From Calditrichota bacterium (lineage in GTDB: Bacteria > Calditrichota > Calditrichia > Calditrichales > J004): 42,114 nt of DNA. Shown piece by piece: positions 1 to 42,114 of this stretch. Each line of letters opens with the position of its first letter. Positions within the stretch are counted from its first letter, which is position 1. Position numbers and translations under genes: made by a program. Location: the NCBI GenBank assembly GCA_003696775.1, contig RFFS01000082.1, positions 1 through 42,114 on the forward strand, read 5' to 3'. The notes beneath the pieces were generated by a model, which was given only the letters and a program-made list of their open reading frames with translations, had not been told where the DNA came from and searched no databases.

Positions 1-1499
1 AGATCAAAATAATCCACACCAAAGCGTTCCGCCAAGGAAAGATACGTGGCGGTGCGCGGCAGACGGTAACGCAAATATTCCAGGGAAACCTCCGGCCGTA
101 TTTTCAGGATCATATTCTGCCTGAGAGAACGAAACCTCAGACGATTCAACTTCATAACCGCCGGAACCGTGGTATGGAAAATCCGTGCCAACATGTTTAA
201 AGTATTCCCGCGCTTAACCGTATAGGTAAGCGTATCCGTGGGCATAATAATTTTCCGGGAAACGATATCATCAGGATTGAAAGCCGGTCGGGATTTTCTT
301 TTTCCGCGCTCTTTTTTAGGAGGGTTCTTTTTAACATGAACGGTGGAACGTTTTCTTTGAACCTGTACACCGGATGGTAACCGCAGTGGAAAATTGCGGT
401 AACTTTCCCTGTATAATTGTTCCATGCTGTCAATATCCGGATTTAGGTCCAGCACATGTTTAACAGTTAAGGAATCGCTAAATGGTTTCAAGGTCCGTGT
501 ATCATCAATCACTTCAATATAGCTGTGGGTTGTATCCTGCTCCGTACTCATCCTAAACCCCAATTTTTCCGCGTGTCCGTCACGGGCTATGGTCATCACC
601 GCATAAATTTGGGGCAAATAGGCCCGGGTTTCGTTTTTAAGCGCATTCCGCCCGGCTATCAACTGCCAGTAGGTGCGGTTCCTGATATGGTTTAATTGTT
701 TGAGCAGACGACGGATTTTATTCGGTCCGGTATTATAAGCCGCAAATGCCAGATTTAAATCACCCAGTTCCAGATAGAGGTCTTTTAGATAGGCCGCTGC
801 CGCGCGCGCGGATTTCATCACAAAAAAGCGTTCGTCCACCTGTTCGTCCACACGCAGGCCATATTGCCGGGCGGTGGCGGGCATAAATTGGAACATCCCC
901 GCGGCACCGGCCGGACTGAGCGCATTGGGATTGAAGGCTGACTCCACAGCCACAAACCAAAGAATGTCATCCGGGAAACCGTAGCGTTTAAAAAGTGGCG
1001 CCAATAGGGGTCTGAATTTTAAGGAACGTCTCAACGTATTTTCCAACCACGCCCGATAATGCTCATTATATCTGTATAAGCGGATATAGCGTGTGACCCG
1101 ATAAATAAAGCTATCCGGCAATACCACCTCCGGCTTAACGGATAATTGACCGGCGAAATGGCGCACCGTCTTTTTTATCAATGCCCGGATAAGTAACGAA
1201 TCGTTGTGAGAACGAGGCGTTTTTTGGGTTTGGGGCAAGGGAGCAGCCGCTATGGCCAATAATACGGAGTCCTGTAACAAATGGTATTTATTGAGTTGAT
1301 AATAATGACGCCTAAACCATATGCGTGCGCTGTCCTTTTTGGATTCCTTTAACAAATGAATCATGCGGGCCAGCCCCTTGCGCAGGGACATGTAAGTCGA
1401 ATCGACAGAAGAAACCTCCGGATGTGCCGGTTGTGCGATTAGCCCGCCGTTCCACAGGGCAAACAGAACAATGAAATGACGTGTTACCTTTAAAATCAT
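1..1499 (-). CDS. Membrane-associated lytic murein transglycosylase (MltD-like), SLT + LysM, partial
   Basis: Cleaves peptidoglycan glycan strands in the periplasm, by family knowledge. The reading frame opens at 1499 with a hydrophobic signal segment (residues about 8-22) and runs off the left window edge, so the C-terminus is missing. A GH23/SLT domain spans about residues 170-290: the catalytic Glu lies in VESAFNP (about E186), followed by GAAGMFQFMP and AYNTGP motifs. A LysM domain starts near residue 423 (YTVKRGNTLNMLARIF) and a second LysM-like unit is cut by the edge. The order SLT then tandem LysM is that of MltD. It is divergent from the sensor kinase at 1610. Family is confident; the exact name is an inference. 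Confidence 0.9.
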   Translation of the reverse strand, partial: MILKVTRHFIVLFALWNGGLIAQPAHPEVSSVDSTYMSLRKGLARMIHLLKESKKDSARIWFRRHYYQLNKYHLLQDSVLLAIAAAPLPQTQKTPRSHNDSLLIRALIKKTVRHFAGQLSVKPEVVLPDSFIYRVTRYIRLYRYNEHYRAWLENTLRRSLKFRPLLAPLFKRYGFPDDILWFVAVESAFNPNALSPAGAAGMFQFMPATARQYGLRVDEQVDERFFVMKSARAAAAYLKDLYLELGDLNLAFAAYNTGPNKIRRLLKQLNHIRNRTYWQLIAGRNALKNETRAYLPQIYAVMTIARDGHAEKLGFRMSTEQDTTHSYIEVIDDTRTLKPFSDSLTVKHVLDLNPDIDSMEQLYRESYRNFPLRLPSGVQVQRKRSTVHVKKNPPKKERGKRKSRPAFNPDDIVSRKIIMPTDTLTYTVKRGNTLNMLARIFHTTVPAVMKLNRLRFRSLRQNMILKIRPEVSLEYLRYRLPRTATYLSLAERFGVDYFD

Positions 1500-1609
1500 G
1501 ATTTTTACCAATCCGTAGTTCTTTCTTAAGAATAGACTATCCTAAGTCGAAAGTCATTCAAAAATAAATGAGGTGGATTATCATTAATCCTTAAAATGAC
1601 AAGGACGTT

Positions 1610-3571
1610 ATGAACAACTTGAACGATCATTCTCATAATTCCGATCAGGCCTTGGAAGATCATATAGAAAAATTATCCCAAAAAATTAACATACTACTTG
1701 ATGCCGTTATCAATCAGGCCGCCAATGGCATGATGCTTCTGGATCAACAAGGTGTTATTCTTATGGCCAATACCAGGGCCTGTGATATATTATCGGACAC
1801 ATCGATCCATGGTAAAAAATTGACTACCCTTTTTGCACCGGACCAGGCCATGGAACTGGAAACCGGTTTTAATCAGGTTCAACTTTCAAGTCTGGCCGAG
1901 GGGGAAAGCGCCATTGATTTGGAATTGCCGTATTATCACCAACCTGAAAAATATAAAATACTATCCACGACAATCACATCGCTTCATATCGACGAGGAAT
2001 CCTTTTTTATTCTCAGTATAAAGGACTTATCGCGTGAAAAACGCTATGAAGTGGAAATAAGCCTGTTGGCCCATGCCATGATGAGTATCAGCGAAGGACT
2101 GACCATTATTGATCTGGATGGTAAAATCATATTTGGCAACGAGGCTTTTTATACGATTTTCGACTATCCATTAAACAGCCTTAACGGCCATGATTTTACG
2201 GAACTGTGTGATGAAGATTCGACGCGCCTTTTCCGACAAAATGCCTTACAATTAAATGAGCAACAATGCTGGCAGGGGGAATTAAAGTGTGTCCGGCGGG
2301 AGGGTGATGCTTTCCCCTATAATCTTTCCACTTCCACTATTAAAGATGAACAGGGAGCACCCTTTCTACTTATCTGCGTCGGTCGTGATATAACTGAAAA
2401 GAAAGACCTGGAAGTTCAATTACAACAATCCCAAAAAATGGAAGCCATCGGGCAACTGGCCGGCGGTGTGGCGCACGATTTCAACAACCTGCTTATTGTT
2501 ATAAGGGGTCATACGGATAAATTATTACAACACCTTCGGGATGAGACGCTTTTACATTCCGTCAGAGAAATCAATAAAGCGGCCAAGCGGGCTTCGGGTT
2601 TAACCCGTCAGCTTTTGGCTTATAGCCGCAAACAGATTCTTACACCCGAGGTCTTTGACATCAACATCCTTATCCAGGAACTCTATAAAATGCTTTCCAG
2701 TCTGATTGGAGAAAACATCAAATTTGAATTGGAATTATCCCCCTCTCCCATGTTTATACTTGCGGATCAGCATCAGATCAGTAATGTTATTATGAATCTT
2801 TGCGTCAATGCCCGCGATGCCATGTCAGAGGGAGGGCATTTGACAATTCAAACATCTAAAATCGACTATGATGGTCTAAAATGTACCCGCGGTGACATGC
2901 CGAAAGATGAGCATACCTTCGTTGCCCTTACGGTCAGGGATACCGGTTGCGGGATGTCTGGGGAAACCATCTCCAAAATTTTCGATCCTTTCTTTACCAC
3001 CAAACCCAAGGACCGGGGCACCGGTCTGGGACTTTCCATGGTTTATGGCATAATTAAACAAAGCGGGGGGGGGATTGCCGTGGAAAGTACCCCTGGCATT
3101 GGCACTACTTTTCATATATATTTTCCCTATAAACAAAAAGAGGATGCCATGCCCCAAAAGACCTTGTCCGAAAATCCACCGGAAGAAATTGACCATCCTG
3201 AGAATGCCACTGTCCTGGTAGTGGAAGATGAAGAACAGGTACGCGAATTGGTTTGTGAAATGCTGGAAACCTATGGCTACAATGTACTTTACGCTTTAAA
3301 CGGACTGGAAGCAATTGATGTATATAAAAAAAACCGGGAACATATCGATCTGATCCTGACCGATGTGGTTATGCCGGAAATGGGTGGCAAAAAACTCATT
3401 GAAAGTTTACCTGATCTTCGTAAGGGCGTAAAAGTACTTTACATGTCCGGCTATACCGATAATGCTATTGATGAACAGGGCATCCTCAATCCCGACACGG
3501 AATTCATCCAAAAACCCTTCAGCCCCGTTGAACTCCTCAATAAAGTTGGCAATATTTTAAAAAACCGTTAG
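1610..3571 (+). CDS. Hybrid sensor histidine kinase (PAS-PAS-HisKA-HATPase-REC)
   Basis: Cytoplasmic signalling kinase of 653 residues with no obvious membrane segment. Two PAS-like regions (about 30-145 and 150-270) precede a HisKA domain with phospho-acceptor H289 in the motif VAHDFNN. The ATPase domain has an N-box (NLCVNARDAM), G1 (DTGCGM) and G2 (GTGLGL). The C-terminal receiver (about 535-650) keeps the acidic pair in VVEDEE, acceptor D585 in LTDVVMP and K635 in IQKPF, so it should accept phosphate. The start has an AAGGA ribosome site at 1601-1605. No response regulator or DNA-binding output gene is adjacent, so its target is unknown. The HDFNN style is common in NtrB-like PAS hybrid kinases. 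Confidence 0.93.
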   Translation: MNNLNDHSHNSDQALEDHIEKLSQKINILLDAVINQAANGMMLLDQQGVILMANTRACDILSDTSIHGKKLTTLFAPDQAMELETGFNQVQLSSLAEGESAIDLELPYYHQPEKYKILSTTITSLHIDEESFFILSIKDLSREKRYEVEISLLAHAMMSISEGLTIIDLDGKIIFGNEAFYTIFDYPLNSLNGHDFTELCDEDSTRLFRQNALQLNEQQCWQGELKCVRREGDAFPYNLSTSTIKDEQGAPFLLICVGRDITEKKDLEVQLQQSQKMEAIGQLAGGVAHDFNNLLIVIRGHTDKLLQHLRDETLLHSVREINKAAKRASGLTRQLLAYSRKQILTPEVFDINILIQELYKMLSSLIGENIKFELELSPSPMFILADQHQISNVIMNLCVNARDAMSEGGHLTIQTSKIDYDGLKCTRGDMPKDEHTFVALTVRDTGCGMSGETISKIFDPFFTTKPKDRGTGLGLSMVYGIIKQSGGGIAVESTPGIGTTFHIYFPYKQKEDAMPQKTLSENPPEEIDHPENATVLVVEDEEQVRELVCEMLETYGYNVLYALNGLEAIDVYKKNREHIDLILTDVVMPEMGGKKLIESLPDLRKGVKVLYMSGYTDNAIDEQGILNPDTEFIQKPFSPVELLNKVGNILKNR

Positions 3572-3747
3572 CCCGGACATACCGCTTTTCATCATCCACC
3601 GATTGTTTTTTTATGCCCTTCAACAAACGGATCATTTTAAGCATTTAAACCGCAAATAAAAGTAATCATCATTTGCGCCTATTGATATCAGATAACAAAT
3701 GTTTGAAAGATATTTATGGGGAAATGGGGTGACATGTCCCTGATAAA

Positions 3748-3779
3748 ATAAAAAAGGCTTTGTGAAATTCACAAAGCCT
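3748..3779 (-). terminator. Rho-independent terminator of the tRNA/tmRNA block
   Basis: Perfect 12-bp inverted repeat AGGCTTTGTGAA / TTCACAAAGCCT (3755-3766 with 3768-3779). Read on the minus strand it is followed by a T-rich tract (TTTTTTATTTTAT). It sits 3 bases past the 3' end of tRNA-Leu, the last gene of the minus-strand RNA block. Confidence 0.85.
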
Positions 3780-3782
3780 AAG

Positions 3783-3867
3783 TACCGGGAGCCGGACTCG
3801 AACCGGCACGGGATTACCTCCCGAGGGATTTTAAGTCCCTTGTGTCTACCAATTCCACCATCCCGGC
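3783..3867 (-). tRNA. tRNA-Leu (anticodon UAA)
   Basis: An 85-nt cloverleaf on the minus strand. The acceptor stem GCCGGGA pairs with TCCCGGT (one G-T pair) and the discriminator is A. The anticodon loop CTTAAAA gives anticodon TAA, and there is a long class II variable arm as expected for Leu. The T arm reads GCCGGTTCGAGTCCGGC. CCA is not encoded. It lies only 13 nt after tRNA-Cys, so the two are probably co-transcribed. Confidence 0.95.
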
Positions 3868-3880
3868 ACACAAATGATCG

Positions 3881-3953
3881 AGGCGACGGCCGGATTCGAA
3901 CCGGCGAATAAAGGTTTTGCAGACCTCTCCCTTAGCCACTTGGGTACGTCGCC
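3881..3953 (-). tRNA. tRNA-Cys (anticodon GCA)
   Basis: A 73-nt cloverleaf. Acceptor GGCGACG pairs with CGTCGCC, with the U73 discriminator typical of tRNA-Cys. The anticodon loop CTGCAAA gives GCA, and the T arm is GCCGGTTCGAATCCGGC. CCA is not encoded. Confidence 0.95.
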
Positions 3954-4099
3954 ATGCGAACAATATAATAAAAAAAATGTCTTACTAAAACATACCTGAC
4001 TTTCCACCTTTTAACAGGATATGTAATAAAGGGAAAAAAGTAAGATCAAAGACCTGTTGAAGGATGGGATGTTCAGGTTAGTTTTTAAACAAAAAAAAG

Positions 4100-4173
4100 A
4101 GCGAGAGACGGGATTCGAACCCGCGACCCCAACCTTGGCAAGGTTGTGCTCTAGCCAGCTGAGCTACTCTCGC
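4100..4173 (-). tRNA. tRNA-Gly (anticodon GCC)
   Basis: A 74-nt cloverleaf. Acceptor GCGAGAG pairs with CTCTCGC, and the D-arm TAGCTCAGCTGG is well kept. Anticodon stem CAACC/GGTTG holds loop TTGCCAA (anticodon GCC), and the T arm is GCGGGTTCGAATCCCGT. CCA is not encoded. It lies 146 nt before tRNA-Cys. Confidence 0.95.
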
Positions 4174-4236
4174 TTAATGCATTGTAAATATCAATTGTGA
4201 GTTTTGAATATACAGACTATTTCTAAATCTGTCAAA

Positions 4237-4380
4237 TTAAATTTCATCAAAAGTACGTTTTTTTATCCGTTCCACAAGTTGCCTTTTTTTACGATTGGTG
4301 GCTTTGTTTTGATTAAACGAATGATACATCAAAAACAGAAAAACAACAATCAATATCACCAGCAAAATGGAACCGCTCAT
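4237..4380 (-). CDS. Small single-pass membrane protein (47 aa), unknown
   Basis: A 47-codon ORF between tmRNA and tRNA-Gly. It begins MSGSILLVILIVVFLFLMY, a clear N-terminal transmembrane helix (about residues 4-19). A basic tail follows, rich in Lys, Arg and Asn (residues 24-43). The purine-rich stretch AAAGAAAG lies about 9 nt upstream of ATG, a weak ribosome site. The helix-plus-basic-tail layout is typical of small membrane proteins. It is too short to assign to a family by eye and could still be a chance ORF. Its position inside an RNA gene block is unusual. Confidence 0.4.
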   Translation of the reverse strand: MSGSILLVILIVVFLFLMYHSFNQNKATNRKKRQLVERIKKRTFDEI

Positions 4381-4437
4381 ACCGGACACTTTCTTTTAAC
4401 TTGTCTGTTGCCGGAACACGTACCTTAAATAAAAAAG

Positions 4438-4789
4438 TGGAGACGCCGGGAGTTGAACCCGGGTCCGGACAAGGACCAATGCAAACGCCTACGATTATAG
4501 TGATTCCTTAAATCTCATCAACATGCAGGCGGAACCACCAGCCACACATGTTAACCAGCCTGTTAATGTTAAACAGCACGCCACAGGCATGCGTCCTGTT
4601 TAATCCACCCAAAGTGGCGTTTCTTCCAACCCCGGTGGATTGGAGTCGGAGAAACGTGACAGTCAATTAAGCTGCCAGTGCGTAATTATTATCGGCACTT
4701 ATTGTGCTTTCCGGCTAATCACGGGGTAACCGGAATCCCGAATCGCAGTTTACATCCTTCACTTGCCCGTCGAATCCATAATCGTCCCC
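4438..4789 (-). ncRNA. ssrA: Transfer-messenger RNA (tmRNA)
   Basis: About 352 nt. The 5' end GGGGACGATTATGGATTCGA matches the conserved tmRNA start. The 3' end carries the T arm CCGGGTTCAACTCCCGG and acceptor CGTCTCC plus A, pairing with GGGGACG. The tag reading frame (4667-4696) encodes ADNNYALAA followed by TAA, with the ALAA degradation tail. CCA is not encoded. Its role is to rescue stalled ribosomes with SmpB and tag the peptide for proteolysis. The 5' and 3' ends are placed by pairing of the tRNA-like domain. One-piece topology is inferred from the 5'-to-3' order. Confidence 0.95.
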
Positions 4790-4833
4790 AAGAATGTAAC
4801 GGTGGGCAATATACTGTTTTTTATGCCTAATTT

Positions 4834-6315
4834 CTAATGAATCTGGACAGAAAAAGTTTCAATCTGCCCAGACACCTTTTCATAAAGACGCAGGTAGTGT
4901 TTTATTTGTTTCTTCCAGGAATAATCCTGCTCCATGGCCTGACGCATGATGTTTTCCCAAGCCTCCCTGTGCCCATAGGTTGTCACAGCATGATCCAACG
5001 CCCACCAAAGCCCATCGCTGTTATAATCCTTGAATAGAAAACCCGTCCCACGACCGGTTTCCCAGTTGTAAGGGATAACCGTATCCGCCAGCCCTCCGGT
5101 TTGACGCACAATGGGGATGGTGCCGTATTTCAGGCTGTAAATCTGGTTCAATCCACATGGCTCATAACGACTGGGCATCAGGAAGATATCCGCACCGGCT
5201 TCTATTTGATGCGCCAAACTGTTGTTGTAGCCCTCATAAAAACGCACTTTTTCGGGATGACGCCCCTGCAAACCGTAGAAATAACGTTCATATCGCTCTT
5301 CCCCGCTACCCAGTACCACCAGTTGCACATCATGCCCGTAAAGAAAACCGTCCATTACCGGCAACAACAAATCAATGCCCTTTTGTTCAACCAGTCGTGT
5401 TACCATGCCCATAAGCGGCTGATGAAAATGATAAGGCAATGCAATTTGATTGAGCAGACATGCCTTGTTTTCTTCTTTCATTTCCAATGTGTCCGGACCG
5501 TAATTTTTACAAATTTCCGGATCGGTTTGCGGATTCCAGGTGCCATAATCCACACCATTTACGATGCCCGTTAAACGTTCCTTTCGGTAAGCGAGCATGG
5601 CATCCAGACCAAATCCATAGTCCGGGGTTTGAATTTCACGGGCATAGGTTTCGCTGACCGTACTCAACATATCCGCGTAAATTATGCCGGTTTTAAGAAA
5701 ATTAAAACGCCCCTGCCTCCTGTCCATATCATCCAGCAAGTGCATAAAATTACCAAGGCCTATTTCATGAACCACGGTAAGTGGAAAATTGCCATGATAT
5801 CCCACGTTGTGCAACGTTAATAAAGTACGTGTGTGCGCAAACAGTTTATCCCAGTTATACAAAGTTTTGAGATATATAGGGATTAAAGCGGTTTGCCAGT
5901 CATTACAATGAATAATGTCCGGCGCCCAATGCATATGTTGGAATATTTCAATCGCGGCACGGTTCAATAAAGCAAAACGCAGATATTCATCTTCATGTCC
6001 GGTATAAACGGATGCCCGGTGATACAACTCCGGACAATCCACAAAATAGACATCGGTTTCCGAACCAGGCAGTTTGGCTGTGAACACTTTATAATGAATG
6101 GTCCGTGAGCCGAAGGTCAAACGCATATCCTGCATGTAATCGACCGGAAAGAAAGGATGCACTCCGGTTCGGGTTTGGGCGTAAAGGGGTGTCACCATGC
6201 GCATTTCAACACGGTTCCGCGGTAAATATTTACCCAGGGCACCACTGACATCAGCCAGGCCACCGGTTTTCACAAACGGTTCGATCTCCGCGCTTACAAA
6301 TCCGATTTTAAGCAT
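4834..6315 (-). CDS. glgA: Glycogen synthase (ADP-glucose type, GT5)
   Basis: Transfers glucose from ADP-glucose to the non-reducing end of glycogen, by family knowledge. The 493-residue length is normal for GlgA. The N-terminus carries the ADP-glucose-binding motif KTGGLADV (K16). A second GGLADTV motif and the YEPCGLNQ acidic motif lie in the C-terminal Rossmann domain (about residues 370-410). It is the last gene of a minus-strand run and starts 4 nt after the PepSY protein stop, so translation is probably coupled. No other glycogen gene is adjacent; the amylase lipoprotein at 18.2 kb is separate and extracytoplasmic. Confidence 0.95.
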   Translation of the reverse strand: MLKIGFVSAEIEPFVKTGGLADVSGALGKYLPRNRVEMRMVTPLYAQTRTGVHPFFPVDYMQDMRLTFGSRTIHYKVFTAKLPGSETDVYFVDCPELYHRASVYTGHEDEYLRFALLNRAAIEIFQHMHWAPDIIHCNDWQTALIPIYLKTLYNWDKLFAHTRTLLTLHNVGYHGNFPLTVVHEIGLGNFMHLLDDMDRRQGRFNFLKTGIIYADMLSTVSETYAREIQTPDYGFGLDAMLAYRKERLTGIVNGVDYGTWNPQTDPEICKNYGPDTLEMKEENKACLLNQIALPYHFHQPLMGMVTRLVEQKGIDLLLPVMDGFLYGHDVQLVVLGSGEERYERYFYGLQGRHPEKVRFYEGYNNSLAHQIEAGADIFLMPSRYEPCGLNQIYSLKYGTIPIVRQTGGLADTVIPYNWETGRGTGFLFKDYNSDGLWWALDHAVTTYGHREAWENIMRQAMEQDYSWKKQIKHYLRLYEKVSGQIETFSVQIH

Positions 6316-6319
6316 AAAC

Positions 6320-6862
6320 TCAGCTCATGATACCTGAAAGAAACATAATCGGAATAACCATTCCCAGGGCCAGTAACCAGACACCCCGTTTAGCAAAGCC
6401 CTTTTTTCCGCGTACCATTACCAGCCCGCTCAGGGATAAAAATAAAAGCACCACCGCAAACAGATCGGAAAACCAGACCCAGTTGTTTTTCAACTCGTTA
6501 AGATGCAAACGATTAAAAGCGCGCAGCCAGCTTCTTTCTTCCACTTTTTCCAGGCGATATACACCGGCTTCCCTGTCCACATCCAGCACGTTCATTCCAA
6601 AAAAGATACGAACGCTGGCCGGACCGGTTTTCACAAATCCCTTTATGCTGTCCGCCAGTCCCAGCTCCTTGACCAGGATTAGGGGCGGCATGTCTTGAAA
6701 ACGAGCGGGCAGCGGGCCATCATAATGGGTAATTTTATAATTGGGATTCCAGTCATCGATATGGTTGACCGCCAAACCTGACAGAGCAAAAATTATTGTT
6801 ATTCCGGCAAAAAAATAACCCAGATCACGATGCCATATTCTCAAATATTTTCGAATGCGCAT
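6320..6862 (-). CDS. PepSY-associated transmembrane protein
   Basis: An inner-membrane protein of 180 residues with about three helices (residues about 14-33, 125-147 and 157-177). The first helix follows the motif LRIWHRDLGYF, whose His is typical of PepSY_TM proteins. A soluble extracytoplasmic segment (about 34-115) carries a PepSY-like fold signature. Family members are often linked to haem, iron or redox reactions at the membrane, but no reaction can be assigned here. It lies 4 nt from DUF4920 upstream and 4 nt from glgA downstream, so it is operonic with both. Confidence 0.75.
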   Translation of the reverse strand: MRIRKYLRIWHRDLGYFFAGITIIFALSGLAVNHIDDWNPNYKITHYDGPLPARFQDMPPLILVKELGLADSIKGFVKTGPASVRIFFGMNVLDVDREAGVYRLEKVEERSWLRAFNRLHLNELKNNWVWFSDLFAVVLLFLSLSGLVMVRGKKGFAKRGVWLLALGMVIPIMFLSGIMS

Positions 6863-6866
6863 ATAC

Positions 6867-7325
6867 TTATTGAATAACGGCGCCCAGAGCTCTTAAACGA
6901 TAAACCACATCGGGTCGGGTTACTTTTTTAGCTTCGAATTTTTCACCATTCAATTGGCATTGATCCTTATGTCGCTCAATAGTTTCTTCCATCGTCAAGG
7001 TTATTTTTTCCAACGCGCCCTCCACCACGGCTTTTTTACCACGGGCTTCCAGAGGGAACACAATCTCACCGTCCCTGACCTTCACCAACAGAGAAAGGCC
7101 TTCCTTGTCATCGGCAAGCTTCATCCAGCAACCGCGTTTTTTACACACATCCGTTACCGTTCCCTGCACCAATACCTTTTTACCAAGCCACGATTCCGGA
7201 TTATCCATGATGGTTTTTAAAGAAGTGGTTTCTTTTAATGTGATTTCCTTGCCGTATTTTTTTTGATCGCCGCCGACCACAACCATTGCCAGGGCCAACA
7301 CAAAAATTATAGACATACGTTTCAT
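6867..7325 (-). CDS. DUF4920-like exported protein
   Basis: A 152-residue exported protein of unknown function. I chose ATG 7325 rather than an in-frame ATG 36 nt upstream because GGAGG lies 7 nt before it and the protein then opens with a signal peptide (MKRMSIIFVLALAMVVVGG). The mature part has the DUF4920 pattern: a nucleic-acid-binding-like barrel with LGKKVLVQGTVTDVCKKRGCWM near residues 42-68. The two Cys (CKKRGC) could bind metal or form a disulfide. The next gene encodes a PepSY membrane protein 4 nt downstream; I think this pairing recurs in related bacteria, but that is from memory. Confidence 0.75.
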   Translation of the reverse strand: MKRMSIIFVLALAMVVVGGDQKKYGKEITLKETTSLKTIMDNPESWLGKKVLVQGTVTDVCKKRGCWMKLADDKEGLSLLVKVRDGEIVFPLEARGKKAVVEGALEKITLTMEETIERHKDQCQLNGEKFEAKKVTRPDVVYRLRALGAVIQ

Positions 7326-7380
7326 AAACACCTCCGGTTTGATTAAGAAATGAAAGGACAAGCAATATACGATGAATTTT

Positions 7381-8058
7381 TTAGTTATTCAAAAGGCCTT
7401 TTAACATTACAACTATTATGTTTACATTTTTTTTAGAATTGTTTTTCAATAGGAGTTTGGAAGTCATGGATGCAATGAACAACGTGGCGTAATTTAAACG
7501 TACCATACTTATACCCGATGATGAGGATAAGGAATTTTGCCTGCCTGGCACAACGACCACCCCCTCACGCCGTGAAGCCGGATGATATGTTTTACCGGGG
7601 AGAAGGGTCAGCCGTTGTATCCGAAACACCGAGTCACTTAAAACAAAGGTGCTGTCCCGCGCCGGCATATCCCCGGTGCCCGCCGGAGGCGTCAATGCTT
7701 CCACCGCCACCAGTTGCAGGCTGTCCGTTCCAACATTGGCGATTCGATGTACTTTGGGGTGTAAATGATATTCGGTGTCATCCCCGATCCAACCATCCGG
7801 CAGGCGTACTATGCGGAGCGGCTTGCCCGCTTCCTTCAATCCAACACGGGTGCCGCGTACCGTTACGTAAGCGATATTATGTCGGTGAATATGATCCAGC
7901 GAGGTATCGCCCGGCGCAAGCGTTACGTTAAGTACACGAAACGCCGGTGATTCATACACCGGTTGGTGATGAGGTTCCGACTCAACTGAAATTTGAGTAG
8001 CGCCCAGCTTAAACAAGAAGAGCAGGATTAAAAGCACAAAAGGATAATGCACCTTCAT
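7381..8058 (-). CDS. Secreted cupin-like protein, C-terminus doubtful
   Basis: Signal peptide MKVHYPFVLLILLFLFKLGA, then a cupin-like domain (about residues 25-125) with HIHRHN and YHLHPKVH motifs that could bind metal. A second, shorter cupin-like half starts near residue 140 (VFRIQRLTLLPGKTYHP). From about residue 170 (VVVVPGRQN) the sequence turns Ser- and Asn-rich and the DNA becomes AT-rich, unlike a cupin. The alternative frame at that point reads CQAGKIPYPHHRV then stop, which looks more protein-like, so a frameshift or recent C-terminal decay is possible. It starts 4 nt after the spmB stop and belongs to that operon. Catalytic role unknown. Confidence 0.6.
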   Translation of the reverse strand: MKVHYPFVLLILLFLFKLGATQISVESEPHHQPVYESPAFRVLNVTLAPGDTSLDHIHRHNIAYVTVRGTRVGLKEAGKPLRIVRLPDGWIGDDTEYHLHPKVHRIANVGTDSLQLVAVEALTPPAGTGDMPARDSTFVLSDSVFRIQRLTLLPGKTYHPASRREGVVVVPGRQNSLSSSSGISMVRLNYATLFIASMTSKLLLKNNSKKNVNIIVVMLKGLLNN

Positions 8059-8062
8059 GTTT

Positions 8063-8602
8063 TTAATACCACAGTTGGCAAATCAAAACCGCGGTTATCA
8101 GACCGGCCGCGTCCGCCAAAAGTCCAGCAGGGGCGGCATAACGGGTATTGCGTACACCCACGGCGCCGAAATAGACCGCCAATACATAAAAGGTCGTTTC
8201 CGTGCTGCCAAACATGGTGGAAGCCGTAAAACCGATAAGTGAGTCCACGCCATGGGTTTTCATCAAATCGGTCATAACACCGAGCGAACCGCTACCGGAT
8301 AAGGGGCGCATAAGCGCCATGGGCAGCAATTCCGGTTTCATACCGATCAGATTAGTGAGCGGTGATACCAGATAGGTTAACATATCCAACGCGCCGCTGG
8401 CCCTGAACATGGCAATGGCCATCAACATGGCCACCAGATAGGGAATGATTTTCACCCCTACTTCAAAGCCTTCTTTTGCGCCTTCCACAAATTTTTCATA
8501 CACAGGCAATTTTTTATAGGCGCCATAACCGATAAAAAGGAAAATAATCATGGGAATAGCCAATATGGACAACCAGTCGATGATCAAACGAAATAACTCC
8601 AT
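8063..8602 (-). CDS. spmB: Spore maturation protein B-like membrane protein (nucleoside recognition domain)
   Basis: A 179-residue integral membrane protein of the SpmB / nucleoside-recognition (Gate) family, with four or so hydrophobic helices. Conserved stretches include MRPLSGSGSLG and TMFGSTETTFYVLAVYFG, the family signature. SpmB affects spore dehydration in Bacillus, but homologues occur widely in non-sporulating bacteria, where the role is unclear. Its ATG overlaps the spmA stop (TGATG), so the two are translationally coupled. Confidence 0.92.
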   Translation of the reverse strand: MELFRLIIDWLSILAIPMIIFLFIGYGAYKKLPVYEKFVEGAKEGFEVGVKIIPYLVAMLMAIAMFRASGALDMLTYLVSPLTNLIGMKPELLPMALMRPLSGSGSLGVMTDLMKTHGVDSLIGFTASTMFGSTETTFYVLAVYFGAVGVRNTRYAAPAGLLADAAGLITAVLICQLWY

Positions 8603-9279
8603 CAGGCGTCTCCCTTCTTATTGGCTTTACGTTTTTCAAATTTTTGAATCAATTTAACCGTGCTCAAGCCCACCAGCGTGGCCATGCTGGCGGAAATTAT
8701 CGACGGGACAATAATTTGCTGGGGATTGGCCGATCCCAGGGAAGCCCGTATGGCGATGGCCGAAGCGGGAATCAGGGTGATGGCGCTGGTATTGATTACC
8801 AAAAACATGATCATCGAATTACTGGCCTTATCTTTTTCCGGATTAAGCTCCTGTAATTCTTCCATGGCCTTAAGCCCCAGGGGCGTGGCCGCATTACTCA
8901 GGCCCAGCATATTGGCGGCGATATTCATTAACATGGCGCCAATAGCCGGATGATCGGGTGGTATTTCCGGAAACAACCGTTTGGTAACGGGTTTAACCAA
9001 CCGGGCAAGAATGGTAATAAATCCGGCTTCCTCGGCTATCTTCATGATACCCAGCCATAAAGCCATCACACCTATCAATCCAATGGAAATATTGACCGCG
9101 GTGGTGGCCGAACTGATGGCCGCGTCCGCCAGTTGACCTAACTTTGTACGTTTGTTTAAACTTTCTTCCGTTTGATGTCCGCCCGTTGCCGGCTCCCCGC
9201 TCACTTCATGATAGATATCCGTTCCGGCTGCTACCAACAAACTGATCATAATCATCCAGAACCATATGTAATTGAGCAT
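8602..9279 (-). CDS. spmA: Spore maturation protein A-like membrane protein (nucleoside recognition domain)
   Basis: The start is set at ATG 9279 because a strong GGGAGGAGGG ribosome site lies just upstream; an upstream in-frame ATG at 9405 would add 42 unlikely residues. The 225-residue product opens with a hydrophobic helix (MLNYIWFWMIMISLLVA) and has the Gate-domain features LSNAATPLGLKAMEEL and FLVINTSAITLIPASAIAI. It is the first gene of the minus-strand run spmA-spmB-cupin-DUF4920-PepSY-glgA. SpmA and SpmB may form one membrane complex; the substrate is unknown. Confidence 0.92.
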   Translation of the reverse strand: MLNYIWFWMIMISLLVAAGTDIYHEVSGEPATGGHQTEESLNKRTKLGQLADAAISSATTAVNISIGLIGVMALWLGIMKIAEEAGFITILARLVKPVTKRLFPEIPPDHPAIGAMLMNIAANMLGLSNAATPLGLKAMEELQELNPEKDKASNSMIMFLVINTSAITLIPASAIAIRASLGSANPQQIIVPSIISASMATLVGLSTVKLIQKFEKRKANKKGDA

Positions 9280-9474
9280 ACACCCTCCTCCCATTGGACG
9301 TGAAACTGGACTTTTAAGGATAAAATAAGGGCCAATGTAGGGTTTGTTTATAAAACGATCAAACAATTTAAACAGACCGTCGGTTAGGTGACTTGCATCA
9401 CACATCCAAAAATCAGATTAGGTAAACTGAATCACATCTATTTTATTTCCCAAAACAATCCAAAACAGACCAGC

Positions 9475-10344
9475 ATGCAGCAAAAGGAATTCGAGCATTA
9501 TTTTGGCCGAAGGACGGGCGATTATATCTCCGGTCGTTTTACAGCTATTTTTTCCGGTGTCGGCATTGTCACCCTGGTTATGATTATCTATCTGGCGAAT
9601 TACGACTACAGCCGTTTCCACACTGAAATCCAATCGCGGATTATCCAAAAATATCAATCATTGATTCTTAACGACACAACCCTTCCGGTTCCGGAAAAGG
9701 ACACTACCACGGCAAACAACCTGATATCATCCGAAAAAACGGAGCCGCAAACGATTGCCCGGAAAAATTTGTCCGCTCTGGAAAAAGCCATGCAGTCGCA
9801 AAACGATGCTTTCATTAACCTCCCGGAGCCCGAGGAATTTGAAATTTTATCGGGTAACGATATCCATCCACCGGTTCCCAGGGGGCATTTTGGCAAACGG
9901 CGTCCCAAACAGCAGCAAGTGGCGTATGACGCCGTGGCCATCGAAGCCCTGATCCGACATCCTTACGATTATAAGATCAAACGCAATACAGCCGTGGTCA
10001 TGGACGCCCCGTCCACCTTATTTCGCAACGAGATCAAACGGTATGGTCATCGGGATCAAAACGAAATATTGCAGGTGATGTACGAGAAGCAACGGGTTAT
10101 TGAAAACTGTTTTCAAAAGGCCGCGCGTTATAACACGGTACGTAGCGGCGCGGTAAAAGTGGAATTCGAAATAGACCCGCGTGGTTTTGTGATTCCGGGT
10201 AGTGTGCGCATCATCCATTCCACCATTCGCAACCGGATGGTGGAACAATGCATTAAGAAGAACATCAGCCGTTGGCGGAATTTTGCCCAACTCGAAGATC
10301 AGCAGCGCCCGGCTCATGTGGTGCATAAGTTTATTTTCAACTAA
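9475..10344 (+). CDS. TonB-like / AgmX-PglI C-terminal domain protein
   Basis: An inner-membrane anchored periplasmic protein of 289 residues from the chosen ATG. One transmembrane helix (about 23-43, FTAIFSGVGIVTLVMIIYLA) is followed by a long polar linker. The C-terminal domain (about 190-289) has the AgmX/PglI or TonB-type pattern: VIENCFQKA, then VKVEFEIDPRGFV, then CIKKNISRW. Such proteins transduce inner-membrane energy or span the periplasm. An ATG at 9388 is in frame, but the start at 9475 places the helix near the N-terminus as in relatives. Neither start has a clear ribosome site. No ExbBD genes are nearby. Confidence 0.75.
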   Translation: MQQKEFEHYFGRRTGDYISGRFTAIFSGVGIVTLVMIIYLANYDYSRFHTEIQSRIIQKYQSLILNDTTLPVPEKDTTTANNLISSEKTEPQTIARKNLSALEKAMQSQNDAFINLPEPEEFEILSGNDIHPPVPRGHFGKRRPKQQQVAYDAVAIEALIRHPYDYKIKRNTAVVMDAPSTLFRNEIKRYGHRDQNEILQVMYEKQRVIENCFQKAARYNTVRSGAVKVEFEIDPRGFVIPGSVRIIHSTIRNRMVEQCIKKNISRWRNFAQLEDQQRPAHVVHKFIFN

Positions 10345-10371
10345 AAAAAGCGGCTCCGTTTCCGGAGCCGC
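10342..10371 (-). terminator. Rho-independent terminator of the peroxiredoxin gene
   Basis: A 9-bp GC stem GCGGCTCCG / CGGAGCCGC (10350-10358 with 10363-10371) with loop TTTC. On the minus strand it is followed by seven T (10343-10349). The T tract overlaps the stop codon of the convergent plus-strand gene. Confidence 0.9.
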
Positions 10372-10391
10372 CCGACACATAATCCCGCGGA

Positions 10392-11051
10392 TTATAATTC
10401 TTTTTTGGAAAAATACCAATCGGTGATTTCATAATTTTCCTTCACCCGTTGTTCCGCTTCGTCCTGACTAACGGGCGGCGGTACAATCACCTTGTCGCCT
10501 TTACGCCATCCTTCCGGCGTGGCCACGCCAAATTGATCCGCGGTTTGCAACGCTTCCACGATCCGCAGCACTTCCGGTATGCTTCTGCCGTTGGAAAGCG
10601 GATAATAAATCATCGCCCGCAACTTTTGCTCCGGATCAATGATAAATACGGCGCGTACCGCGCTGGTATCCGAAGCGCCGGGATGAATCATACCGTATTT
10701 ATGCGCCACCTTCATATCCAAATCGGCAATGACCGGAAAAGGAATTTTAATACCAAAATTCTGCTCGATGTTGCGTACCCAGGCAATGTGGGAATAAATC
10801 GAATCGATGCTTAAGCCGATCACTTGGGTGTTGAGCTTTTGAAAATCATCAAAATGTTTGGCAAACGCGATAAATTCCGTGGTACATACAGGCGTAAAAT
10901 CCGCCGGGTGTGAAAAAAGAACCACCCATTTGCCTTTATAATCCGACAAACTGATTTCGCCATGGGTTGTTTTGGCCGTGAAAGACGGAGCCGGTTCATT
11001 AATACGCGGCATGGATACAACCGGTGCCTCACTTACATTTTGTTCACTCAT
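10392..11051 (-). CDS. Peroxiredoxin, 1-Cys (Prx6-like AhpC/TSA family)
   Basis: Reduces hydrogen peroxide or alkyl hydroperoxides in the cytoplasm. The peroxidatic Cys is C56 in the PxxxTxxC motif (PADFTPVC). It is the only Cys in the 219-residue protein, so resolution must use an external thiol; the thioredoxin system encoded at 15.4 and 19.6 kb is a candidate. The long C-terminal extension (about residues 165-219, ending DWYFSKKEL) matches the Prx6/archaeal-type dimerisation domain. It has its own terminator and is monocistronic. The promoter lies within the roughly 240 bases to the right. Confidence 0.95.
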   Translation of the reverse strand: MSEQNVSEAPVVSMPRINEPAPSFTAKTTHGEISLSDYKGKWVVLFSHPADFTPVCTTEFIAFAKHFDDFQKLNTQVIGLSIDSIYSHIAWVRNIEQNFGIKIPFPVIADLDMKVAHKYGMIHPGASDTSAVRAVFIIDPEQKLRAMIYYPLSNGRSIPEVLRIVEALQTADQFGVATPEGWRKGDKVIVPPPVSQDEAEQRVKENYEITDWYFSKKEL

Positions 11052-11237
11052 CTTGCTATCTCCTTTAGTTTGAGTTGGTCTGATTTATCTGAACTTTATA
11101 AGATGAAATGAACTCGATAACGATTAGTTACATTAATAATATTTATATTGAAATAATCCTGATTTATATCATAACATTTAATTTCAATCGGAGCGGTTAA
11201 TAATTTGAGAGGGAAAAGTGAAGCAGACAGGTAAAAT

Positions 11238-11278
11238 AAAAAAACCGTGCACAGGCCCGCCTTAAGCAGCGCCTGTGC
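11238..11278 (-). terminator. Rho-independent terminator of the ferredoxin gene
   Basis: Inverted repeat GCACAGGC (11249-11256) / GCCTGTGC (11271-11278), followed on the minus strand by CGG and then seven T. It lies 15 nt after the ferredoxin stop. Confidence 0.85.
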
Positions 11279-11292
11279 CGGCATATCTTTTC

Positions 11293-11580
11293 TTAAAGGC
11301 CAAAACGGGCATAATTCTTTTTAATGAATTCTTGCTGATCATCGGGCACTTCTTCTTCCGGATATATCGCTTCCACGGGACACTCCGGCTCGCAGGCGCC
11401 ACAGTCAATACACTCTTCCGGGTGGATATAAAGCATGCCGTTGGCGGAACGCAAAGCGGCTTTGCCCTCCTCGGTTTCGAAGGTATGCCCTTCCGTGGGG
11501 TAAAAACAATCCACCGGACACACTTCCACACAGGCGGTATCGCATACGCCAACACAGGGCTCGGTTACTATATAGGCCAT
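11293..11580 (-). CDS. 7Fe/8Fe-type bacterial ferredoxin
   Basis: A small cytoplasmic electron carrier of 95 residues. The N-terminal cluster region has Cys at 9, 13, 17, 21 and 25 ([17 protein letters not shown]). The second cluster region is [12 protein letters not shown], a classic [4Fe-4S] site. The overall layout and C-terminal extension match FdxA-like ferredoxins, whose first site is often [3Fe-4S] ligated by C9 and C17 plus a later Cys. The extra C13 resembles the free Cys of Azotobacter FdI. It is monocistronic with its own terminator. The redox partner is unknown. Confidence 0.93.
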
Positions 11581-11695
11581 ATTGTACTCCTCGATTCGGT
11601 TTTGAAATTATTTTATCGTCATGGATCGGTGTAATTTAGCCAATAATTGTTATTTTTCAAGTAGATTGCCATCCGCTTTCTTTGTAGCTTCCCTT

Positions 11696-13438
11696 ATGCA
11701 TTGGAAAACATCTATTTTACTCTGGCTCTTAAGCATAACAACCGCCGGGTGGAGTACATCCACCGATTCCCTTTCGGTTTCAACCGACAGCCTGGCAACA
11801 TCCCGGGCGGATTACTCCTTCCCGGAACATACCATGCGCCCTTTTTGGGATACAGCCGATCTTTTCCGACAACGCACGGATATCACCCGCTTTGCGTTTA
11901 CCGAGCCCGGACGGCCGGTTTTCTGGGCACGGGGCAATCAATTCCCTCATCAAATGACTTTTTCGTTAAACGGCCTGCCTTTAACCAATCCGTTAAATGG
12001 TCTGGTTAATCTTGGACACATCACGCCCGATTATGTCGCTAGCGCCTATATTGACCGTGCCAGCGACTCCACCCGCGGCGATGAGGACCTGGCGCTTTTT
12101 AGCCGTTATCGCAACAGCGAAGAACCCTACTCCCGTCTCAATTATTATGAAGGCGATTTTAACCTTTCAAATTTTAACGCTTACTTCTCCCGTCGATACG
12201 GCAGCCGCCTGAATATCCAACTGGCCGGACAAAACAGCGCCTATGACGGCTGGGCCCCCGGTATGTTCAGTGATCGCTTTAGTTATCACGCCCGGATGGA
12301 CGCGTTTATAGACAGCAGCAGTACCCTGACCTTCTTTTATAATTTTTCCAAAAACAACGCCCGGATGGCCAATTTCGGAGAATGGTCCGACTACTCCTTT
12401 AAAACCTATTATGCCCGCTATCATTGGCGTTATACCCGTACCGGAGCGGGAGGGTTTACGCTGGATGCCGCCTGGATGCCGCAGGGCGCATCCCTTGCCT
12501 CTTCCCGGGATTCATTTGCAACGCGCCATTATAATGAACGCTTTTATACCCGATTGTCGAAAGCCCTGCAAGCGGGCCCCCACCACATCCGTGCCCAACT
12601 GGCGCTGGATAATGTGACCTACTCGCTTAATGATGCACGGCGATCATTTTACAATCAGGCTGACCTTACCTTTTCCCACGCGTGGTCTTTAGGTGACCAT
12701 TGGCGGTGGCAAAACCGAATCAGCGGCTCCATGCGGGAACGCTCCCCATTGGCGCTTCAGGCGGAAAGCGGGATAGATATGCGTGGCGGTAAAATTGACG
12801 CCGGCCTTAAGCTGACACACCGTGAACGTCTGCCCTTGCCCGTGGAAATCGATTCACCGGAACAAGACAACCCAACCGAAAACCACGACGGTGTGACATT
12901 ACATGCCACTTACCAACCGTTGACCGGCTTCCGCTTGTTTATCCACGGCTCCGCCTGGCGCGCGACACACACCATACGCTTCGACGGTGCCCGTTTTTAC
13001 AGGGAAGATAAACGTACCGGTCAGGAAGCACGGCTTGGATTTCAATGGACGGGACAGCGGATCGAACTAAGTGGCGCCTACCGACATCAATGGACGACTC
13101 TCCACATTGCGCCCCGCGACAGAGCCACGGCCCGGATCACCTATCGTGACGCCTGGTTCAACGACCGGATGTTTGTCTATTTTACCGTGGGCTGGCAGGC
13201 CTGGCAGACACACAATATCCTGCGGTTCAACCCTCAAACCGTGCGGTTTTACGCCATCGATACCATGGACAACAATCCGGTTCAAATACTTTGGTTCAAA
13301 GGTGTTATCCGGGTTTCCGACATAGAATTCTATATGACAGCGGACAACCTTTTATCCACGGATTACAGCTATATAGACGGTTATCCGGAACAATTGCGTC
13401 GCTTGCGATTTGGGCTGAATTGGGAAATTTTCAATTAA
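11696..13438 (+). CDS. Outer-membrane beta-barrel protein with plug-like N-terminus
   Basis: The start at ATG 11696 gives an N-terminal signal peptide (MHWKTSILLWLLSITTAG); an ATG at 11621 would place it internally. A plug-like region at about residues 75-125 (FSLNGLPLTNPLNG, then ITPDYVASAYID) resembles the plug of TonB-dependent receptors, but no TonB box is seen. The rest alternates polar and aromatic residues, as in a barrel of many strands, and ends LRFGLNWEIFN. At 580 residues it is shorter than most TonB receptors. It is probably a porin or TonB-receptor-like transporter; the cargo is unknown. It is divergent from the ferredoxin gene. Confidence 0.7.
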   Translation: MHWKTSILLWLLSITTAGWSTSTDSLSVSTDSLATSRADYSFPEHTMRPFWDTADLFRQRTDITRFAFTEPGRPVFWARGNQFPHQMTFSLNGLPLTNPLNGLVNLGHITPDYVASAYIDRASDSTRGDEDLALFSRYRNSEEPYSRLNYYEGDFNLSNFNAYFSRRYGSRLNIQLAGQNSAYDGWAPGMFSDRFSYHARMDAFIDSSSTLTFFYNFSKNNARMANFGEWSDYSFKTYYARYHWRYTRTGAGGFTLDAAWMPQGASLASSRDSFATRHYNERFYTRLSKALQAGPHHIRAQLALDNVTYSLNDARRSFYNQADLTFSHAWSLGDHWRWQNRISGSMRERSPLALQAESGIDMRGGKIDAGLKLTHRERLPLPVEIDSPEQDNPTENHDGVTLHATYQPLTGFRLFIHGSAWRATHTIRFDGARFYREDKRTGQEARLGFQWTGQRIELSGAYRHQWTTLHIAPRDRATARITYRDAWFNDRMFVYFTVGWQAWQTHNILRFNPQTVRFYAIDTMDNNPVQILWFKGVIRVSDIEFYMTADNLLSTDYSYIDGYPEQLRRLRFGLNWEIFN

Positions 13439-13504
13439 TGCCTTTATTAAACTTTATGCGTATATTAGAAAAAAATTCTTTTTAATTTGAAACGGAGGTT
13501 TAGA

Positions 13505-15289
13505 ATGAGCGCCGAACGGCTGGCACGATTACGTGAAGAAATGAAACGCCACAACCTGCATGCCTGGCTGGTTCCAGGCACCGATGCCCACCAAAGCGAA
13601 TATGTGCCACAGTTATGGCAACGCCGCGCCTGGATAAGCGGTTTTAACGGTTCCGCCGGGGATGTGGTGGTGACACGGGATGACGCGGGCCTGTGGACCG
13701 ATGGGCGCTATTTTGTTCAGGCGGAACAACAACTGGCCGGCAGCGGCATCCGTTTAATGAAAATGGGCGACCTGGCCACACCCGATATACCAACCTATTT
13801 GACACAACAGCTTTCCGAAGGGCAAACCGTGGGCATGGACCCGCGAACGATTGCGCATAATCAGGCCGTTCAATTAAAAAAACAACTGGAACAAAGCGGG
13901 TTGAAAGTCCGCTTTATGAGTGAAAACCTTGTGGATGCCATTTGGGACGATCAACCGGGCCTGCCCGATGCCCCCATCCGCGTTCACCCCTTAAAATATG
14001 CAGGCGAAAGTGTTTCCGATAAACTGGATCGGTTACGCGCCGCCATGAAAGAACGCCATTGCCAGGCCCATGTAGTGACCATGCTGGATGCCATAGCCTG
14101 GTTGTTCAACCTTCGCGGCTCCGATGTGGCTTACAATCCCGTTTTTATCGCCTATGCCCTGATTACTCAGGATGACGCGCAGCTGTTCATCCGCCCCGAT
14201 AAGGCCGACGACTCTGTTCGTGAACATCTTAATGGCCTGGTTAAATTGGCCGATTACAATAACTTTTCCGATGCCCTGAGCCAGCTTTCGGCCGGCGGCG
14301 TACGTGTCTGGCTGGATGGGCAAACCACCAATCATTGGATTGCCAATCATTTTAAAGACAACCCGGTAGTGGACGCTCCAAGCCCGGTCATCATGTTTAA
14401 GGCGGTTAAAAACAAAGCGGAATTAAATGGCTATAAGGCCTGCCATGTACGAGACGGTGTGGCGATGGTTCGCTTTTTACATTGGCTGGATCATGCCGTT
14501 AAGGAGGGTGGCGTGACGGAAATTTCCGCTCAGGAAAAGCTGGAAGCCTTCCGACGCGAACTTGACATGTACGTGGGGCCAAGTTTCGCCACCATATCCA
14601 GCTATAAAATTCATGGCGCGATCATTCATTATTCCGCCACGCCGGAAAGCGACATCCCTTTGGAAGAAGATAGTATTTACCTGATCGACTCCGGCGGCCA
14701 GTTTTTGGACGGCACAACAGACATCACCCGTACTGTGGCCCTTGGTACACCGTCCGACGAAGAAAAAGAACGTTTTACCGCCGTCCTGATGGGACATATC
14801 GACCTAATGCTCACCTCGTTTGTGGAAGGAACCACCGGCCCCGCCCTGGATGTAATCGCCAGGCGGCATCTATGGAATCTGGGATTGAATTACAATCACG
14901 GTACCGGCCATGGTGTGGGCGCACATCTCGGTGTCCACGAAGGCCCTCAATCCATCAAGCCCGCCAAGGGGCTGGGTATCCCGTTGCGTGAGGGGATGAT
15001 TTTATCCAATGAACCCGGGTATTATAAGGACGGCGCCTATGGCATCCGTATCGAAAATCTGGTCAATGTTATTAAAGACGAGGCGCGTAGTACCAACGGT
15101 TTCACATTTTTGACGTTTGATTACGCCACGTTATGTCCCATTGATTTGCGGTGTATAAACAAGGCTATGATGGAACCCAAACATATTGAATGGCTAAATG
15201 CCTATCATAAAAAAGTATGGGCAACCTTATCGCCCATGGTGGAAGACGATGTGCGCGCCTGGCTGGAACAGGCCACCCGGTCCTTATAA
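13505..15289 (+). CDS. pepP: Xaa-Pro aminopeptidase (M24B)
   Basis: Removes N-terminal residues ahead of Pro using a two-metal centre in the cytoplasm. The start at 13505 is chosen because GGAGG (13494-13498) lies 6 nt upstream; an ATG at 13487 is in frame but precedes that site. The 594-residue protein has two creatinase-like N-terminal domains (to about residue 320) and the pita-bread catalytic domain. Metal ligands are visible: D395, D406, H469 (GTGHGVG), E503 (NEPGYY) and E517 (RIENLV). The three-domain length matches the eukaryote-like APP1 type rather than the shorter E. coli PepP, so the symbol is approximate. Confidence 0.92.
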   Translation: MSAERLARLREEMKRHNLHAWLVPGTDAHQSEYVPQLWQRRAWISGFNGSAGDVVVTRDDAGLWTDGRYFVQAEQQLAGSGIRLMKMGDLATPDIPTYLTQQLSEGQTVGMDPRTIAHNQAVQLKKQLEQSGLKVRFMSENLVDAIWDDQPGLPDAPIRVHPLKYAGESVSDKLDRLRAAMKERHCQAHVVTMLDAIAWLFNLRGSDVAYNPVFIAYALITQDDAQLFIRPDKADDSVREHLNGLVKLADYNNFSDALSQLSAGGVRVWLDGQTTNHWIANHFKDNPVVDAPSPVIMFKAVKNKAELNGYKACHVRDGVAMVRFLHWLDHAVKEGGVTEISAQEKLEAFRRELDMYVGPSFATISSYKIHGAIIHYSATPESDIPLEEDSIYLIDSGGQFLDGTTDITRTVALGTPSDEEKERFTAVLMGHIDLMLTSFVEGTTGPALDVIARRHLWNLGLNYNHGTGHGVGAHLGVHEGPQSIKPAKGLGIPLREGMILSNEPGYYKDGAYGIRIENLVNVIKDEARSTNGFTFLTFDYATLCPIDLRCINKAMMEPKHIEWLNAYHKKVWATLSPMVEDDVRAWLEQATRSL

Positions 15290-15307
15290 TTTGGGTATGC
15301 GAGATAT

Positions 15308-15351
15308 AAAAAAAGGCTGCTAACCTTAATAACCGGAGGGGGTTAGCAGCC
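15308..15351 (-). terminator. Rho-independent terminator of the thioredoxin gene
   Basis: An 11-bp stem GGCTGCTAACC / GGTTAGCAGCC (15315-15325 with 15341-15351). On the minus strand it is followed by seven T (15308-15314). Confidence 0.9.
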
Positions 15352-15380
15352 TGCTGGTTTACTACAACCAGGGGGTATTA

Positions 15381-15749
15381 TCAGTTCACTTCCTGGCTAA
15401 CGCCCAGTACTTCCTTCATGGCTTGTTCGATGGACTGTTTCGGCAGAGCGCCCACGGCCATTTGCGGCTTGTCATTCATCGGCACAAATAGCATGGACGG
15501 AATACTTTGGATACCAAAAGCCATAGCCAGTTCTCTTTCCTGCTCCGTATTCACCTTGTATATATCCACTTTACCGGCATACTCTTCAGACAGTTCTTCC
15601 AATACAGGCGCAACCATTTTGCAGGGGCCGCACCAGTCAGCGTAAAAGTCGATGATACACGGTTTATCACCTTCAAATTTCCAATCCTGATTCTGTTCAT
15701 AGTTGAAAACTTTTTGCAAGAAGGTTTCTTTTGTCAAATGTTCCGTCAT
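15381..15749 (-). CDS. trxA: Thioredoxin
   Basis: A cytoplasmic disulfide reductase of 122 residues with the active site WCGPC (C40 and C43) after the strand IIDFYAD. Conserved cis-Pro SIPSM and the following MLFVP are present. ATG 15749 is preferred: GGAGG (15755-15759 on the plus strand) lies 5 nt before it, and the upstream ATG at 15761 would overlap that site. The N-terminus is longer than E. coli TrxA by about 15 residues. It likely works with TrxB at 19.6 kb and could recycle the 1-Cys peroxiredoxin. It is monocistronic with its own terminator. Confidence 0.95.
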   Translation of the reverse strand: MTEHLTKETFLQKVFNYEQNQDWKFEGDKPCIIDFYADWCGPCKMVAPVLEELSEEYAGKVDIYKVNTEQERELAMAFGIQSIPSMLFVPMNDKPQMAVGALPKQSIEQAMKEVLGVSQEVN

Positions 15750-15936
15750 TTTTTCCTCCAAAGATTAAAAGTATGAATTTGTTTTTTCCGTTTTTGTAAT
15801 AATAGGATGAGTCACTTTGTTTTTAGTTACAGAAAAAGCATGTGAACAGGTCAACAATTAACTTTTCTTCCCTTCAAACTCATTTAAAATGCAGGAAATA
15901 CCGAGCATTTAATACATTCACATTCATAAAAGACTT

Positions 15937-17472
15937 ATGAGTAATAAGACATTTTTAACCGATACCAACCTGATAGAACTGCTGCCAAGCCCGGCCTTTA
16001 TACTCGACGAGGGCTATCGTTTGGTTCATATGAACGAAGCGTTTTGCGAAGCACTAAACCGGGATATAACGGATTTATACAACACCGAACCGGATTATTG
16101 GCTCGCTGATCCGTTTATCGGTGAAATTTTTCGTGAACAACTATACAAATACACTCCGTTTCGTGACACGGAAATCGAATTTAAGGGCAAGGATGAAATT
16201 GTCACCCTGCTGCTTTCGGCCTTTACCTTTTATTCACCATCCATGGAGACCGGTTATTGTTGCCTTGGCGTGGACGCCACCGCCATGAAGAACCTGGTTT
16301 TGGAACTGGAACGTGCCCGTCATGTGGCGGAAACGGCTTCCATGGCCAAGTCGCATTTTCTGGCCAATATCAGTCATGAAATCCGCACGCCGCTTAACGC
16401 CACCATGGCTAACCTGGAACTGTTGGCAAAAACCCCGCTTAACCGGGAACAACAGTCCCTGCTCAATGAAATCATTACCGGCGCCCGGGCGCATTTAAAG
16501 GTGCTCAACGCGGTTTTTGATCTGGCTCGTCTGGAAAGCGGCCGGTTGCAGGTGCAATCCAAACCTTTTCGTCCCGCCGAACTGGCCGAGGCGCTTAAAG
16601 CCCGCTTTATGCCCGTCGCCCGGGAAAAACAGCTCACATATATTAACCGAATCGACCCCGCCCTGCCGGAAGAACTAATCGGTGATTTCGATCTTCTTTT
16701 TACCGTTCTGTCGTCCCTGATGGAAAACGCCATCAAATTCACGGATACCGGTCAGGTGGAATTTTCCGTGCAGTTGGACGGTCACGAGGCCGACGGCACA
16801 TTGCATATTAAATTCACAGTGCGGGACAGCGGAGTGGGCATACCTTCGCATATTAAAAACGCCATCTTCGATCCATTTTATCAGGCCGATGAAAGTTCGA
16901 CGCGGGAAAAAGGCGGGCTGGGTACCGGTTTGAGCATCGCCCGGAAAACAATCCGCCTGATGGGCAGTGAATTACAAATCTTCAGCATGCCCGATCATGG
17001 CAGCGCTTTTTGGTTTGTACTGAATATGCAACCATCGGAACAAGAAAAAGCCCCGATAAACGAGCTAATCACCAAAAAACCCGTCCTTATTGTGGATGAC
17101 AATGCCATAAACCGCAAAGTGGCTCAAAAACTACTCGCCAAAAACGGGATCGAATCCGATACGGCCATTCATGGCGCCCAGGCAGTGGAAAAAGTGCAAA
17201 ACAGTGATTTCGCCTGCATTTTAATGGACCTGCAAATGCCGGTTATGGATGGTTTTACCGCGACCCGAAAGATACGCATGAGCAACCCGAATCTGCCCGT
17301 TATCGCTTTATCAGCCAATGTTACCACTCATGACCGCAATCAGGCCAAAGACAGCGGCATGCAGGACTTTCTCGAGAAACCCATAGACGAAACACGTCTT
17401 CTTGAAGCGTTGGCCCAAAACATCCCGCCCACCGATGAAGATACGGACAGTGCGCCGCTGTTTGAGTTATAA
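15937..17472 (+). CDS. Hybrid sensor histidine kinase (PAS-HisKA-HATPase-REC)
   Basis: A cytoplasmic kinase of 511 residues. A PAS-like sensor (about 10-115) leads by a short coil into a HisKA domain with H147 in ISHEIRTPLN. The ATPase domain has LMENAIKFTD, DSGVGIP and GTGLSIA boxes. The C-terminal receiver (about 382-500) has VDDNAINR, acceptor D431 in LMDLQMPVMDG, and K481 in FLEKPID, the BarA/ArcB-type pattern. There is no Hpt domain and no adjacent regulator, so the phosphate must pass to an unlinked Hpt or the receiver acts on the kinase itself. The signal is unknown. Confidence 0.93.
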   Translation: MSNKTFLTDTNLIELLPSPAFILDEGYRLVHMNEAFCEALNRDITDLYNTEPDYWLADPFIGEIFREQLYKYTPFRDTEIEFKGKDEIVTLLLSAFTFYSPSMETGYCCLGVDATAMKNLVLELERARHVAETASMAKSHFLANISHEIRTPLNATMANLELLAKTPLNREQQSLLNEIITGARAHLKVLNAVFDLARLESGRLQVQSKPFRPAELAEALKARFMPVAREKQLTYINRIDPALPEELIGDFDLLFTVLSSLMENAIKFTDTGQVEFSVQLDGHEADGTLHIKFTVRDSGVGIPSHIKNAIFDPFYQADESSTREKGGLGTGLSIARKTIRLMGSELQIFSMPDHGSAFWFVLNMQPSEQEKAPINELITKKPVLIVDDNAINRKVAQKLLAKNGIESDTAIHGAQAVEKVQNSDFACILMDLQMPVMDGFTATRKIRMSNPNLPVIALSANVTTHDRNQAKDSGMQDFLEKPIDETRLLEALAQNIPPTDEDTDSAPLFEL

Positions 17473-17568
17473 TCAACCGAATAATGAGCGGTCTTCCCTT
17501 TACATAACTGTCTAAACCGGTTGGAAGACTTAAATTGGATTAAAAAATTCTTTTAAGTATTTTTCCAC

Positions 17569-18171
17569 ATGTCCAAATTACCCGAATCCTTTTACCGGCG
17601 GGAAGATGTGGAAGCCATTGCCCGCGACTTACTGAATACGGTGCTCCATACACATATAGACGGCCACACCTGTGCGGCACGTATTGTGGAAACCGAAGCC
17701 TACGCCGGAACCACCGATCGCGCCTGCCATGCATACGGCGGACGACGCACAAAACGCACATCCATCATGTATATGCCCGGCGGACATGCCTATGTCTATC
17801 TGATCTATGGTCTGTATCATCTTTTTAATGTGGTTACGCATAAACAGGAAGAACCGTACGCAGTGCTGATCCGTGCGGTGCAGCCGCTAAAGGGGGTGGA
17901 CATAATGCGCGAACGCCGCAACCACCCGGCTTCCCCTTATAAACTGACGGCGGGACCGGGATTATTAACCCGGGCGCTGGGTATTACCACCCGGGACAGC
18001 GGCATTCCGTTAACCGGCAATCGCATCTGGTTGGAAGAATCCGATGACCCTGCTGCCGTTAGCGATATGTGCAGCGGCCCGCGCATTGGCGTGGACTATG
18101 CCGGCCCCGATGCGCTGCTACATCGGCGCTTTTGGCTGCGCAACAATCCCTGGGTAAGTAAAAAAGCTTAA
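17569..18171 (+). CDS. DNA-3-methyladenine glycosylase (AAG/MPG family)
   Basis: A base-excision repair enzyme that removes alkylated and deaminated purines. The 200-residue length is normal for the bacterial AAG family. The active-site strand IVETEAYAG carries the catalytic Glu. The motifs RACHAYGGRRTKR, MYMPGGHAYVYLIYG and FNVVT are family signatures, and the C-terminal SGPRIGVDYAG is typical. It overlaps the convergent amylase gene by 4 nt at the stops. Confidence 0.95.
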   Translation: MSKLPESFYRREDVEAIARDLLNTVLHTHIDGHTCAARIVETEAYAGTTDRACHAYGGRRTKRTSIMYMPGGHAYVYLIYGLYHLFNVVTHKQEEPYAVLIRAVQPLKGVDIMRERRNHPASPYKLTAGPGLLTRALGITTRDSGIPLTGNRIWLEESDDPAAVSDMCSGPRIGVDYAGPDALLHRRFWLRNNPWVSKKA

Positions 18172-19523
18172 GGCTGTTCCAGCCAAACACGGTATTCCCG
18201 GGGCGCTAATGTGATGGTTTCGGGAAGGACACTCACTTTTTTGGAAAATATCTCCAATTGCTGTTTAACCCGTAATGATGCCGGGATATTTAGATGTGCC
18301 GTATTTTCCGCCAGATTAACCACCACGTATATCCGTTGATTGGACGTATGGCGCTCAAAAAAACAAATCTCCCCCGGCGAGGGGAATCGTCTGTAAGCGC
18401 CCTTATGCAGAGCGGGATAATCATGATAAGCGTGCATTAACGTTTGATAAAAAGCGGTAAGCGGGGAGGCCTTCCAGACTATGGTGTCTTTGTTAAAAAA
18501 GCGCAAGGTTTTATTAAGCCCGATTTCCTGTCCGGAATACAACAAGGGTTTCCCCGGCAGAGTGAACATCAATACCGCCAGAGGTTTATGCGCTTCGCCC
18601 AGCCGTTTTTCAATGGTACCGTGCCAACTGTTCTCATCGTGATTGGTTAAAAAGCGCATACGCATGGCTCCGGCGGGATAAAGCGCCTCTTCCCGGGTCA
18701 ATAACGTATCGATCAGGCGGGGCGCCACTATGCCGCGGGCGATACCGTTGAATGCCTTATACATACGCCAACTATAGGTCATATCAAAAGCTCTTTGGTG
18801 GAGAAGCGCGTTTTCACCCTCGGCCAACATGAATACCGGTTTAATTGATTCCAGAAAGGGCCGCAGGGCATCCCAGAAATCCAGGGGCACCATTTCCGCC
18901 ACATCACAGCGGAATCCATCCAGGTTAAATTCCCGAATCCACCAGGCCATGGTGTGCGCCATGGAATCGCGCAGCGCCTTTTGGGTATAATCCAGAGCAT
19001 ATACATCGCTCCAATCCTCCAACGGCGGGCGAAAGTGTCCCCCGGCATCTTTCTGATAAAAATGGGGCTGTTCCCTGACCCAGGGATGATCCAAAGCCGT
19101 ATGATTGGCCACCCAGTCTAAAATGACATACATTCCCAGTTGATGCGCTTCTTCTATCAAAGCTTTTAAATCCTGTGCCGTACCGAATTCCGGATTGACC
19201 GCCCGGTAGTTCCGTATGGCATAATAGGAACCAAGGCGGCCCTTGCGCCCAACCCGGCCAATGGGCTGTACCGGCATCAGCCACAGGATATCCACCCCCA
19301 GTTTTTTTAAGCGCGGTAAATGCGTGCGGAAAGCGTTAAAGGTACCTTCCGGGGTGTATTGTCGGATGTTCACTTCATAAATCGTGGCCGGAATGGACCA
19401 CCATGGATGTTTCACAATGGATAGCGGTTGCGCCAATTTTTTCTCCCCGTTTGTCACACATTGCACCAGTAACAACCCAATCAGAATGCTATTTGCCCAA
19501 AAGCCCCATTTACGTTTGTTCAT
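18168..19523 (-). CDS. Alpha-amylase family (GH13) lipoprotein
   Basis: Hydrolyses or rearranges alpha-glucans outside the cytoplasm. The N-terminus has a signal with lipobox (LLLVQC, Cys at about 22), so it is probably anchored to a membrane. The catalytic barrel shows GH13 motifs: VILDWVANHTA (region I), GFRCDVAEMV (nucleophile Asp), FMLAEGEN (acid/base Glu) and FLTNHDENSW (third Asp). A C-terminal beta domain follows (about 365-451). At 451 residues it is compact. It may supply sugars for glycogen made by GlgA, but that is inference. It is divergent from trxB. Confidence 0.9.
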   Translation of the reverse strand: MNKRKWGFWANSILIGLLLVQCVTNGEKKLAQPLSIVKHPWWSIPATIYEVNIRQYTPEGTFNAFRTHLPRLKKLGVDILWLMPVQPIGRVGRKGRLGSYYAIRNYRAVNPEFGTAQDLKALIEEAHQLGMYVILDWVANHTALDHPWVREQPHFYQKDAGGHFRPPLEDWSDVYALDYTQKALRDSMAHTMAWWIREFNLDGFRCDVAEMVPLDFWDALRPFLESIKPVFMLAEGENALLHQRAFDMTYSWRMYKAFNGIARGIVAPRLIDTLLTREEALYPAGAMRMRFLTNHDENSWHGTIEKRLGEAHKPLAVLMFTLPGKPLLYSGQEIGLNKTLRFFNKDTIVWKASPLTAFYQTLMHAYHDYPALHKGAYRRFPSPGEICFFERHTSNQRIYVVVNLAENTAHLNIPASLRVKQQLEIFSKKVSVLPETITLAPREYRVWLEQP

Positions 19524-19647
19524 TTTCCCATGTGACGGTTTGGTGATAAAACTTTTAGTAAATTAACGGAAAACAGGATGTAACGCACACATAAATACCA
19601 CATCAAAAAATGAAATTTACAACGAACACACTTGGACAGGAGAGAAA

Positions 19648-20601
19648 ATGAGCAAGCATATTCATTATGACGTATTGATTTTAGGCAGCGGCCCGGCCGG
19701 TTTAACCGCCGCGATTTATGCCGCGCGCGCCAACCTAAGCGTGATGGTTTTGGAAGGGCATCAACCCGGCGGCCAACTCACCATCACAACGGATGTGGAA
19801 AACTTCCCCGGCTTTCCCGATGGGATAATGGGACCGCAATTAATGGAAGATATGCGAAAACAGGCGCAGCGGTTTGGCGCCGAGACTAAGTTTGAACGGG
19901 CTGAAAAAGTGGATTTTTCCAAACGCCCCTTTACCGTTTTCGGAGAATCACAAACCTATACGGCGGGCGCGGTGATTATTTCCACCGGCGCCTCGGCCCG
20001 TTTACTGGGTCTGGAGTCGGAATCCCGTCTGATGGGCCACGGTGTATCGGCCTGCGCCACATGCGACGGCTTTTTCTTTACCGATAAGGAAATCATCGTT
20101 GTGGGCGGCGGCGATTCGGCCATGGAAGAAGCCACCTTTCTGACTAAATTCGCATCCAAGGTATATGTGGTACACCGCCGTGATGAGTTCCGCGCCTCGA
20201 AAATCATGATCAAAAAAGCGGAAGCCAATCCCAAAATTGAATTCATCATGAATCACACCGTTGATGAAATCCTCGGTGACGACCATGTTACCGGCGTACG
20301 CCTGAAAAACACACAAACCGGCGAAAAAAAAGAAATGCCCATAGACGGCGTTTTTCTGGCCATCGGACACTCACCCAATACACACATTTTTGAAACACTG
20401 GAAAAAGATGAGAACGGCTATCTGATCACCAAAGCGGGCAGCACACACACCAATATTGAAGGTGTGTTTGCCTGTGGAGATGTTCAGGACAGCATTTACC
20501 GTCAGGCGATCACCGCCGCGGGCAGCGGTTGCATGGCCGCGCTGGACGCCGAACGCTGGCTGGAAGCTCAGGAAGTGGTTGAAGAAAGCGCAAACGCTTA
20601 G
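19648..20601 (+). CDS. trxB: Thioredoxin reductase (NADPH, low-molecular-weight type)
   Basis: A flavoenzyme transferring electrons from NADPH to thioredoxin. The 317-residue length is standard. The FAD-binding [10 protein letters not shown] lies near the N-terminus, the redox-active CATC (C136/C139) is followed by DG, and the NADPH-binding [10 protein letters not shown] motif and the C-terminal [11 protein letters not shown] motif are all present. An AGGAGA ribosome site sits shortly before ATG. Its probable partner is the thioredoxin at 15.4 kb. Confidence 0.96.
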
Positions 20602-20612
20602 AGCTATTTCAT

Positions 20613-20645
20613 ATCTCCCCGGCTGATGTCGGGGAGATTATTTTA
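20613..20645 (+). terminator. Rho-independent terminator of trxB
   Basis: A 9-bp stem ATCTCCCCG / CGGGGAGAT (20613-20621 with 20630-20638) with an 8-nt loop, followed on the plus strand by TATTTT. The T tract overlaps the end of the convergent metH gene. Confidence 0.7.
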
Positions 20646-23600
20646 ACAAGGGACTCAGCCACTTGCGTCCTTCTTTTTCATCCCATCCTTTACGACGGCA
20701 ATAATCGGCCAATTGATCTTCCCCGATGGATGCAATGCCAAAATAGGCGGCGCGCGGGTGAGCAAAATACCAACCGGCCACCGCGGCGGCGGGAGTCATG
20801 GCATAATGTTCCGTAAGTTGCAAACCGGTATGCCGCGTTACTTCCAACAGATCGAACAATGTGCCCTTTTCCGTATGATCCGGACAGGCGGGGTATCCCG
20901 GCGCGGGACGGATACCGCGGTATTTCTCGGCTATCAGGGCGTCGTTATCCAGCGCTTCATGTGGCGCGTATCCCCAAATTTCACGCCGTACCTGCTCATG
21001 CAAATGCTCCGCGAAGGCTTCCGCCAGACGATCCGCCAGGGACTGAACCAATATCGCGCGGTAATCATCATGATCCTCTTTATACCCCCTTGTAAGGGCA
21101 TCCAGGCCATCGGCGCATTGCACGGCAAACGCACCCATATAATCCGGTTTGCCACTCTCAACGGGCGCCACAAAATCCGCCAGACACATATTCGCTTTGC
21201 CATGACGCTTAGCCATTTGTTGCCGCAACATATACAGGGTCGCTTTCACCGTTTGGCGCTGTTCGTCTTCATAAATCAGGATATCGTCGCCGCGGGAGGC
21301 GGCGGGAAACAGGCGGCAAACGCCGTGGGCGCGCAGTTTTTTGCCGGCCATAATTTCATCCAACAGAGCTTGTGCGTCGTCATAAAGGCGGCGGGCTTCC
21401 TCACCCACGCGCGGATCATCCAAAATATCCGGGAAACGCCCCTTTAATTCCCAGGCCGCGAAAAAAGGCGTCCAGTCGATACGCTGTCGCAGACGTTCCA
21501 GGGGAAAATCACGTAAAACGGTTAATTCCAATGAACGCGGCGTTGTTATCCCGATCTTACTCCAGTCTGTTTGCAGCGCATTGCGACGCGCCTCGTCAAT
21601 GGGAATGTGATGGGCGTTTTTACGGCTAAACTGCTCACGGATACGCGCGTATTCTTCACGAGTCGATTGAGTGTATTCCATGCAGGTAACCGGATGTAAT
21701 AATTTGCTGATTACATCAACTGCACGCGAGGCGTCCAGCACATGGCTGATAGGTCCGGAATATTCGGGTTCGATTTTTACGGCCGTATGTTTTTTGGAAG
21801 TGGTGGCGCCGCCAATAAGCAGGGGAATTTGGAATTTCTCTCTTTCCATCTCACGGGCTACATGCACCATCTCATCCAACGAAGGCGTAATCAGGCCGCT
21901 TAAGCCGATGGCATCGGCTTTTTCTTCCCGGGCGCGGGCCAGAATCTGTTCCGCCGGCACCATTACCCCCATATCGATAACTTCAAAATTGTTGCAGCCC
22001 AACACCACGCCCACAATGTTTTTTCCGATATCATGTACATCGCCTTTTACGGTGGCCAAAAGAATTTTTCCGGCGGTGGTACTGTGTCCTTTTTTTTGTG
22101 CCTCAAGAAAAGGCAAAAGATAGGCCACCGCTTTTTTCATCACCCGCGCGCTTTTAACAACCTGCGGCAAAAACATTTTTCCGGCGCCAAACAGATCGCC
22201 AACCACATTCATCCCGTTCATCAACGGTCCCTCGATGACGTCTAACGGGTCGTCCGCGTCCAGCCGCGCTTCTTCCACATCTTCTTCAATAAATTGGGTG
22301 ATGCCCTTGATCAGGGCGTGTTCCAAACGTTTTGCCACCGGCCAGCCGCGCCACTCCGCTTCATCTTTCCGGCTTTGGGCTTTTACGTTATACTGCCCGG
22401 CAAACGCGATCAGTTTATCGGTGGCATCCGGCGCGCGATCGAATAAAACATCTTCCACCCTTTTTAGCAAGTCCTGTTCAATTTCCTCGTAAACGGTAAT
22501 CTGTCCGGCGTTGACAATACCCATATCCATTCCGGCCTGAATGGCGTGATACAAAAATGCCGAATGCATCGCTTCGCGGATGGTGTTTTGTCCGCGAAAA
22601 GCAAAGGAGAGGTTACTTACGCCGCCGCTGACTTTGGCGCCGGGCAGATGTTTTTTAATCCACCGCACGGCTTCGATATAATGGATGGCGTAACGGTTGT
22701 GTTCGGCGATGCCCGTTGCCACGGCAAAGATATTGGGATCAAAGATGATATCCTGCGCGGGGAAATCCATTTCCTCCGTAAGGATATGATAGGCGCGTTG
22801 ACAAATGGAGATTTTACGCTCAAAGGAATCGGCCTGCCCTTCTTCATCAAAAGCCATCACCACCACGGCGGCGCCATACAGCCGGGCCAGACGGGCGTGT
22901 TCCCGAAAGACGGCTTCTCCTTCCTTTAGACTGATGGAATTGATGATCGCCTTACCCTGAATGTTTTGCAATCCGGTTTCAATCACGCTCAAACGAGACG
23001 AATCGATCATGAACGGCACTTTACAGATTTCCGGCTCGGCGGCCAGTAAACGCAAAAAGCGCTTCATCACCTTTTCGGAATCCAGCAGACCTTCATCCAT
23101 ATTAATGTCGAGAATCTGAGCACCGTTTTCCACCTGAGCGCGGGCCACTTCCAGTGCTTCTTCATATTTTTCTTCGCGTATCAAACGGGCAAAACGCCGT
23201 GAACCGGTTACGTTGCACCGTTCCCCGATATTAATAAAGTTGGATTCCGGACGCACGGTAAGTGCTTCCAGGCCGCTGAATTGGGTATGTTTTTTTACCG
23301 GGGGAATAACACGCGGCGGCAGACCTTCCATGGCATCGGCAAAGGCGCGGATATGTTCCGGAGTGGTGCCGCAGCAACCGCCCACCATGTTCACATATCC
23401 GGAGCGGGCATAATCCACCAACACTTCGGTCATTTGGCGGGGCGTTTCATCGTATTCACCAAAGGCATTGGGTAAACCGGCGTTGGGATAAAGGGTAACA
23501 AAACAGTCGGCCAGCCGGGCAAGTTCTTCGATGAAGGGCCGCATCTGTTTGGGACCCAGCGAGCAATTAAGCCCGATACTGAATGGGCGTGCGTGTCTGA

Positions 23601-24315
23601 CCGATATCCAAAACGCTTCCAGTGTTTGTCCGGACAGGGTCCGGCCGCTCATATCCACAATGGTAAAGGAAATCATCACCGGAAGTCTAAAACCCTTTTC
23701 CCGAAACACCTGTTCCATGGCAAACAGCGCGGCCTTGGCGTTCAGGGTGTCAAAAATGGTTTCCAGCAACAACAGATCGGCGCCGCCGTCCATCAAACCG
23801 CGTATCTGATCGCCATAAGCCTCCACCATCTCCATAAAATCCACCGCCCGGTAGGCCGGATTGCCCACATCGGGCGATAGGGAAAGTGTCTGATTGGTGG
23901 GACCGATGGAGCCGGCCACGAATTTATCGGAACGATTATGGGTACGCTTAAAGGCATCCACCGTTTCCCGCGCCAGTTGGGCGGAAACCTTGTTCAGTTC
24001 ATAAGCCAGTCCTGTCATGTTGTAATCGCGCAGGGAAATGGCGTTGGCGTTGAAGGTGTTGGTCTCAATCAAATCGGCGCCGGCGTCCAGGTAGGCGCTG
24101 TGGATGTCGCGAATGATATCCGGGCGGGTCATACTCAGCAGATCGTTATTACCCTTCAAAGTGCCTTCATGGTTCTGAAAACGTTCCCCCCTAAAATCCG
24201 CTTCGTTGAGTTTATGACGTTGAATCATGGTCCCCATGGCGCCGTCCAGAACAAGGATACGTTTTTCAAGAACAGTGCGCAGGGCCGTTTCCGTTGCGGT
24301 ATTGTTATGTCTCAT
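20638..24315 (-). CDS. metH: Cobalamin-dependent methionine synthase
   Basis: Transfers a methyl group from 5-methyltetrahydrofolate to homocysteine through cobalamin. All four modules are present in 1225 residues, a full-length enzyme. The homocysteine domain has Zn ligands C251 (LNCSLGP), C314 and C315 ([10 protein letters not shown]). The pterin domain runs about 355-620 ([14 protein letters not shown]). The B12 module has its lower ligand H761 in DVHDIGKN. The C-terminal AdoMet activation domain covers about 900-1225, with the [12 protein letters not shown] motif near residue 1145. I see no cobalamin or SAM riboswitch in the 237 nt to the right. A ribosome site AAGGTGA precedes ATG. Confidence 0.97.
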
Positions 24316-24552
24316 AAAAGACCATCACCTTTTTATTAATAAGCTAAAGTGGAAAGTTAACCGTATTGCCGGATAATTCAAAAACAATAGGATCATTCGG
24401 CACATTGCGGTAAAAAGAAAGCGTTTTGCGCATTGTTTTTATTTGTTTTTTGTTTTAAACTTCCCGTTTCGTCCGCAAGGCATGAACGGATAACCCAAAA
24501 CGGTAAATCCCGTCGTCCGGTCTGTAAATTTATTTAATGAAATGAAGCAGCT

Positions 24553-25536
24553 ATGAATGAATTTTTGATAAAAATGCATGATTATGTGAAACAGGCCCGT
24601 CATATCCTTGTTTCCACCCATCTCAGCGCCGACGGCGACGCTCTGGGCAGCCTGTTGGCCGTCAGTTTGTATCTGGAGCAGATAGGTAAAAAACACCGGG
24701 TCATCATTCATGACGCGCAAATCGATCATCGTTTTGATTATCTTGCCCATTTCGATCGCATAGAATGCGCGGCGCGGACGCTTCAGGAAGAAAAACCAGA
24801 TTTTGATTGCGCCGTTATAGTGGATGTCCCCGGGCGTAAACGCATGGGCGACAGCGCCGATTTGCTCAAAGATGTGCCCGTGATCCTGAAAATCGATCAT
24901 CATCCCGCGGAAGACGATTTCACCTGTAATTTTGTGGATGAACAGGCTTCCTCGGCGGCGGCGCTGGTGTATGAATGGCTGGAAGCCGGCGCTGTCCGGT
25001 TGAATAAATCGCTGGCCGATGCTTTATATACCGGTATTATTTCCGACACCGGCCGGCTGTCCTATTCCAATACCCGCGCTCGGGACCTGGAAATTTGCGC
25101 CCGGTTGGTGGAAGCCGGCGTGGAAGTGGAGGCCATCACCAATCAGCTTTTTTTCAATAATCCCTATAAAGCCTTGCGTGTGGTGGGACTGGGACTGGTA
25201 AAAATGCAACAGGCACTCGACGGACGTCTGGCGTACACCACACTACCACTCGCCGCTTTGCAGGGGGTGGATCAAAGCGACCTGGAAGAACTGGCTAATT
25301 ATCCTGTTTCCGTGCGGGGCGCCAAAGTGGGCGCCTATATCCGCGAAATCGAACCCGATTTTTATAAAATAAGCCTGCGTTCCCGCAGCCGGACAGATGT
25401 GCGAAAAGTGGCACAGGAGTTCAACGGTGGCGGGCATTATCACGCAGCGGGCTGCCGGTTTAAGGGCACAAAGCAAGCTTTACTGGATAAACTGATCAGC
25501 GCGGTTGAAAAGCAATTGCTGGCCGCGGGGGAATAA
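24553..25536 (+). CDS. nrnA: DHH-family phosphoesterase (NrnA-like nano-RNase / pAp phosphatase)
   Basis: Degrades short oligoribonucleotides and/or pAp, by family knowledge. The 327-residue length fits NrnA. The DHH domain has HLSADGDALGS (motif I), IVDVPGRKRMGD (motif II), IDHHPAED (the DHH motif) and GIISDTGRLSYSNT (motif IV). The DHHA1 domain ends with the GGGH signature (FNGGGHYHAAGC). Substrate choice between nano-RNA, pAp and cyclic-dinucleotide products cannot be settled by eye. Confidence 0.92.
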   Translation: MNEFLIKMHDYVKQARHILVSTHLSADGDALGSLLAVSLYLEQIGKKHRVIIHDAQIDHRFDYLAHFDRIECAARTLQEEKPDFDCAVIVDVPGRKRMGDSADLLKDVPVILKIDHHPAEDDFTCNFVDEQASSAAALVYEWLEAGAVRLNKSLADALYTGIISDTGRLSYSNTRARDLEICARLVEAGVEVEAITNQLFFNNPYKALRVVGLGLVKMQQALDGRLAYTTLPLAALQGVDQSDLEELANYPVSVRGAKVGAYIREIEPDFYKISLRSRSRTDVRKVAQEFNGGGHYHAAGCRFKGTKQALLDKLISAVEKQLLAAGE

Positions 25537-25599
25537 ATCTTTTTGATCGCCCCTTATATATTACCAATCGGACGGAAAAGCGTTTTCAGAGATTGACCG

Positions 25600-27237
25600 C
25601 TAAAAAATCACTTTCCAGTTCTGATCCGGAGAGAGGCTAATAACTTTCTGTTTTTCAATATATTTGCGTAAAATGGTGCGCATATCTTCATTGGATTTAT
25701 GAATCACCGGCGCGTTCATGGCCCCGGCATAGACCATATGACCACCGCCACCGCTGGCACGATAGCTGTTCATGGCCACTAAATAGGTTTTATCCGGATC
25801 AAAGGGCCGTCCGTCACTCAAACCGCTGATCCGGATGCGCTTACCCACGGGCTTCGTGACATCAATGGTATAAAGGATACCGGCGGCCATATCGTAATTA
25901 AAACCCGGCCATTCCGTATTGGAAACCACCTGCCCATCCCGATAATGATAGTATCGCGCGGAATATTCAAGGAAATCCTTTATCTGCCGGCCCGTCATTT
26001 TCAGGGTATATAAAAAGTTTTCATACTGATACATGGCAAACACATCTTTTACACGTATGGGGCCCGGGGCCAATTCAAAACGGGGGTTAAAGCTGGCCGC
26101 GAAAGAGACCTCCGCGCCGCTGTAATCCATCTGAGCCCGGTTAATCAAATCCATCAGGGCCGTGTCTTCAAATCGGGCGCGCGATGCATTCAACGCCACA
26201 TCCAACGTACCAACTACTGTATTTATAAAATGGAGCGTTTTTTGGTGATAGTAACGGGTCAGGGAGAGAACCGCCTCATCGACCGGTACCGCGTTCATGG
26301 GTTCCAACCAGGCTTCCTTTTGTATAATACGCCTATGTCCGGTCGGTTCTTTTTCCATAACAATTTTAGCCACACCGAGATTTTTTGCCCAATAACCGGC
26401 ATTGAGCCGCAAAGCCTCCTGCCCGTCAAAACGCATGGCTTGCGCCCTGCCCACGGGCATGGGGCCGGCTTTATGGGAATGGCCGGCAAAAACGGCGTCA
26501 AATTCCGGTACTTGTTCCGCCACCAACCCGGATGCGTTTTCATTGGGGATACCCGCCGCGTCCGATTGCTTTTGCGAATAGGTGGCATCAAATCCGGCGT
26601 GAAAAATACCGATTAAGACATCCACACGCGGACGCAAAATTTGCGCATAACGACGGGCCGTGCTCACCATATCCGTCCAGGTGATACCCGGATAGAGGCT
26701 TTTATCCAACCACATGGGAATACCCGGCGTGGTCAACCCGATGATGCCCACGCGCAAACCGTTGCGTTCCACAATCGTGTAGGGCTTGAAATAGGTGTTT
26801 CCGTCTTCCATAACGGAATTGGCGGAGAGCCACGGGAACCGCGATTCATGTTCCGCGCGGTTGTAGACAAACAGAGATTGTTCAATATCATGATTGCCCA
26901 CGGCAAAAGCATCATAACGCATGTAATTCATCACCAACGGCATGGGATGCGGCACACCCGAAGCGTGTTTATTGAAATAGGCGGTCAACGGGGTACCCTG
27001 TATCAGATCACCGCAATCCACCAGCATTACATTTTTGTGTTTTTGGCGATAGCTCACCACACGGGTATAAATTTTAGCCATGCCGCGGGTATCGTCGGGT
27101 TGGTCTTTAAAATAATCATACGGATATATATTGCCGTGTACATCGGTGGTTTGCAATATGTATAATGTATCGGTTTGCACCCGGGCGAAAACGCTACCAT
27201 ATAAAGTAAATAAAATTAAAACTATCCACTTTTTCAT
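25600..27237 (-). CDS. Secreted 5'-nucleotidase / 2',3'-cyclic phosphodiesterase family protein
   Basis: A periplasmic nucleotide-salvage phosphoesterase with signal peptide MKKWIVLILFTLYGSVFA. The N-terminal calcineurin-like metallophosphatase domain has metal motifs TTDVHGNIYP, DCGDLIQGTP, VGNHDIEQ and GHSHKAGP. The C-terminal 5'-nucleotidase domain (about 330-530) has INRAQMDYSGAEVSFAASF and MNSYRASGGGGH for substrate stacking and binding. The 545-residue length matches the UshA/CpdB/YfkN group. Nucleotidase and cyclic phosphodiesterase activities cannot be separated by sequence alone here. It appears monocistronic. Confidence 0.92.
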   Translation of the reverse strand: MKKWIVLILFTLYGSVFARVQTDTLYILQTTDVHGNIYPYDYFKDQPDDTRGMAKIYTRVVSYRQKHKNVMLVDCGDLIQGTPLTAYFNKHASGVPHPMPLVMNYMRYDAFAVGNHDIEQSLFVYNRAEHESRFPWLSANSVMEDGNTYFKPYTIVERNGLRVGIIGLTTPGIPMWLDKSLYPGITWTDMVSTARRYAQILRPRVDVLIGIFHAGFDATYSQKQSDAAGIPNENASGLVAEQVPEFDAVFAGHSHKAGPMPVGRAQAMRFDGQEALRLNAGYWAKNLGVAKIVMEKEPTGHRRIIQKEAWLEPMNAVPVDEAVLSLTRYYHQKTLHFINTVVGTLDVALNASRARFEDTALMDLINRAQMDYSGAEVSFAASFNPRFELAPGPIRVKDVFAMYQYENFLYTLKMTGRQIKDFLEYSARYYHYRDGQVVSNTEWPGFNYDMAAGILYTIDVTKPVGKRIRISGLSDGRPFDPDKTYLVAMNSYRASGGGGHMVYAGAMNAPVIHKSNEDMRTILRKYIEKQKVISLSPDQNWKVIF

Positions 27238-27361
27238 AATTGATTTCCCATACGTTTATAGTACAATGTTCATTTATAACATTATTAAAAATGAGGCGTT
27301 CCATTTTTTTAAATAAGAATCCCTGCCAGACAACGAAGAAATAACGAAAGAAAATGAATAA

Positions 27362-27991
27362 CTATGAAGGGATTATTTCATAAGTCAGATGCACTGTTTC
27401 CCCAATGGTTACTTTTTTCGGGGCGAAGTGCGCACCGTAATTTGCAGACGGCTCAAGCAGCATATTATAAGATTGTTCCTTTATATGCACATCAAATGTA
27501 CCATAATCTATCTGTAAGATCGGGCCCAGTTTGATATCGGCGGCACGGGCCAGGGCTTCCGCGTTATCCCGGGCGGTGCGCACCGCTTCTTCCATGGCCT
27601 GATGACGCAGGGCTTCTTTATCTCTCACCGAAAACCGGATGTTGATTTCCGCGCTGCTTTGTCCGCCGGCAATCAATCCCAATACCCGGCTTAGCAACTC
27701 CCGTTCCATCGGAAACTCTATCACCAGGTTATGACGGGCAAAAAATCCGGCAAAAATATCCTCACCGTCCACATCACGGTATTTGATACGTAAATCATAA
27801 TCGCTGGTTTTCACCTGTTCGGCGTCCAGTCCGGCCTGTTCTATGTTTTTTTTCAGATGATAGGTACGCGAATCCAGAGTTTGCATACATATAGCGTAAT
27901 TGCTGCTTTCCGCGTTCACCTCGAAGGAAAGGATTACCCAATCCGATTCCCCGGAAATCTCACTACGGCCTTCAACCCTTAATACACGCAT
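27362..27991 (-). CDS. SIMPL (DUF541) domain protein
   Basis: A 209-residue protein of the SIMPL/DUF541 family. The N-terminal strand VEGRSEISGESDWVILSFEV and the later EEAVRTARDNAEALARAADI helix are diagnostic. Function is unknown; some members bind signalling kinases or act in the periplasm. Unlike many bacterial members it has no visible signal peptide and starts straight in the domain, so it may be cytoplasmic. An AGGAG ribosome site precedes the ATG. It is separated from the DUF5777 gene by about 90 nt. Confidence 0.85.
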   Translation of the reverse strand: MRVLRVEGRSEISGESDWVILSFEVNAESSNYAICMQTLDSRTYHLKKNIEQAGLDAEQVKTSDYDLRIKYRDVDGEDIFAGFFARHNLVIEFPMERELLSRVLGLIAGGQSSAEINIRFSVRDKEALRHQAMEEAVRTARDNAEALARAADIKLGPILQIDYGTFDVHIKEQSYNMLLEPSANYGAHFAPKKVTIGETVHLTYEIIPS

Positions 27992-28081
27992 GCATTCTTC
28001 TCCTGTCGATTAACGATTTTTGAATATAGTCAAAAATGCGATGCCCGGGCAACAGGACAGGAAATTTTTCTTTACTTTCGG

Positions 28082-28966
28082 TTATAATTCCCGTGTTATG
28101 CCAAACGCGAAAACAATATTATCCGCATTAAACGCATGCTCTGCTCCGATGTGATATTGGGTCGGGTTGAGCCGTCGGTTATTTGTAAGAAAAAGATAGA
28201 ACACATGGCCGCCGGTTTCCAACGCCAGCCCGCCGGCCCAGGATGGATGCGAGGCACGCTCGGAAGAGGCATCATAGTGGATATTTCCGTTCCAACCGCC
28301 CAGAACCGATCCCGATTCCACAAACACACTCCACATCCGATTGAAGAAATATTGCACATAGACAGGCAAAGCAAAGGTGTATTTCGGCTGTTGATCGTAA
28401 TCATTTGCGAAAATAAAGCTGTTATAAATCCACACCGGCGTCAGGCCGATTCCCAGTTTATTATCCAGGAACATGGTATTGGCAATAAAACGCACATAGT
28501 ATTGAAAACTGTTGGGATCGAGGGCGTCGCGTTTGTTTAAGCCGCTCAGGGCTTCGCTATTCAGGGCATACCCTGCTTCCACCGCCATGGCAAGCGGCAC
28601 TTCGGCATAGCGTTCCGCCATAATTTTATACTTGATGCGGATATCCAGATTATCCTGAATATTACTGCGCCCGAGGGTAATCATCCAGTTTTGCGTCAAA
28701 CCGTAAGCCAGGGCGGTGCGCATATTTACCGGACCGTCGATGCCGTACAGACCGTCGTATCCCGTGGATAACGGACTGAAACGATGGCTGATTTCATAAA
28801 AGAAATCACCTTTTTTCAATGTTTCGGCGGTAGGCAGATTGGCCAGTTGCGAACTGTGAAACAGACTCAAAGGCGCCTTTTGCGGTGCCTTGGCCCGTTT
28901 CCAGGAGGGTTGTGCCCCTAACAGCAGGGGCAGTAACAAAATCATTCCCACACGAATCATTAACAT
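28082..28966 (-). CDS. DUF5777-like outer-membrane beta-barrel protein
   Basis: Signal peptide (MLMIRVGMILLLPLLLG), then a conserved segment at about 40-75 (SSQLANLPTAETLKKGDFFYEISHRFSP), which is the DUF5777 N-terminal pattern. The remainder is about ten amphipathic strands with aromatic residues, ending in FAFGITREL, as expected for an outer-membrane barrel. Length 294. It starts 7 nt after the YceI stop, so it is co-translated with it. In related bacteria DUF5777 genes are often found beside YceI and cytochrome lipoproteins; this is from memory and needs checking. Function is unknown. Confidence 0.75.
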   Translation of the reverse strand: MLMIRVGMILLLPLLLGAQPSWKRAKAPQKAPLSLFHSSQLANLPTAETLKKGDFFYEISHRFSPLSTGYDGLYGIDGPVNMRTALAYGLTQNWMITLGRSNIQDNLDIRIKYKIMAERYAEVPLAMAVEAGYALNSEALSGLNKRDALDPNSFQYYVRFIANTMFLDNKLGIGLTPVWIYNSFIFANDYDQQPKYTFALPVYVQYFFNRMWSVFVESGSVLGGWNGNIHYDASSERASHPSWAGGLALETGGHVFYLFLTNNRRLNPTQYHIGAEHAFNADNIVFAFGITREL

Positions 28967-28973
28967 ATGCGCC

Positions 28974-29540
28974 TCACTTTATTTTTTTCAGATTAAACTT
29001 AACGTCGATACCAATTTTTTGAGCCACTTTAATAAACGCCACCAGTTCCGGCGCTTTGATGTTAAAGTCTTTCAATTTAATGGCAAACGAGGCGTTTAAT
29101 AACATAGCATCGTTATGTTGGGACAGGCTTCCCCGGATGGTCATCTTTTTCTCAACACCATGCAGGCTCAGGATGCCTTCCGTTTGGACCTGCCAGCCGC
29201 CGTCTGTTTTCTCCACCCGGGTGGCTTTTCCCTTAAAAAAAGACAAGGGATATTTATCCGTGTGTAACACATCTTCACGCATGTCACGGTCGCGTTTACC
29301 GTTACCTGTATTGAACAGGGCAGGCTGCACTTCGAAATAGATTTCGTTTTTGCCTTGCAAAATACCCTCCCCCTCCCAATACAAATAACCATCCACCGCG
29401 TCGGTGATGCCGTCAAAATCCAGCAGGGTTGTGGAACTGTGAAAAACAACCTGATTGATCCGGGTTTTATCCACCTGCCATTCACCAGCGTTAACGATAT
29501 CCATCAGGAAAGTCAGTAAAATAAAAAGAAAACGTGACAT
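28974..29540 (-). CDS. YceI family periplasmic protein
   Basis: Secreted lipocalin-like protein (188 residues) with signal peptide MSRFLFILLTFLMDIVNA. The YceI pattern is clear: WQVDKTRINQVVFHSSTTLLDF, then KYPLSFFKG and LSLHGVEKKMTIRG. YceI proteins bind isoprenoid or polyprenoid ligands such as quinones, and the cytochrome-like genes upstream fit a redox link, though that is inference. AAAGGAG lies upstream of ATG and overlaps the T tract of the hairpin at 29555-29583, so expression depends on read-through or on a promoter inside the upstream gene. Confidence 0.88.
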   Translation of the reverse strand: MSRFLFILLTFLMDIVNAGEWQVDKTRINQVVFHSSTTLLDFDGITDAVDGYLYWEGEGILQGKNEIYFEVQPALFNTGNGKRDRDMREDVLHTDKYPLSFFKGKATRVEKTDGGWQVQTEGILSLHGVEKKMTIRGSLSQHNDAMLLNASFAIKLKDFNIKAPELVAFIKVAQKIGIDVKFNLKKIK

Positions 29541-29554
29541 AACTGAAATCTCCT

Positions 29555-29583
29555 TTAAAAAAGAAAGCCCGTTTATCCGGGCT
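29555..29583 (-). terminator. Weak terminator or attenuator between the repeat-protein gene and yceI
   Basis: A 6-bp GC stem AGCCCG / CGGGCT (29566-29571 with 29578-29583) with loop TTTATC. On the minus strand it is followed by TTCTTTTTT. The T tract runs directly into the yceI ribosome site, so it may only reduce transcription of the two downstream genes. Confidence 0.6.
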
Positions 29584-29612
29584 CTCTTATAATAAACAAA
29601 TGTAATATTTTT

Positions 29613-31590
29613 TTACTTGATTAGAATCATTTTTTTCGAATAAATGCGGGAAGATGAGGTAAGGGTATAAAAATACATACCCGCGGCCATGTGCTGCCCA
29701 TGGGAATTCCGACCGTCCCATTTCACCTGATGGTAACCGGATGCTACAACATCATTTACCAGCGTGCGGATTTTACGTCCGTTGATATCATAAATACTCA
29801 CATTCACCTTTTGATTAAAAGGCACTGTAAATCGGATGACAGTTGATGGATTAAACGGATTCGGGTAGTTCCCCAGTATGGCGAATTCTTTTACCGGCGT
29901 TAAAGTGGAGCTAAACAGAGAAGTTGGAAACTGGATATCCGTAAAATTGGTGTTATGGCTAAAATTCAAAGCAGTATCACCTGCCTGTTGAGCAAACGTT
30001 AAACGCCAGGCATGGTCGGTCGGAGGGGCATCATATTGCCCGTTTCCATTATGATCAGCATAAAAGTCCACATTATATTCCTGTCCGGCATGCATCCCGC
30101 CCATGCTTATGGAAAAATCCGCGGCGGGAACCGCATCAACGGAAACCCGACCGACTTCTTCCGTTGTGGCAGTGTTTACCATACGCATTTCAAAATATTC
30201 ACCTAAATGCGGGGTCAAACCCGTAAGGTTAAGGGTGAAGGCATAAGCCCAGTCAATATCCGTAAAGTTGGTATTATGACTGAAACTAACATTATCATCC
30301 CCATCATCGCCGGAACTGTATGATAAACGCCAGGCATGATCGGTCGGCGGCGCATCATAAATTCCGTTACCATTATGATCCGCATAAAAATCAACATAGT
30401 AATCCTTTGCAAGACGCATACCGGCGAGAAACAGACTGAATTCCGAATCATACACAGCATCCAAACGTGTACGGGAAATTTCCCTTTCGGTTGACTGTTC
30501 CACCAGGCGGGCCTCAAAAAACTCATTCAGATGAGGCGATAATCCGGAAATTTCCAATTCCAGCACATACCCCCAATCCAATGCCGCAAAGTTGGTATTA
30601 TGACTAAAAGCGGCATGGACATCCCCATTGCCGGCTTCGGCATCAACATACCATGTATGATCAACCGGCGGATCATCATACAGACCGTTGCCATTCAAAT
30701 CAGCAAAAAATTCAGCACGATATTTTCCAGATTCTTTTGTACCGCTTACGGCAAGGCTGTATGTACTCTCCGTCAGGGCATCCAACGATGCACGGCCTAC
30801 TTCCTGACGGGTCAATAAATCCACAACCCGCATATATATCGCCTGAACAAGGTGAGGTGTCATGCCATCCATATCCAAAACAAAACGATATGGCCATTCT
30901 ATATCATAAAAATCCGTATTATGGGAGAATGATGTGGTATCATCCCCGTCGGTTTCCACTTTATATTCCACCCGCCAGGCATGATCAACAGGCGGCGCGT
31001 CATACAAGCCATCACTATTATGATCAGCAAAAAAAATCAATGCGGTATTCATCCCCTTTTTGAATACCGGGCAGCGTTATGTCAAAATCAGCTGATTCAA
31101 TGGCACGCAAGGTTTCACGCGAAATTTCATGACGTGTTTTTTTATCGATGAGGCGCACACCAAGCATTTCACCCACATGAGGCGTCATGCCCGTAAAACG
31201 CACTGTCAAGGCCTGTTGCCAGTCCAGAGTGGTAAAATTGGTGTTATGACTAAAATCCAAAACCACATCGCCGTTCACATTATCGGCACTTAAACGTCAG
31301 GTATGGTCGGTAGGCGGATCATCGTATTTTTTATTACCGTTTAAATCCGCATAAAAATCAACATTATAATTATGTCCGTTTTCCACACCGTCAAAAAACA
31401 TCTGGAAATCAGCCTGATCGATGGCGGAAAGGGTTTTCCGTGCCACTTCTTCGCCATTATTTTTATCTACAATTCTTACCTGCAATTGTTGACCGATATG
31501 CGGGGTCATCCCCGAGAAGTTTAACGTGAGAATATTGCCATGCGCCCAAATAAAGGTGCTTATCATTAAAAGTATTTGCAAAAGTTTCAT
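29613..31590 (-). pseudogene. Secreted five-repeat protein with type IX sorting tail, broken by a nonsense codon and a frameshift
   Basis: Joined, the three in-line pieces (31297-31590, 31024-31278 and 29613-31052) encode about 659 residues. There is a signal peptide (MKLLQILLMISTFIWA), five repeats of 107-108 residues, and a C-terminal domain of about 92 residues (NYPNPFNPST, then YDINGRKIRTL, then MAAGMYFYTL) matching Por-type sorting tails. Each repeat has FYADHNGNGQYDAPP, an EF-like acidic loop, then DHAWR and FSHNTNFTD. A TGA at 31297-31299 replaces the Trp of DHxW in repeat 1. A T8 run (A8 at 31029-31036) shifts frame; T7 would restore it. It is preceded by a good ribosome site AAAGGAAA. 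Repeat function is unknown; surface calcium-binding is plausible. Confidence 0.85.
29930..31560 (-). repeat. Five tandem protein repeats of about 107-108 codons
   Basis: The conserved F(Y/F)AD-x-N core recurs at about 31356, 31034, 30710, 30389 and 30065, a spacing of 321-324 bases. Each unit also carries TPHxG or SPHLN, an ExxRxxLDA-like segment, and a Gly-rich turn before the next acidic loop. The copies have diverged at DNA level, so the duplication is not recent. Confidence 0.9.
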
Positions 31591-31607
31591 AATCTGTTTC
31601 CTTTATA

Positions 31608-32048
31608 TTAGTTGTTTTTGGCGCCTGCATCAATCCAGGCCCTGACCTTGTCCAACGTTGCCGAATCCGGCTGGTCTCCGCCGAGGGGCATGCGTGTTGG
31701 ATCACTTCCGTCCAAAACATGAACCAGAAAACTGGCCCCGCTATCACCCGGTTTAACTCGTTTAAGTCCGGCACCACTCAATAGAGCGGGTACATCCACT
31801 AAATTATCATAAGCCTGACCTGCGCTCAGGTCCAGGTTCGCGCTTCGGGTTCCGCTATCGTGGCATCCGGAAGTGGCGCATTGAATGTTAAAAAAATTCT
31901 TCTGTAAAAACGATAAAGTAACTTCGGATGGCACATTGAGGTCCCCGGCAGGTTGAACAATATGGTCTTCCGTGGCACAGGCAATTGCTATCCCCCCCCA
32001 AACCGCAAGGAATAGGGGCTTGGTCTTTTCCCGAAAAGCCTTAATCAT
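31608..32048 (-). CDS. Cytochrome c-like lipoprotein with CX4CH motif (copy 2)
   Basis: The start at ATG 32048 is preferred over an in-frame ATG at 32141 because it leads straight into a signal with lipobox (FLAVWGGIAIAC) and overlaps the previous stop. The mature part (about 120 residues) has CATSGCHD, a CX4CH putative haem c site, and RMPLGG, a possible distal Met ligand. It ends with VRAWIDAGAKNN. The domain is the planctomycete-type cytochrome fold found on many outer-membrane lipoproteins. CX4CH haem binding is known in Desulfovibrio cytochrome c3. It aligns end to end with the next protein upstream, so the pair is a tandem duplication. It overlaps that gene by 8 nt. Confidence 0.75.
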   Translation of the reverse strand: MIKAFREKTKPLFLAVWGGIAIACATEDHIVQPAGDLNVPSEVTLSFLQKNFFNIQCATSGCHDSGTRSANLDLSAGQAYDNLVDVPALLSGAGLKRVKPGDSGASFLVHVLDGSDPTRMPLGGDQPDSATLDKVRAWIDAGAKNN

Positions 32049-32463
32049 TTTTGGCTCCCGCATCGATCCAGGCCTTAACCATATCGATTTTATCAGAAGA
32101 TAGCGAACCGGCCGGGGGCATGACCGATGTACCACTGCCATTGAGCTTTTTAATCAGCCAGCTATCGGCGCTGTTATTGGGACTCACCCGCTTTAAGGCG
32201 CTGTTTTGCGTGGAAGTAACATTCACCAGATTATTATAGGCATTGGCGGAAGAAAGGTCCAAACCGGCTTTTTTGGTATTGGACGCATGGCAACCACTAA
32301 AAGCACATGAGGCCTGAAAGACCTGCTGATTAACTTCACTAAATGTGGGGGTGGCAGATGTACCGGGACTGACAACATTATTATTGTCCGACTCTTCCGA
32401 ACAGGCAATTAAAAAAAATAGAAAAAAGAGTATCGCACCTGCTATATATTTTAAATTAAACAT
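32041..32463 (-). CDS. Cytochrome c-like lipoprotein with CX4CH motif (copy 1)
   Basis: A 140-residue lipoprotein with signal and lipobox FFLFFLIAC (Cys at about 21), then a Ser/Asn/Pro-rich linker. The domain carries CAFSGCHAS (CX4CH), LDLSSANAYNNLVNV, KRVSPNNSADSWL and VMPPAG (possible Met ligand), ending KAWIDAGAKND. It is clearly homologous to the adjacent lipoprotein. Its ATG overlaps the DUF2892 stop (TAATG), so the two are translationally coupled. It probably carries electrons at the outer membrane or surface. Haem attachment is inferred from the motif only. Confidence 0.78.
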   Translation of the reverse strand: MFNLKYIAGAILFFLFFLIACSEESDNNNVVSPGTSATPTFSEVNQQVFQASCAFSGCHASNTKKAGLDLSSANAYNNLVNVTSTQNSALKRVSPNNSADSWLIKKLNGSGTSVMPPAGSLSSDKIDMVKAWIDAGAKND

Positions 32464-32654
32464 TATTTGGCCTCCTTTTTAAGAGTGGAAAAACCAAATA
32501 TCGAATATATCGGACACCAGCCAACCATTGCTGTGAACAACGGAATAAAACCAAGCAATCCCCACCAGTTTTGGGCATAATATCCCCATGTTAAGGCTAA
32601 AATGCCCGCTAAATAACGAACAAGTTTATCGAATAAACCAATGTTAGGCTTCAT
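32463..32654 (-). CDS. DUF2892 (YgaP-like) small membrane protein
   Basis: A 63-residue inner-membrane protein with two helices (about 15-27 and 32-50). The family pattern is clear: MKPNIGLFDKLVRYLAGI, then GLLGFIPLFTAMVGWCPIYSIFG with the conserved Cys. The start is set by a strong AAGGGAGG site before ATG 32654; an upstream ATG at 32693 would bury that site. Relatives are often fused to or beside rhodanese domains. It leads the minus-strand operon and sits just downstream of the palindromic sites at 32679-32731. Confidence 0.88.
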   Translation of the reverse strand: MKPNIGLFDKLVRYLAGILALTWGYYAQNWWGLLGFIPLFTAMVGWCPIYSIFGFSTLKKEAK

Positions 32655-32678
32655 AACAACCTCCCTTGAATGAATAAA

Positions 32679-32692
32679 TGAGTTGTCACACA
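32679..32692. promoter_or_regulatory. Degenerate TGTGTTnnAACACA-like site
   Basis: Sequence TGAGTTGTCACACA matches TGTGTTGCAACACA at 11 of 14 positions. It lies 25 bp upstream of the DUF2892 start and 37 bp (centre to centre) from the perfect palindrome at 32714-32731. Supported mainly by that neighbour and by the pair at 36 kb. Confidence 0.45.
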
Positions 32693-32713
32693 TAAAGACA
32701 AGAATCGTGCCAT

Positions 32714-32731
32714 TATGTGTTTAAACACATA
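32714..32731. promoter_or_regulatory. Perfect 18-bp palindromic operator candidate
   Basis: TATGTGTTTAAACACATA is fully self-complementary. It sits about 60 bp before the DUF2892 start. The core TGTGTTnnAACACA is shared with the region upstream of the TPR/glycosyltransferase operon. The symmetry fits a homodimeric repressor or activator; I do not know which family. Confidence 0.75.
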
Positions 32732-32756
32732 TTTACAGATACAAACATTGTTTCGC

Positions 32757-32771
32757 GCGCATAATATGCGC
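32757..32771. promoter_or_regulatory. Second palindrome, GCGCATA-A-TATGCGC
   Basis: A perfect 7-1-7 inverted repeat, followed 6 bases later by another GCGCAT half-site (32778-32783). It lies upstream of the first operator and may belong to a different regulator. A 12 of 15 match occurs at 36146-36160. Confidence 0.55.
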
Positions 32772-32792
32772 AACAAAGCGCATCGTTTTTAC

Positions 32793-32825
32793 ACTAAAAC
32801 AAACGGATGCCCCACGGCATCCGTT
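32793..32825 (-). terminator. Rho-independent terminator of the TPR/glycosyltransferase operon
   Basis: A 10-bp stem AACGGATGCC / GGCATCCGTT (32802-32811 with 32816-32825) with loop CCAC. On the minus strand it is followed by TGTTTTAGTG. It lies 36 nt after the glycosyltransferase stop and insulates the next operon. Confidence 0.8.
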
Positions 32826-32861
32826 AAAATAGTGGAAAGTATAAACCTACTGAATCCGTAT

Positions 32862-34670
32862 TTAAAAATGGAATCCAAACCCAAAGAAGACGGTTTGCAG
32901 GCCCATGGCGCCGGCCGCGCCAAGCCCCACACCGGCCAATATCATGATGAACGGTATATATATCAGTTTTCTCAACCTGGCATGTCCCCAGCCGCGATTA
33001 TGCATTAAGGGAAATATGATAAACGCCAGCGCCAGCCCCATAAATGAGATTTGAAACAAATAAATACAAAGTCCCAAAAACACGATACCACTTAACATTT
33101 CAAAATACCGGACTTCTTTCTGATCGGGATGGCTTTTCTTTAACAGCAGCATTAAACGTTCCCGAAATGTATTTTTATTTTTCGAACTATCCGATCGTTG
33201 TTGTTTTTTATCTCCCGTAACCAAAAAAGTAGCTTTACCCGTAATCAGGAAAGAAAGAACGCCAATGGCGGAAAGAGGGCTCAGGGCGGCATACACCACG
33301 GTACTATGCGCTAAAAATTTAAATAAATGGATGGGCTTTCGGACCATTTCGATCACAAAAGTTAATACCGGCGCGAAGAAAGTCAGCATGGTAATGGCAA
33401 AAAAATCCCAACTGAAAACCGGTGCAAATCCTTTATTCAAAGCTATAATTGGCATAGCGAATTCCCAGTTACCCAATACAATGGTCACATCACGAAATTC
33501 TCCAAACAAAAACGGCATTATCATGTTGGCGTTTATCATAAAAAGGAAATAGAACAAAGTTAAGGGTAAATTCAGAGTCGGAAACAATATATCAAACTTT
33601 TCCGACCAACTGATACGCGTTGATCTCAAAAGCCAGCCGGCTTCCTTGGTTAAGAACTCGCAGGTTCCCCTTGTCCATTTAATATGCCTGACACGAAAGG
33701 CGCGAATCGTTTCCGGAAAATCTTCGTAACAGATAACATTTTCCGCAAAGCGGCCATAGTAACCCAGTTCCCGAATACGCATGGCAAAACCCAGGTCTTC
33801 ACTTACAATATCAGGGAAACCGCCTATTTCTTTCCAACAGGAACGACGTAACAAAGCCCCGTGCCCTAAAAACATGACAAAGCCGAATTTATTTCTCAAC
33901 GGTTGATACCAACGCCAGTGAATATCAATACCGTCCCCCAAAGCACGCGCCAAATCGGTTTTTTGATCCGGATTAGCACGATGATTGGCTTGCACAAATC
34001 CGCAGTTTGGGTCGTTGACAAGATAAGGGACCATTTTTAATAAAAAATCCCGGGGTAAAATTTCATCGGCATCGGCAATGGCAAAATAGGGTTCAGCTAT
34101 AAACCGGTTTAAAGCATGATTCATGTTGCCCGCTTTAAACCCCTTACGATCTTTACGACGGATAACCCGAACCTGCTCCGGATAACGCGAGGCAAAGGCA
34201 TCAATCTGTTTCTTATAAGCCTCATCCGTACTATCATCCAATATATAAACCCGGTAATGATCATAATTTTGTTGGACACAGGACAAAGCGCTTTTTTCAA
34301 CAAAATCATTATAGGTAGTATATAAAATGGCCACCGGTGGTTGCGGTTTATCTTTAGACAAAACAGGAATTTCGGTCTTTTTAACAAAACGCTTGTAAAT
34401 CCAGGCGAACAAGACAACCCCAACATTGAACAGACCGTATAACCAGGCCAATTCAACAAAAATGATAAAGAACCAGAGGGATATGAAATCCACATATGAC
34501 GTCTCCATTTCCAGCAATTGCAGCATGCGGGGGTGATACCAATATAATGCTGCAATCCAACTACCGAAAATGAACAGATATAAAGAAGGGTTGGGTTTAT
34601 AGGTTTTAATTTTTTTCCGGACGTTTAAAAAGTCCACATTATCTGTTATGGATAAAATATTCGATTGCAT
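32862..34670 (-). CDS. Processive family 2 glycosyltransferase (BcsA/cellulose synthase-like)
   Basis: An inner-membrane polysaccharide synthase of 602 residues. Two N-terminal helices (about 28-46 and 62-95) precede a cytosolic GT-A domain. That domain has nucleotide-binding LDDSTDE (D145), ADADE (D200-D202), the acceptor-site SEDLG (E291-D292) and RHIKWTRG (K331, W332, R334), the counterpart of QxxRW. Several C-terminal helices follow (about 360-590). No PilZ domain is evident, so direct c-di-GMP control is not seen. It starts 23 nt after the TPR-barrel gene. The polymer is unknown; together the pair suggests a secreted exopolysaccharide. Confidence 0.9.
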   Translation of the reverse strand: MQSNILSITDNVDFLNVRKKIKTYKPNPSLYLFIFGSWIAALYWYHPRMLQLLEMETSYVDFISLWFFIIFVELAWLYGLFNVGVVLFAWIYKRFVKKTEIPVLSKDKPQPPVAILYTTYNDFVEKSALSCVQQNYDHYRVYILDDSTDEAYKKQIDAFASRYPEQVRVIRRKDRKGFKAGNMNHALNRFIAEPYFAIADADEILPRDFLLKMVPYLVNDPNCGFVQANHRANPDQKTDLARALGDGIDIHWRWYQPLRNKFGFVMFLGHGALLRRSCWKEIGGFPDIVSEDLGFAMRIRELGYYGRFAENVICYEDFPETIRAFRVRHIKWTRGTCEFLTKEAGWLLRSTRISWSEKFDILFPTLNLPLTLFYFLFMINANMIMPFLFGEFRDVTIVLGNWEFAMPIIALNKGFAPVFSWDFFAITMLTFFAPVLTFVIEMVRKPIHLFKFLAHSTVVYAALSPLSAIGVLSFLITGKATFLVTGDKKQQRSDSSKNKNTFRERLMLLLKKSHPDQKEVRYFEMLSGIVFLGLCIYLFQISFMGLALAFIIFPLMHNRGWGHARLRKLIYIPFIMILAGVGLGAAGAMGLQTVFFGFGFHF

Positions 34671-34693
34671 TTTCTGCTCCCAACGTAAGATTA

Positions 34694-35986
34694 TTATTCG
34701 AGCCTTAAACGAAAACCAAGGGCGATATGATTGAGGGTTTCCCGGTCCGCTTTTTCATGACGTATCAAAAGAGTAATCCAATGTTGGCTACCCAAGGGTA
34801 AAGTCCACATCAGATGGCCGCCGACCCTGTTAAAGGAACCCAATACCAGACCCATATTGACAGAATTTAGGTCTGAGATATCATAAGAAGCGCTTAATAA
34901 ATAGCGTTTATCAATCTTTTTGGTTTCGGTCTCACGGCTATAAAAGAAAAAGGGTTCAACACGTAGTTGACGGCTCATACTCCAGGTGGCGCCGACAAAG
35001 ACCATCCAGGTATTATTTCCATGTACAGACCGGTTCCACAATCCGCCAGCATGAATGTCCGGTGCCGATTGAATAAACCAGTGATGTTCCGATTGATATA
35101 CCCACTGCCGACCCTGACCGGGAATATTTCTGATACCCGCGGAAAATTGCGCCAGATATGAACCAACCGGTTGGATAAAAGCGGAAAGCTGGTATAAAGC
35201 CGCCGGCGCCTTACTGTTAAAAAGAAAACGGTTTTCCAGACTCAAAGAATTATCGTAACGGGCCTGTAAACGCCACATATGTGTTAACCGCCAATTTATA
35301 TCCAGTTGACGTATCCCCTGCGTATTTACACTTTCTGTTGTGCTGGAACCAATCCACAGCACGGCTTCCAGGGGTGCCTGTTCTTTTTGAATACCATTGA
35401 GTATGGTGGGAATATCACTATAATTGCTATTCAGCAAATAAGCCTGCTTAAACGCGCTGCGTGCCGAAGACAGGTTATTTTCAAGAATATAAGCCTGCCC
35501 CAATCCCAAATAGACTTCCGCGTCCCGATTATATTTTTCACGGATCGAATCAAACCTTTCCCGTGCCGTCTCCGGGTCCGATTGCCATAGTGCCACAAAA
35601 GCCAGGCCTTTTAAAGCATCTTTGTAGTCTGGGTCTAATTGAATGACACGATTGAATACACGTTCGGCTTTACGGTATTTTCCGCTCCAGGCATAACTAT
35701 AAGCCAGACCGTTCAGAATTTCCCTGTGGTCCGGATTCTTTTTTAAAATATCGCGGAAAGCATCGATGGCTTCTTCATACCGCCCCATCCAAGCTAACAC
35801 ATAGGCCCTGCCCTTAAAGGCATCCAAAGCAGGCGCCTGACCTCTCAGGATGGTCTCATACATATTCAAAGCCTGCTCAAACTGTTGTGACCGGGCTAAT
35901 GAATCCGCCGTTTGCAGATCATTTGTTTGCCCCAAAACCAGCGTGGACATGATGATCAGATATACATAAAGTCTGGGAATGGTCAT
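34694..35986 (-). CDS. TPR protein with C-terminal outer-membrane barrel (YaiO-like)
   Basis: The start is set at ATG 35986, 5 nt after GGAGG, giving a signal peptide (MTIPRLYVYLIIMSTLVLGQ). About five TPR units follow (residues 25-195), for example FQRVIQLDPDYKDALKGLA-like repeats. A C-terminal barrel (about 205-430) with alternating aromatic strands ends HIALGFRLRLE. This combination resembles YaiO-type proteins, and functionally BcsC or PgaA: periplasmic TPR scaffold plus outer-membrane pore for polysaccharide export. It is the first gene of the operon with the glycosyltransferase. The paired palindromes at 36008-36043 lie just upstream. Confidence 0.85.
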   Translation of the reverse strand: MTIPRLYVYLIIMSTLVLGQTNDLQTADSLARSQQFEQALNMYETILRGQAPALDAFKGRAYVLAWMGRYEEAIDAFRDILKKNPDHREILNGLAYSYAWSGKYRKAERVFNRVIQLDPDYKDALKGLAFVALWQSDPETARERFDSIREKYNRDAEVYLGLGQAYILENNLSSARSAFKQAYLLNSNYSDIPTILNGIQKEQAPLEAVLWIGSSTTESVNTQGIRQLDINWRLTHMWRLQARYDNSLSLENRFLFNSKAPAALYQLSAFIQPVGSYLAQFSAGIRNIPGQGRQWVYQSEHHWFIQSAPDIHAGGLWNRSVHGNNTWMVFVGATWSMSRQLRVEPFFFYSRETETKKIDKRYLLSASYDISDLNSVNMGLVLGSFNRVGGHLMWTLPLGSQHWITLLIRHEKADRETLNHIALGFRLRLE

Positions 35987-36007
35987 AACTACCTCCATAA
36001 ATAATTA

Positions 36008-36021
36008 TGTGTTGCAACACA
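36008..36021. promoter_or_regulatory. Perfect 14-bp palindrome TGTGTTGCAACACA
   Basis: Fully self-complementary. It lies 22 bp upstream of the TPR-barrel start codon and shares its core with 32716-32729. A second copy starts 22 bp away, about two helical turns, which suits cooperative binding. Confidence 0.75.
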
Positions 36022-36029
36022 CATCAATA

Positions 36030-36043
36030 TGTGTGCCAACACA
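36030..36043. promoter_or_regulatory. Second copy of the TGTGTT-type palindrome
   Basis: TGTGTGCCAACACA keeps both outer pentamers (TGTGT / ACACA reading with AACACA on the right arm) and differs only near the centre. Centre-to-centre distance to the first copy is 22 bp. Confidence 0.65.
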
Positions 36044-36270
36044 CAATCAACCATATAAGTGATTGTATTATAGGAGTTTAGAGTCATGACACCTTTTAAA
36101 CCATCAATGCATAACAATACAATATGCGCACATACAACATCAGGAGTGCATATTTTGCGCTAAAAGATCAACCGGTATGGTTTTATGATATTTGAGATGT
36201 ATTCACAACTTTTACTTAACCTAATGGTTATAATCCGGTCAATATTAACTTGAAGTACAGCTATTAAATA
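36044..36270. other. Intergenic region between the TPR operon and the toxin-antitoxin genes
   Basis: No gene is visible. Apart from the GCGCATA-type sites at 36122-36129 and 36146-36160, I see only AT-rich sequence that may hold the divergent promoters. Confidence 0.5.
36146..36160. promoter_or_regulatory. Degenerate GCGCATA-n-TATGCGC site
   Basis: GTGCATATTTTGCGC matches the palindrome at 32757-32771 at 12 of 15 positions. A further half-site TATGCGC lies at 36123-36129, and the ten bases AATATGCGCA at 36121-36130 are identical to 32763-32772. Confidence 0.4.
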
Positions 36271-36289
36271 TGTACATTATTCCTGTACA
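36271..36289. promoter_or_regulatory. YefM-type operator (paired TGTACA)
   Basis: TGTACATTATTCCTGTACA contains two TGTACA palindromes 13 bp apart, 18 bp before the antitoxin start. The E. coli yefM-yoeB operator uses TGTACA cores at similar spacing (12 bp centre to centre), so autoregulation is expected. Confidence 0.8.
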
Positions 36290-36306
36290 ATAAAAGGGAT
36301 GTTAAA

Positions 36307-36585
36307 ATGGCTATTCATACAACATATTCCCAGGCACGCGCAAACCTGGCCAATCTTTTGACACGGGCATCGGAAGATAAAGAGATCGTTGTGATAAAAC
36401 GGCGGAATGCAGAGGATGTTGCTTTAATATCTTCATCGGAGTTATCAGGTTTGATGGAGACAGCTCACTTATTACGCTCTCCTAAGAATGCCCGACGTTT
36501 ATTAACTTCTTTAAATCGCGCTCTTACTGATACAGAACAGGTGACAACGTTGGAAGAGTTTAAGAAAGAGCTTGGCTTTGAGTAA
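36307..36585 (+). CDS. yefM: YefM-family antitoxin (Phd/YefM)
   Basis: A 92-residue antitoxin. The N-terminal DNA-binding Phd/YefM fold shows YSQARANLANLLTRASEDKE, IVVIKRRNAEDVALISSSEL and LMETAHLLRSPKNARRL, the family signature. The acidic C-terminal tail (about 65-92) should bind and neutralise the toxin. It overlaps the toxin gene by 14 nt. The TGTACA operator upstream supports transcriptional autorepression. Length and order (antitoxin then toxin) are typical. Confidence 0.93.
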   Translation: MAIHTTYSQARANLANLLTRASEDKEIVVIKRRNAEDVALISSSELSGLMETAHLLRSPKNARRLLTSLNRALTDTEQVTTLEEFKKELGFE

Positions 36586-36865
36586 GCAAGAGAAGAATGA
36601 ACTGAAAATCAGAGATGCTGTATTCCAACCGGAATTTCGGGAAGACCTGGCATATTGGGTTAAAACGAATCGTAAAATAGCTCTTCGCGCATTTAAAATA
36701 ATTGAAGAGATTATGCGGAATCCCTATCAGGGAATTGGCAAACCTGAACCTTTGAGATACTTAGCTCCGGGAGCATGGTCAAGGCGACTTACACAAGAAC
36801 ATCGTATTGTTTATCTTGTAAAAGAAAAACGCATCGATTTTTTACAGGCAAGATATCATTATTAA
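36572..36865 (+). CDS. yoeB: YoeB/Txe-family mRNA interferase toxin
   Basis: A RelE-superfamily ribosome-dependent endoribonuclease of 97 residues. The YoeB-like C-terminal half is clear: GKPEPLRYL with E59 (counterpart of E46), WSRRLTQEHRIVY with R72 and R78 (R59, R65), and a YHY end with H96 (H83). The N-terminus is about 13 residues longer than E. coli YoeB; a shorter start is possible but no better ATG is seen. All catalytic positions are kept, so the toxin should be active when free. Confidence 0.92.
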   Translation: MALSKQEKNELKIRDAVFQPEFREDLAYWVKTNRKIALRAFKIIEEIMRNPYQGIGKPEPLRYLAPGAWSRRLTQEHRIVYLVKEKRIDFLQARYHY

Positions 36866-37791
36866 ATATGTTGTTCAAAGACTGCGTCAACCCCGCGATG
36901 CACACCGAACACGGGTCTGCCTTTGGGTATTCGCATTTTTTTCAAATTTGTTCGGGCAGCATGTAGGTTAAACGCTTGTGATCAATGTGCCCTGTCCCCA
37001 AATTTTTTTAGGCCACTACGCCATGAAAACATTAGTCAATGAATTTCTGCCGCCTACAACGTATAGGATAGATAAATCAAACGACGGATGTATGATCATC
37101 AACGTACTGTTGATAGCCAGTACCTTTTCCTTATCCGTTTTTGCTTGAACCAATTGAGTTAGGGTTTTGGTAAAATCATATTGTACACAATCTGTAAATA
37201 TAGGATAATTTTTTTGATCGTAATTCAAAACCATAAAATCGTCAAACCAATTCAGAAATCTGTTGTAACTAATTCGGTGTGATTGTCTAATAAATCACCT
37301 AAATAATCTAAAATAGGCTTTTAGTCAAGTAAAATATCTTGTGTAAACGCCTTCCTAACCCGTTTTAATAAGCGGTGGCCCGTCATGCCGCCAGGCTCCA
37401 TTCCGGCTCCCCGCCTTCGCCCATTTTGTCACCATAACGGGACAGCTTCCAAATATCAACATCCTGCTTGCCTTTGCTCTTACATTCTGGAAGCGCTAAG
37501 AATGGTATGGGCCAATAAACCATATTAAAATCCGCCACAAGAACTTAATTGGGATTTTGCTTTAAGCATTTGTTACGGATTCTGCTCCCATTGCACATCA
37601 TTAAAAAAGATTAGGAATGAAATAGTGTGCGTTCGCCCTGTCAGACAGAGCTATTTAATGTTTAAAACAATGATGATGAATCGTAAAAAATAAATAAGAT
37701 GTAACAGTATGCACTAACAACTTTAGCTAAACATAACAGGATTCTTTATATGCTTGTCCTCATAGCTACCCGAATTGGGGGATGACCGGGC
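36866..37791. other. About 0.9 kb without an intact gene
   Basis: Between the toxin and the large kinase I find no complete gene. It holds the remnant annotated at 37016-37320 (minus) and a short GC-rich patch around 37375-37450 whose composition differs from the AT-rich flanks. The latter has fragmentary protein-like frames on the minus strand (for example LSRYGDKMGEGGEPEWSL). Around 37500-37791 I see nothing recognisable. The picture is a decayed accessory insertion beside a toxin-antitoxin locus. Confidence 0.55.
37016..37320 (-). pseudogene. Frameshifted remnant of an unknown protein
   Basis: On the minus strand the frame reads KPILDYLGDLLDNHTEL and continues VTTDF before a TGA at 37252-37254. 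One base away the frame continues LNWFDDFMVLNYDQKNY and runs to the stop at 37016 (ending NSLTNVFMA). Adding one T to the TTT at about 37256 would fuse them into about 100 residues. An in-frame TAA (37321-37323) sits just before. I do not recognise the family; low-GC composition differs from neighbouring genes. Confidence 0.45.
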
Positions 37792-40700
37792 TTACACCGG
37801 CTTCACCGGCAGGCTAAAATAAAACGTGGCGCCCTTGCCGGGCTCGCTTTCCACCCATACCCGGCCATTATGTAAAGTGATGATCTCCTTACAAATGGCC
37901 AGCCCCAGACCGGTACCTTTTAACGAGGCGTCTTTACCCGCTTCGGTTTGTTCATACTTATTGAACACTTTTTTCAGTTCGCTTTTTTCGATGCCCACAC
38001 CGCTGTCTTTGACCCATACATGCACCTCCCCCTTGCCCGGCCTGTCGCCCTTGACAAATCGGCTGCCCACTTCTATGTCGCCCTGCTCCGGCGTAAATTT
38101 TATGGCATTGCTGATGTAATTGGTCAATACCTGTTCCACGCGGGTTTTATCGAAAGCAAAAACAGGGACCGCTTCATCCAGCTTTTTAACAAACGTGATG
38201 TTCTTTTTATCGGTCAACACCTTTTGGTCTTCATAAACCGTTTCGATAAGGGTGTTTAAGGCATTCAGTTCTTTTTCCACGGAGAACTGCCCCACTTCCA
38301 GTTTGGAAGCGATCAGGAAATTATCCACTAGTTTCAGCACTTTCATGCTGTTTTCCTTGGCAATACCGAGCAGTTCTTCCTGTTCATCGGAAATTTCACC
38401 CACCACCTTATTGCGGACAATGTCGATATAGCCCTGCACGATGTTAAGCGGGGAACGCAAATCGTGCACCACCATGGAATTAAAATCGGCCTTTAACCGC
38501 TCGATGCGCTTTTGCGGCCGCAAATCGGCCAACACGCCTATAAACGTAGTGTCACCGCTTTTGCCGCTGCTGGGCGAAAGGTAAATTTTGAAAGGCATGT
38601 ACTGGTTATCATTGCCCCGCAGCTCGATTTCCAAACCGTCTTCGAAGCGATCCTGTTCGGTTATTTTATCCGGATGGGTGGTCACGTACATATAACGTTC
38701 CATGATCTCTTTTGAAGATTCTTTCATCAAATCGTATAAATTGCGGCCGTTAAGATTTTCCGCGTTGGTGTAGCCCATCAGGGTGGCGAAGCTGCGATTG
38801 TTATAGACAATCTGTCCCTCGAGGGAAAGGGTCAACAGCCCCATGGGCATGGTTTCGGCCAAAGCGCGGTACTTTGTTTCGGAAACTTTCAACTCCTCAT
38901 ACAAAGCGGCATTTTCCAGAGCCACGGCGGCCTGATTGGCAAAATATTCCAAACTGCGCACTTTTTCCTCATTAGGGCGTATCCGGTCCACGGGATCGTT
39001 GACGGATATAACGCCCAACTCCCGGCCGTGACTTTGGATGGGGATAAACAGCCAGTCCCTGTCCTGCCATTCCTTGCCGATCTTCATCTCAAACTGATGA
39101 CGGTCGCTTTCGCGAATCTGGAACTGGACAAATTTGTGATCCAGAAAATAGGAATTGCTTTGTCGGAAGCAGCGATCCTTGAGATAGCCGTACATGGTAT
39201 CGGGATATTTCCTGGCGATGCTTTGATACACTTTGGGTTGAATGCCGAAAAAACAAACATTCTCAAATTTACCCGTGCGCGCGTTTTTCTTATCCAGAAT
39301 AACGATATTCCAGCCGAGGGTGCGCCGGATAGCTCCGGCGATTTTGGGCAACAACTCGTCGATATGTTTTTCCAGCGTCAGTTCCTTGCCCAGCTCAAAC
39401 ACACGGTCCAGTTGCTTGATGGTTTGCTGCGCCTGTTTTATCAGTCGGCTTTCCATTAATACACCGGCCGCGTCACGGATCAGTTTTTCCGCCTCTTTGA
39501 TCATGCCGCTGGAAAAGCGTTTCATGCTGTTTTCATTGGCCGACAGGATGTAACCTTTTACCTCACCGGCGATCTCCACGGCAAACAGCACAACGGAATT
39601 ATAGGTACCGCCCGCCAGTCCGGCCATGGCCGCCAGGTCGGGCGCCGGGTTCTTTGTCAGATTATGCACCACGCTATCGGCCCGCGATTTGGTGAATTTT
39701 TCAAAATTAGGATAATCCCTGGTCATCAATACCGGTGGTTTTTCATCCTCAAACAGGTTGATTTCGCTGTCCGCCTGAAAACAATACTGCGGATAGAGAA
39801 AATGAAATCCCTTATTATAATTGAAATAGATACAGACATCGGTATGTAATTTTTGCAGGATTTGCCTGGTAAGATATTCGAACACCTGTTCTTCGCTGAA
39901 GCGATGAAAAAGCTGATGCATTTCCGCCGTACTTTTTACGGGCGATGGGGCGCGTTCACCGGCATACATCTTCCGCAGATCGAAGATACGATGCCCCATA
40001 TTGCTTACCAGTACGGCCAGGTCATTAAAAACATTTTCCTTAAGATGATTACGAATCGCCAGGCCGGCAATGATCACACCCACTGTTTTCTTGTGGGCAT
40101 AGATGGGGAACTGATAATACAATTCGCTTTTAATCTTTAAACCGCGTAACACCGACAAAACACGGCGATCGGTTATTTTATCCGGAGTTACAGGCGGGCC
40201 GCTGAAATAGTGGTCCTTCCAGAAGGGTTGCGAAAGAATGGCCATGCGGTTGATAGCGTCATTGGGCTCTTTGTTTAATATACTTTCGTAATCATATTGT
40301 CCGGTTTTGGTGTTGTAAACCAGATGCAGAACAAAATCAAAAGGGTAATCATTCCACAGGTGATCGTCCAGCAGCTCACTTAAACGTTGAATATCGTTGA
40401 TGATGGCCAGGTTGTATTGCAGTTCCGAAATATTGCGCAGACGATTGATTTCCTGTTGGAATTCAAGAGATCGGAGGTGGTTTTCGATATGCAGATTGAC
40501 ACGGATACGCAACTCCGCCAGGGAGGGATCATCGCCGATGACATCGGTGATGCCGTTTTTCTCCAGCATCACGCGGTCAAACAATTCCACATCGTTTAAC
40601 ATGGCGATGAGCGGGATGGCGCGGGTTAGGGTGTTTTTCCGCAGTTGACGGATAATCTGCTTGGCGTTTTTACTGAGCGCCTCCCCCCAAAGGATGACAT

Positions 40701-40848
40701 CGGGAGTGGTACTTTCGATCAGGCTCTGGGCCATTTCCATGTTTTGGGCAACCAGGACGGCAAAATCCAATTCACGAAAATAAGCGGCTATACGCTCCCG
40801 GCGTATTTTATCCTTATGAAGTAAAAGAATTTTCTTTTTATACAACAT
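37792..40848 (-). CDS. Large sensor histidine kinase: degenerate receiver, GAF domains, PAS, HisKA-HATPase
   Basis: A cytoplasmic kinase of 1018 residues. The N-terminus (about 1-125) has receiver architecture but lacks the acidic pair (LLHKDK), the phospho-Asp (VILWGEA, G55 at the usual Asp) and the conserved Lys (DVIGDDP), so it is a pseudo-receiver. GAF-like regions follow at about 140-295, 315-470 and 485-650, then a PAS domain (660-780). HisKA has H795 in VVHDLRSPLN. The ATPase domain has YISNAIKFTP, DSGVGIEKSE and GTGLGLAICKE. No output domain is attached. It ends 34 nt upstream of the divergently placed nothing-coding gap and begins 34 nt after coaX. Confidence 0.92.
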   Translation of the reverse strand: MLYKKKILLLHKDKIRRERIAAYFRELDFAVLVAQNMEMAQSLIESTTPDVILWGEALSKNAKQIIRQLRKNTLTRAIPLIAMLNDVELFDRVMLEKNGITDVIGDDPSLAELRIRVNLHIENHLRSLEFQQEINRLRNISELQYNLAIINDIQRLSELLDDHLWNDYPFDFVLHLVYNTKTGQYDYESILNKEPNDAINRMAILSQPFWKDHYFSGPPVTPDKITDRRVLSVLRGLKIKSELYYQFPIYAHKKTVGVIIAGLAIRNHLKENVFNDLAVLVSNMGHRIFDLRKMYAGERAPSPVKSTAEMHQLFHRFSEEQVFEYLTRQILQKLHTDVCIYFNYNKGFHFLYPQYCFQADSEINLFEDEKPPVLMTRDYPNFEKFTKSRADSVVHNLTKNPAPDLAAMAGLAGGTYNSVVLFAVEIAGEVKGYILSANENSMKRFSSGMIKEAEKLIRDAAGVLMESRLIKQAQQTIKQLDRVFELGKELTLEKHIDELLPKIAGAIRRTLGWNIVILDKKNARTGKFENVCFFGIQPKVYQSIARKYPDTMYGYLKDRCFRQSNSYFLDHKFVQFQIRESDRHQFEMKIGKEWQDRDWLFIPIQSHGRELGVISVNDPVDRIRPNEEKVRSLEYFANQAAVALENAALYEELKVSETKYRALAETMPMGLLTLSLEGQIVYNNRSFATLMGYTNAENLNGRNLYDLMKESSKEIMERYMYVTTHPDKITEQDRFEDGLEIELRGNDNQYMPFKIYLSPSSGKSGDTTFIGVLADLRPQKRIERLKADFNSMVVHDLRSPLNIVQGYIDIVRNKVVGEISDEQEELLGIAKENSMKVLKLVDNFLIASKLEVGQFSVEKELNALNTLIETVYEDQKVLTDKKNITFVKKLDEAVPVFAFDKTRVEQVLTNYISNAIKFTPEQGDIEVGSRFVKGDRPGKGEVHVWVKDSGVGIEKSELKKVFNKYEQTEAGKDASLKGTGLGLAICKEIITLHNGRVWVESEPGKGATFYFSLPVKPV

Positions 40849-40881
40849 AGCAGCTTTCAGCGTTTATTGATATCGGTTGAT

Positions 40882-41646
40882 TCACCGGTTCATGGCATAA
40901 ATCATTTCCATGCCTTCCAGGCTTAAAAAGGGTTCCACATGGGCGATCACCTCCGTTTCACGGGCAAGAACCGGAGCCAGACCGCCGGTGGCAATAACCT
41001 GAGTTTCCGCCCCCAGTTCCCGGCTGATATCCGCCACCAGCCCATTGACCATATGAATGGCACCGCGGATAATGCCCACCTGTATGCTTTCCGTAGTGGT
41101 TTGTCCCACCGGATGACGGGGAATGCTCAACTCCACCTGTGGCAATTTAGCCGCCTTGTGATGCAGAGCCCTTATGGATGTTTCGATACCCGGCGCGATC
41201 ACACCGCCCAGATAGTCACCCTCCTTATTCACGCAATCAAAGGTAGTGGCCGTACCAAAATCCAGCACGATAAGCGGGGCGCCGTATTTTTTAACACCGG
41301 CCACGGCATTGCATAAACGGTCGGCGCCCACCGTACCGGGGTCTTTATACAAAACACGCATTCCCAATTCCAGACCCGCATGAATCACCAACGGTTTGCT
41401 ATTGAGATATTTCTCGGTCATGCGCACATGGGAAGCGGTTAAATCGGGCACCACGCTGGAGATACACACGCCGGAGATATCTTTAAAATCGAAACCGCTT
41501 TGCTGACAATATATGCGCAGCAGAACGCCAATTTCATCCTCAGTACGCGCCAGTGACGAGGTAATGCGCCAGTGTTTAAGCACCCGGCCTTCGCGCATCA
41601 GACCAAAAACGGTATGCGTATTGCCAATATCGGTTACCAGTAACAT
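40882..41646 (-). CDS. coaX: Type III pantothenate kinase
   Basis: Phosphorylates pantothenate in the first step of coenzyme A synthesis. The 254-residue length is standard for CoaX. Signature motifs are VTDIGNTHTVFGL (phosphate-1), GADRLCNAVAG, VLDFGTATTFDCV (phosphate-2) and GGVIAPGIETS. Its ATG overlaps the birA stop (TAATG), a pairing seen in many bacteria. A monovalent-cation requirement and feedback insensitivity are typical of the family. Confidence 0.96.
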   Translation of the reverse strand: MLLVTDIGNTHTVFGLMREGRVLKHWRITSSLARTEDEIGVLLRIYCQQSGFDFKDISGVCISSVVPDLTASHVRMTEKYLNSKPLVIHAGLELGMRVLYKDPGTVGADRLCNAVAGVKKYGAPLIVLDFGTATTFDCVNKEGDYLGGVIAPGIETSIRALHHKAAKLPQVELSIPRHPVGQTTTESIQVGIIRGAIHMVNGLVADISRELGAETQVIATGGLAPVLARETEVIAHVEPFLSLEGMEMIYAMNR

Positions 41647-42114
41647 TAATACTCCACTACTTTCCCCGCTGTGATGATCCGTATGGCGCCGCTTTTCTGC
41701 CGTAAACGCAAAAAACCGCCGGAAGTTAAACCGGCGAACGTTCCTATAACAGTTTCCTCCGGCAGGCGCACGCTTACCGACCGATTTTTATGCAGGCTGT
41801 ACTTTTCCCATTCGGATATTACGGGATTTAATTTATTTTTTATCCATTCAAAATAGACGTTTTCAAAAATTTCCAAAAAGTGCGTGCTAAAGCGATGGAC
41901 ATCTATCCATTGACCCGTAAGCATGCGGCAGCTAACGGCATTTATCTCATTTGAAATCGATTCATCAAAAAAGGTGTTGAGATTAAGTCCGACCCCCGCC
42001 ACCAGCGCGTCCATGCGTCCGCCGCTTATGGTGGATTCCAACAAGATGCCGCTCAGTTTCCGGCCGGCCACCATCACATCATTGGGCCATTTGAATTGCA
42101 CGGCCCGTCCCACT
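41646..42114 (-). CDS. birA: Biotin-[acetyl-CoA-carboxylase] ligase, C-terminal part
   Basis: Attaches biotin to the carrier of acetyl-CoA carboxylase. The gene enters from the right window edge; the N-terminal part, including the biotin-binding GRGR region, lies outside. Visible are QFKWPNDVMVAGRKLSGILLE (family motif, catalytic Lys region), then VAGVGLNLN, and the C-terminal SH3-like domain (about 110-155, VIGTFAGLTSGGFLRLR). There is no evidence in the window for an N-terminal DNA-binding domain. It is translationally coupled to coaX. Confidence 0.93.
   Translation of the reverse strand, partial: VGRAVQFKWPNDVMVAGRKLSGILLESTISGGRMDALVAGVGLNLNTFFDESISNEINAVSCRMLTGQWIDVHRFSTHFLEIFENVYFEWIKNKLNPVISEWEKYSLHKNRSVSVRLPEETVIGTFAGLTSGGFLRLRQKSGAIRIITAGKVVEY

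What the first reader, a model, noticed from the sequence alone, without database searches (positions are those of the whole stretch)
29613..31590. A type IX-secreted five-repeat protein gene carries two lesions yet keeps an intact frame elsewhere
Seen directly: the signal peptide, five repeats and sorting tail are all readable, but a TGA replaces the conserved Trp of repeat 1 and a T8 run shifts frame 260 bases later. The remaining 480 codons are clean. A gene that has lost selection should collect more lesions, so it is either newly dead, decoded by recoding, or affected by sequence errors. The repeat (FYADHNGNGQYDAPP, DHAWR, FSHNTNFTD) is not one I recognise.
Basis: partly seen in the sequence, partly recalled or inferred. 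Interest (0 to 1): 0.65.

Follow-up and report, generated by a model that had tools for sequence, protein, structure and literature searches.

The report
Young pseudogene of secreted repeat protein
A gene for a secreted, five-repeat surface protein in an uncultured bacterium is broken by one stop codon and one extra T but otherwise looks fresh; this is what a recently dead gene normally looks like, and the main new item is that its repeat belongs to a family Pfam does not describe.

Summary
On the minus strand, 31590-29613 holds a signal peptide, five ~107-residue repeats and a type IX sorting tail. An in-frame TGA (31297-31299) sits at a column that is Trp in 23/23 repeats of other genomes and in the other four repeats here. 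A T8 run (31029-31036) shifts the frame 260 bases on. Coding statistics alone place both breaks.

Best explanation: a recently inactivated gene. Two lesions imply only about 9-25 accompanying substitutions, so a clean remainder is expected and needs no special decoding. The lesion-bearing repeats are as well conserved as the undamaged ones. Recoding is disfavoured: TGA ends 38 of 168 long ORFs, there is no tRNA-Sec above cut-off, the only tRNA-Trp found is CCA with a normal 5-bp anticodon stem, and no stem-loop follows the TGA. General sequence error is disfavoured: no other broken gene was recognised in 297 kb of this genome, and 32 of 63 eight-base A/T runs lie in intact ORFs. A local assembly error cannot be excluded without reads.

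Open-framed relatives exist in three phyla, as type IX cargo (often with a Temptin-like CXXCH domain) or two-repeat lipoproteins. In one, the gene sits beside the same lipoprotein-YceI-DUF5777 cassette. Interest is low.

The parts
29613..31590 (-). whole disrupted gene, from the original ATG to the stop; type IX cargo with five repeats
31537..31590 (-). N-terminal signal peptide (MKLLQILLMISTFIWAHG), judged by eye, not with a predictor
   Evidence: an AAGG Shine-Dalgarno-like sequence lies just upstream
31213..31530 (-). repeat 1, carries the TGA; 138 bits against a profile built without the window's own repeats
31297..31299 (-). lesion 1: in-frame TGA at the invariant Trp column (DHT*R)
30888..31209 (-). 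repeat 2, split by the frameshift (51 + 57 bits)
31029..31036 (-). lesion 2: T8 run (A8 on + strand) that shifts the frame by +1
30567..30884 (-). repeat 3, intact (113 bits)
30243..30563 (-). repeat 4, intact (127 bits)
29922..30239 (-). repeat 5, intact (148 bits)
29625..29867 (-). type IX C-terminal sorting tail (Por_Secre_tail / FlgD_ig)
29561..29588 (-). intrinsic terminator hairpin followed by a T run, closing the operon after the disrupted gene
   Evidence: -18.9 kcal/mol, z -5.4; the simple scan did not list it
31608..32048 (-). lipoprotein 2 with a CX4CH motif (CATSGCH), 17 nt upstream of the disrupted gene
32041..32463 (-). lipoprotein 1, PSCyt1-like (21.9 bits, cut-off 22), CX4CH motif (CAFSGCH)
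28974..29540 (-). YceI-like protein, intact
28082..28966 (-). DUF5777 beta-barrel protein, intact

Best explanation
31590-29613(-) is a recently inactivated gene (a young pseudogene). Shown: it encoded an exported, type IX-sorted protein of five tandem beta-sandwich repeats, last in a gene run with a DUF2892 protein and two CX4CH lipoproteins, and next to YceI-DUF5777. A nonsense substitution at an invariant Trp and a one-base gain in a T run now end the reading inside repeat 1 and shift the frame inside repeat 2. Inferred: the protein was a surface adapter or scaffold for the neighbouring redox/lipid-carrier cassette and has become dispensable. The cell now makes at most a ~97-residue fragment without a sorting tail, and the 479-codon downstream ORF has no signal peptide. 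The rest looks clean because little time has passed since inactivation.
For: Both lesions are in the sequence and are placed by codon statistics. Repeat 1 scores 138 bits and repeat 2 about 108 bits in two halves, against 113-148 for the undamaged repeats, so constraint held until recently. Two lesions fit about 9-25 substitutions, 0.4-1.3% divergence. The eight relatives checked residue by residue have open frames and Trp at the column in 23/23 repeats. The repeat gene is absent from all three same-genus genomes, which keep YceI-DUF5777, so it is dispensable in this clade. It lies just before a terminator, so its loss is unlikely to be polar. TGA is a normal stop in this genome (38 of 168 long ORFs). 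Young bacterial pseudogenes mostly carry one or a few lesions (PMC2916853).
Against: No reads and no second strain of the species were available, so fixation of the lesions is not shown. Reduced constraint after inactivation could not be measured, because the nearest relative is only about 45% identical.
Confidence: 0.77

Rival explanations
1. Assembly or consensus error: the gene is intact in the organism, and the bin's consensus carries a wrong base and a wrong run length, or mixes strains, in this 260-bp patch.
For: The genome is a 201-contig bin, so consensus of mixed strains is possible; the frameshift is in a homopolymer; both lesions lie close together.
Against: A lesion-calling HMM run over 297 kb of the same genome gave, among the top calls inspected, only ordinary gene boundaries. 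32 of 63 A/T 8-mers and seven G/C runs of 7-9 lie inside intact ORFs. A nonsense substitution is not a homopolymer error.
Confidence: 0.14
2. Recoded gene: the TGA is read as Trp (or Sec) and the T8 is corrected by polymerase or ribosome slippage, so some full-length protein is made.
For: The TGA sits exactly at a Trp column, and UGA is the stop that near-cognate tRNA-Trp misreads; the next base is C, a leaky context (general knowledge). Slippage rises with run length (PMC5574713).
Against: TGA is an ordinary stop here. No tRNA-Sec above cut-off. The only tRNA-Trp found is CCA with a 5-bp anticodon stem, unlike the 4-bp form that reads UGA (PMC13092985). No structure after the TGA (z +1.0). 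Neither site is conserved in any relative. Two rare events would have to coincide, and single-base transcript losses in homopolymers are rare in E. coli (PMC5574713).
Confidence: 0.04
3. Phase variation: the T8 run is a reversible on/off switch and the assembly caught the off state.
For: A homopolymer lies in a surface-protein gene; a G8 tract lies in the signal peptide of the upstream lipoprotein gene (31992-31999, intact).
Against: It does not explain the TGA. T8 runs are common in ORFs of this genome, and the run is not conserved in relatives.
Confidence: 0.03
4. Split gene: the downstream 479-codon ORF is now an independent gene.
For: It has an ATG (31052) preceded by AAGGGG.
Against: That purine stretch abuts the ATG with no spacing. 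The product would start mid-domain (MNTALIFFADH) and lack a signal peptide, so it cannot reach the type IX machinery.
Confidence: 0.02

Closest known systems
Type IX secretion cargo (Por_Secre_tail PF18962 / FlgD_ig PF13860)
   Same: signal peptide, C-terminal sorting tail above cut-off, SprA in the genome
   Different: frame broken twice, so no tailed product is expected
Temptin_C (PF24784) + three repeats + type IX tail proteins in relatives (L028 6020-7681, L141, L142)
   Same: same repeat, same tail; in L028 also the same YceI-DUF5777-lipoprotein neighbourhood
   Different: the window gene has five repeats, no Temptin-like CXXCH domain, and two lesions
DUF2141 (PF09912)
   Same: weak likeness around the D-x-N-x-N loop
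   Different: 13.9 bits against a cut-off of 24.4; not a member by this test
Bacteroidetes adhesin/fimbrillin and FnIII beta-sandwiches
   Same: seven-strand sandwich in a confident model (pLDDT 94)
   Different: best PDB match E 0.01, TM about 0.5: general fold likeness only
UGA-reassigned or selenocysteine genes
   Same: an in-frame TGA where a Trp stands in relatives
   Different: none of the required tRNAs or signals found

Membership tests
pseudogene (recently inactivated gene) | frame-disrupting lesions relative to open-framed homologues | tested here: met
   TGA and T8 against eight open proteins
pseudogene (recently inactivated gene) | no full-length product / no selection since the lesion | not testable with these tools
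   needs proteomics and close relatives; nearest homologue about 45% identical
pseudogene (recently inactivated gene) | lesions real in the DNA of the organism | tested here: inconclusive
   no general error signal in 297 kb, but no reads
type IX cargo | C-terminal sorting domain | tested here: met
   PF18962 33.5 bits, cut-off 27
type IX cargo | translocon in the genome | tested here: met
   SprA_N 126 bits, 2065-aa open frame
type IX cargo | N-terminal signal peptide | not tested
   visible by eye only; no predictor was run
selenoprotein / UGA-recoded gene | tRNA-Sec or UGA-reading tRNA | tested here: not met
   no RF01852 hit over cut-off; only tRNA-Trp(CCA) with 5-bp anticodon stem found; genome 97% complete
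selenoprotein / UGA-recoded gene | structure directly after the TGA | tested here: not met
   z +1.0
DUF2141 | score above the Pfam cut-off | tested here: not met
   13.9 against 24.4 bits

The most novel reading that the evidence does not exclude
The gene still works: tRNA-Trp misreads the UGA at the very Trp column and slippage on the T8 run restores the frame in a fraction of transcripts, giving a small, tunable amount of the surface protein.
Probability: 0.03. Interest if true: 0.6.

Novelty: new member of a known kind. Interest (0 to 1): 0.22.

Why it matters
As a young pseudogene it is ordinary. What is useful is the repeat itself: an undescribed ~107-residue beta-sandwich with a conserved D-x-N-x-N..YD..DH.W signature. 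It was found in three phyla, both as type IX cargo (often behind a Temptin-like CXXCH domain) and as two-repeat lipoproteins, and it recurs near YceI, DUF5777 and redox proteins. A curated profile would annotate a class of extracellular proteins that now read as unknown.

Tried and rejected
Recoding by tRNA-Sec, a UGA suppressor or a 4-bp anticodon-stem tRNA-Trp; stem-loop after the TGA. A general homopolymer-error genome. A frameshift between the two upstream lipoprotein ORFs was suspected but is a normal 8-nt gene overlap. 'Stops inside' reported for repeats of a third phylum looked exciting, but in the copies read they are the ordinary C-terminal stops of two-repeat lipoproteins overrun by the profile. 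Species-representative contigs gave only tail matches. PDB and NCBIfam sequence searches gave nothing. DUF5777 is in no held paper. The first lesion-HMM penalty was too strict to call anything.

Full report
What is there. The gene on the minus strand at 31590-29613 begins with MKLLQILLMISTFIWAHG, carries five tandem repeats of about 107 residues, and ends in a type IX sorting tail. Reading stops at TGA 31297-31299 inside repeat 1. Past that stop the same frame continues to a T8 run at 31029-31036, where it shifts by +1 and runs clean to 29613. The Trp column hit by the TGA is W in 23 of 23 repeats from eight open-framed proteins of other genomes and in the other four repeats of this gene. A codon-usage HMM allowed to place lesions put a nonsense event at 31297 and, at a penalty of 1e-3, a frameshift at 31029 without being told. 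At stricter penalties it kept the nonsense event and modelled the second break as a new start.

Is it a sequence error? The genome is a 3.25-Mb, 201-contig assembly, 97% complete. In 297 kb of it, the HMM's other lesion calls at strict penalty were few, and the top ones inspected by eye were ordinary gene boundaries. 32 of 63 A/T runs of eight and all but one of eight G/C runs of seven to nine lie inside intact ORFs. General homopolymer error is therefore unlikely. A local or strain-mixture error cannot be excluded without reads.

Is it recoded? TGA ends 38 of 168 long ORFs. No tRNA-Sec reaches the cut-off. Of the 36 tRNAs found, the only tRNA-Trp is CCA with a five-pair anticodon stem. That excludes the four-pair form shown to read UGA in bacteria (PMC13092985), within the limits of a 97%-complete genome. 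No structure follows the TGA (z +1.0). Single-base transcript losses in homopolymers are rare in E. coli (PMC5574713). Two unrelated rescue events would be needed, and neither site is conserved in relatives.

Is a clean remainder surprising? No. About 3% of random substitutions in this gene create a stop. With 0.05-0.2 indels per substitution (an assumed range), two lesions imply about 9-25 substitutions, or 0.4-1.3% divergence. In Salmonella 346 of 378 pseudogenes have a single inactivating mutation (PMC2916853). The lesion-bearing repeats still match a profile built only from other genomes as well as the undamaged ones: repeat 1 at 138 bits, repeat 2 at 51 + 57, repeats 3-5 at 113, 127 and 148. 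Constraint therefore held until recently.

Context. The gene is last in a run of a DUF2892 protein and two lipoproteins with CX4CH motifs, and is followed by a strong terminator. YceI and DUF5777 genes follow. In most of the other class genomes whose neighbourhoods were read, the trio lipoprotein-YceI-DUF5777 recurs. The three same-genus genomes keep YceI-DUF5777 but show neither the lipoproteins nor the repeat gene there (the G003 contig ends soon after YceI). In L028 a three-repeat relative lies two genes downstream of YceI, just beyond DUF5777.

The family. Repeats were found in 3 of 40 genomes of the window's phylum (all in one class), 3 of 39 of a second phylum and 4 of 133 of a third. 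Forms seen: Temptin_C-like CXXCH domain + three repeats + type IX tail; signal peptide + repeats + tail without Temptin (the window gene and L145); two-repeat lipoproteins without a tail. No Pfam or NCBIfam model fits. AlphaFold gives a confident seven-strand beta-sandwich (pLDDT 94) that resembles adhesin and FnIII domains only in general. The D-x-N-x-N-G-x-Y-D loop looks like a Ca2+ site; that is inference.

Verdict. A young pseudogene of an undescribed secreted-repeat family; ordinary as a phenomenon. Shown: the lesions, the architecture, the conservation, and the absence of recoding machinery in the assembly. Inferred: fixation in the population, loss of function, and the former surface role.

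Noticed in passing
window 28082-32654: Cassette of lipoprotein (CX4CH or CXXCH), YceI and DUF5777 recurs in the class; DUF2892 also adjoins it in L093 (6851-7036). It looks like a redox or lipid-carrier unit; no held paper mentions DUF5777.
   Followed up: partly
window 31992-31999: G8 tract inside the signal-peptide coding region of the second lipoprotein gene, frame intact: a possible phase-variation site.
   Followed up: no
window 3065-3073: G9 tract inside the intact 653-codon ORF 1610-3571.
   Followed up: no
L028 6020-7681, L141 4857-6530, L142 25-1686: Bacterial proteins with a domain matching Pfam Temptin_C (up to 45 bits, cut-off 27) carrying a CXXCH motif in front of the repeats and a type IX tail.
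   Followed up: partly
L142 1686-3710; L143 1146-1757: In a second phylum one repeat gene adjoins a type IX protein with cupredoxin and YCF48-like domains; the other copy adjoins a YceI gene.
   Followed up: no
L148, L149: Two-repeat lipoproteins ending directly after the second repeat, in a third phylum; the reported internal stops there are their normal ends.
   Followed up: yes
L155 1501-1704 (G204 C6:93549-93752): A truncated remnant of a repeat gene, only the last part of one repeat readable, about 1.4 kb upstream of an intact copy: another lost copy of the family.
   Followed up: no
window 3782-4789: tRNA-Leu, tRNA-Cys and tRNA-Gly followed by a tmRNA with tag ADNNYALAA.
   Followed up: no
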